From an uncultured Cryomorphaceae bacterium (lineage in GTDB: Bacteria > Bacteroidota > Bacteroidia > Flavobacteriales > Schleiferiaceae), in the NCBI GenBank assembly GCA_913031435.1, contig CAJWFD010000005.1:1-64000 (forward strand): a stretch of DNA of 64,000 nucleotides. Reading direction: 5' to 3'. Of this stretch, positions 1 through 64,000 are shown piece after piece; the first letter of the stretch is position 1, and the number at the start of each line of letters is the position of its first letter. The translations under genes were made by a program, and so were the position numbers. The notes below the pieces were generated by a model. That model had not been told where the DNA came from and did not search any database. It saw only the letters and a program-made list of their open reading frames with translations.

Positions 1-1031
1 TGCTTAGTTCCGCTGTCCAAACCGATAATAGATGGGCTAATAAGTGCTTCTTGACTCGCGTCAAATGAGTTGTACAAGTAGTAATACTTAGATCCGTAAT
101 ACGGGCTAATGCTCCATGTGGTATTTGTGATATACCCATATCCGGCGGCGCCAGATTCTTCCACATAAAACCAACACGAGGGTGCATTTGGATTAAGATA
201 TGATCCAGTAGAATCGTTCTCAAAACTTTCGAAAACAGGAGTAACGATAGCGGAACAGGTAGTCTTTGTGTAAAAAGGTCCGATAACGGTGCTATATCCA
301 TTTGTATCTGCCGTACAATCTGTTTTTAACAAAAACTCATAGGCCGTATTAGGACTCAACATTCCAATCAATGCGAAGGTGTCATTCACAATAACCGTGG
401 TACCTAAACCCGCTACAAAACCCGCAGCACCATATTCAATGGAAAACGTAGTGTCCAGAGACGACCATGAAATCAAGGCTGTAGTATCTAAAGCAGTAAT
501 AGCAGAGAACACTGGGGCAGGACAAACTGGGGGGGCAGTGACCGTCACGGTATAATCGTGCACCTCACCGTAGGTAAGACTAGAACAGCTTTCCGAAGAG
601 GAAATAGCCGCGGAGTAATTAGAACGTATTCTCATTCTATAAGAACCTAATGAAACTGAAGTTGGAATGGCTATAGAACCCACGTTTCCGTTCCAAGCAT
701 TTGTGCTAGACGTCCATAGAAATTCGTTTGCATCATCAAAATCGCCATCGCTATTGAAATCCCCCCAAATTGCAAAGTATTGTGTAGAATAATTTGATGT
801 AAACGATACGGTTGTGGGTGCTGTTTGCTGAATAAATATGGTATCAGATGTGGCTACATAATAGTTACCGGAGGTACATCCGGTATTGGTATCTTGAAAA
901 TTTCCAATGAAAACTGAGTTAATGTCATCACCAACAGTACAACCCGTGGTGTAAATTGGTGAACAATATGAAGGCTGCGCTTGTGTGCCATACCCGGCAA
1001 CAAATAGGAGTAACAGTAAAAGTTTTTTCAT
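1..1031 (-). CDS. Secreted GEVED / fibronectin III-like protein, partial at window edge
   Basis: Reading leftwards from an ATG at 1031, the frame stays open to base 1, giving about 343 residues with no stop, so the C-terminus lies outside the window. The protein opens with a Sec signal peptide (MKKLLLLLLFVAGYGTQAQ). A GEVED-type domain follows, recognised by FAIWGDFNSDGDFDDANEF and then GEVHDYTVTV at about residues 148-157. After it comes a fibronectin type III-like stretch (ISWSSLDTTFSIEYGAAGF, then NTAYEFLLKTDC). The last part (VFESFENDS...PSCWFYVEE) resembles the 'choice-of-anchor J' adhesion domain. In Bacteroidota such modular proteins are usually exported by T9SS and end in a C-terminal sorting domain; that end is not visible here. 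Likely a surface or secreted adhesin-like protein; the ligand is unknown. Confidence 0.8.
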   Translation of the reverse strand, partial: MKKLLLLLLFVAGYGTQAQPSYCSPIYTTGCTVGDDINSVFIGNFQDTNTGCTSGNYYVATSDTIFIQQTAPTTVSFTSNYSTQYFAIWGDFNSDGDFDDANEFLWTSSTNAWNGNVGSIAIPTSVSLGSYRMRIRSNYSAAISSSESCSSLTYGEVHDYTVTVTAPPVCPAPVFSAITALDTTALISWSSLDTTFSIEYGAAGFVAGLGTTVIVNDTFALIGMLSPNTAYEFLLKTDCTADTNGYSTVIGPFYTKTTCSAIVTPVFESFENDSTGSYLNPNAPSCWFYVEESGAAGYGYITNTTWSISPYYGSKYYYLYNSFDASQEALISPSIIGLDSGTK

Positions 1032-1191
1032 GCTCAGGGTGTTTATCTCTACAATAGATTATGAGAATTAGAAAGATAACTACTTATGCCTATATGATGA
1101 AGGAGAAATTAATATTTTACAGTGTGTTGAAATATTGATCTGATTATTCCGTTTCATAGGGTCTTAATACCTTCTAAATGCTGAAATTTGA

Positions 1192-2289
1192 ATGATGCTA
1201 AGACTACTAAAGTATGTTGCTATTAGTTTTTGTTCCGCCTGCGCTGTCCAAAATGCGCCGCAAGGCGGGCCAAAAGATGAAACTCCGCCGGTTGTACGAG
1301 AGATTTCACCTGTTCCTGGGGCTTTAAACTTCACGGAGTCATCTGCGGTAGTAGTGTTTGACGAATACATTCAAGCACAAAAATTACGAGGTGCTTTAGT
1401 CAGTAGCCCTCCATTATCGGGTTTGGAGTTTGAGTTAAAAGGCAAGAAACTAAGCTTCACTTGGGACGAAAATCAAATGAAAGACTCCACCACCTATCGC
1501 ATTAGCTTGGGAGACGAGGTAGGAGACCTCAACGAAAATAACCGCATTAAAAATTTACAATTTGTTTGGAGCACTGGTCCTACGATTGATAGTTTGCAAT
1601 ACCATGGCTCGTTAAACAAAGAAGGAGAAGGGGATTTTGATGCATTGAGTGTTTGGTTAGTCCCTTTGGGAGTTGACTCTGTTTCTAAAGCGGTTTTCAG
1701 TACAACTCCAAAAAAAGACGGTTCATTTTCCTTCTATTATATGCCATCCGACACCTTTGATCTTTTGGTTTTTGAGGACTTGAATTTCAATAAAGCATGG
1801 GATGTTGAGATGGAGCCATTTGGGTTTCAAAAAAACATCTTCTCGCTTCCTGATTCTTCTCACACCACCATTGACTATTACGCTGTAGACTTTGAAATAC
1901 CTGTTTTAGACTCCATTATCCAGGATTCCATCACTTATTATATTGATACGGCTACAGAAGAATCTCTTGGAACGGTTTCATTCGTTTTAGGTCCACATGA
2001 GAAATCGCTTCACCTATGGTGTACGCACAGTTCTGGTCATCAGTTTTATATGACGAGTGGACCACATTCTGACACCTTAACTACAGAGTACATTACACTT
2101 CCACCTGGTGACTATACGATATCAGGTTATCAAGACTTCAATGAAAACCAAGTTTGGGATGGTCCATCATGGAAAGACGGAACGAAGGGTGAGCTCATTC
2201 TTGAACCACAAAGTTTTGACTTAAAAGCAAATTGGGATTTAGAACAACCTATTGCACTGCCCGTAATACCGACAAAAAATGAAAACTAA
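1192..2289 (+). CDS. Ig-like domain lipoprotein
   Basis: A 365-residue protein with two adjacent ATG codons at its start. The N-terminus is a short hydrophobic segment ending in a cysteine (ISFCSACAVQ), a plausible though non-canonical lipobox. It is followed by PQGGPKDETPPVV, the hallmark opening of a widespread Bacteroidota lipoprotein family with an SbsA-type bacterial Ig-like domain (about residues 30-115). The rest is predicted beta-rich, with two EF-hand-like acidic stretches, DLNFNKAWD (about residue 196) and DFNENQVWD (about 314), typical of a carboxypeptidase-regulatory-like sandwich. It overlaps the next gene by 11 bases, so the two are co-transcribed. Role unknown; probably an outer-membrane-anchored structural lipoprotein. 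Confidence 0.75.
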   Translation: MMLRLLKYVAISFCSACAVQNAPQGGPKDETPPVVREISPVPGALNFTESSAVVVFDEYIQAQKLRGALVSSPPLSGLEFELKGKKLSFTWDENQMKDSTTYRISLGDEVGDLNENNRIKNLQFVWSTGPTIDSLQYHGSLNKEGEGDFDALSVWLVPLGVDSVSKAVFSTTPKKDGSFSFYYMPSDTFDLLVFEDLNFNKAWDVEMEPFGFQKNIFSLPDSSHTTIDYYAVDFEIPVLDSIIQDSITYYIDTATEESLGTVSFVLGPHEKSLHLWCTHSSGHQFYMTSGPHSDTLTTEYITLPPGDYTISGYQDFNENQVWDGPSWKDGTKGELILEPQSFDLKANWDLEQPIALPVIPTKNEN

Positions 2290-3532
2290 AGTTCTTGTTT
2301 TTCTATTGCTCTGCAATCACCTTTCATCAGGACAAGGCAGCTATATATCTCGACTTTGGAATACGAAGAGCTACGAGCAAATCACAGCGTATGCTCCTAG
2401 TGGATCTTCTTTAAGCGCAAGAGATAATATGACTATTGGTCGAGCATTTATGTCTCTACAGCCTTTGCAAGCCCAACAAGCACTGCAACATTACGACTTT
2501 GCCATTGCCAAGCGCATGAACAGTGAAGACCTTTATTTCTTTAGGGCCGAGTCCAATTACGAATTAGGCAGATTAAATGCTGCATTAATTGATCTCGATA
2601 AATGCCTTGAGTATAGAAAAGACCATCAAAAATATCTATTGTTTAAAGCCTCTATTCAATATGAAATGGGAGCTAAAGATGCGGCCTACAAAACCTATTT
2701 TAATCTCTGTGAGCTTTATGATAAGCAAACACCTTTCTTCATGCTTGTTGTTATTAATCTTGAGCGAGAAATGTACAACAAGGCTCGTCAACAGATAAAG
2801 GATAATATGCTGAGATTTGAGAGAGGTCAGGACTTTTGGCGCCTTACTGCAGAACAGCAAGTCCGCCTAGAATGGCACGTTTTTAAAGACTATTCCGTAG
2901 CGCTTAAGGCCCAGGAATCCTTACTAAGCTACAAGCCAGATAAGGTGCCGTATCTTATTAATAGACTCTCTTTATACCGTTTGCAGGGTTCAGATAGCCT
3001 AGGTCAGTGGGCAGAAAATGACTTACAATCGAGGTATAACACGAACAAACTTCCCGTTGATTTGTATAAAAAGGGGAGTATTAAAGTAGGCGAATATATA
3101 CGCACGAATGGCACCGTGGAGGACTATAGAACTTTTAGACCTAATCTATTTGGAAATACTAAGTACTCCCGGTTTTACATCAGTTCATCAGGAGTCATTT
3201 TAGGAAAACATTGGGCAGGCCTAGTCCTAGATTCTAAAGACAGTACTGCCCTATTGTGGGATTTCCATCGGGGAGATGCTCATTTCATAGCAGTCGCTTC
3301 GGATACCAGTTATAGTGGTTTTATACAATTACTGGAAACCCCCGATAGCAGTCTTTCTTTTGTTATAGAAGGAAACACAATAACCGACTCCTCGGAATTT
3401 ATCCCTTCGAAAGGAAGTCCGTCAGACTCCCTTTTCCGCAGTAACGAAACCCCTTTACAGAAGAGTCCCGTGAAAAAAGAGCCCGTTATCTATACTACCC
3501 CTGTTCTAGATGTTAAACGGGATACTATTTAG
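2279..3532 (+). CDS. Secreted TPR-like protein of unknown function
   Basis: A 417-residue protein with a clear signal peptide (MKTKVLVFLLLCNHLSSGQG). The middle third is helical, with TPR-like pairs such as ALQHYDFAIAKRMNSEDLYFF and RLNAALIDLDKCLEY (about residues 65-115). The C-terminal third (from about residue 280) is beta-rich and has no family I recognise. The ATG at 2279 lies inside the end of the preceding Ig-like lipoprotein gene, so the two form an operon. The stop overlaps the convergent SCO-family gene by 8 bases. Probably periplasmic; function not assigned. Confidence 0.65.
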   Translation: MKTKVLVFLLLCNHLSSGQGSYISRLWNTKSYEQITAYAPSGSSLSARDNMTIGRAFMSLQPLQAQQALQHYDFAIAKRMNSEDLYFFRAESNYELGRLNAALIDLDKCLEYRKDHQKYLLFKASIQYEMGAKDAAYKTYFNLCELYDKQTPFFMLVVINLEREMYNKARQQIKDNMLRFERGQDFWRLTAEQQVRLEWHVFKDYSVALKAQESLLSYKPDKVPYLINRLSLYRLQGSDSLGQWAENDLQSRYNTNKLPVDLYKKGSIKVGEYIRTNGTVEDYRTFRPNLFGNTKYSRFYISSSGVILGKHWAGLVLDSKDSTALLWDFHRGDAHFIAVASDTSYSGFIQLLETPDSSLSFVIEGNTITDSSEFIPSKGSPSDSLFRSNETPLQKSPVKKEPVIYTTPVLDVKRDTI

Positions 3533-4202
3533 TATCGAGGAGGATTTGAATGTCCAGGATCAACTGTTCCATCTGAACGTCATCTGTGCCGTCATAAAAA
3601 CCTCTGATGCGCTTTTTCTCGTCTATTAATATGACATTTTCCGTATGGATAAAATCGTGCTCATCAAAGCTTGCGCCTTGCTCCATTACCGCAAAATACT
3701 GCCTCCTTGCTAGTCGGTAGAGTTCCTCTTTCTCACCGGTAAGTAAGTGCCACTTGCCTTTTACCGCGCCTATTCTGTCACCATAAGACTGCATCACTTC
3801 AACACTATCTACCTCTGGCATTACGGTATGGCTCACTAAGTTCAGCTTCGGCTGGTCTATATACGCCGCTTGAATTTTTTGGAAATTTTTTCCCATTTCA
3901 ATACAAATGGTGGGACATGTAGTGAAAAAGAAATCGGCGACATAAATTTTCCCGGAAAGCACGGAGCTGTCCGCAGGCTCACCCCACTGATCGGTAAGTG
4001 AGAAGTCTCCCACGCGATGACCTCTACCTATCCGCTCAAGATCATCATCAACCACTGCGGGATTAATATCTGCTGGGTTGAATATGGGAAGCCTAGCTGG
4101 GCGTTTTAGGATTTGATACGAAGCGGTAGAGCCGACAACGAAAACTAAAAGCAATACTAATATTTTCAGCCACTCTGTTGTTTTGAGTTTTATCTTTATC
4201 AT
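3525..4202 (-). CDS. SCO1/SenC family copper chaperone-like protein
   Basis: A 225-residue thioredoxin-fold protein. It has an N-terminal membrane anchor (LKILVLLLVFVVGSTASYQIL), the SCO copper/redox motif TTCPTICIEMGK (CxxxC), and the distal histidine in DFIHTENVILID. SCO proteins deliver copper to the CuA site of cytochrome c oxidase or act as thiol reductants; the anchored domain faces the periplasm. I chose the ATG at 4202 (MIKIKLKTTEW). The upstream in-frame start at 4211 is a TTG that lies inside a perfect -7 box (TAATTTTG, 4209-4216). The neighbouring divergent cytochrome c fits an electron-transport context. No oxidase subunits are in the window, so the actual target is open. Confidence 0.88.
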   Translation of the reverse strand: MIKIKLKTTEWLKILVLLLVFVVGSTASYQILKRPARLPIFNPADINPAVVDDDLERIGRGHRVGDFSLTDQWGEPADSSVLSGKIYVADFFFTTCPTICIEMGKNFQKIQAAYIDQPKLNLVSHTVMPEVDSVEVMQSYGDRIGAVKGKWHLLTGEKEELYRLARRQYFAVMEQGASFDEHDFIHTENVILIDEKKRIRGFYDGTDDVQMEQLILDIQILLDTK

Positions 4203-4208
4203 ACCATT

Positions 4209-4216
4209 CAAAATTA
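4209..4216 (-). promoter_or_regulatory. -7 box TAATTTTG before the SCO gene
   Basis: On the minus strand TAATTTTG matches the Bacteroidota -7 consensus TAnnTTTG exactly and lies six bases before the ATG at 4202. No TTG sits at the ideal 19-base spacing upstream (one lies 14 bases away), so this is a candidate only. It would give a very short leader. Confidence 0.4.
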
Positions 4217-4225
4217 CTGCATCTT

Positions 4226-4603
4226 ATGGCCAATCGCCCCACGTCTTGCCCTGCTTTTTTTATTCTATTTTTCACTACTATGGCCTTTTCTTGTGGCAGT
4301 CAAGATGATACCGAGTATTCAGTAGAAAATATATCAACTTCCGAGGTTTCACAAGAGCTCAATGGTCTCTTGGCAAAGAATACTTGCCTTGGGTGTCATA
4401 GGGTTGACAAGAAATTAATAGGCCCCTCCTATTTAGAAATAGCAAAACGGAAATACACCAAAGAGGAGTTGATCAACCTGATCAAACAACCTAAACCAAA
4501 AAACTGGCCCGATTATCCACCTATGGCTCCAATGCAGTGGGTGAATGGCGAGGAATTGGCTACTATTGCAGACTGGATTGCTTCATTAGAAGTGAACGAA
4601 TAA
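4226..4603 (+). CDS. Lipoprotein c-type cytochrome
   Basis: A 125-residue protein whose N-terminus is a lipoprotein signal (FFILFFTTMAFSCGSQ, lipobox cysteine at residue 23). It has a single heme site, CLGCH (about residues 50-54), and methionines in a PPMAPMQW segment (about 103-110) that can supply the axial ligand. Length and pattern fit a class I monoheme cytochrome c (cytochrome c-551/c6-like) anchored to a membrane and facing the periplasm. It is divergent from the SCO gene with only about 23 bases between the start codons. The ABC-F gene follows 12 bases downstream. Probable role: single-electron shuttle; the partner is unknown. Confidence 0.88.
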   Translation: MANRPTSCPAFFILFFTTMAFSCGSQDDTEYSVENISTSEVSQELNGLLAKNTCLGCHRVDKKLIGPSYLEIAKRKYTKEELINLIKQPKPKNWPDYPPMAPMQWVNGEELATIADWIASLEVNE

Positions 4604-4615
4604 AAATGGCCTCAA

Positions 4616-6490
4616 TTGGAATCAAAAAATCTTCTTTCTGTACATAAAATCAGTAAATCTTTCGGGATTAAAACGTTGTACAAAGACATCACCTTCGGTA
4701 TTCATGAAGGTGAAAAAATTGCCATCATCGCAAAAAATGGTGCTGGTAAAACCACCCTCATGCGCACACTTATAGATCCGAGTAATGCTGACACTGGAGA
4801 TGTGGTTTTCAGAAACGGCATTAAGATTCGTTACTTGTCGCAACAGCCCGCCTATGCAGACGGTTTAACGGTGAGAGAAGTACTTTACCAGAGTGATCAT
4901 CCAGGCTTAGATGCACTGAGAGACTACGAAGAAGTGCTCATGGGTGAAGGTGACACCGATGCTATGCAGGCTGCCTTAGACCGTGTAGAAATCACTGGTG
5001 GATGGACTATAGAAGGTCGCATCCAGGAAATGCACAGCAGAATGAATCTTCCCGACATGGAGCGTAAAGTAGATCGCTTCTCTGGAGGTGAAATAAAGAG
5101 GCTAGCCCTAGCGCAACTCTTTATTGAAGAGCCAGATCTCATTTTAATGGATGAGCCCACCAACCACTTAGATTTAGATATAATTGAGTGGCTTGAGGAA
5201 TATTTAATCAATTACAAGGGCGCACTCTTGATGATTACCCACGATAGATATTTCTTAGAACGCGTATGTGGAACGATGTTCGAATTAGAAAACCTCCAGT
5301 TTTATAAGTACGAAGGAAACTATAGCTACTACCTCGAGCAAAAAGAACTTCGCGAAGCTAATGAAGCGGCTCATCTGCATAAAGCTAAGCAACTCTTCAA
5401 AAAGGAATTGGACTGGATGCGCAAATCGCCCAGCGCTAGAACCGGTAAGTCTAAAGACAGAATAGACCGATTCAAAGACGTCAAAAAAGTGGCCAATCAG
5501 CGTATCGATGATACCGAAGTTACGCTTGCTTTGAACTCTCAAAGGTTGGGGGGTAAAATATTAGAGCTGCATAAAGTGGCTAAAAGTTATCCTGACAAAT
5601 TACTGATCGAGCAATTCAGTTATGTTTTTAAGAAAGGAGAGCGCGTAGGAATTGTGGGACCTAATGGATGTGGCAAGTCTACGTTGTTAAAACTTATCAT
5701 GGAGCAAGAGACTCCTGACATGGGAAAGATAATTACAGGTGAAACTGTGGTTTTCGGACATTATACCCAAGACGGAATGATCGATAAGAATGAACTCAAG
5801 GTGATTGAGGTGGTTCAGGAGATTGGAGAATACATCACGTTAAATAAAGGGCAGAAACTTACCGCTTCTCAGCTATGTGAGCGCTTTCTCTTTGATGGAC
5901 ATCAACAGTATAGCTATGTGAGCACCCTAAGTGGTGGAGAAAAAAGAAGGTTATTTTTGTTAACCATTTTGATGAAAAACCCCAATTTTCTCATTTTAGA
6001 TGAGCCCACAAATGATTTAGATATACTCACGCTTCAAGCCTTAGAAGAATTTTTAGAGGAGTTTCAAGGTTGTTTGCTTGTCGTTAGTCACGATAGGTAC
6101 TTTCTAGATAAACTTTGTGACCACCTGTTTATTTTTGAAGGTGGTGGACGAATAAAGGACTTTAACGGTAGGTATTATGAGTGGCGTGAAGATCAAAAAA
6201 GAGTTGATGCCATTAAAACTTCTAAAGGGAAGGCTATAGATCCTCCCAAGGGGAAAAAAGTACCCAAAAAAACTAAGCTGAGTTTCTCCGAAAAACGAGA
6301 ATGGGAGGACCTTCCTGTTCAAATCAAGGCCCTAGAAGGCCGGCGCAAAGAGCTCAACGATATTTTTGAGAGTAATAAGCAGGATGCCGAGCAATTATTT
6401 AAGGCCTCGGAAGAGATTGAGCGCATCATTGCAGAACTAGACCAGAAGGAAATGAGATGGCTAGAACTGAGCGAATTTGAGAGCGAATAG
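4616..6490 (+). CDS. ABC-F family ATPase (Uup-like)
   Basis: A 624-residue soluble protein with two ABC ATPase domains in tandem and no membrane segments. Domain 1 has the Walker A motif AKNGAGKTT (about residue 40), the signature FSGGEIKRLALAQ (about 155) and LILMDEPTNHLDLD. An ABC-F linker rich in Lys and Glu follows (about 240-300). Domain 2 has GPNGCGKST (about 349), LSGGEKRRL (about 440) and LILDEPTNDLD. The C-terminus (about 540-624) is a charged coiled coil like that of Uup. ABC-F proteins act on the ribosome, or for Uup on branched DNA. The start is TTG at 4616; a nearby ATG at 4606 is in another frame. Subfamily is inferred from the coiled-coil tail. Confidence 0.9.
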   Translation: MESKNLLSVHKISKSFGIKTLYKDITFGIHEGEKIAIIAKNGAGKTTLMRTLIDPSNADTGDVVFRNGIKIRYLSQQPAYADGLTVREVLYQSDHPGLDALRDYEEVLMGEGDTDAMQAALDRVEITGGWTIEGRIQEMHSRMNLPDMERKVDRFSGGEIKRLALAQLFIEEPDLILMDEPTNHLDLDIIEWLEEYLINYKGALLMITHDRYFLERVCGTMFELENLQFYKYEGNYSYYLEQKELREANEAAHLHKAKQLFKKELDWMRKSPSARTGKSKDRIDRFKDVKKVANQRIDDTEVTLALNSQRLGGKILELHKVAKSYPDKLLIEQFSYVFKKGERVGIVGPNGCGKSTLLKLIMEQETPDMGKIITGETVVFGHYTQDGMIDKNELKVIEVVQEIGEYITLNKGQKLTASQLCERFLFDGHQQYSYVSTLSGGEKRRLFLLTILMKNPNFLILDEPTNDLDILTLQALEEFLEEFQGCLLVVSHDRYFLDKLCDHLFIFEGGGRIKDFNGRYYEWREDQKRVDAIKTSKGKAIDPPKGKKVPKKTKLSFSEKREWEDLPVQIKALEGRRKELNDIFESNKQDAEQLFKASEEIERIIAELDQKEMRWLELSEFESE

Positions 6491-6527
6491 TTATTTTTAA
6501 GATCCTAACCCAAGCACGACAGCCATT

Positions 6528-7220
6528 TTGACTGAAAACAAAGCCATACTCCAACTCCGTGATATCAAGCGCGACTTCAAGCTAGGTGCTCAAACCGTAC
6601 ATGTACTCAAGGGGATAAACCTTGACATTGAGAAGAATCAATATCTTGCTTTAATGGGTCCATCAGGATCAGGAAAATCAACCCTCATGAATTTGCTCGG
6701 ATGTTTGGATACTCCGACCTACGGATCCTATAAGCTTAATGGCACTGATGTCAGCTCACTGAACGACAACCAGCTGGCAGAAATTCGCAATAAGGAAATT
6801 GGATTTGTCTTTCAAACATTTAACCTTTTACCGCGTTCAACAGCCTTAGACAATGTAGCACTTCCCCTTGTCTATGCAGGTATGGGCAAACAGGAAAGAC
6901 TAGAGCGTGCCTCTGAAGTTCTCGCGCAAGTAGGACTTGCTGACCGCATGGACCATAAGCCCAACCAACTCTCAGGTGGTCAGCGTCAACGCGTTGCAAT
7001 CGCAAGGGCGCTGGTCAACAGACCTGCATTAATACTAGCAGATGAGCCTACGGGAAACTTAGACTCCAAAACTTCGCTTGAAATCATGAAACTCTTTGAT
7101 GACATTCAAGCCGCTGGCAATACGGTTATCCTAGTGACGCACGAGGAAGACATTGCCCAGTATGCGAAGCGTATTATTCGCTTGGTAGATGGAAATATAG
7201 ACTCTGATATTACGAAATAG
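6528..7220 (+). CDS. MacB/LolD-type ABC transporter ATPase, no linked permease
   Basis: A 230-residue single ABC domain with Walker [14 protein letters not shown]-loop [11 protein letters not shown], signature [15 protein letters not shown], Walker [14 protein letters not shown] and H-loop VTHEED. The LLPR plus EPTGNLDS pattern places it with LolD/MacB/FtsE-type ATPases, which pair with FtsX-fold permeases. No permease gene is adjacent: the ABC-F gene is upstream and a DPP4-type peptidase begins 11 bases downstream. It must therefore work with a permease encoded elsewhere. The start codon is TTG at 6528; no in-frame ATG lies close by. Confidence 0.9.
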
Positions 7221-7230
7221 TAAAACTCTT

Positions 7231-9366
7231 ATGAAATCAATTAGATGGAGTCTTTTAGCAACGCTCATTACTTTTAGCGCTGTAGGGCAAAACATACTTA
7301 CGCTTGAAGGCGCCGTATTAAGAGCTCGATCTACCTACAGTCCCCAAGATTTACCCATGATGAAATGGGTACCCGAAGAGGATGCCTATTCCTATCTCAA
7401 AGATGGATACCAGACCTTAGCGATTGAACAAGTTGATGGATTGGAGGTCTACCCAGCCATCAGTACCACAGATATTAACGAGGCTTTAGCAGAACATCAA
7501 ACTAAAATTGGTGGTGCGTATGTTCTTAATTGGTTAGATTCAAAAACACTGTACTTCCAAAGTGGTGGGAAATTATTTACCTACGGACTAAACGGAACAC
7601 TGACGCTTCATCAGGAATTGGCAAAAGGAGCCTCAAATATTACGATTGCACCTACCTCACTTAACGCAGCATATACCATAGACAACAATGTCGTTGTAAG
7701 CTGGGAGAAGGATAATGTTACTGAACACGCAACAAATTTAGAGGACCTCAATATTGTTTCTGGGCAAGCTATAGCGCGTAGCGAATTTGGTATCACAAAT
7801 GGTTTGTTTTGGAGTCCCGATGGCGCTGCCATAGCTTTTTATCAAAAAGACGAGAGTTTAGTCTCGGACTATCCGCTTTTAGAGCTCGCATCAACACCGG
7901 GTTCCCTCAGGGAAATCAAATACCCAATGGCTGGGCAGCCTTCAGAATATGCTCGAGTGGGTATTTTTCGCAGGGGCATGACATCACCACTTTACTTAGA
8001 CACAGATGATTTAAAGCGTGACCAATACCTTACCAACTTGAGCTGGTCACCTGATGGTGCGATAATTACCCTAGCCATTATTAATAGAGCACAAAACCAC
8101 TTTGACTTGGTTGCCTTCAATGCGCAAACAGGCGTTAGACTAGGAGTTCTTTTCAGTGAGGATGATGAACAATGGGCCGAACCCGAATTCCCTGCCTACT
8201 GGGTATCCAACGACCAATTCATTTGGTTGAGTGAACGTGACGGTTTTATGAACCTCTATCTCTACCACAGCAGCGGAAGACTCATTCGCCAGTTGACTAA
8301 AAACCAATTTGTCGCTACCGGAATAACCGGACGTACGGCAAAGGGGGGTATTCTATTCACCGCTACCGGATCTGATCCTCGTGAAAATCATTTATTTAGT
8401 GTTGACCTACGAGGGCGACAAAAGCAATTGACGACAGAAGGTGGCTACCACAGAACAACCGTTCAAGAGAATGGACGATGGTTTGTAGACAGCTACCAGA
8501 ATGTGAATACTCCCAGGGTAATCCAACTGGCCTCTTTTAAAGGTCAAACTCGACAAACATTACTTGAAGCATCAGACCCTTGGAAGGAATCTAACATATT
8601 CGCTCCAGAATTGGGTTCCGTCACTGGTCCCGACGGATCTACACTGTATACCAGAATGTATAAGCCATTTGATTTTGACCCTACAATGAAATACCCAGTA
8701 TTGGTATACGTCTACGGGGGTCCCCATGCTCAAATGGTGACCAATAGCTGGAATGGCGGAGGCCCGCTGTGGATGAATGAATTTGCGAATAGAGGCTACC
8801 TCGTCTTCACCCTGGACAACCGTGGGTCTGCACACCGAGGTACTGATTTTGAGCAGCAAATTCACCGCCAACTAGGAACTTTAGAAATGGAAGACCAACT
8901 AGCGGGAATAGAGTACCTCAAATCTCTTAACTACGTAGACGGAGAAAACATGGCAGTACATGGCTGGAGCTATGGTGGATTCATGACTACGTCATTAATG
9001 TTGCGTAAGCCTGGAACTTTTAAAGCCGGCGTTGCGGGAGGTCCCGTTACCGATTGGAAATACTACGAAGCCATGTACGGAGAACGTTACATGGATAGAC
9101 CAGAGGAAAATATAGAAGGCTATGCCTTAAGCCGCTTACACAATCATGCAGACAAACTTATAGGCAACCTGCTTCTCATTCACGGCACTATAGATGACGT
9201 AGTGGTCATGCAACACAACTTGAGTTTAGTCCAAGAGTTTGTGAGTAAGGGGATTCAGATGGACTTCTTCCCTTATCCTATGCATCCACATAACGTACGT
9301 GGTAAGGACCGGTTACATTTAATGACCAAGGTGCTCAATTACATTGATGAAGCCTTACAGGAGTAA
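7231..9366 (+). CDS. S9 family dipeptidyl-peptidase IV-like peptidase
   Basis: A 711-residue secreted serine peptidase. It has a signal peptide (MKSIRWSLLATLITFSAVGQ) and a beta-propeller N-terminal domain (DPPIV_N type, about residues 80-440), seen in repeated units such as GLFWSPDGAAIAF and NLSWSPDGAIITL. The alpha/beta-hydrolase domain carries the nucleophile in HGWSYGGFMT (Ser580), the acid in HGTIDDVV and the histidine in PYPMHPHNV. DPP IV enzymes remove N-terminal Xaa-Pro or Xaa-Ala dipeptides; here it likely works in the periplasm or on the cell surface to digest imported peptides. It is followed by a strong bidirectional terminator and faces an S46 peptidase gene, suggesting a shared role in peptide nutrition. 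Confidence 0.93.
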   Translation: MKSIRWSLLATLITFSAVGQNILTLEGAVLRARSTYSPQDLPMMKWVPEEDAYSYLKDGYQTLAIEQVDGLEVYPAISTTDINEALAEHQTKIGGAYVLNWLDSKTLYFQSGGKLFTYGLNGTLTLHQELAKGASNITIAPTSLNAAYTIDNNVVVSWEKDNVTEHATNLEDLNIVSGQAIARSEFGITNGLFWSPDGAAIAFYQKDESLVSDYPLLELASTPGSLREIKYPMAGQPSEYARVGIFRRGMTSPLYLDTDDLKRDQYLTNLSWSPDGAIITLAIINRAQNHFDLVAFNAQTGVRLGVLFSEDDEQWAEPEFPAYWVSNDQFIWLSERDGFMNLYLYHSSGRLIRQLTKNQFVATGITGRTAKGGILFTATGSDPRENHLFSVDLRGRQKQLTTEGGYHRTTVQENGRWFVDSYQNVNTPRVIQLASFKGQTRQTLLEASDPWKESNIFAPELGSVTGPDGSTLYTRMYKPFDFDPTMKYPVLVYVYGGPHAQMVTNSWNGGGPLWMNEFANRGYLVFTLDNRGSAHRGTDFEQQIHRQLGTLEMEDQLAGIEYLKSLNYVDGENMAVHGWSYGGFMTTSLMLRKPGTFKAGVAGGPVTDWKYYEAMYGERYMDRPEENIEGYALSRLHNHADKLIGNLLLIHGTIDDVVVMQHNLSLVQEFVSKGIQMDFFPYPMHPHNVRGKDRLHLMTKVLNYIDEALQE

Positions 9367-9384
9367 GCGTTAAATGATTAAAAC

Positions 9385-9420
9385 AAAAAACCCGCGTTCC
9401 TGATAGGAACGCGGGTTTTT
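9385..9420. terminator. Bidirectional rho-independent terminator
   Basis: A perfect hairpin with stem AAAACCCGCGTTCC / GGAACGCGGGTTTT and a short TGATA-like loop, flanked by A-runs on the left and T-runs on the right. It serves the S9 gene on the plus strand and the S46 gene on the minus strand, which converge on it. Confidence 0.92.
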
Positions 9421-9445
9421 AATGTTTATCAAAATCGTAGTACTC

Positions 9446-11623
9446 CTACTTGCGATTTTTACGCTTCTTCTTAACCTTTCCTTTTACAACAGTCATTTCA
9501 TCAATCAAGTGAGATGCACCGGCATACTTATCGATAATGAACAGTGTATAGCGAATGTCCACAGAGATCGTACGCTGTAGTTGATCTTCAAAGAAGATGT
9601 CACCTGACATCGCTTCCCAGTTACCATCAAAAGCTGTACCGATCAAATGACCATCGCCGTTGATTACAGGAGAACCTGAATTACCACCGGTAATATCATT
9701 ATTAGAAATGAAGTTTACTACTAAATCTCCATTTTCGTCTGCATACTGACCATAGTCCTTAGCAGTATACAATTCTTTCAATTTCGCAGGAACCACGAAT
9801 TCATCATTCGTAGGATCTTCTTTTTGCATCACACCCTCAATGGTTGTGATGTAGTCATAATGCACAGCATCTTGCGGATCATAAGCGCCTACAACGCCCC
9901 ATGACATGCGTAGTGTAGAGTTTGCATCAGGTGCAAATGTTTTCTCAGGCATAGCCTTACGTAATCCGTCTGTAAACAAACGATAGCCTTTGTTCATTTT
10001 CTCGGATACCTCTGCATTACCACTTTGCGCACCAAAATATGCCTCAAGGAAACTACTTGAAACTTTTCCTCCAGCATCTGCAGCAAGAACATCTTTATCC
10101 ATTTCCACTAACCAAGCTTCTAGTGCTTCTTGAGATGCGTAGATGGAGTTGTCATAAACATCCTTGACCAATACACTCACGTCTCCACCCATACTATCGC
10201 GAACCTCAGCAAAAATACTTGGCTGCTGATCTGCTGGCGTGTTTTTCATCCACATACTCCAGAGTGCCTGTGCAAGATTACGGTCAACCTCTGCTTGATA
10301 TTCAGCAAAGTGGCTTTCCGCATAGGCAATCACCGCAGCTTTATCTCCATCTAGATCCTCTGAACTAGATAATGCACCCAGCATACGTGCTAATCGAAAA
10401 GCATACAAAGGCATAGATGCGCCACGAATACCTGCTTCCATCAAGTACACGCCGTTTTTCACTGTTGCGTCTGTTGATGCATAGGCTTCATTCAATAGCT
10501 CTAGAGCATTTGCATACTCCGAGCGACTCGCATCAGCATTTGCCCATTCAAGATAGCGGGCTTCAATAGCCTCTTTCTTTGCTTTAACCCTGTTTTTCTT
10601 TAGCTGCTCTGTTTGACCAATAAAGTATTTCCAATAATTGGCTGTAGATGCGTAATTAGAGGCTAGAGCGATACGAACTGCATCATCTGCATCCATAGCT
10701 TCTTTCATGATCGCTAGTTTCTGAGCACGGATCTCAACAACACTTGGGTTGTACAAACTGACTGCTTGATCAATACCTGTAGAGGTCAAGAACCTGTCTG
10801 TAGACCCTGGGAAACCAAAGACCATAGAGAAGTCACCTTCTTTAACACCATTCAAACTCACTGGCAAGTGATGCTTCGGCGTTAACGGTACGTTGTCTTC
10901 ACTAATTTCTGATGGATTACCCTCAGCATCAGCATAGATGCGGAACAGCGAAAAGTCTCCCGTGTGACGTGGCCACATCCAGTTATCTGTGTCACCACCG
11001 TACTTCCCAACACTACTAGGCGGTGCACCTACCAAGCGAACGTCCTGATAAGTGTTGAATACGAATAAATAATATTCGTTATTGTGAAAAAAGCTGCGAA
11101 CATATGCATTCTGCACGGTTCCTTCAGTAGCCTCTTTTGCTAATGCGCTACCAATTTCTTTTGCCTTAGCGGCACGCTGCGACTCCGTCATGTCATCCGT
11201 AAGTTCAGACATCACTTTATCCGTTACATCTTCCATACGCACCAGGATAGCGGCGGTAAGACCAGGATTAGTGCGTTCCTCTTCACGAGTCATGGACCAG
11301 AATCCATCCGTTAAATAGTCATTTTCTACGGTAGAGTGTGTTCGGATAGCATCATAACCACAATGGTGGTTCGTCATCATTAATCCCTGGTTTGAGATCA
11401 ATTCACCGGTACAAAATCCTCCAAGAGATACAATAGCATCCTTCACGGAGGCATTGTTGATGTCATATAATTCTTCCGCAGTAAGGTTTAATCCGTTTGC
11501 CCGCATTTCAGCGTGGTTCAAACGTTTTACTAACATAGGCAACCACATTCCTTCGTGGGCTGATGTGATTAGACTGCTGAATAAAAGGGCTAGGGTCAAT
11601 AAGCCCGCTGTGATTTTTCTCAT
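9446..11623 (-). CDS. S46 family dipeptidyl-peptidase (DPP7-like)
   Basis: A 725-residue periplasmic serine peptidase. It has a signal peptide (MRKITAGLLTLALLFSSLITSA) followed by HEGMWLPML, typical of S46 mature N-termini. The catalytic histidine lies in MTNHHCGYDAI (His86/87) and the nucleophile in GGNSGSPVING (Ser649). Eighteen residues after that serine is Gly667, in AFDGNWEAMSGD. In S46 enzymes glycine at this place goes with DPP7-type preference for hydrophobic P1 residues, while arginine marks the Asp/Glu-specific DPP11; the assignment therefore leans to DPP7. The C-terminal tail is Lys/Arg rich (KGKVKKKRKNRK). It releases dipeptides from oligopeptides for uptake. It converges with the DPP4-like gene across a shared terminator. 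Confidence 0.93.
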   Translation of the reverse strand: MRKITAGLLTLALLFSSLITSAHEGMWLPMLVKRLNHAEMRANGLNLTAEELYDINNASVKDAIVSLGGFCTGELISNQGLMMTNHHCGYDAIRTHSTVENDYLTDGFWSMTREEERTNPGLTAAILVRMEDVTDKVMSELTDDMTESQRAAKAKEIGSALAKEATEGTVQNAYVRSFFHNNEYYLFVFNTYQDVRLVGAPPSSVGKYGGDTDNWMWPRHTGDFSLFRIYADAEGNPSEISEDNVPLTPKHHLPVSLNGVKEGDFSMVFGFPGSTDRFLTSTGIDQAVSLYNPSVVEIRAQKLAIMKEAMDADDAVRIALASNYASTANYWKYFIGQTEQLKKNRVKAKKEAIEARYLEWANADASRSEYANALELLNEAYASTDATVKNGVYLMEAGIRGASMPLYAFRLARMLGALSSSEDLDGDKAAVIAYAESHFAEYQAEVDRNLAQALWSMWMKNTPADQQPSIFAEVRDSMGGDVSVLVKDVYDNSIYASQEALEAWLVEMDKDVLAADAGGKVSSSFLEAYFGAQSGNAEVSEKMNKGYRLFTDGLRKAMPEKTFAPDANSTLRMSWGVVGAYDPQDAVHYDYITTIEGVMQKEDPTNDEFVVPAKLKELYTAKDYGQYADENGDLVVNFISNNDITGGNSGSPVINGDGHLIGTAFDGNWEAMSGDIFFEDQLQRTISVDIRYTLFIIDKYAGASHLIDEMTVVKGKVKKKRKNRK

Positions 11624-11644
11624 GCTTTTTAGTTTCGGTTATCA

Positions 11645-11678
11645 AGAAAAAAGGCCCCGATTTTCCAAACAGGGCCTT
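11645..11678 (-). terminator. Rho-independent terminator after sucB
   Basis: On the minus strand AAGGCCC(T) pairs with (G)GGGCCTT across a short loop and is followed by a T-run. It lies about 65 bases beyond the sucB stop and just upstream of the S46 peptidase start, isolating that gene from the suc operon. Confidence 0.8.
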
Positions 11679-11744
11679 CAAATATAAGGATTTTCAATGC
11701 GTTAACTCCACTTGAAATGGTCAAAGCACATTGGGCGTATTGAT

Positions 11745-12944
11745 TTATAGTCCTAGAGCTTTAATTGGATTACCTCCCATTAAAAATTCTTCAGGGTTCT
11801 CTAAGGCTTCTTTCATAGCGACTAACGTACCGACACTTTCGCGCCCATCAATCACCCGGTGATCATAGCTTAGGGCCACGTACATCATGGGGCGTATCAC
11901 AACCTCACCATTTACGGCAATAGGACGCTGGATGATGTTGTGCATCCCTAGAATTGCACTTTGAGGTGGATTGATGATAGGCGTGGATAACATAGAGCCA
12001 AAAACTCCACCATTTGTAATGGTGAATGTTCCACCTGTCATCTCATCCAAGGTGATTTTACCATCACGTACTTTTGACGCTAATCGGCCAATTTCCTTTT
12101 CAACTCCAGCAAAATCCATGGTCTCTGCATTACGAAGAACTGGTACCATTAAGCCTTTAGGGCCACTAACCGCTATACTGATGTCTACAAAATCGTAACT
12201 GATTAATTCATTGCCGTCTATCATGCTGTTTGTAGCGGGATACATTTGCAATGCGCGCGTCGTAGCTAGCGTAAAGAAGCTCATAAAACCGAGCTTCACA
12301 CCATGTTTCGCAAAAAACTCGTCTTTGTATTTATTACGAACATCAAAAATTGGCTTCATGTCCACCTCATTAAAGGTGGTCAACATTGCCGTTTCGTTCT
12401 TGACGCTCACTAATCTGCTTGCAAGCTTGCGACGCAGACTACTCATTTTCTTACGTTCAGAATTACGTTCGCCTGATCCTACAGACCCCATGGAAGCGAT
12501 GGCCTCAATCACGTCTGCCTTGGTTACACGTCCATCTTTTCCTGAACCGTTAGGGACTTTAGCTCCTGACTCCGCCATCATTTTCTTCGCAGCTGGAGAG
12601 GCTGTACCTGTTGCATAGGTATCTGCCTGTGCCGCTATGGGTACTTGCTTTTCAGCTGTTGGAGCAGGGTTTGGTGCCGCGGCCGGAGCAGCTGAACCGT
12701 CAGGGCGAGGAGCGCTTGTGTCGATCAAGCATACTACTTGTCCTACTTCAACGACATCGCCTTCCTCAGCTTTTAAGGTAATAATACCTGCTTCTTCTGC
12801 GGGAAGTTCAAGAGTAGCCTTGTCAGAATCAACTTCTGCAACGGCTTGGTCTTTTTCCACATAGTCGCCATCACTGACTAACCATGTAGCTATTTCAACT
12901 TCTGTAATGGACTCGCCTGGTGAAGGCACTTTCATTTCTAACAT
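11745..12944 (-). CDS. sucB: 2-oxoglutarate dehydrogenase E2, dihydrolipoyl succinyltransferase
   Basis: A 399-residue E2 component of the 2-oxoglutarate dehydrogenase complex, which transfers succinyl from E1 to CoA in the TCA cycle. The order is one lipoyl domain (residues 1-76, lipoylated Lys42 in [12 protein letters not shown]), an Ala/Pro-rich linker (about 80-115), a peripheral-subunit-binding domain (about 115-150, ASPAAKKMM...GRVTKADV) and the catalytic domain (about 165-399). The active-site motif [11 protein letters not shown] holds His362 and Asp366. The succinyltransferase class is inferred from the linked E1. The gene starts 11 bases after the sucA stop, in one operon. The E3 subunit is not in the window. 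Confidence 0.95.
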
Positions 12945-12955
12945 ATCTCTATGGC

Positions 12956-15685
12956 TTAGATGCTAAATACTCGTTCAATTGTTTCGCGCTGACGCTGAAG
13001 GGCTACTTGATTAGAACCACTTGCTGTAGAAGCACTAGGTACGGGTGACACTAAGGTCAACTTCTGATGCATCTGCCACAGCATGTAGGTCCATGCGCCC
13101 ATGTTGGCTGGCTCTTCTTGTGCCCAAACATATTGAGTCGCATTAGCATATTTTGCTATTTCATCTTTGATTGCTATATCGTCAAGAGGGTAAAGCTGCT
13201 CTATGCGCACAATTGCAACATCATTGGCCTCTATTTTTTCTCTTTCCTCTAAGAGCTCGTAGTACAGTTTTCCTGAACACAAGACCACTTTAGTAACTTC
13301 TGCTGGCACAACATCGAAGTCTGGAATGATAGGCTGAAAAGATCCGTTTGCCAACTCTTCCATAGTGCTTTTAACCCTTGGGTGGCGCAACAGACTCTTT
13401 GGAGACATGACCACCAATGGACGGCGGAAATGACGCTTTTGCTGTCTTCTTAACAGGTGATAAAAATTCGCAGGCGTGGTACAGTTTGCCACGGTCATGT
13501 TTTCCTGTGCGCAAAGCTGCAAGAAACGTTCTAGTCTTGCAGAACTATGTTCAGCACCTTGACCTTCATAACCATGCGGAAGCAGTAATACCAATCCATT
13601 CTGGACTTTCCATTTGTCTTCTGCTGCTGCAAGAAACTGATCAATCATGATCTGAGCACCGTTTGCGAAGTCACCAAACTGGGCTTCCCAAATGGTTAGC
13701 GTATCCGGAGTAACCATAGCATATCCGTAATCAAAACCCATCACGGCATACTCACTCAGTAGTGAATTATAGATGGCAAAACGACCTTGTTTTCCCGGAA
13801 ACTCATTGAGCAAACACACTTCCTGTCCACTGTCTTCCACCGTTAAGATTGCGTGACGGTGTGAGAAGGTTCCACGCTCTACATCTTCCCCTGAAAAACG
13901 AACATTATAGTCTTCTGCAAGGAGTGAGCCGTACGCCAAAAGCTCCGCCATTCCCCAATCCACACTATTACGCTGTTTTGAAACTTGGTCAGCGCGATCT
14001 TTCATTAATCGCTCCGTCTTGCGCAAGAATTTTTTGTCTTTTGGAAGCGTAGTGATGAACTCTCCAATATTTCTAAGACGGGCTAAATCAAAAGTAGTGT
14101 CCGTTGGTTTAAGCATGTCACCTGGCTCAGCGCCGGGATACCCTGTCCATTCCTCTTGCATAAAAGGAGTGATCACATTTAGCTCTATTTTTTTAGACTC
14201 GTCAAAATCTGCTTCTAGCATTGTCTTAAATTCCGATTGCATTTCATCAACCATATGCTTATTGGCAATACCCTCAGATAATAATTTCTGTGTATAAATT
14301 TCACGCGGATTCAGATGGGCAGATATTGCTTTATACAGAAGAGGTTGCGTGAAGCGAGGCTCGTCACCTTCATTGTGACCATATTTACGATAACACAAAA
14401 GGTCTATGAAAATATCACGTTCAAAGCGCTGGCGGTATTCTATCGCCAATCTCATTGCGTGAACCAGTGCCTCTGAATCGTCTCCATTGACATGAAGAAC
14501 AGGAGCAAGAATTACTTTAGCAATGTCCGTGCAATAGGTAGAGGAACGTGCATCTTTATAATTAGTGGTGAATCCTACCTGATTATTAATCACTATATGT
14601 AACGTCCCACCAGTTTTATATCCGTCTAGCGTCTCCATTTGAACCGTTTCGTATACGACTCCTTGAGCGGCGATAGCGGCGTCTCCGTGAATGAGAATTG
14701 GCAATACTTTATTGCCATCACTGTTATAGTCCTTATTTATTTTTGCACGTGTAATGCCCTCTACTACTGGATCCACTGCCTCTAAGTGCGATGGATTAGG
14801 CGCTATATTCATTTTAACCGAGTGGCCGTCGATGGTTTTTTGCGTGGTCGTGTATCCCAAATGGTACTTCACGTCGCCCTCAATAGTAACATCGGCAAAA
14901 GCTTTACCCTCGAATTCCGAAAATATCTGTTCTCTGGGCTTCCCAAAAACGTTGGTTAATACATTTAACCTTCCACGATGCGCCATGCCCAAGACAAATT
15001 CCTTGACACCATGACGAGCTCCGTGGTTAATGACTTCATCCAATCCTGGAATAAGAGATTCAGCACCCTCAATAGAAAATCGTTTTTGACCCACAAACTT
15101 GGTATTCAAAAAAGACTCAAAACTAACCGCTTGATTCAGTTTGTGGAGAATGTGCTTTTTCTCTTTTGTGCTAAGCTTAGGCTGGTTGTCATCTTTATGG
15201 ATCCATTCCTTAACCCAGTTTCGGCGTTCATCGTTGCGAATATAATTATACTCGACACCTATGCTTTGACAGTAAATAAGTTCCAGATGCTCAATGATTT
15301 CGCGCAACTTACGAGGGCCAGAAGCTCCTAATTCTGTAGCTGCATTGAACGATATGTCAAGATCGTCTTTTGACAATCCAAAGTTCTCTATCGCTAAGGT
15401 GGGCTTGTACTCTCTGCGCTCACGAACAGGATTAGTATGGGTAAACAAGTGGCCTCTTGAACGGTAACCTTGAATAAGGTTAAGAACATGAAACTCTTTA
15501 ATCACCTCATCCGAAGCGCCGGCTTGAACTAAATCTTCTTCTGAGTAGACCTCCTTCGCAAAGTCATACCCTTGGAAAAACGCCCTCCATCCAGGTTCAA
15601 TACCGTCAGGATTTTTGAGATAGCTTTCGTACTGTTCATCTATGAACTGTGCATGTACACTGCCTAAAAATGAAAATCTATCCAT
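12956..15685 (-). CDS. sucA: 2-oxoglutarate dehydrogenase E1
   Basis: A 909-residue thiamine-diphosphate-dependent E1 that decarboxylates 2-oxoglutarate and succinylates E2. Visible family features include the N-terminal E2-binding segment ([21 protein letters not shown]), [15 protein letters not shown], the ThDP-binding GDAAIAAQG region, and the transketolase-like pyrimidine domain with GQDAEHSS-type sequence [19 protein letters not shown] place the start at the ATG at 15685 ([14 protein letters not shown]), which matches the usual Bacteroidota N-terminus. The upstream ATG at 15706 adds seven residues and would sit directly against a -7 box (TATTTTTG, 15708-15715). It is the first gene of a sucAB operon. 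Confidence 0.96.
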
Positions 15686-15707
15686 TTCAATGTGTTGGAA
15701 ATTCATT

Positions 15708-15715
15708 CAAAAATA
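15708..15715 (-). promoter_or_regulatory. -7 box TATTTTTG of the sucAB operon
   Basis: An exact TAnnTTTG match on the minus strand. A TTG lies 16 bases upstream (15732-15734), shorter than the usual 19. Transcription would begin around 15703, giving a leader of about 18 bases to the ATG at 15685 and supporting that start. Confidence 0.5.
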
Positions 15716-15800
15716 CAACACAAAACGTGGGCAAGTATTGGATTGTAACAATAATCATAGCGGCTTATCATGTGGTACTGTTAATGCATAGCCGCATTTC

Positions 15801-15829
15801 AAAAAAAGCCCCAGAATGGGGCTTTTTTT
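15801..15829. terminator. Bidirectional terminator after the DUF2795 gene
   Basis: AAAAAAAGCCCC-AGAAT-GGGGCTTTTTTT is a perfect short hairpin with T-runs on both strands. It directly abuts the stop codon of the DUF2795 gene (15830-15832). Confidence 0.88.
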
Positions 15830-16054
15830 CTAATATTCTTCTTCGTTCCAAAGGAAATCTTCCTCAGAAGGATAGTCGGGCCAAATCTCTTCGATACCCT
15901 CGTATGTTTCCTCTTCTTCCTCTTCGATAGCTTGTAGGTTTTCTACAACTTCAAGAGGGGCGCCTGTGCGAATGGCATAATCAATAAGCTCATCACGAGT
16001 TGCAGGCCATGGGGCATCACTCAAGTAGGATGCTAATTCTAAAGTCCAGTACAT
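15830..16054 (-). CDS. DUF2795 domain small acidic protein
   Basis: A 74-residue cytoplasmic protein. The first half (MYWTLELASYLSDAPWPATR, DELIDYAIRTGAPLEVVENL) is the conserved DUF2795 helical core; the second half is very acidic (EEEEEE, then EEDFLWNEEEY). The length and the near-invariant N-terminus match the common Bacteroidota form. It stands alone, with its own consensus promoter (16089-16118) and a terminator at its stop codon, so it is probably a single, well-expressed gene. Function unknown. Confidence 0.9.
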   Translation of the reverse strand: MYWTLELASYLSDAPWPATRDELIDYAIRTGAPLEVVENLQAIEEEEEETYEGIEEIWPDYPSEEDFLWNEEEY

Positions 16055-16088
16055 AATTTATATCGAACGTTTAATTCTTTATTTTGTG

Positions 16089-16118
16089 CAAATGTAGTTT
16101 TTTACTTCACTTGTGCAA
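16089..16118 (-). promoter_or_regulatory. Consensus Bacteroidota promoter of the DUF2795 gene
   Basis: On the minus strand TTG (16116-16118) is followed after exactly 19 bases by TACATTTG (16089-16096), a full match to the -33 TTG / -7 TAnnTTTG consensus. Predicted transcription start is near 16084, about 30 bases before the ATG. Confidence 0.75.
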
Positions 16119-16142
16119 CTTCCTTGGTGAAAATGTAAGGTG

Positions 16143-16685
16143 CTAATAATTAGGTGTCCAAACTACTTCATCCAATCCTTCTGTGTACAGAACATATCTC
16201 GCTTGCACAAACAAGAAGTCAGAGAGCCTATTTAAAAACAGTGGGATTTCAGCCTTTACCTCGACCTGCTCTGATAAAGCTACTATGAGTCGTTCACTTC
16301 TTCTACAGATCGTACGCGCGACATGACACATGGACGATGCTTTAGAGCCATTTGGAAGAATAAAATTCTTGAGCTCCGGTAATTCTTGACTCCAACTGTC
16401 TATTTGAGACTCAAGCTGTAGGACAAGTGATGAATTGATCTTAGGCATTGGAAATGAAGCCTTTCTATCCAGTGCTAAATACGACCCCATCGAAAACAAC
16501 TCTGACTGAATCTCATGAAGCATTGGGAAGCAACCCTGTGGAACTTCGGCTGAAACAAGACCTATCCATGAGTTTAATTCATCTAGTGTACCATACGCTT
16601 CTAACCGCATGTCAGACTTAGACACCCTGGTGCCAGTAAGTAGTGAGGTTGTTCCCTTGTCTCCTGTTTTTGTATATATTTTCAC
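16143..16685 (-). CDS. Cob(I)alamin adenosyltransferase, PduO type
   Basis: A 180-residue ATP:cob(I)alamin adenosyltransferase, which makes adenosylcobalamin. It opens with the family's ATP-binding signature MKIYTKTGDKGTTSLLTG and continues with AYGTLDELNSWIGL. The later helix carries ARTICRRSERLIVAL and LNRLSDFLFVQAR, the cobalamin/ATP site residues of PduO-type trimers. The start is GTG at 16685, whose G is shared with the purF stop (TAGTG), so it is translationally coupled to purF. No B12-dependent enzyme is in the window; the usual client in this phylum is methylmalonyl-CoA mutase. Confidence 0.92.
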   Translation of the reverse strand: MKIYTKTGDKGTTSLLTGTRVSKSDMRLEAYGTLDELNSWIGLVSAEVPQGCFPMLHEIQSELFSMGSYLALDRKASFPMPKINSSLVLQLESQIDSWSQELPELKNFILPNGSKASSMCHVARTICRRSERLIVALSEQVEVKAEIPLFLNRLSDFLFVQARYVLYTEGLDEVVWTPNY

Positions 16686-18580
16686 TAGTAGGCGCGTTCT
16701 TTTTTTCCTTCAACATAGAAAATAAAGCTCTTGTTCACGACTCTATTTCCTCCTTCCGTTGGATAGTTTCCCGTGAAGTACCAATCCCCCGGATGGTTTG
16801 GGCAGCTCATATGAAGGTCCTCAATGTCTTGATAGACGATGCTGACTTTCGCTCGAACCTCAGGTGGCGTCAATAATTCAGCAATCTTATCACTAATTTC
16901 TACTGCCGTAAATGGCTCATAAATTTCTTTTACAAAATTCTTGATCTCACTATCCGGCATCGACTCCTGTGCTTTACACTTTTGGTATATTTCTTCAATT
17001 AAATAAGATCGACCAGATTCTGTTAACAGTGCCACTGCTGCTCGAAAGGCAATGAAATCACCCATTCGCGCCATATCAATCCCATAGCAATCCGGATAAC
17101 GAATTTGCGGGGCAGAAGAGGCAACTATAATATGCTTGGGAGACAATCTGTCAAATATTTTAAGGATACTTTGCTTAAGCGTGGTGCCTCTTACAATGCT
17201 ATCATCTATGGCAACCAAATTGTCATTAGGCCCAACGGATCCGTGGGTGATGTCATACACATGACTTACTAATTCATTTCTAGTGCTGTCATCTGCTATA
17301 AACGTACGAAGTTTCACATCCTTCCATGCTACTTTTTCCACCCTTGGTCTAATGGCTAGAATTTCCTTTAGTTGTTCATCCGTAGGAGTTCCAAGCGCCT
17401 TTATTCTGTCAAATTTAATATTGTTGAAATGGTCTTCCATTCCCTTCACAACACCATAGTAACTAACCTCAGCCGTATTTGGAATGAATGAGAATACTGT
17501 ATTCTCAACGTCTCCTTCTACTTTTTCTACCAGTTTTGGGACCAACCTACGGCCCAGCTCTACGCGTTCTTTGTAAATATCTCTATCGTTCCCTCTCGAG
17601 AAGTAAATACGTTCAAAAGAACACGCTTTGAACGCTAGAGGCTCCTTAATCTGCTCAATAGATACCTCACCATGATGCTTCACGATCAGCGCAGCCCCAG
17701 GAGGGATCTCTGAAATAGCGTCTGTAGGGAGATTCATTGCTGATTGAATGACGGGACGCTCAGATGCTACCACTACAATCTCGTCATCATAGTAATAAAA
17801 GGCAGGCCGAACGCCAGCAGGATCACGCAACACGAATGAATCTCCGTGTCCCATCATGCCGGCCATAGCATAACCACCATCCCATTTCTTAGAAGCATTT
17901 TTAAGGACACCCGCAACATCTAATCGCCTTGCAATTTCAGCAGTCGCCTCTTTTTTGCTGAAACCTTCTTCTTTTAACTCATAGTACAAACGGTCATTTT
18001 CCTCATCAAGGAAATGGCCGATTTTCTCCATAATGGTAACCGTATCCGCTTTTTCTTTTGGGTGTTGCCCTAGCTCCACTAGTTCAGAAAAAAGATCATC
18101 AACATTAGTCATGTTGAAGTTACCTGCAACAATTAAATTTCGGGTTGGCCAATTGTTTTGACGCAAAAACGGATGACATGCCTCAATCGTATTTCCACCA
18201 TAGGTTCCATAACGCAAGTGTCCTAAAAACACTTCACCTGTAAAGGGAAGGTTTTTCTTTAGCCATGCTACGTCTTTCAATAATTCTGTGTTCGTACCAA
18301 TTCCTTCCGCTATTCTGCCTTGAATTTTCCCGAAAATGTCTCCAATACTATTGGGATCTACACTTCTGTACCTAGAGATATAACGGGTGCCAGGGTCCAT
18401 GTTAAGCTTTATATTCGCTATACCTGCCCCGTCTTGACCACGATTGCGCTGTTTCTCCATCAGAAGGTACATTTTGTTCAGGCCATAAAAAGCCGTACCG
18501 TACTTCTCAACGTAGTACTCTAGAGGTTTTCTGAGTCTTACAAATGCAAGGCCACATTCGTGTTTGATCGCGTCACTCAT
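16685..18580 (-). CDS. purF: Amidophosphoribosyltransferase
   Basis: A 631-residue PurF that makes phosphoribosylamine from PRPP and glutamine, the first step of purine synthesis. With the ATG at 18580 the protein begins MSDAIKHECGLAFVRL, so the N-terminal nucleophile Cys9 is exposed after removal of an eight-residue propeptide; the frame extends 17 codons further upstream, but those residues are not family-like. The glutaminase domain has QRNRGQDGAG and FLGHLRYGTYGG. The phosphoribosyltransferase domain has the PRPP loop VAIDDSIVRGTT. It is longer than E. coli PurF, as is usual in Bacteroidota. It lies downstream of two kynurenine-pathway genes on the same strand and overlaps the adenosyltransferase gene. 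Confidence 0.94.
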   Translation of the reverse strand: MSDAIKHECGLAFVRLRKPLEYYVEKYGTAFYGLNKMYLLMEKQRNRGQDGAGIANIKLNMDPGTRYISRYRSVDPNSIGDIFGKIQGRIAEGIGTNTELLKDVAWLKKNLPFTGEVFLGHLRYGTYGGNTIEACHPFLRQNNWPTRNLIVAGNFNMTNVDDLFSELVELGQHPKEKADTVTIMEKIGHFLDEENDRLYYELKEEGFSKKEATAEIARRLDVAGVLKNASKKWDGGYAMAGMMGHGDSFVLRDPAGVRPAFYYYDDEIVVVASERPVIQSAMNLPTDAISEIPPGAALIVKHHGEVSIEQIKEPLAFKACSFERIYFSRGNDRDIYKERVELGRRLVPKLVEKVEGDVENTVFSFIPNTAEVSYYGVVKGMEDHFNNIKFDRIKALGTPTDEQLKEILAIRPRVEKVAWKDVKLRTFIADDSTRNELVSHVYDITHGSVGPNDNLVAIDDSIVRGTTLKQSILKIFDRLSPKHIIVASSAPQIRYPDCYGIDMARMGDFIAFRAAVALLTESGRSYLIEEIYQKCKAQESMPDSEIKNFVKEIYEPFTAVEISDKIAELLTPPEVRAKVSIVYQDIEDLHMSCPNHPGDWYFTGNYPTEGGNRVVNKSFIFYVEGKKERAY

Positions 18581-18637
18581 AAAAGGAAAATTGTAAGAAG
18601 CGAAATTACCATAATTCACTCCCGTTATCAAGAATGT

Positions 18638-19666
18638 TTAGATGAATTGCTGGAGATCTAAATTCAGCCACTCGAGGGCCGCTCCATGGAGCAACTTTCC
18701 TTTCCGCTCTTCACTCCAAGGCATACTGCCAATAAGCTTTCCAGGATCTAACTCACCCAGTGGAAACGGATAGTCTGTGCCTAGAGCTACTCTGTTCTCG
18801 CCCACCATTTCAACGATATGATCTAGCATTTTTTGATCATGAACGAGAGAGTCTAACCAAAATTGGCCTAAATACTTCTCTGGTGAAACAGGGTTATCTA
18901 TCGCTACAAGATCCGGACGTACATCAAAGCCATGCTTTATCCTTCCCAATGTTGCAGGAAAAGACCCACCACCATGGGCTATAGCAATGCGAAGTTTTGG
19001 TAGTCGTTCAAAGACGCCGCCAAATATTAACGAGCATATAGCCAGAGAGCTTTCCGCGGGCATACCAACCAACCAAGGCAACCAATATTTAGGCATTTTT
19101 TCCTTTGCCATCATGTCCCAAGGATGGACAAAAACAGCCATATCCAAATCTTGACAAGCCTCGAAAAACGGAAACAACTCCGGTGCATCTAAATTCCAAT
19201 CATTCACATGCGTACCTATCTCAATGCCTTTCAGTCCAATTTCCTTGCACCTTATTAGCTCTTGAATAGCTAACTCAGGACTCTGCATAGGTACCGTTCC
19301 TAAGCCAACAAAACGCTTAGGCTGCTTGACACAAATCTCAGCGATATGGTCGTTTAAAAACCTCGCGACCTCCAAAGTGTCTTTGGGCTTTGCCCAATAA
19401 CTAAACATTACAGGTACAGTTGAAAGTACCTGAACATCCACGCTATGCTGTTCACAATCTAACAAGCGCGCAGCGGGGTCCCAGCAATTTGCTCCTACCT
19501 CTCTAAAAAATGTTTCATCTTTCATCATTCTGGCGCATGACGGCATATGATGGTCCAGTGATATAAAGCCTCCATAACCAAACCTTTCTTGAAAATTCGG
19601 GATGTCCCTTGGGAGTATATGGGTATGAATATCTATCGTGAAATTTCTTGAAGTCAGCTCACACAT
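18638..19666 (-). CDS. nbaD: 2-amino-3-carboxymuconate-6-semialdehyde decarboxylase (ACMSD)
   Basis: A 342-residue amidohydrolase-fold metal enzyme. It has the zinc ligands of ACMSD in order: IDIHTHILP (His14, His16), VFVHPWDMM (His181), and GTDYPFPLGE (Asp298), plus HGGGSFP (His231). ACMSD decarboxylates 2-amino-3-carboxymuconate semialdehyde to 2-aminomuconate semialdehyde, steering the kynurenine pathway to complete degradation and away from quinolinate/NAD. It starts 2 bases after the upstream dioxygenase gene ends, so the two successive enzymes are coupled. The opposite arm of the cluster supplies the next steps. Confidence 0.93.
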   Translation of the reverse strand: MCELTSRNFTIDIHTHILPRDIPNFQERFGYGGFISLDHHMPSCARMMKDETFFREVGANCWDPAARLLDCEQHSVDVQVLSTVPVMFSYWAKPKDTLEVARFLNDHIAEICVKQPKRFVGLGTVPMQSPELAIQELIRCKEIGLKGIEIGTHVNDWNLDAPELFPFFEACQDLDMAVFVHPWDMMAKEKMPKYWLPWLVGMPAESSLAICSLIFGGVFERLPKLRIAIAHGGGSFPATLGRIKHGFDVRPDLVAIDNPVSPEKYLGQFWLDSLVHDQKMLDHIVEMVGENRVALGTDYPFPLGELDPGKLIGSMPWSEERKGKLLHGAALEWLNLDLQQFI

Positions 19667-19668
19667 AC

Positions 19669-20199
19669 TTAAATAAATCTTGAGTCAGCCTCCATGACTT
19701 GGTGACAACTATTACAAGTCCTGAGCTCCTGACTTGCATAATATTCTTTGAATTTTGGCAGGAATTCATTTTCAATATCCTTGAGTTCAAAAAACGTCTC
19801 GTGCAACTTTTCGTTGCATGATTCGCAGAACCACATCAAGCCGTCCGTAAAGCCACGTCCTTGTCGTACACGCTCAATGACCAAGCCCAAACTTCCTTCG
19901 TGACGTATTGGGCTGTGTGGGGTTTTTGCAGGTACGACCATCATATCACCTGGCCCAAGCTCTAACGTTTCCGCATTACCATCTACCTGAACCTTGACCG
20001 TGATATGTCCTTCGAGTTGATAGAAAAATTCCTCTGTCTCATTGTAGTGGTAATCCTTACGAGCATTTGGACCCGCAACCACCATCACGATGAAATCATC
20101 GCTGTCAGGTGTTAAGTTTTTATTAGCGACAGGAGGCTTGAGCAGATGTCTGTTCTCGTCCAGCCACTTTTGGAAATTAAAAGGCTTCAATAATGACAT
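19669..20199 (-). CDS. nbaC: 3-hydroxyanthranilate 3,4-dioxygenase
   Basis: A 176-residue cupin dioxygenase that opens the ring of 3-hydroxyanthranilate. It has the family start KPFNFQKWLDENRHLLKPP, the cupin motif PNARKDYHYNETEEFFYQLEG (iron ligands His and Glu), and PAKTPHSP with the second histidine. The C-terminal rubredoxin-like iron site found in the bacterial form is intact: CESC and CNSC. I use the ATG at 20199 (MSLLKPF); the frame can be extended to a TTG at 20223, but that adds residues absent in the family. It is first on the minus-strand arm of the cluster, divergent from the aldehyde dehydrogenase gene. Confidence 0.94.
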   Translation of the reverse strand: MSLLKPFNFQKWLDENRHLLKPPVANKNLTPDSDDFIVMVVAGPNARKDYHYNETEEFFYQLEGHITVKVQVDGNAETLELGPGDMMVVPAKTPHSPIRHEGSLGLVIERVRQGRGFTDGLMWFCESCNEKLHETFFELKDIENEFLPKFKEYYASQELRTCNSCHQVMEADSRFI

Positions 20200-20268
20200 G
20201 AGTGTTGAATTTAAAAACGACAAGTTAGGGAAATTAGAGGTTGATGTGCAGGCAGTGTTTGGCTTGTG

Positions 20269-20276
20269 TATCTTCG
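20269..20276 (+). promoter_or_regulatory. Probable -7 box of the aldehyde dehydrogenase arm
   Basis: TATCTTCG matches TAnnTTTG at all but one position. No TTG has good spacing. A start near 20281 would give a 14-base leader to the ATG at 20295, and would place the longer upstream TTG start (20241) outside the transcript. Confidence 0.35.
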
Positions 20277-20294
20277 TGGGAACAGATTGACCTT

Positions 20295-21734
20295 ATGAAG
20301 ATTCTCAACTATATAAACGGAGTATTGCAAGCTCCTGTCAACAACCAGTATTTAGACAATACTAACCCCGCTACTGGGGAAATCTACGGGAGCATCCCTC
20401 GAAGCGATGCTGAAGATGTGGAGGCCGCCGTTCAGGCAGCAAAAAAAGCCTTCCCCTCATGGAGCTCGCTCTCTGCAGGACAACGCTCAAATTGGCTTTT
20501 AAAAATAGCGCAGGCTATTGAGGATCGCATGGATGAGCTGGCTTTAGCAGAAAGTATAGATAATGGGAAACCACTTTCTCTGGCTAAAGCAGTTGATATT
20601 CCACGAGCACGTGACAATTTCAAGTTTTATGCAACTGCCATTTTACATGACGCCTATGAAACCCATGACATGGGTGTAGACGGATTCAACTACACGCTTC
20701 GTCAACCTATTGGTGTTGCAGGTTGTATTTCTCCGTGGAATCTACCGCTATACCTCTTTAGCTGGAAAATAGCTCCTGCCTTGGCCTCTGGAAATACGGT
20801 GGTCGCCAAACCATCTGAGGTCACACCTGCGACGGCTTATTTACTGAGCGAAATACTACACGATATAGATTTTCCAAAGGGCGTACTCAATATTGTCCAT
20901 GGACTCGGCGGAGAAGTTGGAGCTTCTATTGTAGAACACCAGCATATCCAAGTTATTTCCTTTACTGGAGGAACGGAAACAGGGAAAGCTATTTCCAAGA
21001 TAGCCGCACCGATGTTTAAAAAACTTAGCTTAGAATTAGGAGGAAAAAATGCAAATGTGATTTTCAACGATTGTGATTTTGAGGAGGCGATCAAAACTAG
21101 TGTAAGGTCCTCCTTCGCTAACCAAGGTCAGATTTGTCTTTGCGGTTCCAGAATTTATGTTCAACGTGGTATCTATGATCAATTTAAAGCTGCCTTCTTA
21201 TCTCGCGTTGCAGGGCTGACGGTTGCAGACCCTCTGTCGGAGTCCGCACGAATGGGCGCTATTGTGAGTAAGGATCATTTTAATAAGGTGCTCTCTTATA
21301 TTGAATTAGCTCGGGAAGAGGGAGGAACATTACTCGCTGGAGGGTATCCAGTTAAATTAGAGGGAAAGTGCGAAAACGGTTACTTTATTGCCCCCACCGT
21401 CTTTGAGAATTTACCTATTGGTTGCCGCACAAATCAAGAAGAGATTTTTGGACCAGTGGTAACCTTAACTCCTTTTGACACAGAAGATGAAGCACTCACG
21501 CTTGCAAATGGCACTGTTTATGGCCTTGCATCGACAGTGTGGACTACAAATCTACAGACAGCACATAGAATGGCTGCAGGACTGCACGCTGGTATTATTT
21601 GGGTGAACTGTTGGCTGTATCGCGATCTCAGAACGCCTTTTGGAGGTGTTAAGCAGAGTGGTGTAGGTCGTGAAGGAGGGTTTGAGGCTCTTCGATTCTT
21701 TACGGAACCTAAAAATGTATGTATCAAATTATAA
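20295..21734 (+). CDS. nbaE: 2-aminomuconate-6-semialdehyde dehydrogenase
   Basis: A 479-residue NAD-dependent aldehyde dehydrogenase. Family motifs are PWNLPLYLFSWKIAPALASGN, FTGGTETG, the general base in LELGGKNANV, and the nucleophile in NQGQICLCGSRIYV. Its sequence type (hydroxymuconic/aminomuconic semialdehyde dehydrogenases) and its position facing the 3-hydroxyanthranilate dioxygenase and ACMSD genes make 2-aminomuconate semialdehyde the likely substrate, giving 2-aminomuconate. I start at the ATG at 20295 (MKILNYINGVLQAP); a TTG-initiated frame extends 18 codons further but overlaps the probable promoter. The next gene begins 8 bases downstream. Confidence 0.9.
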   Translation: MKILNYINGVLQAPVNNQYLDNTNPATGEIYGSIPRSDAEDVEAAVQAAKKAFPSWSSLSAGQRSNWLLKIAQAIEDRMDELALAESIDNGKPLSLAKAVDIPRARDNFKFYATAILHDAYETHDMGVDGFNYTLRQPIGVAGCISPWNLPLYLFSWKIAPALASGNTVVAKPSEVTPATAYLLSEILHDIDFPKGVLNIVHGLGGEVGASIVEHQHIQVISFTGGTETGKAISKIAAPMFKKLSLELGGKNANVIFNDCDFEEAIKTSVRSSFANQGQICLCGSRIYVQRGIYDQFKAAFLSRVAGLTVADPLSESARMGAIVSKDHFNKVLSYIELAREEGGTLLAGGYPVKLEGKCENGYFIAPTVFENLPIGCRTNQEEIFGPVVTLTPFDTEDEALTLANGTVYGLASTVWTTNLQTAHRMAAGLHAGIIWVNCWLYRDLRTPFGGVKQSGVGREGGFEALRFFTEPKNVCIKL

Positions 21735-21742
21735 AATAGTCC

Positions 21743-22507
21743 ATGAGTACAATAACAGAAAAGGCAAATAGCCTGCACATCAGTGCGAGAACACAGAAGC
21801 CTAGAGGGCAATTTTCTAACTCCGAACAGTATACTCTCGCGGAAGCCTATGATGTGCAGCATGAACTTATTCAACGCCGTATTAAAGAAGGTTTTCCATT
21901 AATTGGCGTGAAAATGGGTTTCACTTCGAAGGCGAAAATGATACAGATGGGGGTTGATGATATGATCATTGGTCAATTAACAGCTGATATGACCATCCAT
22001 AAAGATGAAGCCTTCAAAAAAAAACTGTTCATTCATCCTCGAGCTGAACCAGAAATAGCCTTCAGACTATCTAAAGACATTAATGGACCGTTAACCGTAG
22101 ACCAGCTTCATAATTATATTGATGGAGTAGCAGCAGCAATTGAAGTGATTGATTCACGATACGATAATTTTAAATTCTCGTTAGAAGATGTGGTCGCGGA
22201 TAATTGCAGTTCATCAGCGTATGCCGTAGGAGATTGGTGCGAAGTTCCACTGGGGTTAAACGGCTTAGACATGACCATGACTTTTGATGGAGCAATCACC
22301 GCTCAGGGTAACAGTGATGCTATTTTAGACAATCCGTTTGAAGCTTTATCCGCAGCTACCAGACTTGCCTCAGAATATGGTATTCCATTAAAGACTGGAA
22401 TGGTAGTTCTCGCCGGAGCGTCTACAGCAGCACATTTCATCAAAGACTCTTCTAGCGTTACTCTTGATGTAGATGGATTAGGCGTGGTGTCTTTTAATGT
22501 CGTCTAA
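21743..22507 (+). CDS. 4-oxalocrotonate decarboxylase / 2-keto-4-pentenoate hydratase family enzyme
   Basis: A 254-residue member of the fumarylacetoacetate-hydrolase superfamily. The motifs IGVKMGFTSKAKMIQMGV and HPRAEPEIAF, followed by VAAAIEVIDSRY, are those of DmpH/DmpE-type enzymes; the KMGFTSKAKM stretch favours the decarboxylase (4-oxalocrotonate to 2-oxopent-4-enoate) over the hydratase. In the 2-aminomuconate route it follows the deaminase, which is not encoded here. Co-transcribed with the aldehyde dehydrogenase (8-base gap). Decarboxylase versus hydratase cannot be settled from sequence alone. Confidence 0.85.
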   Translation: MSTITEKANSLHISARTQKPRGQFSNSEQYTLAEAYDVQHELIQRRIKEGFPLIGVKMGFTSKAKMIQMGVDDMIIGQLTADMTIHKDEAFKKKLFIHPRAEPEIAFRLSKDINGPLTVDQLHNYIDGVAAAIEVIDSRYDNFKFSLEDVVADNCSSSAYAVGDWCEVPLGLNGLDMTMTFDGAITAQGNSDAILDNPFEALSAATRLASEYGIPLKTGMVVLAGASTAAHFIKDSSSVTLDVDGLGVVSFNVV

Positions 22508-22542
22508 AAAAAACAAGCCGCTTCGGGGTACGAAGCGGCTTG
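22506..22542 (-). terminator. Rho-independent terminator
   Basis: CAAGCCGCTTCG and CGAAGCGGCTTG form a perfect 12-base stem around a 5-base loop. The T-run (eight T) lies on the minus-strand side, so it chiefly ends minus-strand transcripts coming from the barrel-protein gene. It also sits 6 bases after the plus-strand stop at 22507 and may help end that operon. Confidence 0.85.
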
Positions 22543-22654
22543 CTGAACAAAACCATGTTGCGTCAAGTGATTTAACCAAAAACACTATATCTAAAAAGAC
22601 GCTAATTGGTTCAATTCAAATCTTGTGCCAAAGTGTGGTAATGAATTGTTAATT

Positions 22655-23242
22655 CTACAATTCAACCCCTAAACTGACGAGTATCTGCGATCGCTCATAG
22701 CTCAGTGGGATGTCGTTCCAGGTACCAAGGTGGTCAGTGAAACTACCATAGTAGGTGACATCTAAACTGATCTTCCATAAATCAATACCCAGAGAAGCGT
22801 TATAGCCCGCTGTCGGCGTAGCAAAAGTATTGCTAAATGCATTATTGCTTATGGAGCCTTGGTAATGTACTCCCACTTCTGCTCTAGCAAATTTCAACAG
22901 GCGTATCCCTAAACCCGCATCCAACTGCAAGAACTTATGGTCAAATCGCTCGAAAAAAAAGTCATTGTTGCCGTCGTTTCCTTCTAAAAAATGTGTGTTT
23001 TCCGCATAAAAAAGAGAACCCGACGTATACAACTGATCACCTAAATATTGTCTTCCAAAAACACCTATATGATATCCATTGTCCAAAGTCTCTCCTTCAA
23101 AAATCTCTTGGGTTGAAGATGACGCGGCATCTAACCCTATGGCATTGAGATCATAATTCAATCCCGTACGAACTCCCCACCTACTCTGTCCTGTGACTGA
23201 AAGTGTTAGCCCAAAAGCCAGCAATATTATTATGTTTTTCAT
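22655..23242 (-). CDS. Outer-membrane beta-barrel protein, hypothetical
   Basis: A 195-residue protein with a signal peptide (MKNIIILLAFGLTLSVTGQ). The rest is alternating polar/aromatic strands ending in a strand and carboxyl-terminal residue pattern usual for outer-membrane barrels (SQILVSLGVEL). Examples of strands are WGVRTGLNYDLNAIG, YHIGVFGRQYL and RAEVGVHYQG. It resembles the small porin-like/OmpW-like barrels common in Bacteroidota but has no specific family I can name. It starts 25 bases after the sensor-like gene on the same strand, so the two are probably one unit. Confidence 0.7.
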   Translation of the reverse strand: MKNIIILLAFGLTLSVTGQSRWGVRTGLNYDLNAIGLDAASSSTQEIFEGETLDNGYHIGVFGRQYLGDQLYTSGSLFYAENTHFLEGNDGNNDFFFERFDHKFLQLDAGLGIRLLKFARAEVGVHYQGSISNNAFSNTFATPTAGYNASLGIDLWKISLDVTYYGSFTDHLGTWNDIPLSYERSQILVSLGVEL

Positions 23243-23267
23243 AGAGCTCTATTGTTTTCTCTTTAGC

Positions 23268-24602
23268 CTAAGGCAGTAATTGTGCCAATTGATCTTGAAG
23301 CTGAGAATTAATCACATAGACCACCTGACGCTTATCTGTTGGGGACTTTTCACGTAGAACTAGCTCTGAATTTAAAAGTTTTACTCCTAATTCGTTTAAT
23401 TCTTTTATAAATATGCTGCGCTGACGGCGCTGAACCTCCCAGCTTTTTTCCTGAACATTTAAAATACTGTTTAAGTCCTCCGCAAGTAAGGGACCGCTCA
23501 AGAGCTGACGTAACGTGTTCATTTGCGTTAAACTAAAGTTTTTATGGATTGTCTTAATCTTTCTAGATTTTAAATAAAAAACACTCCTTGATTTTAATAT
23601 TAAAAAAAGAATTAGCAATACTGAAAATAATAAAAACGCAAACTGCAAATATTTCTCAGCTGAGGAAAAGAATAGCGGTACTTGACCTTTACTCTGCATT
23701 TTAGTTACGAGGTACTCAAAACTATATCCTACCGAAATAACATCACTAATTTTCGGTATTAGAAGCGTATGCTTATCTAAGGTGTACATGCAATTAAAGC
23801 CACTCAAAGGTCCTGTTAAGTTGTATATCAATCCATTATCAATACCCCTATCAATGATCCTATTTCCATAAAAGTCAATTTCCCATGCCCCGATATTACT
23901 CATTACCAAAAGCGTAGTGTCCGTCATTCGATGATACACGTGTTCAACTCCTTTAAGGCCTGAGCTGAGGGTCCCTTTTTTTGACCAGGTATAGGTTATA
24001 AAGTCAAAAGCATACAACACATTATTGGCCTCTGCGTAAAACACATCTCGGCCTTTATCGTAAAAGCGCAAGCGGTTTTGTTCGTATTTGTCGGGCTTAA
24101 TAATAGGAAACGGTGCGTTGGACATATAGTTCCACTCCCTTCTGGCCTCCGAAAAATAAGTCAATAAATTATTTTCAATCCAAAAACCATAACCTCCAAA
24201 CGAGAAAATAGTATCCTTCCTCTGAAACTGGTAGGCATAAAAGTTATATCCTTGATAAAAGGTCCGATCTTGACGATCAATCGTGTTATTGAATGTGTCA
24301 ATCTCAAACACTCGGCCAGATCCGGAGAAAGTAGCCAACCATAATCCATCTCTTACAAACAGCTTCCCCAGTTCCCCTTTAAACAAATTACTATTCTCGC
24401 ATTTAACGATGAAACTCTGCAATGTATCAATGTGATTTTCGAAATATGCTAGGTGTTCCCCCGTAATCATAGATAAGACATGAATACTACTATCAGTAGG
24501 TGAACTCCATGAGACGGTTCCCTTCACTTCTTTACCGTTTACAGGGCTTAAGCACCATAATAACAGGAATCCTACAATACGTGATTTATGTTTTTTTAAC
24601 AT
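23268..24602 (-). CDS. Membrane-anchored sensor-like protein with cytoplasmic C-terminal domain
   Basis: A 444-residue protein in three parts. A signal peptide (MLKKHKSRIVGFLLLWCLSP) leads a large extracytoplasmic region (about 25-315), rich in W, Y and G, whose repeated short strands suggest a beta-propeller/kelch-like fold. One transmembrane helix follows (about 319-337, FAFLLFSVLLILFLIL). The cytoplasmic tail (338-444) is helical and basic: SLTQMNTLRQLL, then SWEVQRRQRSIFIKEL and SPTDKRQVVYVIN. The tail resembles a winged-helix-type region, so this may be a one-component transmembrane regulator that reads an external signal, but I do not recognise an exact family. It lies between the di-heme peroxidase genes and the barrel-protein gene. 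Confidence 0.65.
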   Translation of the reverse strand: MLKKHKSRIVGFLLLWCLSPVNGKEVKGTVSWSSPTDSSIHVLSMITGEHLAYFENHIDTLQSFIVKCENSNLFKGELGKLFVRDGLWLATFSGSGRVFEIDTFNNTIDRQDRTFYQGYNFYAYQFQRKDTIFSFGGYGFWIENNLLTYFSEARREWNYMSNAPFPIIKPDKYEQNRLRFYDKGRDVFYAEANNVLYAFDFITYTWSKKGTLSSGLKGVEHVYHRMTDTTLLVMSNIGAWEIDFYGNRIIDRGIDNGLIYNLTGPLSGFNCMYTLDKHTLLIPKISDVISVGYSFEYLVTKMQSKGQVPLFFSSAEKYLQFAFLLFSVLLILFLILKSRSVFYLKSRKIKTIHKNFSLTQMNTLRQLLSGPLLAEDLNSILNVQEKSWEVQRRQRSIFIKELNELGVKLLNSELVLREKSPTDKRQVVYVINSQLQDQLAQLLP

Positions 24603-24649
24603 GTGATTAATGTGTTATCCCTTTTTAATACTACATAAACATACGAATA

Positions 24650-24673
24650 AGTCCAATAGTAAGGAGTCCAATA
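24650..24673. repeat. Direct repeat AGTCCAATA x2 upstream of the sensor-like gene
   Basis: Two identical 9-base copies (24650-24658 and 24665-24673) are spaced 15 bases start to start, about 48-71 bases upstream of the ATG at 24602. They could be a tandem operator; they may also be chance. Confidence 0.35.
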
Positions 24674-24739
24674 AATCATAGCCGCTTAAAGCCCAGGTCC
24701 GTAAATATTTCTAGGCTTTTATATTTAGGCTGATTCGGT

Positions 24740-25705
24740 TTAAAGTGCCTCAATGAAACTCTGAAGTTCTAAGAGCTGAGATTTTGAAAGCCCAAGTGGC
24801 TGAATGAGTAGAGACTGATAATCATGTAGGCTTCCACCGGCGTTGTATTGAAGCAGCACATCCTCAAGTGTTGCGACAGAACCGTCATGCATGAAGGGTG
24901 CTGTAAGTGCTGCATTGCGCAATGATGGTACTTTGAAGGTATAAAAGTCCGAAGAATCTAGTGTAAGCTGACCGCGACCATAATCGCCGTCTAAGATGGA
25001 AGTACCATTATTATGAAAAGAATAATCTGTAAACAGCGGACCAGAGTGACATTTAGAGCAGTTGGCCACTCCATAAAATAGTTCCATACCTCTTTTCGCG
25101 GATGGTGTTATGGCATTATTATCTCCAGAAATGTAGGCATCTATATCAGCATCTCTAGAAATTAACGTACGCTCGTATTGAGCGATAGAACGTGTTATAG
25201 TGTAAGCGGTTGCAGAATCATTAAACGCTTGTAGGAACAACTTTTTGTACGTTGAGTCGTCGTTCAACCGATCCGCCAGTAGCACCATATTAAACGCCAT
25301 TTCATTGTGTTCTTGAATAGGTACTAAAATTTGCATTTCTAATGTGGGCACTCCTCCTTCCCTCATGAAATAGGGTTGATAACCTATGTTCAGTAAGGAT
25401 GGGGAATTACGAATTCCGAGTCGTCCTTCTACTCCTGGAGAAACAGCAAGGTCGTCTGCTAAAGCAAATTGAGGTTTATGACAAGAAGCACAACTGATTG
25501 AGGAGTCTACACTGAGTATAGGGTCTTCAAACAATTTCCTGCCAAGATTGATTTTGGATATCTCAGGTTGGTTGTCTTGAGGATAGGACATCTGTGGCCA
25601 ATTTGACAATGTTCCAGGTACTTCAGGTTCGTTTTTTTCGCAAGAAAACATCAGGATGATAAGTCCTACAGTAGCGAGTTTAGAAAGGTGAGCTGAAGCG
25701 TTCAT
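24740..25705 (-). CDS. Di-heme cytochrome c peroxidase / MauG-family lipoprotein (second copy)
   Basis: A 321-residue lipoprotein (signal KLATVGLIILMFSC, cysteine at residue 22). It has two c-type heme sites, CASCH (72-76) and CSKCH (216-220), spaced as in the bacterial cytochrome c peroxidase/MauG family. It keeps APFMHDGSVATLEDVL near the C-terminus, the segment around the high-potential heme. Members either reduce hydrogen peroxide or form a bis-Fe(IV) state that oxidises a protein partner. Its start codon lies 26 bases inside the end of the preceding di-heme gene, so the two are co-translated. The partner is probably the MbnP-like product two genes upstream. Confidence 0.88.
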   Translation of the reverse strand: MNASAHLSKLATVGLIILMFSCEKNEPEVPGTLSNWPQMSYPQDNQPEISKINLGRKLFEDPILSVDSSISCASCHKPQFALADDLAVSPGVEGRLGIRNSPSLLNIGYQPYFMREGGVPTLEMQILVPIQEHNEMAFNMVLLADRLNDDSTYKKLFLQAFNDSATAYTITRSIAQYERTLISRDADIDAYISGDNNAITPSAKRGMELFYGVANCSKCHSGPLFTDYSFHNNGTSILDGDYGRGQLTLDSSDFYTFKVPSLRNAALTAPFMHDGSVATLEDVLLQYNAGGSLHDYQSLLIQPLGLSKSQLLELQSFIEAL

Positions 25706-26747
25706 CTTGAATGAGTTCTTGATCCGTCAATGTATGCAAAAAGGAGACCAAGTCACTTATATCCTGATCATTCAGCATCAAACCTGTTCCCATCGTCATT
25801 TGTAACGCCTGATCTAGCGTTGGGCTAGATTGTAATCCCGTATTGTAGTGTTGCACCACCTCTTCGAGCGTTTGGAAAATTCCATCATGCATATAAGGAG
25901 GTGTTAATGCAATATTTCTAAGGGTGGTCGTTTTCATTAATCCTATATCAGCGGAGTCGGCGGTTACGATAAACCGTCCCAAATCCGAGTTTAATGAATC
26001 CGTACCGTTATTCATGTAGGTGGGTGAATCAAACGTCTTGCCGCCGTGACAGTGTCCACAATCTGCGCCACTAGCATCTGGAAAGAAGGGGTTGTATTCT
26101 CCAAAAAACAACTCCCGACCCCGGTCCTCATTTTCTGTAAGCAAGGCGGATCCATTAAGGTATTGGTCGTACTTGCTCCTATACGAGACTATGCTGTTCA
26201 TAAACTGTTCTAAGGCCAGCGATACGAGATAAGAGCTTGGTTCTGCTGTTCCAAAAGCACGTAAAAACTGATGCGTATACAAAGTGTCTTGCCCGAGTTT
26301 TTCTATTACATTTTCCAGTGTCTCATCCATTTCTATGGCATCTTGGATGGGCAGTAAGCTTTGATCTCTCAATTTCTCAGCACGTCCATCCCAAAAATAT
26401 CCATTAGTATTCCAAAGCATGTTAACCGCGCTCATGGCTTGTCGATGACCCATGTCACCATGAATTCCTGTGCTGAATTTTGACGTGTCCGAAAATGCAT
26501 TTATCTGCTTATGGCAAGAGGAGCATGACATTGAATTATCTCCGCTAAGTCGATTCTCATAAAACAGCATCCTTCCCAGCTGTACGCCTTGATTTGTCAG
26601 CTTGTTATCCAAAGGGATTTCTGGAGTAGAAAGTGCTCCATATTCGAGTGAATAAGAAGTTTGGTCAATGACCGGGTTTGGTGGTGTTTTGGTACAACTC
26701 CACATCATTAATAATACAGCAATGGTTATACCCGCTAGACGTATCAT
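25680..26747 (-). CDS. Di-heme cytochrome c peroxidase / MauG (MbnH-like) lipoprotein
   Basis: A 355-residue lipoprotein (signal ITIAVLLMMWSC, cysteine 18) with heme sites CSSCH (75-79) and CGHCH (230-234). The family segment PPYMHDGIFQTLEEVV is at about residues 283-298. It overlaps the MbnP-like gene by 4 bases (ATGA). In methanotrophs and many other bacteria an mbnP gene is followed directly by mbnH, a di-heme MauG-family enzyme that oxidises a tryptophan of MbnP to kynurenine and thereby makes a copper site. The gene order here fits that pair. Whether this copy or the second one is the true MbnH equivalent cannot be told from sequence. Confidence 0.88.
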   Translation of the reverse strand: MIRLAGITIAVLLMMWSCTKTPPNPVIDQTSYSLEYGALSTPEIPLDNKLTNQGVQLGRMLFYENRLSGDNSMSCSSCHKQINAFSDTSKFSTGIHGDMGHRQAMSAVNMLWNTNGYFWDGRAEKLRDQSLLPIQDAIEMDETLENVIEKLGQDTLYTHQFLRAFGTAEPSSYLVSLALEQFMNSIVSYRSKYDQYLNGSALLTENEDRGRELFFGEYNPFFPDASGADCGHCHGGKTFDSPTYMNNGTDSLNSDLGRFIVTADSADIGLMKTTTLRNIALTPPYMHDGIFQTLEEVVQHYNTGLQSSPTLDQALQMTMGTGLMLNDQDISDLVSFLHTLTDQELIQDERFSSPF

Positions 26748-27700
26748 CTAATAATAACTCGTTCCGTGCTAACGCTTTTACCCTGTCTTAATATCACAAT
26801 GTATACACCTGTTTTATTTATAACGAAGCGTTCTTTCGTTTGTTCAGCGGTGCGGTGTTCAATCTTTTGACCTAATACATTTATCACCTCTATCTGAGAA
26901 CCAAGTGGTACTGTAAGCCAGAAGCTTCCATTCGCAGGGTTGGGATATATTACAAAGTCTAAATGCTCTAATTCCTTATCACTTAACGCCGCATTTCCCT
27001 CTGAAGAGGAGAAGACGTGATTATTCATGTTAACTAACGATTGACGCGCAGAGCCGCTTTCTCCATGAGAAATAACTCCCTGACCAACCGCTATTCCTTG
27101 GGTAAGCGCATCGTAGTTTGCTACTAGTTTAATCTCTAACGTATCTGTACCCACAGCAACTCCTGAAGTTGATATGGTTTGCATAGCGTAGTTTACATCA
27201 CCTAGACCATGCAATTCAAAGCCTTGATTTAAGGATGATGAACCCATACCTTCTGCCGCGATAAATCTATATCCAGCTGACCAACCCCAGTGCATGGAAG
27301 GAGATTTGGGCGCTAAAGGACTCTGAGATGAATAGATGGATGGATCCAAGTGGTTTAAGCTCGTACCTACTCCTATGGCAAATCTTACAGCCGTAACGCT
27401 GTCTAAACTCTGACTACCTAAATAAAGGTTTGTTGTTGCAGCGTCTAGCGCATCAATCAACACTACTTCAGGGTAATTAAATACGGAGTCATTGTCATAG
27501 ATAACTTGAATATCCCCCATGTAGTATTCTAGACGTGAAAAATTGAATTGGTTGCCTAAGTTATTTACCCCTATTGATGAACTAGTTAAGGGTGCAGAAG
27601 CCATCGTGTGATCAATAGTCAATACCAACTCTTTTGTAGACTGCGAAAAGAGAGTGACACTAAATATAAAAGCGAAAAAGATGAGTATTATTTTTCTCAT
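26744..27700 (-). CDS. MbnP-like protein with T9SS type A sorting domain
   Basis: A 318-residue secreted protein: signal peptide (1-19), an MbnP-family domain (about 22-205), and a C-terminal T9SS sorting domain (about 245-318, starting DFVIYPNPANGSFWL and ending with KTGVYIVILRQG). The MbnP hallmark is PSMHWGWSAGYRF with Trp138 and Trp140; earlier family segments are NNLGNQFNFSRLEYYMGDI and VTAVRFAIGVG. MbnP proteins bind copper, and in studied cases a conserved tryptophan is converted to kynurenine by MbnH. The T9SS tail implies that this version is exported across the outer membrane and displayed or released. It is first in an operon with two di-heme enzymes. Confidence 0.85.
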   Translation of the reverse strand: MRKIILIFFAFIFSVTLFSQSTKELVLTIDHTMASAPLTSSSIGVNNLGNQFNFSRLEYYMGDIQVIYDNDSVFNYPEVVLIDALDAATTNLYLGSQSLDSVTAVRFAIGVGTSLNHLDPSIYSSQSPLAPKSPSMHWGWSAGYRFIAAEGMGSSSLNQGFELHGLGDVNYAMQTISTSGVAVGTDTLEIKLVANYDALTQGIAVGQGVISHGESGSARQSLVNMNNHVFSSSEGNAALSDKELEHLDFVIYPNPANGSFWLTVPLGSQIEVINVLGQKIEHRTAEQTKERFVINKTGVYIVILRQGKSVSTERVIIR

Positions 27701-27886
27701 TGTAGACGATTAAATTTGGAACCAATGTACTCATTAAATAAAGAGGGCTATGGAAAAGAAAGATATCGAATAAGCAGTGTAAATACGCTTTAAGAGTGGG
27801 ATACACTAAAACAGAACTACTCTTTCGGATGTTCTAAAAAACAATAAACCCTTGACCTTGTTAAAACTGCTATAAATAACTACGCT

Positions 27887-28294
27887 GTGGAACAACGAGA
27901 TACCCTACTAAAAGGGGTTAGGCCAGAAATAAAGTCCATTAATAAGACAGCGCAAGCTCTCGATATAGAAATGTTCCAAAATAGGACGTTAAGACCTATT
28001 TTAAAATTTCAAAATGACCTATTGCTGGCGATATACAAACAATATATTGCTCAATACAAGGATGCGTTTTACGAATTAAACGAGCTCAAGAAACCCGATT
28101 ACATCAATCATTCATTAAAAGCAAACCATGCCTTCAGAAATCTCATGATCGGTACTGTGATCGGGCTATTTTCCGCAGAGGAATATCTTAGTTATGCACC
28201 GCAATCTTCTGTTATCAATAAGCGTATAATCTCTATGCTGGTCCAGCGCTTCCAGGACCAATTACCTCTATTAAACCAAAGGTTCTCCGTTTAG
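27887..28294 (+). CDS. Conserved hypothetical protein
   Basis: A 135-residue, mostly helical soluble protein starting with GTG at 27887. No catalytic motif or membrane segment is visible. The pattern (FQNRTLRPILKFQNDLL, then HAFRNLMIGTVIGLFSAEE) resembles a small family found across Bacteroidota, sometimes labelled 'glyoxalase' without good reason. Its stop overlaps the convergent DUF2461 gene by 24 bases. A possible TATAAATA box (27871-27878) preceded by a TTGACC lies just upstream. Function unknown. Confidence 0.65.
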   Translation: MEQRDTLLKGVRPEIKSINKTAQALDIEMFQNRTLRPILKFQNDLLLAIYKQYIAQYKDAFYELNELKKPDYINHSLKANHAFRNLMIGTVIGLFSAEEYLSYAPQSSVINKRIISMLVQRFQDQLPLLNQRFSV

Positions 28295-28942
28295 GTCTGT
28301 AGTTAATACGTCCGACATAAAGTCCACAAATGGCCGAACAACCTGCAGAGCACTATTTACAAGTCCTGAGAAATCATCTTTCTCAACTTCATGGTCTTCA
28401 AAGTGAATCATGAACAAAAACTGCTTCTTTCTAATCAGATCGATCTCTGGATGATTCTTATCGAAAGCCCTAGGCGCTGATTTTAATTCATCACCTACTA
28501 ATTCTCCCCATGTGTTTTTAAAAGAGGGCTGGCTAATAATGTCTCTAAATTCATCACCTGACACTGCTAATTCCTGGCGAATACGCAATAAATCTTTTGG
28601 CTCAGGTCCCCAAAAACCACACGCCAAAAAACAATTACCTGGAGAGATTTGCAGATAGTAGCTGCCTCTAAATTTTGGCTGCGAACGATGAAAAGCAATG
28701 CCGAAATTTGTTTTATAGGGTGTTTTGTTTTTCGAAAAACGGACATCTCTATAAATGCGCATAAGCTTCCATCGTTCCAAAGAATCGTGAAGACTGATTT
28801 GATCAAATAACTGTGCGCAGAATTCCTTAACCTCTACTTCAAGCGCTTTAAAGTGCGGCTTGTGTTGCTCAAACCATGTTCTATTATTGTTCTCTTTGAG
28901 GCTGCTTAAAAAATCGAAAACTTTGTGGTTGATGCCATTCAT
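28271..28942 (-). CDS. DUF2461 family protein
   Basis: A 223-residue soluble protein with the DUF2461 (TIGR02453) signature: FDFLSSLKENNNRTWFEQHK at the start, RIYRDVRFSKNKTPYKTNFG (about residues 62-81), and YYLQISPGNCFLACGFWGP (about 95-113). The family is widespread and uncharacterised; residues RDVRFSKNKTPYK are nearly invariant. Length is normal. The start is the ATG at 28942. It ends within the convergent small gene. Probably its own unit or together with the lipoprotein gene 28 bases upstream. Confidence 0.9.
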   Translation of the reverse strand: MNGINHKVFDFLSSLKENNNRTWFEQHKPHFKALEVEVKEFCAQLFDQISLHDSLERWKLMRIYRDVRFSKNKTPYKTNFGIAFHRSQPKFRGSYYLQISPGNCFLACGFWGPEPKDLLRIRQELAVSGDEFRDIISQPSFKNTWGELVGDELKSAPRAFDKNHPEIDLIRKKQFLFMIHFEDHEVEKDDFSGLVNSALQVVRPFVDFMSDVLTTDLNGEPLV

Positions 28943-28970
28943 TTCCTAAAGGTGTTTTTGGCTTTACTTA

Positions 28971-29777
28971 TTATGGAAATAATGAAACAATTTTTTGCTT
29001 ATTCGGAATGGATAGAACCTTCTCAACATAATCTTTATAGAGTTGGTGTCCAAGTGGAAGTTGAGCATCGATTTCTTCTGGGGTACCAATAATGAACTCT
29101 TCATTACCAGACATTCCATCCATGCTTTTATCGGTAATACCAAAATAGTTCCACTCTGCTAAAATTAACCAATAGGCATACTCCTGTGTTGTGATTTTAT
29201 TATAAAGATCATTATCATCCTTCAAATCGTCGTAACTAGAAACATCATAAATCCCTTTATCAATAGCTTCATGCATAGCCAATGATATAGCCGAATAAGA
29301 GTCATTATAATCCCAATCGTTAGGATAGGCCAAATAGAAAACAACATTTGTAACGGTATGTAAAAGGTGTTCAATTACCTCGCCTATTTGACCATCATCA
29401 GCAGAGTTCTTTTCCCAAATATAATCAGTTACATTACCATGATAAGGTAACGGCGGCTCACCTGAATCAAAATTTGAATTGTTCGCCATACCATCAACCC
29501 CAACTCGCTGATAAACGTACTCGTCCTGGGATGTAGACAAATAGCGTGAACGCATCGTTGAATCAATGTTTGAGTTATCATTGAACATTTCTTCATAGGC
29601 CTCACCGACATTATTCAGGAAGCTTGTACTCACTTCTTCTCTGGCGAATATCCGTAGCTTTTTCGCATCAATATAACTAGGGAAATCTTCTTCAGAGCTT
29701 GACTTACATCCCGTATTTAAAAAGGGAAGTACCAATAAAACTAAAAAGGCTTTTTTAATTATTTCTATTCTTTTCAT
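28971..29777 (-). CDS. Hypothetical lipoprotein with EHxxH motif
   Basis: A 268-residue lipoprotein: basic start, hydrophobic core and lipobox LPFLNTGCKSSSEED (cysteine 24). The mature part is acidic and helical. It contains GEVIEHLLHTVTNVVFYLAYP (about 131-151), where EHLLH could bind a metal, followed by AISLAMHEAIDKGIYDVSSY and EYAYWLILAEWNYFGI. No standard zincin motif (HExxH) is present, and I know no named family. The aromatic and histidine-rich centre suggests an enzyme or metal-binding role, but that is a guess. The flank upstream holds a terminator and a tRNA gene. Confidence 0.6.
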   Translation of the reverse strand: MKRIEIIKKAFLVLLVLPFLNTGCKSSSEEDFPSYIDAKKLRIFAREEVSTSFLNNVGEAYEEMFNDNSNIDSTMRSRYLSTSQDEYVYQRVGVDGMANNSNFDSGEPPLPYHGNVTDYIWEKNSADDGQIGEVIEHLLHTVTNVVFYLAYPNDWDYNDSYSAISLAMHEAIDKGIYDVSSYDDLKDDNDLYNKITTQEYAYWLILAEWNYFGITDKSMDGMSGNEEFIIGTPEEIDAQLPLGHQLYKDYVEKVLSIPNKQKIVSLFP

Positions 29778-29837
29778 AAAAACAAATCTACTTTTTTTGT
29801 GACTAAGGATTTGTAGTCGTAGAATACTTTATACCAA

Positions 29838-29878
29838 AAAACCCTAATACACTTATTACTAGTGTATTAGGGTTTTTT
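29838..29878. terminator. Bidirectional terminator between tRNA-Ala and the lipoprotein gene
   Basis: AACCCTAATACACT and AGTGTATTAGGGTT form a 14-base stem around a short TATT-type loop with A-run and T-run flanks. On the minus strand it lies just after the tRNA 3' end and would end the tRNA transcript. Confidence 0.88.
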
Positions 29879-29882
29879 CTTG

Positions 29883-29956
29883 TGGAGAAGATGGGATTCG
29901 AACCCACGACCTCTTGACTGCCAGTCAAGCGCTCTAGCCAACTGAGCTACATCCCC
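29883..29956 (-). tRNA. tRNA-Ala(GGC)
   Basis: A 74-base cloverleaf. The acceptor is GGGGATG/CTTCTCC, which includes the G3-U70 alanine identity pair and one U-U mismatch at 6-67. The D arm is GCTC...GAGC and the anticodon arm is CTTGA-CTGGCAG-TCAAG with anticodon GGC. The T arm is GTGGG-TTCGAAT-CCCAT, with discriminator A. The 3' CCA is not encoded. A -7 box lies 10 bases upstream and a terminator directly downstream. Confidence 0.95.
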
Positions 29957-29965
29957 AATGGATGG

Positions 29966-30000
29966 CAAATATATGCTCTAGATTATTTATTAATACAAAA
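29966..30000 (-). promoter_or_regulatory. Promoter of tRNA-Ala
   Basis: On the minus strand TATATTTG (29966-29973) is an exact -7 match located 9 bases before the mature tRNA 5' end. A TTTTG ending at 29996 gives a spacing of 22, slightly longer than the usual 19. Confidence 0.55.
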
Positions 30001-30080
30001 ACTCCGTGTTTGTATTCGTGGATTCAAAAATGATTATGACTGAATACTTTTTCTTGAGGGATCCATATGAAAATTCAGAT

Positions 30081-31475
30081 TTATTCCTCCGGTGAAGATG
30101 ATTCTTCCGAAGAAATAGGTTTTTTAGTATTTGGAAGCGCATCAAATATTTGTTGATATTTTGAAGGCTCTCTTTTCTTCTTAGGTGTGTCGTTAGGAAC
30201 AGCACCTTCTGGCCTTGGTGTGCGTTCTGGATGTTCCCTTCTTGGCTTTTTATCCTTATTAGCTCTATCTGAAATTTTATTATGTTCGCCTTTCTTGCGA
30301 GGTGCTCTTCCACCTTTACTAGACTCGCCCCATTGTGGACCTTCTCCAATTTCAGCAGGCGGTTGTTCCTTCTCTAAAACACGGTCAATGAGCTGTTCAA
30401 TTTTACCAAACTTAAACATGTCATCAGGACATACTAAGGTAACCGCCATTCCCTTTGATTTAGCACGAGCAGTACGGCCTATACGGTGTACATAATCTTC
30501 TGCATCTCCAGGAACATCAAAGTTAATTACTAAGTCAATCCCCTTAATATCGATACCACGGCTCATGACGTCGGTTGCTACCATAACACGGATTTTTCCG
30601 CTTCTGAAATCTCTTAGCGCCAACTCACGCGCTTGCTGCTCGTAATCAGAACTAATGCCCTGACATGCATAGCCTTTCTGTAGTAGTTTCCGAGCAAGAC
30701 TTTCTACTTTCTTCTTTGTAGAACAGAAGATAATGATCGCCTTGAAATCATCCTTATCCCGAAGAACACTATGAACTATTCCGATTTTCTGCTCCTCAAA
30801 AGCTAATATTACTTTTTGGGTTACCCCTTCCGCAGGCTTTGATATCGCCACCGATATCTCCTCAGGGTTTTTTAGAATCTCCTTCGCAAGATTTCGGATT
30901 TTCGGAGCCATCGTAGCGGAGAACATCAGACTCTGACGCTCCTCTGGAATTTCAGCAATAATCTTGATGATGTCGTCAAAAAATCCAATGTCTAACATTC
31001 GATCTGCTTCATCTAAAATAAGATGCTTGACCGTATCAAACTTTACATATCCACGTGCAATGTGAGCAAGTAACCTACCTGGCGTGGCAACTATTACATC
31101 TGCGCCACCTTTAAGGGCGTCTGACTCAGCTTCCCAGCTAACACCGTCACCGCCGCCATAAACAGCAAAACATGAAGCATTTGTGAAGTACGCTATCCCT
31201 TGTATCTCTTGGTCAATTTGTATAGCTAACTCGCGCGTGGGGCACAGAATTAATACCTGTACACCTTCGCTGGGCGTTTCGGATAATTGATTTAATGTCG
31301 GCAAGACAAATGCCGCTGTTTTTCCTGTGCCTGTTTGAGCACATCCGATAAGATCTTTTCCAGAAAGTATATATGGAATTGCTTTTTCCTGAATCTCAGT
31401 CGCCTCCTCAAAGTTCATATGGAACAGGGCGTCTAGTAGTGTTTCGTTCAGGCCGAAATCTTTGAATTTCATCAT
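30081..31475 (-). CDS. DEAD-box ATP-dependent RNA helicase
   Basis: A 464-residue RNA helicase of the RhlE/DeaD group that unwinds RNA duplexes, probably in ribosome assembly or cold adaptation. In order: Q-motif region MKFKDFGLNETLLDAL, motif I AQTGTGKTAAF, Ia PTRELAIQ, II LDEADRML, III SAT, then RGIDIKGIDLVINFDVP and HRIGRTARA. The C-terminal 85 residues are a disordered, strongly basic then Ser/Glu-rich tail (GRAPRKKGEHNK, SSEESSSPEE) that likely adds RNA binding. The ATG at 31475 directly abuts the stop of the YceI gene, so it is the third gene of a dxs-like/YceI/helicase operon. Confidence 0.95.
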   Translation of the reverse strand: MMKFKDFGLNETLLDALFHMNFEEATEIQEKAIPYILSGKDLIGCAQTGTGKTAAFVLPTLNQLSETPSEGVQVLILCPTRELAIQIDQEIQGIAYFTNASCFAVYGGGDGVSWEAESDALKGGADVIVATPGRLLAHIARGYVKFDTVKHLILDEADRMLDIGFFDDIIKIIAEIPEERQSLMFSATMAPKIRNLAKEILKNPEEISVAISKPAEGVTQKVILAFEEQKIGIVHSVLRDKDDFKAIIIFCSTKKKVESLARKLLQKGYACQGISSDYEQQARELALRDFRSGKIRVMVATDVMSRGIDIKGIDLVINFDVPGDAEDYVHRIGRTARAKSKGMAVTLVCPDDMFKFGKIEQLIDRVLEKEQPPAEIGEGPQWGESSKGGRAPRKKGEHNKISDRANKDKKPRREHPERTPRPEGAVPNDTPKKKREPSKYQQIFDALPNTKKPISSEESSSPEE

Positions 31476-32012
31476 TTATTGTAGGTGTATGTCTACCTGT
31501 ACCTCAATGTTTTGCGAGATAGTGAAATTAGGATAGCCTTCTCCGAGGCCCCAAAGTTCTCTATCGATGGTAAAGGTTCCTTTCAAAAGACCGTTGTTTT
31601 GCTCAACGAGTTCGAGCTGGAGCGGTTTTGAAAGTCCACGCAAGGTAAGATTACCTGCTAGTTTATAAGTTGTTAAGCCAGAGGATTTTCCAACAAATAT
31701 TACGCTCGAAGCTTTAAAGCATACTAAAGGTGTTTTCGCAGTGTTGAAGAATTCTTTTTCTACACGCAAGCTCTCGTCACGACCTTTACTACCTGTGTCA
31801 ACCGTGTTTGCGTCAAGACAGCCCTGTATTGCAACAAGGATTCCATCATCATAGGTCGCAAATCCGGTTGGATTACCCATGGTCCCTGTTACTGTTTTAA
31901 AGGTTAAACTCTTTAATTCAAACGAAGCAGTGCTCTCCAAAGTGAAAGATCTTACTTGTGAAAAGCCACAAACATGAATGAGGAGTGATAGAAGTACAAA
32001 TTTATTTTTCAT
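31476..32012 (-). CDS. YceI family periplasmic protein
   Basis: A 178-residue secreted protein with a signal peptide (MKNKFVLLSLLIHVCGFSQ) and a YceI lipocalin-like barrel: FTLESTASFELKSLTFKTVTG, then FNTAKTPLVCFKAS, LAGNLTLRGLSKPLQLEL and FTIDRELWGLG. YceI-fold proteins bind long hydrophobic molecules; the founding structure held a polyisoprenoid. That is notable because the gene lies 3 bases after the end of the DXS-like gene of isoprenoid precursor synthesis. It is directly followed by a helicase gene. Confidence 0.9.
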   Translation of the reverse strand: MKNKFVLLSLLIHVCGFSQVRSFTLESTASFELKSLTFKTVTGTMGNPTGFATYDDGILVAIQGCLDANTVDTGSKGRDESLRVEKEFFNTAKTPLVCFKASSVIFVGKSSGLTTYKLAGNLTLRGLSKPLQLELVEQNNGLLKGTFTIDRELWGLGEGYPNFTISQNIEVQVDIHLQ

Positions 32013-32015
32013 AGT

Positions 32016-33611
32016 CTAATAGCTAGGACCCTTTTCTGAGGGTATAAGGCGTGTCTCCTTTAAAAGTTCTTGACGTGAACCATGTTCTGTAAAAACATCA
32101 TCGATTTTACGTATCACTAATTTCAAGTCTAAATCAGTTTGAGCAATTTCCATAGCTACCGTGCCAGACAAGCCTCCTACCCCAATAGATTCTTCCAGTA
32201 CCACAATAGTTTGATATCGTCCGAGCATGCGCTTCACCTCTGTTGGTAGCGGCTTAACCTGACCTACATGAATATGATCCATGGCTCCCACCTCCGCAAA
32301 GGTACTTAGCACACCACTACTCAATAGTAACGTATGGCTATGTGCCTGCTTTAAAATCCGGTACTCCATAAAATCTACGGATGAGTCGCAACTAGTTCTA
32401 GCCTTAGGATACCTTATAAATAATGGGCCTATTAGCTCTGCTTGTATTTCCGATGCCCTGCGCAACATGGCCTGTAACTCAGATCCATTCATTGGATTCC
32501 AAACCGTCACGTTAGGTATATCTAAGAGAAATCCCTGGTCAAATACCCCATGGTGCGTAGGTCCATCTGAACCAACAAATCCAGCTCTATCCACCAAAAA
32601 AACTACGGGTAGTTCTTGCAGGGCGATGTCATGAATCACTTGGTCAATAGCACGCTGAAGAAACGTACTGTAAATGTGTACCCAAGCCTTTCCACCAGCT
32701 GCGGCAATTCCAGCAGCTGTGGTCACTGTATGTGGCTCGTTGATGCCCGTATCATGGAGTTGCTGCGGATACTTTTCGCGAAGTGGCGCAAAGCCACTTC
32801 CTGCGAACATGGCTGGACTTAGAATCTGAAGTTCAGGATGAGCCGCTAAAATCAAACTCATTTCCTCTGCCGCCCACCACTGAAAAGTAGTTCCTGGCTT
32901 GTAAGACTTAGGAGGACTGAGGTCAGGACGGGTAGTTTTAACATGTATAACTCGCTTTCCACCGAGCGTCAATGCCTGTTGTAATTGTGCTACTAAAGCT
33001 GTAACGTCATTTCCATCTTCGCAAAGATGGTACTCCCATCCAAGACTTTTAAAATAAGCTTGGTAATTCTGATGGTTGTGTAATACACCGATCGTTTGAT
33101 CTATACTTCCATTGTTGTCGTTTAGAATCACCAAGGCATTTGTATCTATGGTCCCTAAGTGATTGAGGGCCTCAAAAGTCTGGCCGCCGGTAAAAGAACC
33201 ATCTCCAACCACAGCTATCCTATGACGCTTATGTTTTTTAATAGCATCTGCCATACAAACACCGGCCAACGCACTGATACTCGTTGAGGCATGTCCTGCG
33301 CCAAAAAAGTCAAATGGACTCTCTGCACGATTAAGAAATCCTGAAATACCGCCACGTGTACGCTGGTGGTCTAGAGACTTAATACGACCTGTAAGGGCTT
33401 TGTGGATGTATCCCTGGTGGCCTACGTCCCAGATAAGCACATCCTCTGGAGTATTTAGCACATAGTGCAAGGCCACGGTTAATTCCGCTACGGCCAAGGA
33501 AGATTCAAGGTGTGGTATTTTTTCTTTGACGCGCAGTAGGACCTCAGATTTAACCTCTTGGGTGAAGTCTTGAAGTTCATGTAGTTCTAATGCGCGAAGG
33601 GCTTTGATCAT
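32016..33611 (-). CDS. DXS-like 1-deoxy-D-xylulose-5-phosphate synthase, short and divergent
   Basis: A 531-residue ThDP enzyme of the DXS/transketolase type, clearly shorter than usual DXS (about 600-640). Shared motifs are IWDVGHQGYIHKALTGR, GAGHASTSISALAG, the ThDP/Mg site VVGDGSFTGG...ILNDNNGSID, YSTFLQRAIDQVIHD and DRAGFVGSDGPTHHGVFD. The N-terminal active-site histidine (IPHLESSL) is kept. Differences from classical DXS: the catalytic AEQHAVT is NEPHTVT (Glu kept, Gln to Pro), the linker after NDN is about 45 residues shorter, and the GPxDGHD segment reads LCEDGND. It may still make DXP from pyruvate and glyceraldehyde-3-phosphate, or have a changed substrate. First gene of a three-gene operon. 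Confidence 0.82.
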   Translation of the reverse strand: MIKALRALELHELQDFTQEVKSEVLLRVKEKIPHLESSLAVAELTVALHYVLNTPEDVLIWDVGHQGYIHKALTGRIKSLDHQRTRGGISGFLNRAESPFDFFGAGHASTSISALAGVCMADAIKKHKRHRIAVVGDGSFTGGQTFEALNHLGTIDTNALVILNDNNGSIDQTIGVLHNHQNYQAYFKSLGWEYHLCEDGNDVTALVAQLQQALTLGGKRVIHVKTTRPDLSPPKSYKPGTTFQWWAAEEMSLILAAHPELQILSPAMFAGSGFAPLREKYPQQLHDTGINEPHTVTTAAGIAAAGGKAWVHIYSTFLQRAIDQVIHDIALQELPVVFLVDRAGFVGSDGPTHHGVFDQGFLLDIPNVTVWNPMNGSELQAMLRRASEIQAELIGPLFIRYPKARTSCDSSVDFMEYRILKQAHSHTLLLSSGVLSTFAEVGAMDHIHVGQVKPLPTEVKRMLGRYQTIVVLEESIGVGGLSGTVAMEIAQTDLDLKLVIRKIDDVFTEHGSRQELLKETRLIPSEKGPSY

Positions 33612-33631
33612 TTTGCAAAATTAGCGCAAAT

Positions 33632-33664
33632 AAAAACCCGCGACGCTATGCGTCGTGGGTTTTT
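33632..33664. terminator. Bidirectional-looking terminator after the RND operon
   Basis: AAAAACCCGCGACGC-TATG-CGTCGTGGGTTTTT is a hairpin with one G-T/A-C imperfect pair and A/T flanks. On the minus strand it lies about 30 bases beyond the RND stop codon and ends the efflux operon before the DXS-like gene. Confidence 0.88.
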
Positions 33665-33692
33665 GAATTCTAGTTTTTTACGACCAATCAAC

Positions 33693-36600
33693 TTATGCGA
33701 AAAGTCGTGCCATGAACCGCTGTATACTCTCAAAAAGGAAGTACATCACGGGGACAATAACAAGGGTGAGGAATGTTGCAAAGGTCAATCCAAAGATGAC
33801 TGTCCACGACATTGGACCCCAGAACACCACGTTATCTCCACCAAAGAAGATATGTGGATTGTTTTCGCTAAATAAGGTGTAGAAGTTGATGTTCATCCCC
33901 GTAGCTAATGGAATCAATCCCAATATGGTCGTGATGGCGGTTAACAATACGGGGCGCAAACGAGTACGTCCAGCTTCTACAATAGTATCGATCAAGATCG
34001 GTACAGGTAATTTATCCTTTTCATCCAGACCTAATTCGGCAAGCTTACGCGAGGAAAGCTGTTTGATGAAGTCAATCAATACAATGGCGTTATTTACCAC
34101 AATACCCGCCAGCGATATAATACCGATCATCGTCATCATAATCACGAACTCCATTCGGAAAATAACTAACCCCAAGAAGACTCCGATCAAGGAGAACACC
34201 ACGGTTACAAGGATGATAAAGGGAGTAGAAGCTGAGTTGAATTGGCTTACTAAAATCAAGAAGATCAAGAATACCGCCATTAGTAGTGCGCCAGAAAGGA
34301 AATCAAGTTCTTTAGCTTGCTCCTCTTGCTCACCGGTAAAGTCCACGCTGATGTCCTGTGGAAGGTCGTAACCGGCCATCGCTACTTTTATAGCGTCCAC
34401 TGTTTCTGTTGGATTAGCTCCTTCCAATAGATTGGATTGAATAGAAATCACGCGTTTTAAATCCTTGCGTTTCACGGAGGAGAACGTAGATGTTTTTTTA
34501 GCCTTAGCTACTGCCGAGATCGGGACTTGCTTGATTTTTCCACTGGCCTGGTCACGGAAGGTGATTTTCTGATTCATCAAGTCCTCGACATTGTAACGAT
34601 ATTGGTCACTCATCCGAATATTAATGGGATAATCATCTTCACCGTTTTTAAAACGCGAAACTTCCTTACCGAACAAAGCGGTACGCATCGCATCCCCGAT
34701 TTGTGCAGAGCTTAAGCCTAAGGCCCTTGCTTTGACACGGTCTACCGTGATCGGCATTTCAGGTTTTCCGGTTTCTACATCTAGTTTCAATTCCTCAATT
34801 CCTGCAATACTTTGGTTGTTAATGAAGGCTTTGATACCATCCGCAACCTCAACCAATTGGTAGTAATCATTACCGCTGACCTCAATATTTACTGGGGGGC
34901 CTGTTGGGGGTCCATTGCTGTCTTTTGCTACTGAAATAACCACGCCAGGGTAATCGCTGAGGGTCGCGCGAATCTTTTTCAATACATCAGAAGAATTCAC
35001 ACGGTTACCCTCCGTATCTACTCGATCTGAGAACTTATAAAAAGCCACTGTGATTTTTGCTTTGTTCGGTGTCTGTGCCATAGATGGCCCCGCGTTAGGA
35101 TCACTCGTTCCTTCACCAACCTGAGCAATAACCGATTCTACCATGTAGTTCTGCTGCACACCGTTGACATCGACATAGTTGTATTCACTTACAATCTCCA
35201 TGACCTCTTTTTCAAGCTCCAGGGTTACTTCGTTGGTTTGCGCTATGTCGGTACCAATTGGCATCTGGATATAGACCATCGCCTGGTTCGGCATGTTTTC
35301 TGGAAAGAACAGTGTCTTTGGAGGAAAAGCTCCGAGAAGTATCCCTGAGAAAATAAGTAGGGCAAATGTCCCCGCAAAAAACAGGATGGGCTTTTTGCCT
35401 GATAAAGCATAGGCTAAAACAGATTTATAACTGTTCTCTAGAGATGGAAGCAAAATGGTCTGAAACCACTTGGTTGAAGGAACCACGAAATAGGTATAAA
35501 TCAGTGCGAAAGAACCGGAGTAAATAAACAGATTACCCCAAGCCATTTTACCAGCACCATAGGCAATCACTACACCTAAAACTATAGCTAAAATGCTGTA
35601 GATAGCTACCCTTTTTTTATTTAAGGGAGCCTCTTCTACTTTCATAAGTGCCGCTGTTAATCCTGGATTAATCACCAGTGCCACGAACAAAGAAGACGAC
35701 AGAACGGTAATTAACGTCAACGGTAAGTACTTCATGAATTCCCCGAAGAGACCCGGCCAGAAAGCTAAGGGCAGGAATGCCGCTAAGGTGGTTGCTGTAG
35801 AGGCTATAATTGGCATAGCCACTTCGCCCGCACCCAACTTCGCCGCAGTAATACGGTCGTAGCCTTCATCCATGAATCGGTAGATATTCTCTACCACAAC
35901 AATTCCGTTATCTACTAACATGCCTAAAGCCAAAACCAAGGCAAAAAGAACAATCGTATTTAAAGTTACTCCCAAGGCATTGAGAATTACAAAACTCATG
36001 AGCATAGACATTGGAATAGCAATCCCAACAAAAAGTGCATTGCGCAATCCCAAGAAAAACATCAAGACAATAACCACGAGAAGCATTCCAAAAATAATCG
36101 AGTTTTCAAGATCCGCTACTTGTGTTTTCGTTTGCTCAGAAGTATCGTTCGTTACAGATATGTTGAGGTTGTCTGGGAAATAGCTTTCCTGCGCCTCTGC
36201 TAATATTTGAGCAATCTTTTCAGAAACAATAATCTGATTTTCACCCGAACGCTTAAATACGTCTAACATCACTACAGAAGAACCGTACTGGCGAGCATAG
36301 GATTGACGCTCTACCTCATCAAATTCAATCTCTGCCACGTCGCCTAAACGAACGAGCATCATCTTTTCACTCTTTATAATCACATTGCGCAGTTCATCTA
36401 AATCACGAATTTCTCCGACCACGCGGACGTTGCGTCGGTAACCGTCTACAAGAAGGTTTCCCCCGGAAATGGTCATGTTTTCATTCTGAATAGCCCCTGC
36501 GATATCGTTAAACCCAAGCTGCATACTCTCCAACTTTTTGTTGTCAACAAGGATTCGCAACTCTTTATCGTCAATACCGCGGATGTCTACTTTTGAGATT

Positions 36601-37145
36601 TCTGTAAGACCCTCTATTTTCTCTTCTAAAAACTCACCATATTCCTTCAGCTGGTCCAGAGAAAACTCTCCTGACATGTTGATATTTGCTATGGGCATCA
36701 ATTCTGAGAAGTTCAATTCAAACACGTTTGGGTCCGCCGGCAAATCTGTGGGAAAATCTGGCTGGCCCATTGCGGCGTCTACCTTGTCTTTTACTTTTCT
36801 CAAAGCTTCGTCAGGAGAGACATCAAAGTTGAACTTAACCTGAATGGTAGAGTATCCTTCTACCGAAGTAGAATTGATCGCATCTACCCCTGAAATACCA
36901 TTAATTTCTTTCTCTAAAGGGCGGGTAATGAGTTTCTCTAAATCCACCGGTGAGTTTCCGGGATAAGGAGTACCCACATAGATTTCAGGAGTAACAATTT
37001 CAGGAAATGCCTCAGAGGGCATTGAATTATAACTCATGAAGCCTGCAATAAATACAATGGCCGTGAGCACGTATACCGTCATGGTGTTCTTCACCGAGAA
37101 GGTAGAAGGACCAAACTGTTTGATTATACTTTTCTTTTCTTCCAT
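33693..37145 (-). CDS. RND efflux transporter inner-membrane subunit (HAE1/AcrB-like)
   Basis: A 1150-residue proton-driven efflux pump, a little longer than AcrB. It has the N-terminal TM1 region (TVYVLTAIVFIAGFMSY), the porter domain, and the central TM bundle with ALGMLVDNGIVVVENIYR, which carries the proton-relay aspartate. A second porter half and a C-terminal TM bundle (IGIISLAGIVVNNAIVLIDFI) follow. An extra hydrophobic insert (about 510-560) accounts for part of the added length. It is the last gene of a TetR-TolC-adaptor-pump operon; substrates cannot be read from sequence, but drugs, bile-like or lipophilic compounds are usual. Confidence 0.95.
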   Translation of the reverse strand: MEEKKSIIKQFGPSTFSVKNTMTVYVLTAIVFIAGFMSYNSMPSEAFPEIVTPEIYVGTPYPGNSPVDLEKLITRPLEKEINGISGVDAINSTSVEGYSTIQVKFNFDVSPDEALRKVKDKVDAAMGQPDFPTDLPADPNVFELNFSELMPIANINMSGEFSLDQLKEYGEFLEEKIEGLTEISKVDIRGIDDKELRILVDNKKLESMQLGFNDIAGAIQNENMTISGGNLLVDGYRRNVRVVGEIRDLDELRNVIIKSEKMMLVRLGDVAEIEFDEVERQSYARQYGSSVVMLDVFKRSGENQIIVSEKIAQILAEAQESYFPDNLNISVTNDTSEQTKTQVADLENSIIFGMLLVVIVLMFFLGLRNALFVGIAIPMSMLMSFVILNALGVTLNTIVLFALVLALGMLVDNGIVVVENIYRFMDEGYDRITAAKLGAGEVAMPIIASTATTLAAFLPLAFWPGLFGEFMKYLPLTLITVLSSSLFVALVINPGLTAALMKVEEAPLNKKRVAIYSILAIVLGVVIAYGAGKMAWGNLFIYSGSFALIYTYFVVPSTKWFQTILLPSLENSYKSVLAYALSGKKPILFFAGTFALLIFSGILLGAFPPKTLFFPENMPNQAMVYIQMPIGTDIAQTNEVTLELEKEVMEIVSEYNYVDVNGVQQNYMVESVIAQVGEGTSDPNAGPSMAQTPNKAKITVAFYKFSDRVDTEGNRVNSSDVLKKIRATLSDYPGVVISVAKDSNGPPTGPPVNIEVSGNDYYQLVEVADGIKAFINNQSIAGIEELKLDVETGKPEMPITVDRVKARALGLSSAQIGDAMRTALFGKEVSRFKNGEDDYPINIRMSDQYRYNVEDLMNQKITFRDQASGKIKQVPISAVAKAKKTSTFSSVKRKDLKRVISIQSNLLEGANPTETVDAIKVAMAGYDLPQDISVDFTGEQEEQAKELDFLSGALLMAVFLIFLILVSQFNSASTPFIILVTVVFSLIGVFLGLVIFRMEFVIMMTMIGIISLAGIVVNNAIVLIDFIKQLSSRKLAELGLDEKDKLPVPILIDTIVEAGRTRLRPVLLTAITTILGLIPLATGMNINFYTLFSENNPHIFFGGDNVVFWGPMSWTVIFGLTFATFLTLVIVPVMYFLFESIQRFMARLFA

Positions 37146-37166
37146 GTTGGTGGCGTATTTCTACTA

Positions 37167-38303
37167 TTAACCTTTTACTACACGTTGTCCAGTGCGGACG
37201 CTACGTGAACCCTTGTCGATCACCATCATGCCCTGTTCAAGGCCCGTGGTGACTTCAGTCGTGTCTCCGAAAGTCAACCCAGTGGTAACCCACGTCTTTG
37301 CCACTTCATAGTAGGCAGCACCGTTAACAGTCTTTAGGGTATAAACGAAGTCATTTCCTTCCACGTCCTGCTGAACCAAACTTGCAGGTACCGTTAATGC
37401 GTCTTCATTTTTATAATCCTGTAAGGCTACATGCACCATTTGGTTTGGCTTCACGCCCTCAGTAACAGGTAAGCTCACATTGATAGAAAATGTGCGGTTT
37501 CCTTGAGCAATAAATTGTCCCACTTGCAAGACTTCGGCGGCTACTTCGTAGTCCATTGCGGTAAACGCAATATTAGCCGGGGTCCCCACGCGAACGCGAT
37601 TGGCATACGTTTCTGGGACATCTGCTTTAACATAAACACCAGATGTGTTCACCAGCCTCATCGATGGAGATTGCGGACCTGCCATTTCACCCTCTTTGAC
37701 GAAGATGTTGTCAATAGTACCTGCAAAAGGGGCGTGAACCTCACTCAACTGAATTTGTTCCTTTAATGTCTTAACACGCTGAACCAAACCATTGTATTGG
37801 TTCTGGGCCTGTAGAAATTGAATCTCCGAACCTATCTGTTCATCCATCCATAATTTCTGTTGCTTCTCAAACATCGTCTTCGCAAGCGCCAGACCGTTCT
37901 CTAACTCTTTCAAAGAAGACTGTAAGATGTCGGTGTCTAGGCTGATTAATAATTGACCCTTAGAAACGCGTTGGCCATTTTTAACATAGATCTTCTCCAC
38001 TTTGCCGTTTGCAGAAGGATATAGGCTGATGCTCTTGTCCGCTTCAACCGTACCAAAAACATCAAAATAATGAAGGAATATGGCCGATTCAATGCTCAAT
38101 GCTGTAACAGCGTCGTAGCGCACCGTAGTGTCTAGCTTAGAAAGCTGCTCTTCTAACAGCGTAATTTGAGTATTTAGCTCAGAACGAACAGACACAAGAC
38201 TGTCTTTTTGTGCGCTCAATGCTGCTATATCTCCAGTCGCTTGCTCTGGCGAGCTACAAGCTGCGAGAAGTACAATACTAAAAATGGATAACGTTTTTTT
38301 CAT
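37167..38303 (-). CDS. RND efflux periplasmic adaptor (MFP) lipoprotein
   Basis: A 378-residue membrane-fusion protein with lipobox IVLLAACSSPEQ (cysteine 16). It has an N-terminal coiled-coil region (about 25-60), the lipoyl-like half motifs GKVEKIYVKNGQRVSKGQLL and VHAPFAGTIDNIFVKEGEM flanking a helical hairpin (about 125-180), and a beta-barrel/proximal domain. It bridges the inner-membrane RND pump and the TolC-type channel. The gene lies 21 bases before the pump gene and 9 bases after the TolC gene, all on one transcript. Confidence 0.94.
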   Translation of the reverse strand: MKKTLSIFSIVLLAACSSPEQATGDIAALSAQKDSLVSVRSELNTQITLLEEQLSKLDTTVRYDAVTALSIESAIFLHYFDVFGTVEADKSISLYPSANGKVEKIYVKNGQRVSKGQLLISLDTDILQSSLKELENGLALAKTMFEKQQKLWMDEQIGSEIQFLQAQNQYNGLVQRVKTLKEQIQLSEVHAPFAGTIDNIFVKEGEMAGPQSPSMRLVNTSGVYVKADVPETYANRVRVGTPANIAFTAMDYEVAAEVLQVGQFIAQGNRTFSINVSLPVTEGVKPNQMVHVALQDYKNEDALTVPASLVQQDVEGNDFVYTLKTVNGAAYYEVAKTWVTTGLTFGDTTEVTTGLEQGMMVIDKGSRSVRTGQRVVKG

Positions 38304-38312
38304 GATAAGGTA

Positions 38313-39644
38313 TTATTTCAAGGTCTGTTTTGTCATTAAATATTCCAATTCGGATTGTTTGTCTAGTGCTGTTTGAGCAGACATGAACAATCCTTGAAGT
38401 CCCTCTTGATACTGGGATTCCGCTTGAGTAAGATCCATAGAAGAAACCATGCCTTGCTCATATTCTTTGCGACGTTGGTCACGAATTCTCTGCGCCAATT
38501 CCACATTTTCTTTCTGTGCCAAATAGTCCGCTACGGAGCGGTGAAACTCATTCACTAAAGACACGTGTTGCATCTTCAAGCCTTGCTCTAATTGGGTTAA
38601 ACCAATAAGTGCTTGATCTCTCCTGATTTTAGCCTGCTGCAGTGATGCTGCGCCTCCACCTGAGCTCCATAATGGAATATTAATGCTTGCTCCTACCAAA
38701 CTGCTTGGAATATCTATGGCGTTATCACTAAAGATATTCGCGTCTTGGCTTTGGTATTGAATATTATTCTGGTAGCTCACAGCAACAGATGGCAAAAACT
38801 GCATGTACTCATTTTTGACCTCTAGCTTTGCACCTTCAACTCTATTTGCTACAGACATGTAGTCCACCGTGTTCTTCGCGTCAAATGCTAGATCAGCCAT
38901 GGAGGAAGAGCCTGCAGCTTTTACCACCAAGTCTTCAAGGTCATCCGCTAGTAAAAGCTCCTGATCGACGGCGAAACCCATCTGTAATTTCAGCAACATC
39001 TTAGTAACATTTGCCTGACCTTCGCTGTAGCGCAATGCGTTTTTAATATTGTTATAGTTCAGCATCATTTGATCTGCATCTGCCTTACTTACCATACCGG
39101 CTTGGTTTAACTTTTGCATTTCTTGAGCCAAGTCCGCGAGGTAACCCACATTTGCTTTTAAAACCTCCACGCTCTCCTCACTAAGTAGGGCCAAATGATA
39201 GGCCTTCGCTACCTCGCGTCGGAGTTCCGCTTTGGATTTCTCCATGCCCAATGCAGCGTTATTTTTCAATACTTTCGCCGCCATTAGTGCCACCACATAA
39301 GAGCCGTCAAAAAGCAACTGGGTGACAACAAGACCACCTTGTGCTTGATAGTCTGTTCCAAAAGTTAGCTTTTCTAAGGTGCTCGGGTCATTGTCTAGAT
39401 CTGCTACCAAAGAGGCCAGCTCTATGTTGTAGGCATATTGACCCTGAGCACTTGCCTGAGGCAATCCAGCCGCAAGATTTTGTCTATAAATTTGCTTCGC
39501 TCGATCAATCTCAAGTCTAGCAATTTGCACCCCGTAAGCATGGTCAAGTGCATAATCCTGTGCAGAAGACAGCGTGAATTTTTGCTGACCTTGCGCAGAA
39601 AGCGCAATGAACATGGAAACAAGCAGCAGAGCGTTTTTTTTCAT
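38313..39644 (-). CDS. TolC-family outer-membrane efflux protein
   Basis: A 443-residue outer-membrane channel with signal peptide MKKNALLLVSMFIALSAQG. Two OEP repeats are seen as long helical coiled coils: LSSAQDYALDHAYGVQIARL near the start, with matching helix turns around AGMVSKADADQMMLNYNNI (about 175-193) and the second copy ending at MVSSMDLTQAESQYQEGL (about 400). It completes the tripartite pump with the adaptor and RND genes downstream. Its start codon overlaps the TetR gene by 4 bases. Confidence 0.94.
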   Translation of the reverse strand: MKKNALLLVSMFIALSAQGQQKFTLSSAQDYALDHAYGVQIARLEIDRAKQIYRQNLAAGLPQASAQGQYAYNIELASLVADLDNDPSTLEKLTFGTDYQAQGGLVVTQLLFDGSYVVALMAAKVLKNNAALGMEKSKAELRREVAKAYHLALLSEESVEVLKANVGYLADLAQEMQKLNQAGMVSKADADQMMLNYNNIKNALRYSEGQANVTKMLLKLQMGFAVDQELLLADDLEDLVVKAAGSSSMADLAFDAKNTVDYMSVANRVEGAKLEVKNEYMQFLPSVAVSYQNNIQYQSQDANIFSDNAIDIPSSLVGASINIPLWSSGGGAASLQQAKIRRDQALIGLTQLEQGLKMQHVSLVNEFHRSVADYLAQKENVELAQRIRDQRRKEYEQGMVSSMDLTQAESQYQEGLQGLFMSAQTALDKQSELEYLMTKQTLK

Positions 39645-40261
39645 TGTTCTGTTTGTATTAATTTATTTAAGTAATCGAGACCTTTCGCGGATGCGATGCC
39701 TCGAATATGGTATTTCAGACTGGTATTTCTCAAGTCATCTAGATCCAAAGTTGTATCCGATATAACGCTTTCATGTAACGCAAGAATATGTCCGTAATAA
39801 AGCATAGCGATGTGCTCAATGTGCAAATCCTTTCTATACGTTCCTTCGTCTATTCCCTTGTTCAAGTTGATTCTTGTAAAAGAAAAAACTATTTCTTCTC
39901 GCTTCTTCTTTAGAACGGTGGCAACCTCCGGATAATAGAAACCTAGTTGGAATATGAGCTTATCCTCTTCACCGCGTATTCGGAGCTCAGCAAACTTTTC
40001 GATTGCAAACAATTCGTCTATGGCATTGCCTTTCTTGGAGCTCACTGCTGCACGCAACTCCATATTCATAACCTCAGCGATGAATAAAAACGCCTTCATT
40101 AAAAAGTCTTGCTTGTTGTCCACATACTTATAAAGCGTCTTTTTGGATATTCCGCAGGCCTGGGAGATTTGATCCATGGTAACCGCCTTGATACCAAACT
40201 GCTTAAACAATTCGAATCCTTTAGCGTAAATACGATGTATGTCTTGATCCGTTGTCATCAT
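39641..40261 (-). CDS. TetR/AcrR family regulator of the efflux operon
   Basis: A 206-residue repressor-type regulator. The N-terminal HTH is FGIKAVTMDQISQACGISKK followed by TLYKYVDNKQDFL (about residues 22-54). The C-terminal ligand domain is helical without a recognised subfamily. It is the first gene of the efflux operon, so it probably controls itself and the pump. A -7 box (TACTTTTG, 40273-40280) lies 12 bases upstream and a perfect palindrome (40312-40326) a little further away, a candidate operator. Confidence 0.93.
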   Translation of the reverse strand: MMTTDQDIHRIYAKGFELFKQFGIKAVTMDQISQACGISKKTLYKYVDNKQDFLMKAFLFIAEVMNMELRAAVSSKKGNAIDELFAIEKFAELRIRGEEDKLIFQLGFYYPEVATVLKKKREEIVFSFTRINLNKGIDEGTYRKDLHIEHIAMLYYGHILALHESVISDTTLDLDDLRNTSLKYHIRGIASAKGLDYLNKLIQTEQ

Positions 40262-40272
40262 GCAATGCGGGG

Positions 40273-40280
40273 CAAAAGTA
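40273..40280 (-). promoter_or_regulatory. -7 box TACTTTTG of the efflux operon
   Basis: An exact TAnnTTTG match on the minus strand, 12 bases before the TetR ATG. Nineteen bases further upstream is TTT, a weak -33 element. Confidence 0.5.
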
Positions 40281-40311
40281 AGTTTTTATGCAACTTAAGA
40301 AACGTTTTAAA

Positions 40312-40326
40312 CAGAAAGTGTTTCTG
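40312..40326. promoter_or_regulatory. Candidate TetR operator palindrome
   Basis: CAGAAA-GTG-TTTCTG is a perfect inverted repeat in the intergenic region between the divergent TetR and asnS genes. It is directly next to another small palindrome, GTTTTAAAC (40304-40312). Position is just upstream of the efflux promoter. Confidence 0.4.
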
Positions 40327-40442
40327 GTGTGCCGGTTTATCGTCAATTTTCGTGCCAATTAATTGTACTTGCCTTGTTTTTCCTAAAGAGCGGGTCTTAA
40401 TTGATTTCGAAAACGCATCTTTGTAATTAAGATTTACTTAAG

Positions 40443-41846
40443 ATGAGCATAAAGCAAGTTCTACAGCAGCCGGAAATAGGCGCCAAAATCACTGTCAAGG
40501 GATGGGTTCGTTCCTTCAGAAGCAATAGATTTATTGCCCTAAACGATGGGTCTTGCCTCGCAAATATGCAGTGTGTTATCGATTTCGAAAAGGAAGACGA
40601 AAAACAGCTCAAACGAGTTACCACCGGATCTTGCTTAGCAATCACGGGTGTTTTAACGGAAAGCAAAGGGAAAGGTCAAACGGTCGAGGTTATTGTTGAA
40701 GGGTTTGAAGTTTTGGGTGATGCACCTGTAGATGAATATCCACTCCAGCCCAAAAAACACAGTCTTGAGTTCTTGCGAGAGATTGCCCATTTAAGACCAC
40801 GCACAAATACTTTTGGTGCCGTGTTCAGGTTACGTCATGCGCTTTCTTTTGCCATTCATAGCTACTTTAATAAAGAGGGGTTTTTCAACTGGCACAGCCC
40901 TATTATTACTGGTTCAGATGCTGAAGGAGCAGGTGAAATGTTCCGTGTCTCCACATTGCCAAATGGCACTGATAAAGACTCCTCAGAGGACTTTTTTGGA
41001 AAAGAAACACACCTTACGGTAAGTGGACAGCTTGAAGGCGAGCTAGGCGCTATGGGTCTGGGTAAGGTCTATACTTTCGGGCCTACATTCCGCGCTGAAA
41101 ACTCAAATACCACGAGACATTTAGCTGAATTTTGGATGGTTGAGCCGGAGATGGCTTTTCATGATTTAGAGATGAATATTGACCTTGCTGAGGATTTTTT
41201 AAAACACACACTTTCCTATGTGCTCGAGCATTGTCGTGCTGATCTTGAATTTCTTGACGCACGTTTTGCAGACGAGCAGAAGGGAAAGCCTACGATCGAA
41301 CGTGCCGATCAGGGCCTAATAGAAAAACTTGAGTCTGTAGTCCATAACGATTTCATACGCTTGAGTTATACCGAAGCAATAGACATATTACGAAACAGCA
41401 AGCCTAACAAGAAGAAGAAATTTAAATATCCCATCACAGATTGGGGAATCGATTTACAAAGTGAACACGAGCGCTTTCTTGTAGAAAAGCATTTCAAGGC
41501 GCCCGTAGTAATCTACGATTACCCAGCAAACATTAAAGCCTTTTACATGCGCCTCAATGATGATGGTAAGACGGTACGGGCTATGGATGTTTTATTTCCT
41601 GGCATAGGCGAAATAGCCGGTGGTTCTCAGCGCGAGGAACGCTACGATGTACTAAAGGAGAAAGTAGCGGCGGTAGGTATTCCAGAGGAGGAGCTTTGGT
41701 GGTACTTAGAAACGCGAAAGTTTGGCACTTGCATTCACAGCGGGTTCGGACTCGGTTTTGAACGACTTGTTTTATTCGCTACCGGAATGGGTAACATCAG
41801 AGATGTTATTCCTTTTCCAAGAACCCCAGGAAGCGCAAATTTTTAA
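40443..41846 (+). CDS. asnS: Asparaginyl-tRNA synthetase
   Basis: A 467-residue class IIb synthetase that charges tRNA-Asn. The N-terminal OB-fold anticodon-binding domain is residues 1-110 ([19 protein letters not shown]). The class II core has motif 2 in [21 protein letters not shown] and motif 3 in [15 protein letters not shown]. The [15 protein letters not shown] sequence separates AsnRS from AspRS. Length is normal. It is divergent from the efflux regulator and followed 27 bases later by rpoN. Confidence 0.97.
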
Positions 41847-41873
41847 TTTTCAAACGGCTATTCTACGTATTTC

Positions 41874-43316
41874 ATGCTAAAGCAGTCACTTGCACATAAA
41901 CTTCAGCAGAAGTTGAGTCCTCAACAGATTCAGTTGATGAAGCTTGTGCAATTGCCAACGCAAAGTCTTGAAGCCCGTATAAAGGAGGAGCTCGAAGAAA
42001 ACCCAGCCCTTGCTGAAGGATTAGATAAAGCTGAAGACACTTTCGACAACGACCCAAACGAGGAACGTGAAGTTCGAGACAGCATGGAGGAAATCAACTG
42101 GGATGACTACATCCCTGATGACGATACCCCTGATTACAAGACAAAGGCAAATAATTACAGTGCTGACGACGAGCTCTATGAGTCACCCGTCGTCGTTAGT
42201 GAAAGCTTTCATGAAAGCCTCACCTCTCAGCTTCATTTACGTAATCTTAACGAGGACGATTTAGACCTTTGCATCTACCTCGTTGGAACCATTGACGATG
42301 ATGGGTTATTGAGAAGGCCCTTGGAAGATATTGTAGATGACTTGGCCTTTTCTCAAGGTGTTTTCACAGACGAATCAACTTTGGAGAGGCTACTTCAAGT
42401 GATTCAAGATCTAGACCCCGCCGGAGTTGGTGCCCGTGATTTACAAGAGTGTCTCTTAATACAATTAGAGCGCAAAACACCCTCTCTAAAGGTCAATCTA
42501 GCTATTTCAATACTCGACCAGTACTTTGATGTTTTTGTAAAACGTCACTATCAAAAACTCATGGATAGACTTGGAATAGATGAGGAAGGGTTGCGAGAAG
42601 CCATTGAAGAAATAGGCAGATTAAACCCCAAACCAGGGGGGTCTTCTAACATGAGTCGACCAACGGAAAATGTTATTCCGGATTATAATCTACAAATTGT
42701 AGATGACGAATTACAGCTGTCCCTCAATGGTAAAAATGCTCCAGAGCTTAGCTTAAGTGGTAAGTATCGCGAGATGCTTGAGCATTACAAAGCAAGTACT
42801 GAGAAAAATAAATCAGAAAAGGAAGCAGCGCTTTTTGTGAAGCAAAAACTTGATAGTGCAAAATGGTTTATTGACGCCATTGTTCAGCGGCAACAAACTC
42901 TAATGCTCACCATGAGCTGCATCCTAAATTATCAGGAAGAATATTTCTTAACCGGTGATGAGCGGAAGCTTAGGCCGATGATATTAAAAGATATTGCTGA
43001 AGAAATTGGGATGGATATCTCCACAGTCTCCCGCGTCGCATCAAACAAATACATACAAACACCCTACGGAACCTTCTTAATAAAACGGTTCTTCTCAGAG
43101 TCCATGACAAACTCAGAAGGAGAAGAAGTCAGTACCCGTGAAATCAAGAAAATTCTTGAAGATGTCGTTGATGAAGAAAACAAACGCAAGCCTTTAACAG
43201 ATGAAGCACTCGCTAATATTCTAAAGGAAAAGGGTTATCCTATCGCCCGCAGAACTGTAGCTAAGTACAGGGAACAACTCGATATACCAGTAGCGAGAAT
43301 GAGAAAAGAGCTTTAA
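41874..43316 (+). CDS. rpoN: RNA polymerase sigma-54 factor
   Basis: A 480-residue sigma-54. Region I is QKLSPQQIQLMKLVQLPTQS with following ELEENPAL. An acidic region II follows (about 45-105, EEINWDDYIPDDDTPDY). The core-binding domain is in the middle (LDPAGVGARDLQECL), and the HTH contains DISTVSRVASNKYIQTPYG. The C-terminal RpoN box ARRTVAKYREQL recognises the -24 element. It needs an AAA+ activator, none of which is in the window. The membrane-protein gene begins one base after its stop. Confidence 0.97.
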   Translation: MLKQSLAHKLQQKLSPQQIQLMKLVQLPTQSLEARIKEELEENPALAEGLDKAEDTFDNDPNEEREVRDSMEEINWDDYIPDDDTPDYKTKANNYSADDELYESPVVVSESFHESLTSQLHLRNLNEDDLDLCIYLVGTIDDDGLLRRPLEDIVDDLAFSQGVFTDESTLERLLQVIQDLDPAGVGARDLQECLLIQLERKTPSLKVNLAISILDQYFDVFVKRHYQKLMDRLGIDEEGLREAIEEIGRLNPKPGGSSNMSRPTENVIPDYNLQIVDDELQLSLNGKNAPELSLSGKYREMLEHYKASTEKNKSEKEAALFVKQKLDSAKWFIDAIVQRQQTLMLTMSCILNYQEEYFLTGDERKLRPMILKDIAEEIGMDISTVSRVASNKYIQTPYGTFLIKRFFSESMTNSEGEEVSTREIKKILEDVVDEENKRKPLTDEALANILKEKGYPIARRTVAKYREQLDIPVARMRKEL

Positions 43317-43317
43317 C

Positions 43318-43929
43318 TTGAATTTTAGCCTTAAACATATTACTGCTCAGGTAATTAGCTATTTATTCCATCCAGGAATCCTTCCGACTATTGGGGTTGT
43401 TTATATTTTATTTGTTGTCCCGCAGGTCATCGATATTTCGCTTGTTTTTAGAATTACAGGAATTGTCTTCCTTGGAACGTATGTTGGGCCGATGTTCGGA
43501 ACGATATTGCTGCGGTGGACAGGTATTATTTCTAGCATTCACCTTGTTAAAAAGGAAGAACGAATTTACCCTTATCTGACCGCTGCGGCAAGCATGCTGG
43601 CTACGGCAAACTTCCTAGCCCGCAATGAAGTGCCGATGGAGGTCACTTTTAGCATACTCGCTAGTGCAGTAGTTGTTTTTGCATCTACCATTGCATTGCC
43701 CTTTTTCAAGAGTAGCGCTCACATGGCAGGCATCGCTGGATTTATAGCCTTGTATCTAAGATTATTCGATTTTTATAACCAAGGAAGTCTTCTGGTTGTC
43801 ATTGCATTATCTTTTATCGCAGGCGCTGTTGCGTGGGCTAGAGTTTATTTAAAGCGACACACATTGTTCGAGCTTTTCTCTGGCTCCATCATTGGCTTTA
43901 GCGCTCTATACCTGCTTGTATCTAAGTGA
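43318..43929 (+). CDS. PAP2-like integral membrane protein
   Basis: A 203-residue membrane protein with about six hydrophobic helices. It starts with TTG at 43318, one base after the rpoN stop. Motifs near the C-terminus, SSAHMAGIAGF and ARVYLKRHTLFELFSGS, match PAP2 phosphatase motifs 2 and 3 (SGH and SRxxxxxHxxxD) in a weakened form: SAH for SGH, and E in place of the final D. Bacteroidota carry many such proteins labelled phosphatase. A role in lipid or undecaprenyl-phosphate turnover is possible; activity is uncertain because of the changed residues. Confidence 0.65.
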   Translation: MNFSLKHITAQVISYLFHPGILPTIGVVYILFVVPQVIDISLVFRITGIVFLGTYVGPMFGTILLRWTGIISSIHLVKKEERIYPYLTAAASMLATANFLARNEVPMEVTFSILASAVVVFASTIALPFFKSSAHMAGIAGFIALYLRLFDFYNQGSLLVVIALSFIAGAVAWARVYLKRHTLFELFSGSIIGFSALYLLVSK

Positions 43930-44016
43930 GACAATTCGTTTACTCATTAGAGTTGGTTACTTCAAGGTAATTGCGGATATTTATAATTCTAATAAAACTA
44001 TTGATCGCATTTCCAC

Positions 44017-46215
44017 ATGAAGAACTTTTTAAAAATTATACTTTTTGCTGCTGCATTCGTCGGAATGTCAAACACCGCAGAAGCATCGCACCTTGCTGGT
44101 GGAGATATTCAGTACGAATACATCAGCTCAACAGGAGGCACGCACAAATACAAAGTAATCGCTCGTCTGTATCGTGATGCAACTGGAATCGGCATGCCTG
44201 CTTCTATAACAGTATATGCCTGTTCAGCTAATTACTCCACGGCCTCTACTACCTGTACTCAGCAACCTGGTTCGGGTTCGGTAGCACCAACTTTGTTTGA
44301 CTGCGTATCTGCGGCAAACGCAGGTGTGTCTATTGAGGTTTACATTTACGAAGGAGAAATAACATTGGGAGGAAATGCCCCAGACTGGACATTTGCTTGG
44401 TCTAGCTGTTGTAGAAACCCAGCGGTAGACAACATTACTAATCCCTCTTCGCAAGGTTTTTATATTGAGGCTAAACTCAACAATCAGATTGGTCAAAACA
44501 CCTCACCTGAGTTTGTTTCAGAGCCCGTTCGCGCATTCTGTACAGGACGTACGTTTAACTGGAAACAAAGCGCTGTTGAGCCAGACGGTGACTCATTATT
44601 TTATCGTTTAGACTATGTGAAAGGTGGGAACTCTGGTAGTTGTGCTGGTACAAATCTTGCCTATGCGACTGGATGGACTTATGACCAGCCAATAACGACT
44701 TCGCCTCCTAACTCAATGACCATGAATTCTACGACTGGTTTAATTTCCTTTACACCATCTGCTGTCGAGATTGATGTCATGGCTGTATCGATCGATGAGT
44801 ATCGATATGATTCAACTCTATATGTATGGAGAAAAATCGGTGAAGTCAACCGTGATATGCAAATCGCTATTGCTTCTGCCTGTACACCATTAGCGCAAGC
44901 GGGTGTTCAATTAGACTACCAAGCCCCTGGTATATATCCTGACCCTGATAACGGTCTACCTACAGTTGACTACACGTGTCTAGACACCTTAGTGACCATG
45001 AAGTTTCAAGTGAAGTTAGATTGTAGTTCCATCTCACCAGACGGAACAGATTTCCGCTTGACCAAACCAGATGGTCAGCCATTGGCGATTAAGTCGCTCA
45101 GTGCGAATTGTGATAACAACAATGAAGCAACTGAAATGACCGTCACGCTTTACAAACCACTTTCTAAAAACGGAAAGTACTTCTTGTACTCTAAGGTTGG
45201 GAATGACGGAAACACCCTTTTAAATAAGTGTGGTTTTCCTATGAACGAGTTTGACACTATTCAACTGAATGTTCAGGGTTGCTTCAACGCTTTGTATGAC
45301 CTAGAAAATGTAAGTATCGAAAATGATGAAAATCCAGTGGTCGAATGGAGTGCGGATACTTCATCATATCCAAACTACCTATTCCAAGAGTGGCAAATCT
45401 TCCGCAAGGACCCCGGAGCGGCTACTTATAATAAAGTAGGTACTGTGTTTAACCAATACAAATATGACTTTAAGGACAATCAAATTGGTTTTATCAAAGT
45501 TGATCAAGACAGTTACGACTACCGCATCAACATGAAGCTTAATGATGACCTTCAGGGGGAAACTAGCGATGCTCATAGCATATTACTGGAGCGCGATAAT
45601 GGTGTTGTACCTATCATTGATCCTGATACAAATGCGATCAACCTTCAGTGGAATACCTACAATGCATGGCCAGTCGACAGCTATGCAGTCGTTCTTCAAG
45701 AGAAAATAGCAGGAACGTGGATGGCAGAGTTCGTTCATGATCATGTTGGATCTCCTCAAAACCCAGTGGTTGCTCCAGACACTACCTACCAGATGTTCGT
45801 TGAATTACTTCCAGGCGAATACCGGGTTTGTATTCGCACCTTAAATCCAATGGATACACAATACACGGCCTACTCAAACTGTCTGCCTATTATTGTCACC
45901 ACTCCACCTGTTCCTGATACCGTTGTAGTACCCAACTTTATTACTCCAAATTCAGACAACATCAATGATGAATTCATTGTCAGATTTGTTGAAGATTATG
46001 AAGACCTAAGCCGCGTAAGTATTTTCAATAGATGGGGAGATCGCGTATGGCAGAGTGAAGCATTATACGACAACTCTACTCCATGGAGAGGTACCAATCA
46101 AAACGGTGCTAAGCTAGCCGACGGCGTGTATTTTTATACTATTGAACTTCTAAATGCCGCTGACAACTATGAATACGTCGTCACCGGTAGTGTCACCATA
46201 TTGGATGCTCAGTAA
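44017..46215 (+). CDS. Large T9SS type B secreted protein (gliding-motility C-terminal domain)
   Basis: A 732-residue exported protein. After a signal peptide (MKNFLKIILFAAAFVGMSNT) comes SHLAGGDIQYEYI, the opening of a module common in Bacteroidota surface proteins (about 24-290). Several beta-sandwich segments follow, including fibronectin-like ones (about 425-630). It ends in a CHU_C/gliding-motility-associated domain (about 640-732): VPNFITPNSDNINDEFIV, then VSIFNRWGDRVW and LADGVYFYTIEL. This is the T9SS type B sorting signal. The protein is probably cell-surface or secreted and adhesive; no enzyme motif is visible. Cysteine-rich stretches (SCCRNP, CTGRT) suggest disulfides. Confidence 0.88.
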   Translation: MKNFLKIILFAAAFVGMSNTAEASHLAGGDIQYEYISSTGGTHKYKVIARLYRDATGIGMPASITVYACSANYSTASTTCTQQPGSGSVAPTLFDCVSAANAGVSIEVYIYEGEITLGGNAPDWTFAWSSCCRNPAVDNITNPSSQGFYIEAKLNNQIGQNTSPEFVSEPVRAFCTGRTFNWKQSAVEPDGDSLFYRLDYVKGGNSGSCAGTNLAYATGWTYDQPITTSPPNSMTMNSTTGLISFTPSAVEIDVMAVSIDEYRYDSTLYVWRKIGEVNRDMQIAIASACTPLAQAGVQLDYQAPGIYPDPDNGLPTVDYTCLDTLVTMKFQVKLDCSSISPDGTDFRLTKPDGQPLAIKSLSANCDNNNEATEMTVTLYKPLSKNGKYFLYSKVGNDGNTLLNKCGFPMNEFDTIQLNVQGCFNALYDLENVSIENDENPVVEWSADTSSYPNYLFQEWQIFRKDPGAATYNKVGTVFNQYKYDFKDNQIGFIKVDQDSYDYRINMKLNDDLQGETSDAHSILLERDNGVVPIIDPDTNAINLQWNTYNAWPVDSYAVVLQEKIAGTWMAEFVHDHVGSPQNPVVAPDTTYQMFVELLPGEYRVCIRTLNPMDTQYTAYSNCLPIIVTTPPVPDTVVVPNFITPNSDNINDEFIVRFVEDYEDLSRVSIFNRWGDRVWQSEALYDNSTPWRGTNQNGAKLADGVYFYTIELLNAADNYEYVVTGSVTILDAQ

Positions 46216-46249
46216 CGATTAAAGTAACACTCTCTTAACACGAGAACTC

Positions 46250-46285
46250 GGGCCCGATTCCTCCCCACGGAATCGGGCCTTTTTT
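46250..46285 (+). terminator. Rho-independent terminator after the T9SS type B gene
   Basis: GGCCCGATTCC and GGAATCGGGCC form an 11-base stem around a TCCCCAC-type loop, followed by TTTTTTAT. It lies 35 bases beyond the stop and just before uvrC. Confidence 0.92.
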
Positions 46286-46296
46286 ATACCTATCAA

Positions 46297-48114
46297 ATGG
46301 CATCCAACATTACACACATTCAAAACTTGCTTAAGTCTCTCCCAAACAGTCCTGGGGTCTATCAGCATATTGATAAGGATGGTGGTATTCTGTACATAGG
46401 TAAAGCCAAAGATTTAAAAAAGAGGGTTAGCTCCTACTTCAGCAAAAGCGTCACAAGTGCGCGCATTGCGGTGATGGTGAAAAAAGTAGTTGATATTCGC
46501 ACGATCCTCACCGATTCTGAGGGGGACGCATTACTTCTTGAGAACAACCTGATAAAAGAGCACCAGCCGCGCTATAACATCAACCTTAAAGACGATAAGA
46601 CCTACCCATATATCACCATTAAAAACGAACGATTTCCGCGAATTTTTGGTATTCGCAATGTCGTTAGAGATGGCAGCGAATACTACGGTCCGTACCCCTC
46701 TATTAAGAGCATGAAAGCCGTGCTAGAATTGATCAAGCAAATGTATCCTACAAGGACGTGTAAGTATGTGCTCAGCGAGGAGAACATTGAAAAGAGAAAG
46801 TATAAATTATGTCTTGAATTCCATATTGGAAACTGCAAAGCTCCTTGTGAGGATTTACAAGATGAACAAGACTACAATGCAGATATAGACGCTGCCCGCA
46901 AGATTATTAAAGGTCAATTAAGTGAGGTGAAAAAGCACCTTAAACAAACCATGCATGATCATGCCACAGCTCTAGAGTTTGAAGAGGCTCAACGCTATAA
47001 AGAGAAGCTCCAAGCACTGGAAAAATATACTGCAAAGAGCACTGTCGTAGGATATAGCATGACGAACATAGATGTCTTTAGCGTAAGCATGGATACGGAA
47101 TATGGTTACGTCAACTACTTGAAAATTATTGAAGGTGCTATTGTACAGAGCTACACCGTAGAAATGAAAAAGAAGCTGGAAGAAGATCCAGAGGACTTTT
47201 TACACATCGCTATTCCAAAGATTCGAGACTTGTTTGGTTCCACTTCTAAGCGTGTTTTTACCTCGCACCAGGTAAAATTCGAATTAGAAGGTGTGGAATT
47301 TGGGGTTCCACAGATTGGCGAAAAACGAAAGCTGATAGAATTGAGCCTTAAAAATGCCATGTACTATCGTCAAGAAAAGTTGAAAAACATTCAAATAGTC
47401 GACCCTGAAAGGCACGTAAAGCGAATCATGACGCAAATGAAGGCTGATCTAAGGATGCCCGTAGAGCCCCGTCATCTGGAATGCTTTGACAATTCTAATA
47501 TGCAGGGCACCCATCCCGCAAGTGCTTGTGTAGTCTTCAAAAACGGCAAACCATCTAAGAAAGATTACCGCAAGTTTAATATTAAGACGGTAGAGGGTCC
47601 TGATGATTATGCCAGTATGGAAGAGGTTGTTTATAGGCGTTACAAACGACTACAAGAAGACGGAGAGCCATTGCCTAACTTAATCGTAATTGACGGAGGA
47701 AAAGGACAGTTAGGTGCAGCACTAAAAGCCCTTGAACTACTAGGCCTACGTGGCAAGATTACCATTATTGGAATCGCAAAAAGACTAGAAGAGTTATATT
47801 TTCCTGGAGACCCCTATCCATTGCACCTTGACAAGCGCAGCGAATCTTTGAAAATCATTCAACAAGCTCGAGACGAGGCCCACAGGTTTAGTTTAAGTCA
47901 CCACAGAGACTTGCGAAGCAAGGGCGCGTATAAGAGCGCTTTGGATGATATAAAGGGAATTGGCCCCGAAAGTATAAAGCTGTTAATGAGACAGTTCAAG
48001 AGTGTGAAAAATGTAAAATCCGCAACTCCGGAGGAGCTAGAAGATTGCCTAGGGTCACGCAAGTCTAAGATCTTACTCAATCACTTTAACACGATAGAAC
48101 AACCTGGAAACTAG
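46297..48114 (+). CDS. uvrC: Excinuclease ABC subunit C
   Basis: A 605-residue nucleotide-excision-repair nuclease that makes both incisions around UvrA/UvrB-marked DNA lesions. The GIY-YIG domain is at residues 15-95 (PGVYQHIDKDGGILYIGKAK). The UvrB-binding helix pair is near 200-240 (LEFEEAQRYKEKLQALE). The RNase H-like second nuclease follows (LECFDNSNMQGTHPASACVV and NLIVIDGGKGQLGAAL). It ends with helix-hairpin-helix repeats (LDDIKGIGPESIKLL). Length is normal. Its stop overlaps the convergent small gene by 4 bases. Confidence 0.96.
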   Translation: MASNITHIQNLLKSLPNSPGVYQHIDKDGGILYIGKAKDLKKRVSSYFSKSVTSARIAVMVKKVVDIRTILTDSEGDALLLENNLIKEHQPRYNINLKDDKTYPYITIKNERFPRIFGIRNVVRDGSEYYGPYPSIKSMKAVLELIKQMYPTRTCKYVLSEENIEKRKYKLCLEFHIGNCKAPCEDLQDEQDYNADIDAARKIIKGQLSEVKKHLKQTMHDHATALEFEEAQRYKEKLQALEKYTAKSTVVGYSMTNIDVFSVSMDTEYGYVNYLKIIEGAIVQSYTVEMKKKLEEDPEDFLHIAIPKIRDLFGSTSKRVFTSHQVKFELEGVEFGVPQIGEKRKLIELSLKNAMYYRQEKLKNIQIVDPERHVKRIMTQMKADLRMPVEPRHLECFDNSNMQGTHPASACVVFKNGKPSKKDYRKFNIKTVEGPDDYASMEEVVYRRYKRLQEDGEPLPNLIVIDGGKGQLGAALKALELLGLRGKITIIGIAKRLEELYFPGDPYPLHLDKRSESLKIIQQARDEAHRFSLSHHRDLRSKGAYKSALDDIKGIGPESIKLLMRQFKSVKNVKSATPEELEDCLGSRKSKILLNHFNTIEQPGN

Positions 48115-48437
48115 TCCTCTTTAACAAGGTAGGTTTGCCAGCTGGTATGGAAAAAAAGAACCGCCGTTTCGTCGCGCTCATTGAAGTACTGGATCATACG
48201 CGCTACCGTAGTAACAATCTCCTTAGCCTTCTCAACACGCTCTTTTAGTATGAGGTCAATACTATCAATATAGATGGCTACCCCAGTATTTGATATGCTC
48301 AAATCTTCGGGATCTTTCTCCTCTTCATCCTCAGTACCGAGGATTTTTATAATTGGCCAATTCAGTTCAGCAGCTTTTAACTCTTCACGAACCTCTGCGG
48401 CGTCTACTACAAATTGAATGGAAGCACCCTCAAACAT
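48111..48437 (-). CDS. Conserved hypothetical small protein
   Basis: A 108-residue soluble protein. It has an acidic loop (GTEDEEEKDPEDL, about residues 34-46) and a helix ERVEKAKEIVTTVARMIQYF (about 66-85), and ends with LFFHTSWQTYLVKED. I see no motif or family I can name. It lies downstream of the broken deiodinase-like gene (26-base gap) on the same strand and ends convergently in uvrC. Start codon ATG at 48437. Coding status is supported by the absence of a better frame and by normal composition. Confidence 0.55.
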   Translation of the reverse strand: MFEGASIQFVVDAAEVREELKAAELNWPIIKILGTEDEEEKDPEDLSISNTGVAIYIDSIDLILKERVEKAKEIVTTVARMIQYFNERDETAVLFFHTSWQTYLVKED

Positions 48438-48462
48438 CTCTTATACTTATTTGCGACAAAGG

Positions 48463-49137
48463 TCAGATAAAATCACTGATTTCATCCAAGTTCTTCCTTT
48501 GAATATTTGGCACCGTACCGTCCGTTGCTGGATGCCCCACAGGAAGCAATAAAAATGGTTTTTCGTTCACAGGCCTCCCCAATATTTTTGACAAAAAACC
48601 CATAGGAGAAGGTGTGTGTGTCAGTGTTGCGAGACCCGACATGTGAATGGCCGCGATAAGAAATCCACACGCGATACCTACACTTTCTTGCACGTAGTAA
48701 TTTTTAGTTTTCGCACCCAGCTCGTCAACATCGTAGTTCTTTCGAAAAACAACAATCAACCAAGGCACTTCTTCCAAAAACGGCTTTTGCCAATTCGTTG
48801 CGAACGGTTACAGATCCTTAAGCCACTGATCACCAGCACGACCTTTGTAAAACACCTTTTCCTCTTTTTCGGCAGCTGCCCTGATTTGGCGTTTCACCTC
48901 AGGATCTTGAACTGCCACAAAATGCCAAGGCTGTTTATTCGCTCCTGACGGGGCACTGGAGGCAATACGAATAATGTTTTCAATAGTTTTTATGTCTATA
49001 CCTTTCGCAACATCATAAAATCGAATACTTCGACGTGTTACAATAGACTCCGAGAAAGACTCAGAAATCGATTGGGCCTCAATGTTAGATTTCGGCAAGG
49101 GCGTATAGGGTATGTGCTGCTCTTCGTTCATGAGCAT
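48463..49137 (-). pseudogene. Iodotyrosine-deiodinase-like nitroreductase, interrupted by one in-frame TAA
   Basis: Two open stretches in the same frame, 48811-49137 and 48463-48807, are separated by a single stop TAA (48808-48810). Reading through gives one complete flavoprotein: VTRRSIRFYD, APSGANKQPWHFVAVQDPEV, then a lid with EEKVFYKGRAGDQW, KDL[17 protein letters not shown], followed by [28 protein letters not shown] and [11 protein letters not shown]. This matches the bacterial/animal iodotyrosine deiodinase group, including the substrate-contacting Glu, Tyr and, just after the stop, Lys of the lid. GAA to TAA would be a one-base change. It could be a recent nonsense mutation, a sequencing error, or rarely read-through. 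It follows the export operon directly. Confidence 0.85.
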
Positions 49138-49141
49138 CAAG

Positions 49142-50422
49142 TTAGAACGATTGCTTTAACCTGACAAATATTGCGTTACTAAACCACGTGTACTGATCCT
49201 CAAAAGGATTTTCTGTAAGGAATATTTGAGCAAAAACAGAGGCATCCAAATCCCCGTTAATACTATAGCTCAACGACGGGATAGCGATGAATATTTCCGC
49301 TTTAGGAGTACTGAGAATCGTAAGGGTCAAATTCGTTAATTCTCCAATAGTAAATAAGGCTGCCGAAGTAATGGTGTGCCTGAAAGGCATGGGATTGTAA
49401 GGACTGGTTCGACCTATATTTCCACTCAATAGGGTAACTAATGTCGGATCCGTAGTGCCTCTAAAATTAAAGAGGTACCCTAAACTAACAAAAGGCCCGT
49501 CTAAAAAAGCGTAATCTACGCTTGTAGAAAGAACCAGATTTGTCTGGGCAGGATTGATTTTAGGCAAATCCTTGTAGGGCAAGAAATACGTAAATTCTCC
49601 GCTAAAACCAGACTTCTTAATATTCCCAGACCATCCACCACCTAGTGCTATTCTGGTTTTCCACTTCCCAGCAATCGCTTGAAAGTCATAACCTGAGTAA
49701 TTTGTTTTGTAGCGAAATGCTGCTACATGGTTCTTGACACTGTCCGCAGGCGCATACGATATCTCCCAGCTGCTTAGTAACCCCGTATAGCGCTCATAAC
49801 GGATCGCATCTACGCCAGGCCGCTCCTCATAGTCTATATCGAAAAGATTGAATGGGTTAAAAAGATCGTTAGGGTTAAACTGTTGATTGATGCCCCAATT
49901 TATACGCTGACGACCCACGCGTAAATGCCACTTTTCACGATCAAGATCAATATAAAATCGATCAAAAACAGACAATGCGGACGCAATCTTACTCTGAAAC
50001 CATGGAATATTTAAAGGTATAAAGCCATCCTGGTGGGTATAGTCTAAAAAATCATCATAACCAGAGAACGGGAGCGTTCCATCATCGCGGAGGGTGTTAA
50101 AATTCGAATTTGTATATCCGGCAAAAACACGGTTCCGCATACCCGCAGCAAACGTAAAATTTTTCCCATAAAAACGAGCATTAATTCTGTTATGGTAGAG
50201 GTAATCACTCGTATTAAGCTGAACTACAGGTAGTGGAATGGGACTGTTTTGGGGGACGAAGGATGGGTTGATGCTGTTGTATTGATAAAGCGCCTTGTGA
50301 TAACCCGAAATGGTCCATTTCGACTTCCAGGAATTTTCTTCTTTTTCATTGTTTTGAGCAAAAACAACTTGAAATTGACCTAAAAAGAAGCAAAACAGAG
50401 TGATTTTAGTCCAATTCCCCAT
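49142..50422 (-). CDS. Outer-membrane beta-barrel protein of the export operon
   Basis: A 426-residue protein with a signal peptide (MGNWTKITLFCFFLGQFQVVFAQ). Long amphipathic strands alternate aromatic and polar residues, for example YLYHNRINARFYGKNFTFAAG, WHLRVGRQRINWG and KTRIALGGGWSGNI. It ends in a Phe (FVRLKQSF), the usual outer-membrane barrel C-terminus. It resembles DUF1302/alginate-export-like porins found beside lipid or lipoprotein transport genes. It shares one base with the upstream ATPase gene (TAATG), so it belongs to the LolA-like/FtsX/ATPase operon and is probably its outer-membrane exit or receiver. Confidence 0.78.
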   Translation of the reverse strand: MGNWTKITLFCFFLGQFQVVFAQNNEKEENSWKSKWTISGYHKALYQYNSINPSFVPQNSPIPLPVVQLNTSDYLYHNRINARFYGKNFTFAAGMRNRVFAGYTNSNFNTLRDDGTLPFSGYDDFLDYTHQDGFIPLNIPWFQSKIASALSVFDRFYIDLDREKWHLRVGRQRINWGINQQFNPNDLFNPFNLFDIDYEERPGVDAIRYERYTGLLSSWEISYAPADSVKNHVAAFRYKTNYSGYDFQAIAGKWKTRIALGGGWSGNIKKSGFSGEFTYFLPYKDLPKINPAQTNLVLSTSVDYAFLDGPFVSLGYLFNFRGTTDPTLVTLLSGNIGRTSPYNPMPFRHTITSAALFTIGELTNLTLTILSTPKAEIFIAIPSLSYSINGDLDASVFAQIFLTENPFEDQYTWFSNAIFVRLKQSF

Positions 50423-51108
50423 TATTTATTATGATCAGAGACTACTTTACCATCAGAAATTGCCACAACGCGTCTTGCACGATTAATGACCCTATCATCA
50501 TGGGTCGCAAATACGAAAGTCATGCCTTCCTCTTTGTTGAGCTTCAACATAATATCAAGGAGGTTTGCTGTACTTTCAGAATCTAAGTTTGCCGTAGGCT
50601 CATCCGCAAGAACAAATTGGGGTTTAGAAGCAAGTGCTCTAGCCACAGCAACACGCTGCTGCTGACCTCCCGATAATTGTCCCGGGCGCTTATCTTCCTT
50701 ACCCGCCAGACCAACAGATTGTAATAATTGGCGTGCTCTTTCCTCCCGCTCTTCTTTAGGGCGGTTCTGCAACAACATAATGAAGCTGACATTTTCTGTA
50801 GCAGAGAGCACCGGTATAAGATTATAGGCTTGAAATACAAATCCTATGTTACGAAGACGAAAATCAATCAATTCATTTTCACCAAGTGAAGTGATGTCTT
50901 TACCTCCGACAAGAATTGATCCTGAGGTGGGATAGTCTAGCCCACCAAGCATGTTGAGCAGGGTTGTTTTCCCGCATCCAGAAGGGCCTTTCAGCGCGGT
51001 AAATTCTCCTTGAGTTATCTTCAGGCTAACCCCGTTCACCGCCTTAACAGGAACAGCGCCTTCATATACCTTAAAGAGGTCTCTAACTTCAATAACAGTT
51101 TTGCTCAT
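50422..51108 (-). CDS. LolD/MacB-type ABC ATPase
   Basis: A 228-residue ATPase with Walker A GPSGCGKTTLLNMLGG, Q-loop FVFQAYNLIP, signature LSGGQQQRVAVARAL, Walker B FVLADEPTANLDS and H-loop ATHDDR. It energises the two FtsX-type permeases encoded directly upstream. The gap to the upstream permease stop is 2 bases, and its stop overlaps the start of the barrel gene. In LolCDE and MacB the same ATPase type drives mechanotransmission across the inner membrane rather than classical pumping. Confidence 0.95.
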   Translation of the reverse strand: MSKTVIEVRDLFKVYEGAVPVKAVNGVSLKITQGEFTALKGPSGCGKTTLLNMLGGLDYPTSGSILVGGKDITSLGENELIDFRLRNIGFVFQAYNLIPVLSATENVSFIMLLQNRPKEEREERARQLLQSVGLAGKEDKRPGQLSGGQQQRVAVARALASKPQFVLADEPTANLDSESTANLLDIMLKLNKEEGMTFVFATHDDRVINRARRVVAISDGKVVSDHNK

Positions 51109-51110
51109 AT

Positions 51111-52334
51111 CTATTCGCCACGTATGGCTTGTACAGGGTTCAATTTTAGTGCTTTGTAAGCAGGGTATAGCGACGCTAACAATGCTGTGATCACCACCAT
51201 AACAGCAACAATCAGATAGTATTCTGGTACAATCTCAGGATATATAATACTCTGTATGCCCATGTTCGATAAGCCTTCTTTCTTGCTCGTTAGATCTATT
51301 CCGATACCCATCATCACTCGGGTACTGAGATCTCCTAGTAGTATTCCCACCGGTCCTGCCACAAAGCCGAGCATTAAAGTTTCAACGAGAATCATGACAA
51401 ATAATTTTCGTTTATTCATCCCCACGGCCATCAACATACCCAATTCTCTGCGTCGTTCTAAGATCGCCATGAGCATGTTGTTGATGATTCCGAAAAGTAA
51501 TGCCATCATAATAATACCTAAAACCAGTACCAGCATAATACCCATCATATCATCCGCATACCCTAATTCCGGGCTATTGCGTTTCCAGCTCAATATGGTA
51601 GCTCCTTCAGGCATCGCAGCGGATAGTTCAGCAGTTTTTTCCTCCGTATTCTCAGTTTCATCGTAACGTACCATAATCTCATGGACAAGGTCTTGACCAA
51701 TCGTTTTGGCCAGATCTGAGCGCTTAATGTATAAGTTCAACTCGTCCCAAGTTGCGTTCAATGTTTTATAAATACCTGTGATGCGAAAAGAAGCTCGTGA
51801 AATATTCCCGTCGGCATCTTGAAAAGTAAGCACCACTTTTTTGCGGAGTCCTAAACCAAGTTTGTCTGCCAATTTTTGGCCTATAATGACACTATTTCGT
51901 GTTTTTGACTCAAAGAAATCTCCCTCAACTATCGTCTCAGGAAGATTACTATTCACACGTTCACTCTCTGGGTCTACAGCAATCATGCGAACGCCACGAG
52001 CGCTCTTTGGTGCACTGACCATTCCCATCATAATTGCTCGCGTTGAGACACCTTTAACGAAAGAAGCTTTTTGAAGTAACTCTTCCATGGCCTGTACCTC
52101 AGCAGCTGAACCCAGTACCGCAGCAGACGTAGGCTCCTCTAGGAACGAAGAACTATGAACTTGACTGTGGCCTAATGTGGAACCTATAGCAGCTGCCGTG
52201 CGCTCATTGTTCATTCCAAAAGAAAACCCTATGATGAGCAACCCCGCCCAAATCCCAAGCGCAATAGAGGTTAAAACGACTAAAGACCTGACTTTTGAAC
52301 GCCAGATGTTACGCCAGGCGATTTTAAATATCAT
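51111..52334 (-). CDS. FtsX-type ABC permease (LolC/E-like), second
   Basis: A 407-residue permease: N-terminal helix in FKIAWRNIWRSKVRSLVVLTS, a large periplasmic domain (about 45-260), and three C-terminal helices (for example MMGIMLVLVLGIIMMALLFGI). It ends with LYPAYKALKLNPVQAIRGE, the classic MacB/FtsX C-terminus. I use the ATG at 52334, which overlaps the upstream permease stop as ATGA; a longer frame to 52376 adds residues with no match. It forms a heterodimer with the neighbouring permease. Confidence 0.93.
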   Translation of the reverse strand: MIFKIAWRNIWRSKVRSLVVLTSIALGIWAGLLIIGFSFGMNNERTAAAIGSTLGHSQVHSSSFLEEPTSAAVLGSAAEVQAMEELLQKASFVKGVSTRAIMMGMVSAPKSARGVRMIAVDPESERVNSNLPETIVEGDFFESKTRNSVIIGQKLADKLGLGLRKKVVLTFQDADGNISRASFRITGIYKTLNATWDELNLYIKRSDLAKTIGQDLVHEIMVRYDETENTEEKTAELSAAMPEGATILSWKRNSPELGYADDMMGIMLVLVLGIIMMALLFGIINNMLMAILERRRELGMLMAVGMNKRKLFVMILVETLMLGFVAGPVGILLGDLSTRVMMGIGIDLTSKKEGLSNMGIQSIIYPEIVPEYYLIVAVMVVITALLASLYPAYKALKLNPVQAIRGE

Positions 52335-53545
52335 GAGCGCATACTCTTTACGGGGTTCAAGGTCATGATTTTCCAAACCGCATACAGCGATACCAAGCTC
52401 CCTATAAGAAAGATGATTAACCCGTGATTTACATTGATCATAAACGAAGTAGTGGTATGTAGTTTTGGTTCGAAATTAAACTGTTCTACAGCCTCACGCA
52501 TTTGACCACTGAGGTCTATAGGGTTGTATTTAAAGTAGAATTGGACCGGCTTGACGATGGCCATTCCCAGCAGGGCACCTCCCATTGTTAAAATAAGGTT
52601 CTCCACCACCGTTACCACTGCGAGCTTGCTTTTGCGCATGCCTATGGATACTAGTATTCCAAATTCTCTTTGTCGCTCAGCAACCATCATGATCACGGTT
52701 CCAAGCAATACAAACGAAATGATGACATAAAGAATAGATATAAAAATTTGTCCCCCAGCCATATCCGCTTCAATGGTCTGGATGATCTCTGGAAACAACT
52801 GCTCCCAGGATAACAATTCTATAGCAGATGAGTCGATCGCTGCTAAAAGTTCTTGATCGACTCGCTTGTAATCCGCACCTTCTTCCAAGTCGACAACAAG
52901 AGTCGTTGCACGACCTACACAGTTGTACATAAATTGGGCTTCCTTGAAAGGCATCAAAACCAATTGCTTGTTCAACTCAGGGTTTCTCATTCTCGCTATT
53001 CCCACTACAGGATAACGCCCATAGGCAGAAGCCGCATGGTATCCTTGCCCGATAAAAAGAAGTGTATCTCCAACGGAGAGGTTGAAGAATTTAGCCAAGC
53101 CCTCAGCTACAACGACACTTTTATCGTCAGGAGCAAAAGTGCTACCTTCCATTAAAAATTGATCTAACTGTAACCCCGGAAGTTCCTTTTTTGGATCAAT
53201 TCCCATCACAAGCGTACCCTTTGTCCCTTCTCCAGTGCTCACTAAAGAGAAGCTCTCAATGCGGGGAATAAGTCCCTTCACCTCTGGGTGGTCCAAAAAC
53301 ATCTGCTCGTTTATCGATGCTAATTCTAAGCTGTTGTCTAGGGTTTGATCTGCCCAAAATCCTTTTTGATGCAGCTGCAAATAACCAAAATTATTAGCCA
53401 CAATCTCATGGGTCATGTTCTCCCAAACACCAATCTGAAAGCTTCGCAATACAACTGCAAAAATGACACAAAACATCACTGCTGCAATAGAAATAGCGCT
53501 GCGTCCTTTATTTCGCCAAATATTTCGCCAGGCAAGTTTTAGCAT
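52331..53545 (-). CDS. FtsX-type ABC permease (LolC/E-like), first
   Basis: A 404-residue permease of the same architecture as the next gene: N-terminal LKLAWRNIWRNKGRSAISIAA, a periplasmic domain (about 45-265), helices FISILYVIISFVLLGTVIMMV and LIIFLIGSLVSLYAVW, and the end KIMTLNPVKSMRS. The periplasmic domain would contact the LolA-like carrier. It starts on the stop codon of the LolA-like gene (TAATG). The two permeases are related but clearly distinct, as in LolC and LolE. Confidence 0.93.
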   Translation of the reverse strand: MLKLAWRNIWRNKGRSAISIAAVMFCVIFAVVLRSFQIGVWENMTHEIVANNFGYLQLHQKGFWADQTLDNSLELASINEQMFLDHPEVKGLIPRIESFSLVSTGEGTKGTLVMGIDPKKELPGLQLDQFLMEGSTFAPDDKSVVVAEGLAKFFNLSVGDTLLFIGQGYHAASAYGRYPVVGIARMRNPELNKQLVLMPFKEAQFMYNCVGRATTLVVDLEEGADYKRVDQELLAAIDSSAIELLSWEQLFPEIIQTIEADMAGGQIFISILYVIISFVLLGTVIMMVAERQREFGILVSIGMRKSKLAVVTVVENLILTMGGALLGMAIVKPVQFYFKYNPIDLSGQMREAVEQFNFEPKLHTTTSFMINVNHGLIIFLIGSLVSLYAVWKIMTLNPVKSMRS

Positions 53546-54285
53546 TATCTCAGGCGTTTCATATTTTGAATAGAGAAAAATGAATCCGTCAGTGACGCGT
53601 CAAAATTCAATTCCTTATAAACCATCTCCGTAAAATGCCCTGGCTCTTCAGCAGGAGTCATGCGAATGCGTGTTGGAAGTGTTCTACCGTTCAATTCCTC
53701 GATATCAAATCCCTGCATGGTATTGATGAGGTATCCGTCTTCGTCATAAAACTCTCCTTTCATTTGCAAGAAACCTTCTTTAGAAATGTAATTGATTATT
53801 TTTCCCCAAACCACAGGTGCTTCAGGAAGCGGCGTAAACTCAACTACCCAGCATTCAAGGCCTTCGACCTCAATCTCATTAATAATCTTATGGGTATAAT
53901 CATTTAAGGTAGAGCTCTCATTGACCAGGTCATCATTAGAAAAATCGGTACCCATCCAGCTTTGCATCATCATGGAAGGTGGAAGTTTCACACTGCGCTC
54001 AATAGTAGGTACATAATTCCAAATCTCCTTCTCGCGTTTCAGAAATACAGTGCCTTTGTCTCGGGCTGGACTGGTGATTAATATGATGTTTTGATCCAGG
54101 CCTTTCGACCAGGTTTTCACGGACATATTGCGCTCCCAGGTGGGACGCACCGTTCTTATTTCAAGAGAGGCTGTGCTCTGTGCACCTTTTACATTCAGTT
54201 CGCTTTTACGGACGATCTCTGTAGCATTCTGGGCGCTTACTATTATAGTAAAGGCAAGGGCAAGCGTTGTGATTAGGTATTTCAT
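53545..54285 (-). CDS. LolA-like outer-membrane lipoprotein-sorting protein (COG2834 type)
   Basis: A 246-residue periplasmic protein with a signal peptide (MKYLITTLALAFTIIVSAQ). The fold is suggested by its pattern of strands ending in WNYVPTIERSVKLPPSMMMQ and the following SWMGTDFSNDDLV, the mark of the COG2834 'outer membrane lipoprotein-sorting' family. These are LolA-like half-barrels with a hydrophobic cavity for lipid chains. It is the first gene of the operon with two FtsX permeases, a LolD-like ATPase and a barrel protein. It probably carries a lipid or lipoprotein between the membranes. Confidence 0.9.
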   Translation of the reverse strand: MKYLITTLALAFTIIVSAQNATEIVRKSELNVKGAQSTASLEIRTVRPTWERNMSVKTWSKGLDQNIILITSPARDKGTVFLKREKEIWNYVPTIERSVKLPPSMMMQSWMGTDFSNDDLVNESSTLNDYTHKIINEIEVEGLECWVVEFTPLPEAPVVWGKIINYISKEGFLQMKGEFYDEDGYLINTMQGFDIEELNGRTLPTRIRMTPAEEPGHFTEMVYKELNFDASLTDSFFSIQNMKRLR

Positions 54286-54337
54286 AACTCTGGTGTTGTA
54301 CTTCTGTAACGCCCGTGGCCTGATTTAAGTTTGAAAA

Positions 54338-55342
54338 TTAGTTTAGTTTTTGCGCTAATTTTTCCATGACTTTTTTCACTGATTTTCCGTCATAAAGTAC
54401 CGCATGTACTGCCTGAACTATCGGCATACGTACATCTCTTTTTCGTTTTAACTTGTATACCAGAGGGACCGCATAAAAACCCTCGGCTACCATGGTCATT
54501 TCTGCTCGTGCACTTCTCACCGTATACCCTTTACCAATCAGGCTACCTAGCGTACGGTTTCGAGAGAATTGGCTGTAACCTGTCACTAATAGATCCCCCA
54601 AGTAAGCGCTCTTATTTATATTCACCTTTTGCTCAGAAACGGCATTCATAAAGCGCTTCATCTCACGTGCTGCATTTGACATAAGCACTGCTTGAAAATT
54701 ATCACCATAGCCTAATCCGTGGTACATTCCGGCAGCAATCGCGTAAATATTCTTCATCACAGCGGCATACTCCGTACCGTATAAATCCTTAGAGAGTGTG
54801 CAGCGTACATAGTGGTTTTTCAAAGTTTCCGCAACCACAGCAGCGGTCTCCTTTTCTTGCGCGGCTACCGTCAGAAAGCTAAGTCGTTCCAGGGCTATTT
54901 CCTCTGCGTGACAAGGACCTGTAATCACAACAATCTTGTTTTCTGAAACGCCCATCACCTCTCGTAAATACTCGCCTACAATCATGTTTTCATCTGGAAT
55001 GATACCCTTGATTGCCGAACAGACAATTTTCCCATCCAATGCGCCAGGCGCAAGCTCCAGTAAAACCGACTTTACGAAAGCGCTAGGTATAGCGAATACC
55101 ACTATGTCCGCTTGTTTAACCGCCTCTGTAACTTCCGTAAATACGCTTATATTCTCCGGGTCAAAACTCACCGAAGAAAGGTAGCGCGGGTTGTGGTGAA
55201 ACTGCATCAAGTGCTTGGCACTTTCCTCATTGTGCATCCACCAATTACAATGTCCCTGGTTGGCAACAAATATTTTCACCAGAGCGGTTCCAAAAGATCC
55301 ACCTCCAATTACGGCGATTTTTTTCGCGGCTAGATCATTCAT
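54338..55342 (-). CDS. gpsA: NAD(P)-dependent glycerol-3-phosphate dehydrogenase
   Basis: A 334-residue enzyme that reduces dihydroxyacetone phosphate to sn-glycerol-3-phosphate for phospholipid synthesis. The Rossmann motif is KIAVIGGGSFGTALVKI. Substrate-site features are VCSAIKGI, TGPCHAEEIA, YGTEYAAVMKNIYAIAAGM (with the catalytic lysine) and LGDLLVTGYSQFSRNRTLG. Length is normal. The ATG overlaps the stop of the upstream M28 peptidase gene by one base. Confidence 0.96.
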   Translation of the reverse strand: MNDLAAKKIAVIGGGSFGTALVKIFVANQGHCNWWMHNEESAKHLMQFHHNPRYLSSVSFDPENISVFTEVTEAVKQADIVVFAIPSAFVKSVLLELAPGALDGKIVCSAIKGIIPDENMIVGEYLREVMGVSENKIVVITGPCHAEEIALERLSFLTVAAQEKETAAVVAETLKNHYVRCTLSKDLYGTEYAAVMKNIYAIAAGMYHGLGYGDNFQAVLMSNAAREMKRFMNAVSEQKVNINKSAYLGDLLVTGYSQFSRNRTLGSLIGKGYTVRSARAEMTMVAEGFYAVPLVYKLKRKRDVRMPIVQAVHAVLYDGKSVKKVMEKLAQKLN

Positions 55343-57012
55343 TAAAATGTTATTTCTGTGGTGATTGATTCGCCTTCTCTTTCGAAAATGAGGGTCGTCG
55401 TATCTCCTTTTTTAAAGGCCCCTAAAGCACCCATGTATGCATAAATGTCATCAATAGTCATCGCGCCAATTTTTAAAATCACATCGCCGGATTGTAATCC
55501 CGCATTTGCGGCAGTGCGTCCCTGAGTAGCCCCGTCAATCCGAAGTCCAGGACCTCCAAATAAATAGTCTGGAACTACCCCTAAGGTAACTGAGAAACGA
55601 GGAGAAGTAATTTGCTCTCCCCCTTTTGTGGATTGAAAAGTTAAGCGTTCATATGCAGCCGTTCGTGCCGTAATAGCGTACACAAAACTCGCTAATGTAG
55701 ACATGCCTTTATAGTTTACTTTTTCTGCATCATCAGATGGCTTGTGATAATCCTCATGCGTGCCCGTAAATAAATGTAATACCGGAAGATCTTTATAATA
55801 AAAGGAAGTGTGATCGGAAGGGCCCACACCAGAAGGATCTTTCTTTATCTCTAAGTCGTGTATAGGCTCTTCTAGCACAGCATCCCACTCCGCAGCTGTG
55901 CCAGTACCGGACAACTGAAAACGATTATCGCGTAGGCGACCTACCATGTCGAAGTTGATCATATAGGCAACACTCTGAAGCGACAACGTTGGGTGTGCAA
56001 CATAGTACTTTGAGCCAATTAATCCACTCTCCTCTGCACTGAAAAACAGCATCAAATAGTTGTAATTCGTGTCTTTACGAGTGCCGTAATACCCCATCAT
56101 TTCCATGAGCATTGTCGTACCAGACCCATTGTCGTCTGCACCATTATGGATCGCAGGTGCTCCTTTGTATAAACTGTTCTCCAAGCCCATACCAATATGG
56201 TCGTAATGAGCCCCCAAGATGACTGTTTGTGGCTTGTTGTTGTGGATGTAACCGGCGACATTATATCCAACGCTATTGCGCTCTTTCATGTCAATTTTCA
56301 AGGTTACTTTGATGCTTTTTTTTGTTAATTTTTTTTCCCAATCAGAATTTCTCAAAAAAACTACTGGTAGGTCCATGCTTTTGATGCTCTTGAAAAATTC
56401 TGGCGTATCAGAAGCTGTTTCTTCAGGATTAATTAGCACTACCGCAGAGGCTCCTTTGTTTTTAGCAAGAGTAATGCGCTCACTCAAGCTGTGATAGGCT
56501 GCATAGGCACTATGGGGATGTACACCATCTGGTGCGCTAACATTCATCACGACAATATTGCCCTCAACATTCTTTCCTTGATAATCGTCATACGTACCTT
56601 CCGTATTCACTATTCCATAGCCAATGTATATAGTCTTTCCTGTGACGTCTCCATTTGAGCTGTAAGCGACAGGATAAAAGTCAACATGGCCCTTGAGCAT
56701 CTTTTTACCCAGTAGCATACCTGTCATGTCATAGTTCACCACTGCGTATTCAGGCACCGGAAAGGATTGTAAGTAGTCTTTAACCCCAAGTGGTTCCAGT
56801 CCATATTCGAACATTCTATTGACAATAAAGTCTCTGGCAACATCAGCCTCCAGCGTACCAGGTAATCGGCCTTTTAGTGAATCTGAGGAAAGAAAAAATA
56901 AATCGCGCTCCATCCGTTTATAAGCCGTTTTGTCTACTTCAACCACCTGTGCCGTGGCGAAAAAAGAAAGAAACAGTAATGCAAGGGTAGGAAGGTGTGG
57001 GAACTTGTTCAT
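55342..57012 (-). CDS. M28 family metallopeptidase with PDZ domain
   Basis: A 556-residue secreted zinc aminopeptidase. It has a signal peptide (PTLALLFLSFFATAQ), a protease-associated insert (about 130-240), and the M28 catalytic core with zinc ligands in LGAHYDHIGMG, NGADDNGSGT, FFSAEESGLIGS and the downstream HTSFYYKDLP. The C-terminal PDZ domain (about 460-556) shows LFGGPGLRIDGATQGRTAAN and LQSGDVILKIG. I start at the ATG at 57012. The frame reaches 57036, but that region holds the -7 box TACCTTTG (57034-57041). Probably digests peptides outside the inner membrane. Confidence 0.93.
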   Translation of the reverse strand: MNKFPHLPTLALLFLSFFATAQVVEVDKTAYKRMERDLFFLSSDSLKGRLPGTLEADVARDFIVNRMFEYGLEPLGVKDYLQSFPVPEYAVVNYDMTGMLLGKKMLKGHVDFYPVAYSSNGDVTGKTIYIGYGIVNTEGTYDDYQGKNVEGNIVVMNVSAPDGVHPHSAYAAYHSLSERITLAKNKGASAVVLINPEETASDTPEFFKSIKSMDLPVVFLRNSDWEKKLTKKSIKVTLKIDMKERNSVGYNVAGYIHNNKPQTVILGAHYDHIGMGLENSLYKGAPAIHNGADDNGSGTTMLMEMMGYYGTRKDTNYNYLMLFFSAEESGLIGSKYYVAHPTLSLQSVAYMINFDMVGRLRDNRFQLSGTGTAAEWDAVLEEPIHDLEIKKDPSGVGPSDHTSFYYKDLPVLHLFTGTHEDYHKPSDDAEKVNYKGMSTLASFVYAITARTAAYERLTFQSTKGGEQITSPRFSVTLGVVPDYLFGGPGLRIDGATQGRTAANAGLQSGDVILKIGAMTIDDIYAYMGALGAFKKGDTTTLIFEREGESITTEITF

Positions 57013-57033
57013 GAGTTCATCTTTATGATAGAA

Positions 57034-57041
57034 CAAAGGTA
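57034..57041 (-). promoter_or_regulatory. -7 box TACCTTTG of the M28 gene
   Basis: An exact TAnnTTTG match on the minus strand, 21 bases before the ATG at 57012. No good -33 TTG is seen. It lies back to back with the plus-strand box at 57054. Confidence 0.5.
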
Positions 57042-57053
57042 ACTCTCAAAGGC

Positions 57054-57061
57054 TATATTTG
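57054..57061 (+). promoter_or_regulatory. -7 box TATATTTG of the flippase operon
   Basis: An exact TAnnTTTG match on the plus strand. Transcription near 57066 would give a leader of about 12 bases to the ATG at 57078, favouring that start over the GTG at 57066. Confidence 0.5.
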
Positions 57062-57077
57062 ACATGTGGGTACAGGA

Positions 57078-58520
57078 ATGAAACAACTTGCCGGTCAAAC
57101 AGCCATCTACGGGTTGAGTAGCATCCTAGGCAGGATGATCAACTTTTTGCTCGTGCCCCTTCAAACGGCGGTACTCACGCAGAGTGAGTATGGCATCAAT
57201 GTCGATTTTTATTCTCTAATCGCTTTTTTAATTGTGGTCGTCACCTTTGGAATGGAGACTTCCTACTTCCGTTTTGCCGAGCAAAAAGAATTAGATGAAC
57301 GTAAAGTGTTTGGTGCATCGTTAACGATGATCAGTCTTGTGCTTTTAGCTATTGCCTTGTTTGCCTACCTATTTCAACAACCTATACTTGCCGCCCTACG
57401 TTATCAAGAAGCTCCGCAATACCTATTTTATTTGGTCGCGATTTTAGCGTTAGATGCGTTAAGTGCTATTCCTTTTGCAAGGCTCCGCAGACAGAATAAA
57501 GCATTTCGTTTTGCCGGAATAAAATTAGCACTGATCTTCTCAAATATCGTAATCAATTTATATTTCTTCCTTCCCTCCTACTGGGAACTTCATGAAATTA
57601 CAGGCTGGTGGTCTCATGAAATGCGTGGGGTAGATTATATCTTTATTGCAAATTTCTGGGCTTCACTTATTATGTTTGGGTTGTTACTACCTACACTCAG
57701 GCCTTTAAAACTCAATCTGGATCCAAAGTACACTAAGGTGTTGCTCAGATTTGGGATTCCTCTACTGATAGGTGGACTGGCAGGGATTGCTAATGAAATG
57801 CTCGATCGACAGTTGTTAAAATATTTATTGCCTAAAGAAAGTTGGGCGCAGGGTGTAGGTATTTATGGTGCCGTTTATAAAATTTCCATCTTTCTCATAC
57901 TATTCAATCAGGCATTTAGATACGCTGCGGAGCCCTTCTTTTTTAAGAACGCAAAAAATGCTGATGGTAAAGTTAAAATGGCGAAGGTCATGGTTGGCTT
58001 TACCTGGGTCATGAGTATTGGGTTTGTAATGATCATATCAGGACTGGACTACCTCAAATACTTCATTGACGAGAAATTTTGGATTGGTCTGGAATTAGTC
58101 CCTATTCTACTTTTAGCTAATGTCATTCTAGGTATCAATACCAACTTGAATGTCTGGTATAAGGTCAGTGATAAGACCTCGTATGGAATATATATTACTT
58201 TTATTGGACTCGCCTTTACCATTGTAGGAAATGTGCTGCTGATCCCTGTAATTGGAATTTTCGGTGCTGCTTGGACCACACTCGCCGCCTACTCAGCAAT
58301 GTTTGTGGCGAGTTTGTTATGGTCATTAAAACACTACCCCGTGCCTTATAACTGGCGTAAGCTGGGTACTTTTGTAGGAAGTGCTACCCTTATGTCATTT
58401 ATAATACATTACGTTGACGTTGGAGGTAGTGGGGTTAAAATCGGTCTCGGATTAGCCTACCTTCTTTCAATGTTTGCTTTAGAACGCAATGGACTCTTTA
58501 AATTTGCATCACGATCATGA
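57078..58520 (+). CDS. Polysaccharide/lipid flippase (MOP superfamily, Wzx-like)
   Basis: A 480-residue integral membrane protein with about 14 hydrophobic helices. It starts [20 protein letters not shown], the typical N-terminus of oligosaccharide flippases of the MOP superfamily in Bacteroidota. The internal [20 protein letters not shown] (start of the second half) is also typical. It would flip lipid-linked sugars or other envelope precursors across the inner membrane. No glycosyltransferases are adjacent. It is the first gene of an operon; dut overlaps its stop by 4 bases. Confidence 0.88.
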
Positions 58521-58951
58521 ATATCAAAGTAATTTATACCGGAAAGCACGAATTGCCACAATTTGAAACCTCTCAAAGTGCTGGCATGGATCTACGTGCT
58601 AATATTGAAGCACCCATCATTCTGGAAAAAGGAGCACGAGTATTAATTCCCACAGGAATAAAGCTAGCCTTACCGAAAGGTTATGAGGCTCAGATCAGGC
58701 CACGTTCTGGTCTTGCCTACAAACATGGCGTAACGGTCCTGAACAGTCCAGGAACGATTGATGCTGATTACCGCGGTGACGTAGGGGTTTTGCTCATTAA
58801 TCATGGAAAAGATGACTTCATTATTGAAGATGGCATGCGAGTTGCACAGATGGTGGTTGCAGCGTATACCCAATTCACTTGGAATACGGTAACTGATCTA
58901 GACGAAACCTCGAGAGGAGAGGGAGGGTTTGGAAGCACCGGAAAACATTAA
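58517..58951 (+). CDS. dut: dUTP diphosphatase
   Basis: A 144-residue trimeric dUTPase that keeps uracil out of DNA and makes dUMP for thymidylate synthesis. All five motifs are visible: [43 protein letters not shown] and the C-terminal [12 protein letters not shown]. Length is normal. The ATG overlaps the flippase stop (ATGA). Confidence 0.97.
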
Positions 58952-58977
58952 TACAAAACCAACCAAACCAATATAAA

Positions 58978-59985
58978 ATGAAGATTATTGTCCCTATGGC
59001 CGGACGAGGCTCACGTTTACGTCCACACACCCTAACCGTACCTAAGCCATTAATTCCTATTGCCGGAAAACCGATAGTTCAGCGACTTGTTGAAGACATC
59101 GTCGCTGTTTGTGGTGATAAAAAAGTGACTGAAATTGCCTTTATCATAGGTGACTTTGGCCCAGAAGTAGAAGCTGATCTCAAAAAAGTAGCCAAAAACT
59201 TAGGCGCTAAAGGAAGCATATACCATCAAGACAAGCCCTTAGGTACAGCACATGCTATTCATTGTGCGGCAGATAGCATGGATGATGAAATTGTGGTGGC
59301 CTTTGCAGATACATTGTTTCGTGCGGACTTTACCCTAGATACTACAGCGGACTCTGTGATTTGGGTAAAGCAGGTAGACAATCCTAATGCCTACGGTGTA
59401 GTGCAGTTTGATGACCAAGGTAACATCAATAATTTCGTTGAGAAGCCAACCGAGTTTGTCTCAGATTCTGCCATCATAGGAATTTACTATTTCAAAGATG
59501 GTCCCGGACTACGCAGTGAACTCAAGCACATACTTGACAACAAAATAATGGATAACGGTGAGTACCAGCTCACTGATGCATTAAGCAGTATGCTCCAGCA
59601 GGGGAAGGTCTTTAAACCAGGCACGGTTAAAGATTGGATGGATTGTGGAAACAAGGCTATTACCATAGAGACAAACTCTAAGATGTTAGGCTACTTGAAG
59701 GGCATGCCAGAACTTAAAGGCGAAAATATAACCACTGAAAATTCCGAGATCATTGAGCCCTGTTATATAGGCTCAAATGTGGTCTTGAAAAACGCAAAAA
59801 TTGGTCCTAATGTTAGTTTAGGTGACGACTGTGTAGTTGAAAACGCGACTGTCGTAGGTTCACTCATTCAGACGAACTCCACCATAAAAAACATCACACT
59901 AAATGATAGTATGATTGGGAACCAAGCCCATGTGGATGGAAACTGGACTTCACTATCTTTAGGGGATTATTCAAGGATGGACTAA
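58978..59985 (+). CDS. Sugar-phosphate nucleotidyltransferase
   Basis: A 335-residue enzyme of the RmlA/GlmU-like group. The nucleotidyltransferase domain (1-235) has MAGRGSRLRPHTLTVPKPLI, the substrate loop PLGTAHAIHCA, VAFADTLF, and GEYQLTDAL. A C-terminal left-handed beta-helix (about 250-325) is made of hexapeptide-like repeats (EPCYIGSNVVLKNAKIGPNV). It activates a sugar-1-phosphate with a nucleoside triphosphate for envelope polysaccharide; which sugar is not certain. It sits in the flippase/dut operon. Confidence 0.92.
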   Translation: MKIIVPMAGRGSRLRPHTLTVPKPLIPIAGKPIVQRLVEDIVAVCGDKKVTEIAFIIGDFGPEVEADLKKVAKNLGAKGSIYHQDKPLGTAHAIHCAADSMDDEIVVAFADTLFRADFTLDTTADSVIWVKQVDNPNAYGVVQFDDQGNINNFVEKPTEFVSDSAIIGIYYFKDGPGLRSELKHILDNKIMDNGEYQLTDALSSMLQQGKVFKPGTVKDWMDCGNKAITIETNSKMLGYLKGMPELKGENITTENSEIIEPCYIGSNVVLKNAKIGPNVSLGDDCVVENATVVGSLIQTNSTIKNITLNDSMIGNQAHVDGNWTSLSLGDYSRMD

Positions 59986-61640
59986 TGCAAAAACTGCTGC
60001 TTGCCCTTTTGGGGTTGTTTTTTACAGCAACATCATATGCGCAAGGCCTTTCGAAAGAGGGGCCTTCTGTGTTAACGGAACTTTTCTATCAGGCGGAGAC
60101 CTTTCGTATCACGGGCCGCACTGGGCTAGCTAGGCAATCATATAAACGCATTCTTAAACAAGATACTGAGAACGAAACCGCACTTTATCAATTGGCGCGA
60201 ATCATGTTTGCGCAAGCTGATTATTTGGCAGCACAGCAGCTTTTAGCACGGGGTACCTCCGCTCACCCTTCCAACGAATGGATCTGGCGTTTACAAGCGC
60301 AGAATGCCAGACAATTGGGTGATTTTAGAGCCGCGCTAGCCTCGTTCCGCGCTCTACAAGAGCTGCGGCCAGATAAGTTAGAGTATGTGCAAGAGTCACT
60401 TCAAAGCGCAGTCGCAGCCGGCCTCATGGAAGAAGCTATTTCAATCCTTGAAAGCTTAGAGAAGCTCTCTGGGATAACCCCTGAGACCGTAAAACAAAAG
60501 ATGGAATTCTACCTTCAGGCGAATGACCTAAAAGGAGCAGAGAAAGTGCTACGTCAAGCAGCAGACACACAGCCGAAACGCGTAGAATACCTGGGACTCT
60601 TAGGGCAGTTTTATGATGCCAACGGACAATCCAAAAAAGCACTAAAGGTGCTCAAGCTTGCGGTATCTAGATTTCCCGAAAACGCCGCAATTGCTATGGA
60701 GATGGCTCGAGTGCTTCAGTCTAAAGGCGATGTTGAGGGCAGTATTATCTATTTAGAAAAGGCATTGCGGTATCCTGGGTTAACGCTCCAAGACAAGGCA
60801 CCAGTTCTGCTCAGTTTATGGGAGGGATCAAAGAAAGACCCTAGCATGATCTCCATGGTCAATCGTTCTTGGGAACATACTAAGGTTTTACATGGTAGTG
60901 AAGGTGCATGGGATCTTTTAGAAGCGGAGAAGTTTCTTTTTGAGGGTGATCTTGAAGCGAGCGCTCTATCGTATCATAGTGCTATTAAAAAAGGTTTAAA
61001 CGCTATTGAAATATACCAGCAACTGATGGCCATAGCAGAAGAGGCCGGATTAAAGGAGTTGGCCATCGAGGTACTAGATGATTTACAAGAAAATTATGCT
61101 CAAGACGAAGAGATTCAGCAATATGTGGTCTTTTCTTATTACCAATGGAAAGACTGGTCAAGGTGTGCTCCATTAGCGGCTAAGCACGCTAAGAACAGTA
61201 TGATCCCTTCCACAAAAAAGTGGCTCTTAGACCTCGCCGCGCATTCCTATTTCGCATTGGATAGCTTCTCAGACGGTGTCACAAACTATGAGCTAAGTCT
61301 GTCCATAGATCGTGACCCTGGAACCCTTAATAATTATGCTTGGGAACTTGGGAAACGTGGTAAAAAATTACATTATGCGCTTGAGTTAGTGGAAGAAAGT
61401 AATGATAAAAACGCCCTTGACCCAACCGTTCTTGATACCTGGGCATGGGTCTTGTATAAAATGAGACGGTTCAGTGAAGCACAGGATAAAATGGAGTTAG
61501 CTTTGCAGCTGCTTCGTACGACGCCTGATGCCGTAGTTTTTCGCCATGCCGCAGCCATTGAAAAAGCGCTGGGAAATGTTGAACAAGAGGCTATCTACCG
61601 TTCTAAAGCCAATGAAATAGAAGTCAACCACGCACCTTGA
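59985..61640 (+). CDS. Secreted tetratricopeptide-repeat protein
   Basis: A 551-residue protein with a signal peptide (MQKLLLALLGLFFTATSYAQ) and TPR units along most of its length. Examples are ARQSYKRILKQDTENETALY (about 46-65), SKKALKVLKLAVSRFPENAA (about 215-234) and RFSEAQDKMELALQLL near the end. It is a protein-interaction scaffold in the periplasm or at the membrane. It overlaps the preceding gene by one base and the DUF4292 gene by 4. The TPR/DUF4292/EnvC gene order is widely kept in Flavobacteriia, which hints at a shared envelope function. Confidence 0.88.
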   Translation: MQKLLLALLGLFFTATSYAQGLSKEGPSVLTELFYQAETFRITGRTGLARQSYKRILKQDTENETALYQLARIMFAQADYLAAQQLLARGTSAHPSNEWIWRLQAQNARQLGDFRAALASFRALQELRPDKLEYVQESLQSAVAAGLMEEAISILESLEKLSGITPETVKQKMEFYLQANDLKGAEKVLRQAADTQPKRVEYLGLLGQFYDANGQSKKALKVLKLAVSRFPENAAIAMEMARVLQSKGDVEGSIIYLEKALRYPGLTLQDKAPVLLSLWEGSKKDPSMISMVNRSWEHTKVLHGSEGAWDLLEAEKFLFEGDLEASALSYHSAIKKGLNAIEIYQQLMAIAEEAGLKELAIEVLDDLQENYAQDEEIQQYVVFSYYQWKDWSRCAPLAAKHAKNSMIPSTKKWLLDLAAHSYFALDSFSDGVTNYELSLSIDRDPGTLNNYAWELGKRGKKLHYALELVEESNDKNALDPTVLDTWAWVLYKMRRFSEAQDKMELALQLLRTTPDAVVFRHAAAIEKALGNVEQEAIYRSKANEIEVNHAP

Positions 61641-62383
61641 AAATTGGCACCACATATCGCTTTTGGAAGCTATTCCTGTTCATGGGAGCGACCTTTCTAT
61701 TGTCCAATTGTGGCCGTATCATTTCACCGGATAATCCAATACGCAGAGAGAAAATTGGAGAAGGAACTTCTCGCAAAATAATGGTTGAAGACAAGTTTAG
61801 TTGGACACAAGCTTTTACCAAGATATCAGCACATACACCTGACGGAGAGCAACAGTTTCGAGTACAAATTCGTTCAAAACAAGACAGTATTCTGTGGGCT
61901 GCGATAAGTGATGACATGATCGGATTACGAGTTGGAAAAGCAATTGTTATTGGCGATAGTGCTGCATTCACATCAACGCTTTTAGGAATGGAGTGGACAG
62001 GGTCGGCTGCTGACCTTGCCACTATTACTGGTATTGATGTTCCTTTTGAGTACTTAAACAAACTACTACGTGGTCAGCTTATTGGAGCCGAGCCTACGAT
62101 GAGGTATCGTTTTAAAAATGCTTCAGACACCTGGGTGACTAAATACTCACTCTCTTTAGGAAGGAAGGTGACCGCATCCCTTGATCAGAACTTACGCATG
62201 CGGCACATGACCATAGAGGACAAAAATGAGATTGTGAATATCGACTATACAAAAGTGGATGTTAGAACCGGATATCCTGCAGAAATGGTGGTTACCCTGC
62301 AAAGTAAACCTGAATACCGCGTACTCATAGAAATCACGGAAATTCGTACTGAGGGACCCTACAACACACCCTTTAGTCTCTAA
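61637..62383 (+). CDS. DUF4292 lipoprotein, LolB-like candidate
   Basis: A 248-residue lipoprotein starting with TTG at 61637 (overlap TTGA with the TPR gene). The lipobox is GATFLLSNCGR. The mature part has DUF4292 features: SWTQAFTKISAHTPDGEQQF, then RVQIRSKQDSILWAAISDDM and WTGSAADLATITG. The pattern is a series of antiparallel strands around one helix region, compatible with a LolA/LolB-type half-barrel, which would suit lipoprotein insertion in the outer membrane. That functional reading is inference. It lies between the TPR gene and the EnvC-like gene. Confidence 0.85.
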   Translation: MKIGTTYRFWKLFLFMGATFLLSNCGRIISPDNPIRREKIGEGTSRKIMVEDKFSWTQAFTKISAHTPDGEQQFRVQIRSKQDSILWAAISDDMIGLRVGKAIVIGDSAAFTSTLLGMEWTGSAADLATITGIDVPFEYLNKLLRGQLIGAEPTMRYRFKNASDTWVTKYSLSLGRKVTASLDQNLRMRHMTIEDKNEIVNIDYTKVDVRTGYPAEMVVTLQSKPEYRVLIEITEIRTEGPYNTPFSL

Positions 62384-63705
62384 TGCGTAGACTACTCATT
62401 TATATCGTCCTTATTTTCTCTATTGCCTTAAATGGGCAAACTAAGGAAGAGTTACAGCTTCAAAAAGTGCTGCTTCAAGATCAAATTGACCTCGCCAACA
62501 CCTTATTGAAGAAAACACAAAATAACAGAAACGCGAGCATCACTGAGCTTCAAACCTTGAATCAAAAAATAGACTCTCGAGAAAAATTAATCGTAAACAT
62601 GTCGCGACAAATTCGAGGCATTGACAGGGAGGCGGCGGCCAAAGAGGGCGAAATACAAACACTTGAAATACGTATAGATTCGTTGAAGTCTGACTATGCT
62701 AAACTTATTCAGCTCGCACAATATAATCTACAACCTACTGATCAAGTGATGTTCATTCTGAGTTCCAATTCATTCGCACAAGCGGCGAAACGATTGCAAT
62801 ATTTCAAGGATATGACGAGATACCGAGAACAACAAGTACGACAAATTCATGTGGCACAAGAAAACTTAGCACGTGAAAAAAAGGCACTCATTGCTAAAAA
62901 AATAGAAAAAACTGCCATCCAACAGGCTCAAAAAGAAGCGAAAATAGCACTGCTGGCTGATGCGCAGGATCAGCAAAAAACCCTTGCTACGCTTCAGTCT
63001 AGAGAAAGTGATTTAAAAAAAGACATCAATAAGAAACAGCGAGAAGCCCAACAATTAGAAAAGCAAATCAAACGTATCATTGCGGAAGAAATGCGAAAAG
63101 CAAAAGAGCGTGCCGAACGAAGTGCATTAGAAATGGAGGCCAAAGAATTGGGGCTTATTAGAGGAAAAGACTTCAGCTCACGTACCTCAAATAAAGCTAT
63201 TACTCAGCTTATTGATAAAGCGCGAAAAGCAAAAGGGATGGACACCAGAGATGACGGACCAGCTTTTGCGATGACACCTGAGGCACGGGCACTTGCTAAT
63301 AATTTTGCCTCAAATAAAGGCGCACTCCCTTGGCCAGTTGAAAGGGGAATTATCACCGGTAAATTTGGCAAACATCCCCACCCTGTTGTAAAGGGCATCA
63401 TTGTGGACAATCCTCACATAGAAATCACCACAGAGGATAATGCTATTGTTCGTGCAAGTTTTGAAGGGGAGGTAAGTTCCGTAGTCCCCATTCCTGGTGC
63501 TAATGTTATGGTCCTCATCCGACACGGTAACTACTTCACGGTATACAGTAACTTAGTCACTGTGCAGGTGAAGGCGGGTGATACCATTAGTCTAAAGCAA
63601 CCTATCGGAACAGCATTTACAGATGAAGAAGGAAAAACCATGGTTCAGTTTGGACTGTGGAGAGACGCCAATATTCAAGATCCATATCCTTGGCTTGCAC
63701 AATAA
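62383..63705 (+). CDS. EnvC-like murein hydrolase activator (degenerate M23/LytM domain)
   Basis: A 440-residue periplasmic protein. It has a signal peptide (RLLIYIVLIFSIALNGQ), a long coiled coil (about 20-250, rich in K, E and Q), and a C-terminal LytM domain (about 315-440: LPWPVERGIITGKFGKHPHP). The zinc-site residues of active M23 peptidases are not kept: the usual HxH-type segment reads YFTVYSNL and the final histidine position reads VQFGLW. It is therefore probably an activator of amidases during cell division, like EnvC, rather than an enzyme. It starts on the stop of the DUF4292 gene (TAATG). Confidence 0.9.
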   Translation: MRRLLIYIVLIFSIALNGQTKEELQLQKVLLQDQIDLANTLLKKTQNNRNASITELQTLNQKIDSREKLIVNMSRQIRGIDREAAAKEGEIQTLEIRIDSLKSDYAKLIQLAQYNLQPTDQVMFILSSNSFAQAAKRLQYFKDMTRYREQQVRQIHVAQENLAREKKALIAKKIEKTAIQQAQKEAKIALLADAQDQQKTLATLQSRESDLKKDINKKQREAQQLEKQIKRIIAEEMRKAKERAERSALEMEAKELGLIRGKDFSSRTSNKAITQLIDKARKAKGMDTRDDGPAFAMTPEARALANNFASNKGALPWPVERGIITGKFGKHPHPVVKGIIVDNPHIEITTEDNAIVRASFEGEVSSVVPIPGANVMVLIRHGNYFTVYSNLVTVQVKAGDTISLKQPIGTAFTDEEGKTMVQFGLWRDANIQDPYPWLAQ

Positions 63706-63715
63706 TCACCACTAC

Positions 63716-64000
63716 ATGAAACGCATCTTTTATCTAAGTACATGTGACACCTGTAAACGCATTCTAAATTCCTGGAATACAGAGGGTGTAATACTTCAGG
63801 ATATTAAAACAGTACCTATGACTGCCCCACAGGTAGATGCCATGATAGCACTAGCGGGCGGAGGCCAGGCCCTTTTTAGCAAGCGCGCGCGCAAATACAA
63901 AGAACTAGAATTAAAAGAACAGGAGTTGACGGAGGATGCTATCCGAAATTTAATTCTTCGTGAATACACCTTCTTAAAACGTCCAGTTTTAATTTTTGAA
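63716..64000 (+). CDS. ArsC/Spx-family thioredoxin-fold protein, partial
   Basis: From the ATG at 63716 the frame is open to the window end (95 codons), so the C-terminus is missing. The N-terminus is MKRIFYLSTCDTCKRILNSW, with the CxxC of the ArsC-like/Spx fold, and it continues with ALFSKRARKYKEL and EYTFLKRPVLIFE, the conserved strand-loop with the cis-proline and arginine of the family. It could be an arsenate reductase or a YffB/Spx-like protein. It follows the EnvC gene after 10 bases. Confidence 0.85.
   Translation, partial: MKRIFYLSTCDTCKRILNSWNTEGVILQDIKTVPMTAPQVDAMIALAGGGQALFSKRARKYKELELKEQELTEDAIRNLILREYTFLKRPVLIFE

Follow-up and report, generated by a model that had tools for sequence, protein, structure and literature searches.

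The pairing of MbnP with the di-heme enzyme MbnH is widespread (PMC3621798). In the system of Methylosinus trichosporium OB3b (structures 7l6g and 6e1c; families TIGR04052 and TIGR04039, GenProp0940), the gene for MbnP comes first and that for the di-heme protein second. Kynurenine-containing copper proteins that sit at the cell surface and are paired with a di-heme protein also have precedent in CorA/CorB of Methylomicrobium album and MopE/SACCP of Methylococcus capsulatus, where the copper protein is co-transcribed with a di-heme cytochrome c peroxidase (CcP)-like protein (PMC3912023). These two systems differ from the MbnP family in having another fold and a ligand set of two His and kynurenine, and they have a single di-heme partner and no T9SS export. 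MauG shares with the enzymes described below the di-heme fold, a Tyr on the distal side of the E heme and the oxidation of a Trp in a partner protein, but its product is tryptophan tryptophylquinone in methylamine dehydrogenase. A Trp situated between the hemes is important in MauG. The MbnP of methanotrophs, according to the abstract of a 2021 PNAS paper, reportedly holds Cu(I) with one His and one Met as ligands and has the first WxW Trp converted to kynurenine; we take this to be the ligand set of 7l6g.

We analyzed a stretch of 64,000 nucleotides, here called the window, from an uncultured Cryomorphaceae bacterium. Three open reading frames on its minus strand (Table 1) encode an MbnP-family protein with an HWGW motif (W138, W140), fused to a T9SS type A sorting domain, and two di-heme lipoproteins, D1 and D2. 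This much had been read from the sequence in an earlier note on this DNA, and profile searches bear it out for all three proteins. The MbnP gene overlaps that of D1 by 4 bases and D1 overlaps D2 by 26 bases, which suggests that the trio is translationally coupled. The host genome (1.83 Mb, about 91% complete, in 66 contigs) has three MbnP loci and five genes of the PF03150 family. It also encodes the T9SS translocon protein SprA (2541 bits) and about 36 matches to the T9SS tail family, making surface export of the tailed MbnP plausible.

Table 1. Genes of the MbnP/di-heme trio, with positions in the window
Feature	Coordinates	Strand	Details
MbnP-family protein	26744..27700	-	318 aa; signal peptide, MbnP core 23-205, linker, T9SS type A sorting domain 251-318
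Di-heme lipoprotein D1 (alpha class)	25680..26747	-	355 aa; CXXCH 75-79, 230-234; inter-heme Trp119; E-heme distal Tyr301
Di-heme lipoprotein D2 (beta class)	24740..25705	-	321 aa; CXXCH 72-76, 216-220; Arg115 at inter-heme Trp position; distal Tyr287

The core of the MbnP-like protein matches PF20243 (MbnP) at 93.5 bits against a Pfam gathering cut-off of 27, and its C-terminal tail matches both PF18962 (33.7, cut-off 27) and TIGR04183 (41.1, cut-off 23). With a sorting domain above cut-off and a T9SS translocon in the same genome, the protein qualifies as T9SS type A cargo. The score to the MbnP_like_WxW equivalog TIGR04052, 46.5 bits, is below the NCBIfam cut-off of 140. Across 47 aligned MbnPs from Bacteroidota, methanotrophs and other bacteria, Met136, Trp138, Trp140 and Gly143 show no variation, and Asn116 and His164 are almost as constant. 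The MbnP signature, made up of WxW, a Met at the second position ahead of its first Trp and a downstream His, is thus present as M136, W138, W140 and H164, and Met136, Trp138 (the first Trp of WxW) and His164 are candidate copper/kynurenine residues. The tailed MbnP-like protein has none of the several Cys that canonical MbnPs keep without exception. Two His are specific to the tailed subfamily (n=31), H137 in 87% and H212 in 100% of members, and His117 of the tailed group is also seen in canonical MbnPs.

An AlphaFold2 model of the MbnP-like protein (pLDDT 93.9) returned all six chains of MbnP 7l6g as its first-ranked PDB matches (E 4e-7, prob 1.00), and the tail of the model matches 8glk, the sorting domain of NucA. 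Given a modest TM-score to 7l6g of 0.41-0.44, the kinship is a distant one. A profile built from tailed homologs only did not reach 7l6g by sequence; the profile that does match it (A1) contains canonical MbnPs and is partly circular, and we therefore rely on the fold match and PF20243 instead. The conserved M-x-W-x-W plus His and the MbnP-like fold uphold the identification as MbnP. Lipoprotein MbnPs of Bacteroidota, for example those at C19:14812 in the host genome itself and at L001, likewise have an MxWxW core followed by a di-heme gene. They differ in being mostly lipobox-like (83/103, compared with 4/31 in the tailed group), in lacking a T9SS tail and in having one partner.

Other MbnP loci show further arrangements. 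The second MbnP of the host genome (G000:C19, L174:3905-7056), lipoprotein-like and tailless, has a di-heme partner, and directly after the two comes a T9SS-tailed YHYH protein (PF14240). Another genome has these three kinds of gene together as well (L198:10865-14475), making the YHYH protein a candidate third component of MbnP/MbnH systems. Two tandem MbnP-like lipoproteins without an adjoining di-heme gene are found at L175:5911-7358 (G000:C11), and this pair recurs in relatives (L122, L125, L133, L135, L173).

Both D1 and D2 match PF03150 (CCP_MauG) far above its cut-off of 25.6, at 165.9 and 163.8 bits, and each has two CXXCH motifs and a lipobox-type Cys. Because PF03150 covers CcPs too, the pair might be ordinary periplasmic CcPs that detoxify H2O2, with the MbnP-like protein an unmodified surface protein, a reading that we consider very improbable. 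The position distal to the E heme, occupied by Met in the CcP reference 1zzh, is Tyr in D1 and D2 and in almost all MbnP partners that we examined. Both proteins thus combine two CXXCH motifs with a Tyr in place of the E-heme Met, as MbnH- and MauG-like enzymes do, and lack the distal Met that marks CcpA; the label 'CcpA-type' formerly attached to them does not fit. The nearest curated models are those of MbnH and MauG, all below equivalog cut-offs: D1 scores 229 bits to TIGR04039 (MbnH; cut-off 363), and D2 scores 204.8 bits to TIGR03791 and 204.7 bits to TIGR04039, each below the respective cut-off.

In a di-heme tree of 119 rows, whose reference rows derive from printed alignments with C-termini partly missing, D1 falls within a clade of 19 (alpha; SH-aLRT 99), D2 within a clade of 20 (beta; SH-aLRT 97), and the CcP references form a clade of their own (SH-aLRT 99). 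MbnH 6e1c is the best PDB match of D1 and, as chain 6e1c_A, of an AlphaFold2 model of D2. It also ranks first for profiles of both classes, with 243 bits for alpha (next 195) and 258 bits for beta (next 185). MbnH is therefore the best solved relative of alpha and beta by 48 and 73 bits, MauG scores below it for both classes, and the proposal of two MbnH-like partners stands, since each is closer to MbnH than to any solved CcP. The strict linkage of the di-hemes to a WxW-bearing MbnP also speaks against ordinary peroxidases. A firm grouping of both di-hemes with CcpA, which the earlier note had named among the outcomes that would count against it, is absent from the best tree, but AU tests leave kinship with CcpA unrejected for alpha (p 0.38) and beta (p 0.086), so that the case against CcpA rests on the axial residue and the profile scores.

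Are the two di-hemes copies of one enzyme? Constraining alpha and beta to a single clade is rejected (p-AU 4e-6), and with it a recent tandem duplication of MbnH. By sequence phylogeny D1 and D2 are two separate, non-sister di-heme classes. They also differ at the inter-heme Trp position of MauG, CcP and MbnH, where D1 keeps the Trp and D2 has Arg, as placed by alignment rather than by a holo structure. Arg115 of D2 lies 39 residues beyond the heme His, as expected for the inter-heme position, and Arg occupies this position in 18 of 20 betas, D2 included. Judged from the alignment, then, Arg in place of the inter-heme Trp is a variant of the beta class; the position is variable in other MbnP partners too. 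The trio thus departs from canonical MbnP/MbnH in its T9SS tail, its lack of the invariant Cys residues, its scores below both NCBIfam cut-offs and its two non-sister partners, one with Arg at the inter-heme Trp position, while sharing the gene order of MbnP before its di-heme partner, the core fold, M-x-W-x-W plus His, and a partner nearest MbnH with distal Tyr. MbnPs of Zoogloea (L064-L077, L101) show the same order of one MbnP and two di-heme genes, but there the two MbnH-like di-hemes are sisters in the tree, a lineage-specific duplication unlike alpha/beta; doubling therefore arose independently. In Zoogloea and relatives the open reading frames with the MbnP core have an upstream extension and, at 540-738 aa, are of unusual length.

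PF20243 occurs in 78 of the 119 genomes of the order and in 78 of 296 genomes sampled phylum-wide. Among the loci that we fetched, 15 other genomes from six family-level groups have a tailed [H/Y/D]WGW MbnP accompanied by both partners; as the choice of loci favored long open frames and the window's own family, this number is a lower bound and gives no frequency. The order MbnP-alpha-beta occurs at ten loci (L110, L114, L120, L123, L141, L171, L179, L180, L181, L182) and MbnP-beta-alpha at five (L196, L197, L198, L199, L202), with a split arrangement, MbnP-alpha-MbnP-beta, in L203. With at least 16 Bacteroidota genomes carrying it, the trio is a conserved cassette, and an assembly artifact, a one-off oddity or chance is rejected by its presence in the 15 others. 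Among the papers searched, we found none describing the T9SS-tailed form of MbnP or the alpha/beta pair, though the neighborhood survey of the 2021 PNAS paper on MbnP may include such loci. The trio is apparently an undescribed variant of the known MbnP/MbnH system, and its recurrence in at least 15 other Bacteroidota genomes makes it a conserved one. The core idea of the earlier note is therefore sound, with two corrections: the arrangement is not uncommon, and two non-sister classes, the beta one without the inter-heme Trp, are not a doubled MbnH.

The two classes are not equally constant. Several loci with a tailed MbnP have a beta or beta-like partner alone, and the complete genomes G171, G333 and G209, which have beta, yielded no alpha. 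The only loci with alpha alone (L103, L113) belong to genomes that have beta elsewhere (G007 and G042). Beta is the constant partner and alpha an add-on. This pattern, along with the distinctness of the classes and the retention of the inter-heme Trp in alpha against Arg in beta, would fit a division of labor in which D2 modifies the MbnP core while D1 leaves MbnP untouched and instead scavenges peroxide or transfers electrons, so as to protect or feed beta. We regard this as possible though unlikely: alpha has the distal Tyr of MauG and MbnH, and its clade sits among MbnP-adjacent Bacteroidota di-hemes, so that alpha may itself be a modifier.

The reading that we prefer, and consider probable on present sequence evidence, is that the trio forms a single operon, coupled in translation, for a peptidyl-kynurenine copper protein displayed on the cell surface. 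It starts from a Sec signal, an M-x-W-x-W plus His core and a T9SS tail in the MbnP-like protein, the linkage and classes of its partners, and the presence of T9SS in the genome. The protein would first be exported through Sec, and its MbnP core would fold in the periplasm. There D2, the beta enzyme, held by its lipid anchor, would oxidize Trp138 to kynurenine either by itself or with the aid of the alpha enzyme D1, with a high-valent di-heme state generated by H2O2 or by O2 and electrons. We assign the core role to beta, since it is also seen where alpha is missing, and alpha may be an accessory oxidase or an electron or peroxide partner. The modified site, with Met136 and His164 as ligands and Kyn138 in the second sphere, would then bind Cu(I), and T9SS would carry the folded protein across the outer membrane to be displayed or released. 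Its role may be the capture or buffering of copper at the cell surface. The copper-handling neighborhoods of some relatives and the precedent of CorA/CorB and MopE/SACCP favor this reading. Speaking against it are the NCBIfam scores below equivalog level, the tailed-only profile that misses 7l6g, the lack of a copper gene beside the cassette in the window and the Arg that beta has for the inter-heme Trp.

Some other oxidative modification in the HWGW motif could be made instead, for instance a hydroxylation of Trp or a crosslink joining Trp to Trp or to His, possibly to serve a site for a metal other than copper in which the subfamily-specific His take part. The extra conserved His (H137 and H212), the presence of two enzymes, which could mean two modifications, and the crosslink made by the fold relative MauG would all suit such chemistry. 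We nevertheless judge it quite improbable, as Met136, Trp138 and His164 are identical to those of the single-partner MbnPs, in which the modification is known to yield kynurenine. A bolder form of the kynurenine model is also rather unlikely, in which the T9SS-displayed MbnPs specific to Bacteroidota need two structurally different di-heme oxidases, one MbnH-like with a Trp relay and one with Arg in its place, and carry a doubly modified or differently ligated copper site involving His137/His212. Held with the same doubt is its corollary, protein oxidation by a di-heme mechanism that dispenses with the inter-heme Trp.

No copper gene adjoins the cassette in the window. In relatives the cassette can lie within copper-handling neighborhoods: L113 adjoins a copper-translocating P-type ATPase (615 bits, cut-off 397), an HYC_CC_PP protein and a CusA/CzcA pump (764 bits, cut-off 701), and L171 adjoins two HYC_CC_PP genes and, truncated where the locus ends, a CusA-like pump. 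Genes for HYC_CC_PP also lie immediately upstream in L103 and L110, with genes of the same cluster in L120 and L123, and a divergent TonB-dependent receptor is present in L036/L179, L180 and others. The pump gene at 33693-37145 of the window was rejected as a copper efflux pump: it scores as a multidrug-type RND (best model NF033617, 521 bits) and reaches only 317 of the 701 bits required by the CusA/CzcA model. The similarity that BLAST shows to the CusA of L113 reflects general RND homology.

Other genes lie closer by. Two genes downstream on the same strand (22655-24602) encode an outer-membrane-like protein of 195 aa and one of 444 aa that seems to contain a membrane segment, neither with a Pfam or NCBIfam match. 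At 18638-22507, 2 kb from the cassette, is a run of genes for the breakdown of free tryptophan/kynurenine (3-hydroxyanthranilate 3,4-dioxygenase, an amidohydrolase, a semialdehyde dehydrogenase and an oxalocrotonate-type decarboxylase/hydratase). We found no evidence linking these genes to peptidyl kynurenine, and their proximity is probably a coincidence.

If the preferred reading is true, many Bacteroidota that are not methanotrophs would carry peptidyl-kynurenine copper sites on surface cargo of T9SS, giving them a route of surface copper capture that does not need methanobactin. Since beta lacks the inter-heme Trp and is still the constant partner, the alpha/beta pair offers a natural test of whether MauG-type protein oxidation requires that residue.
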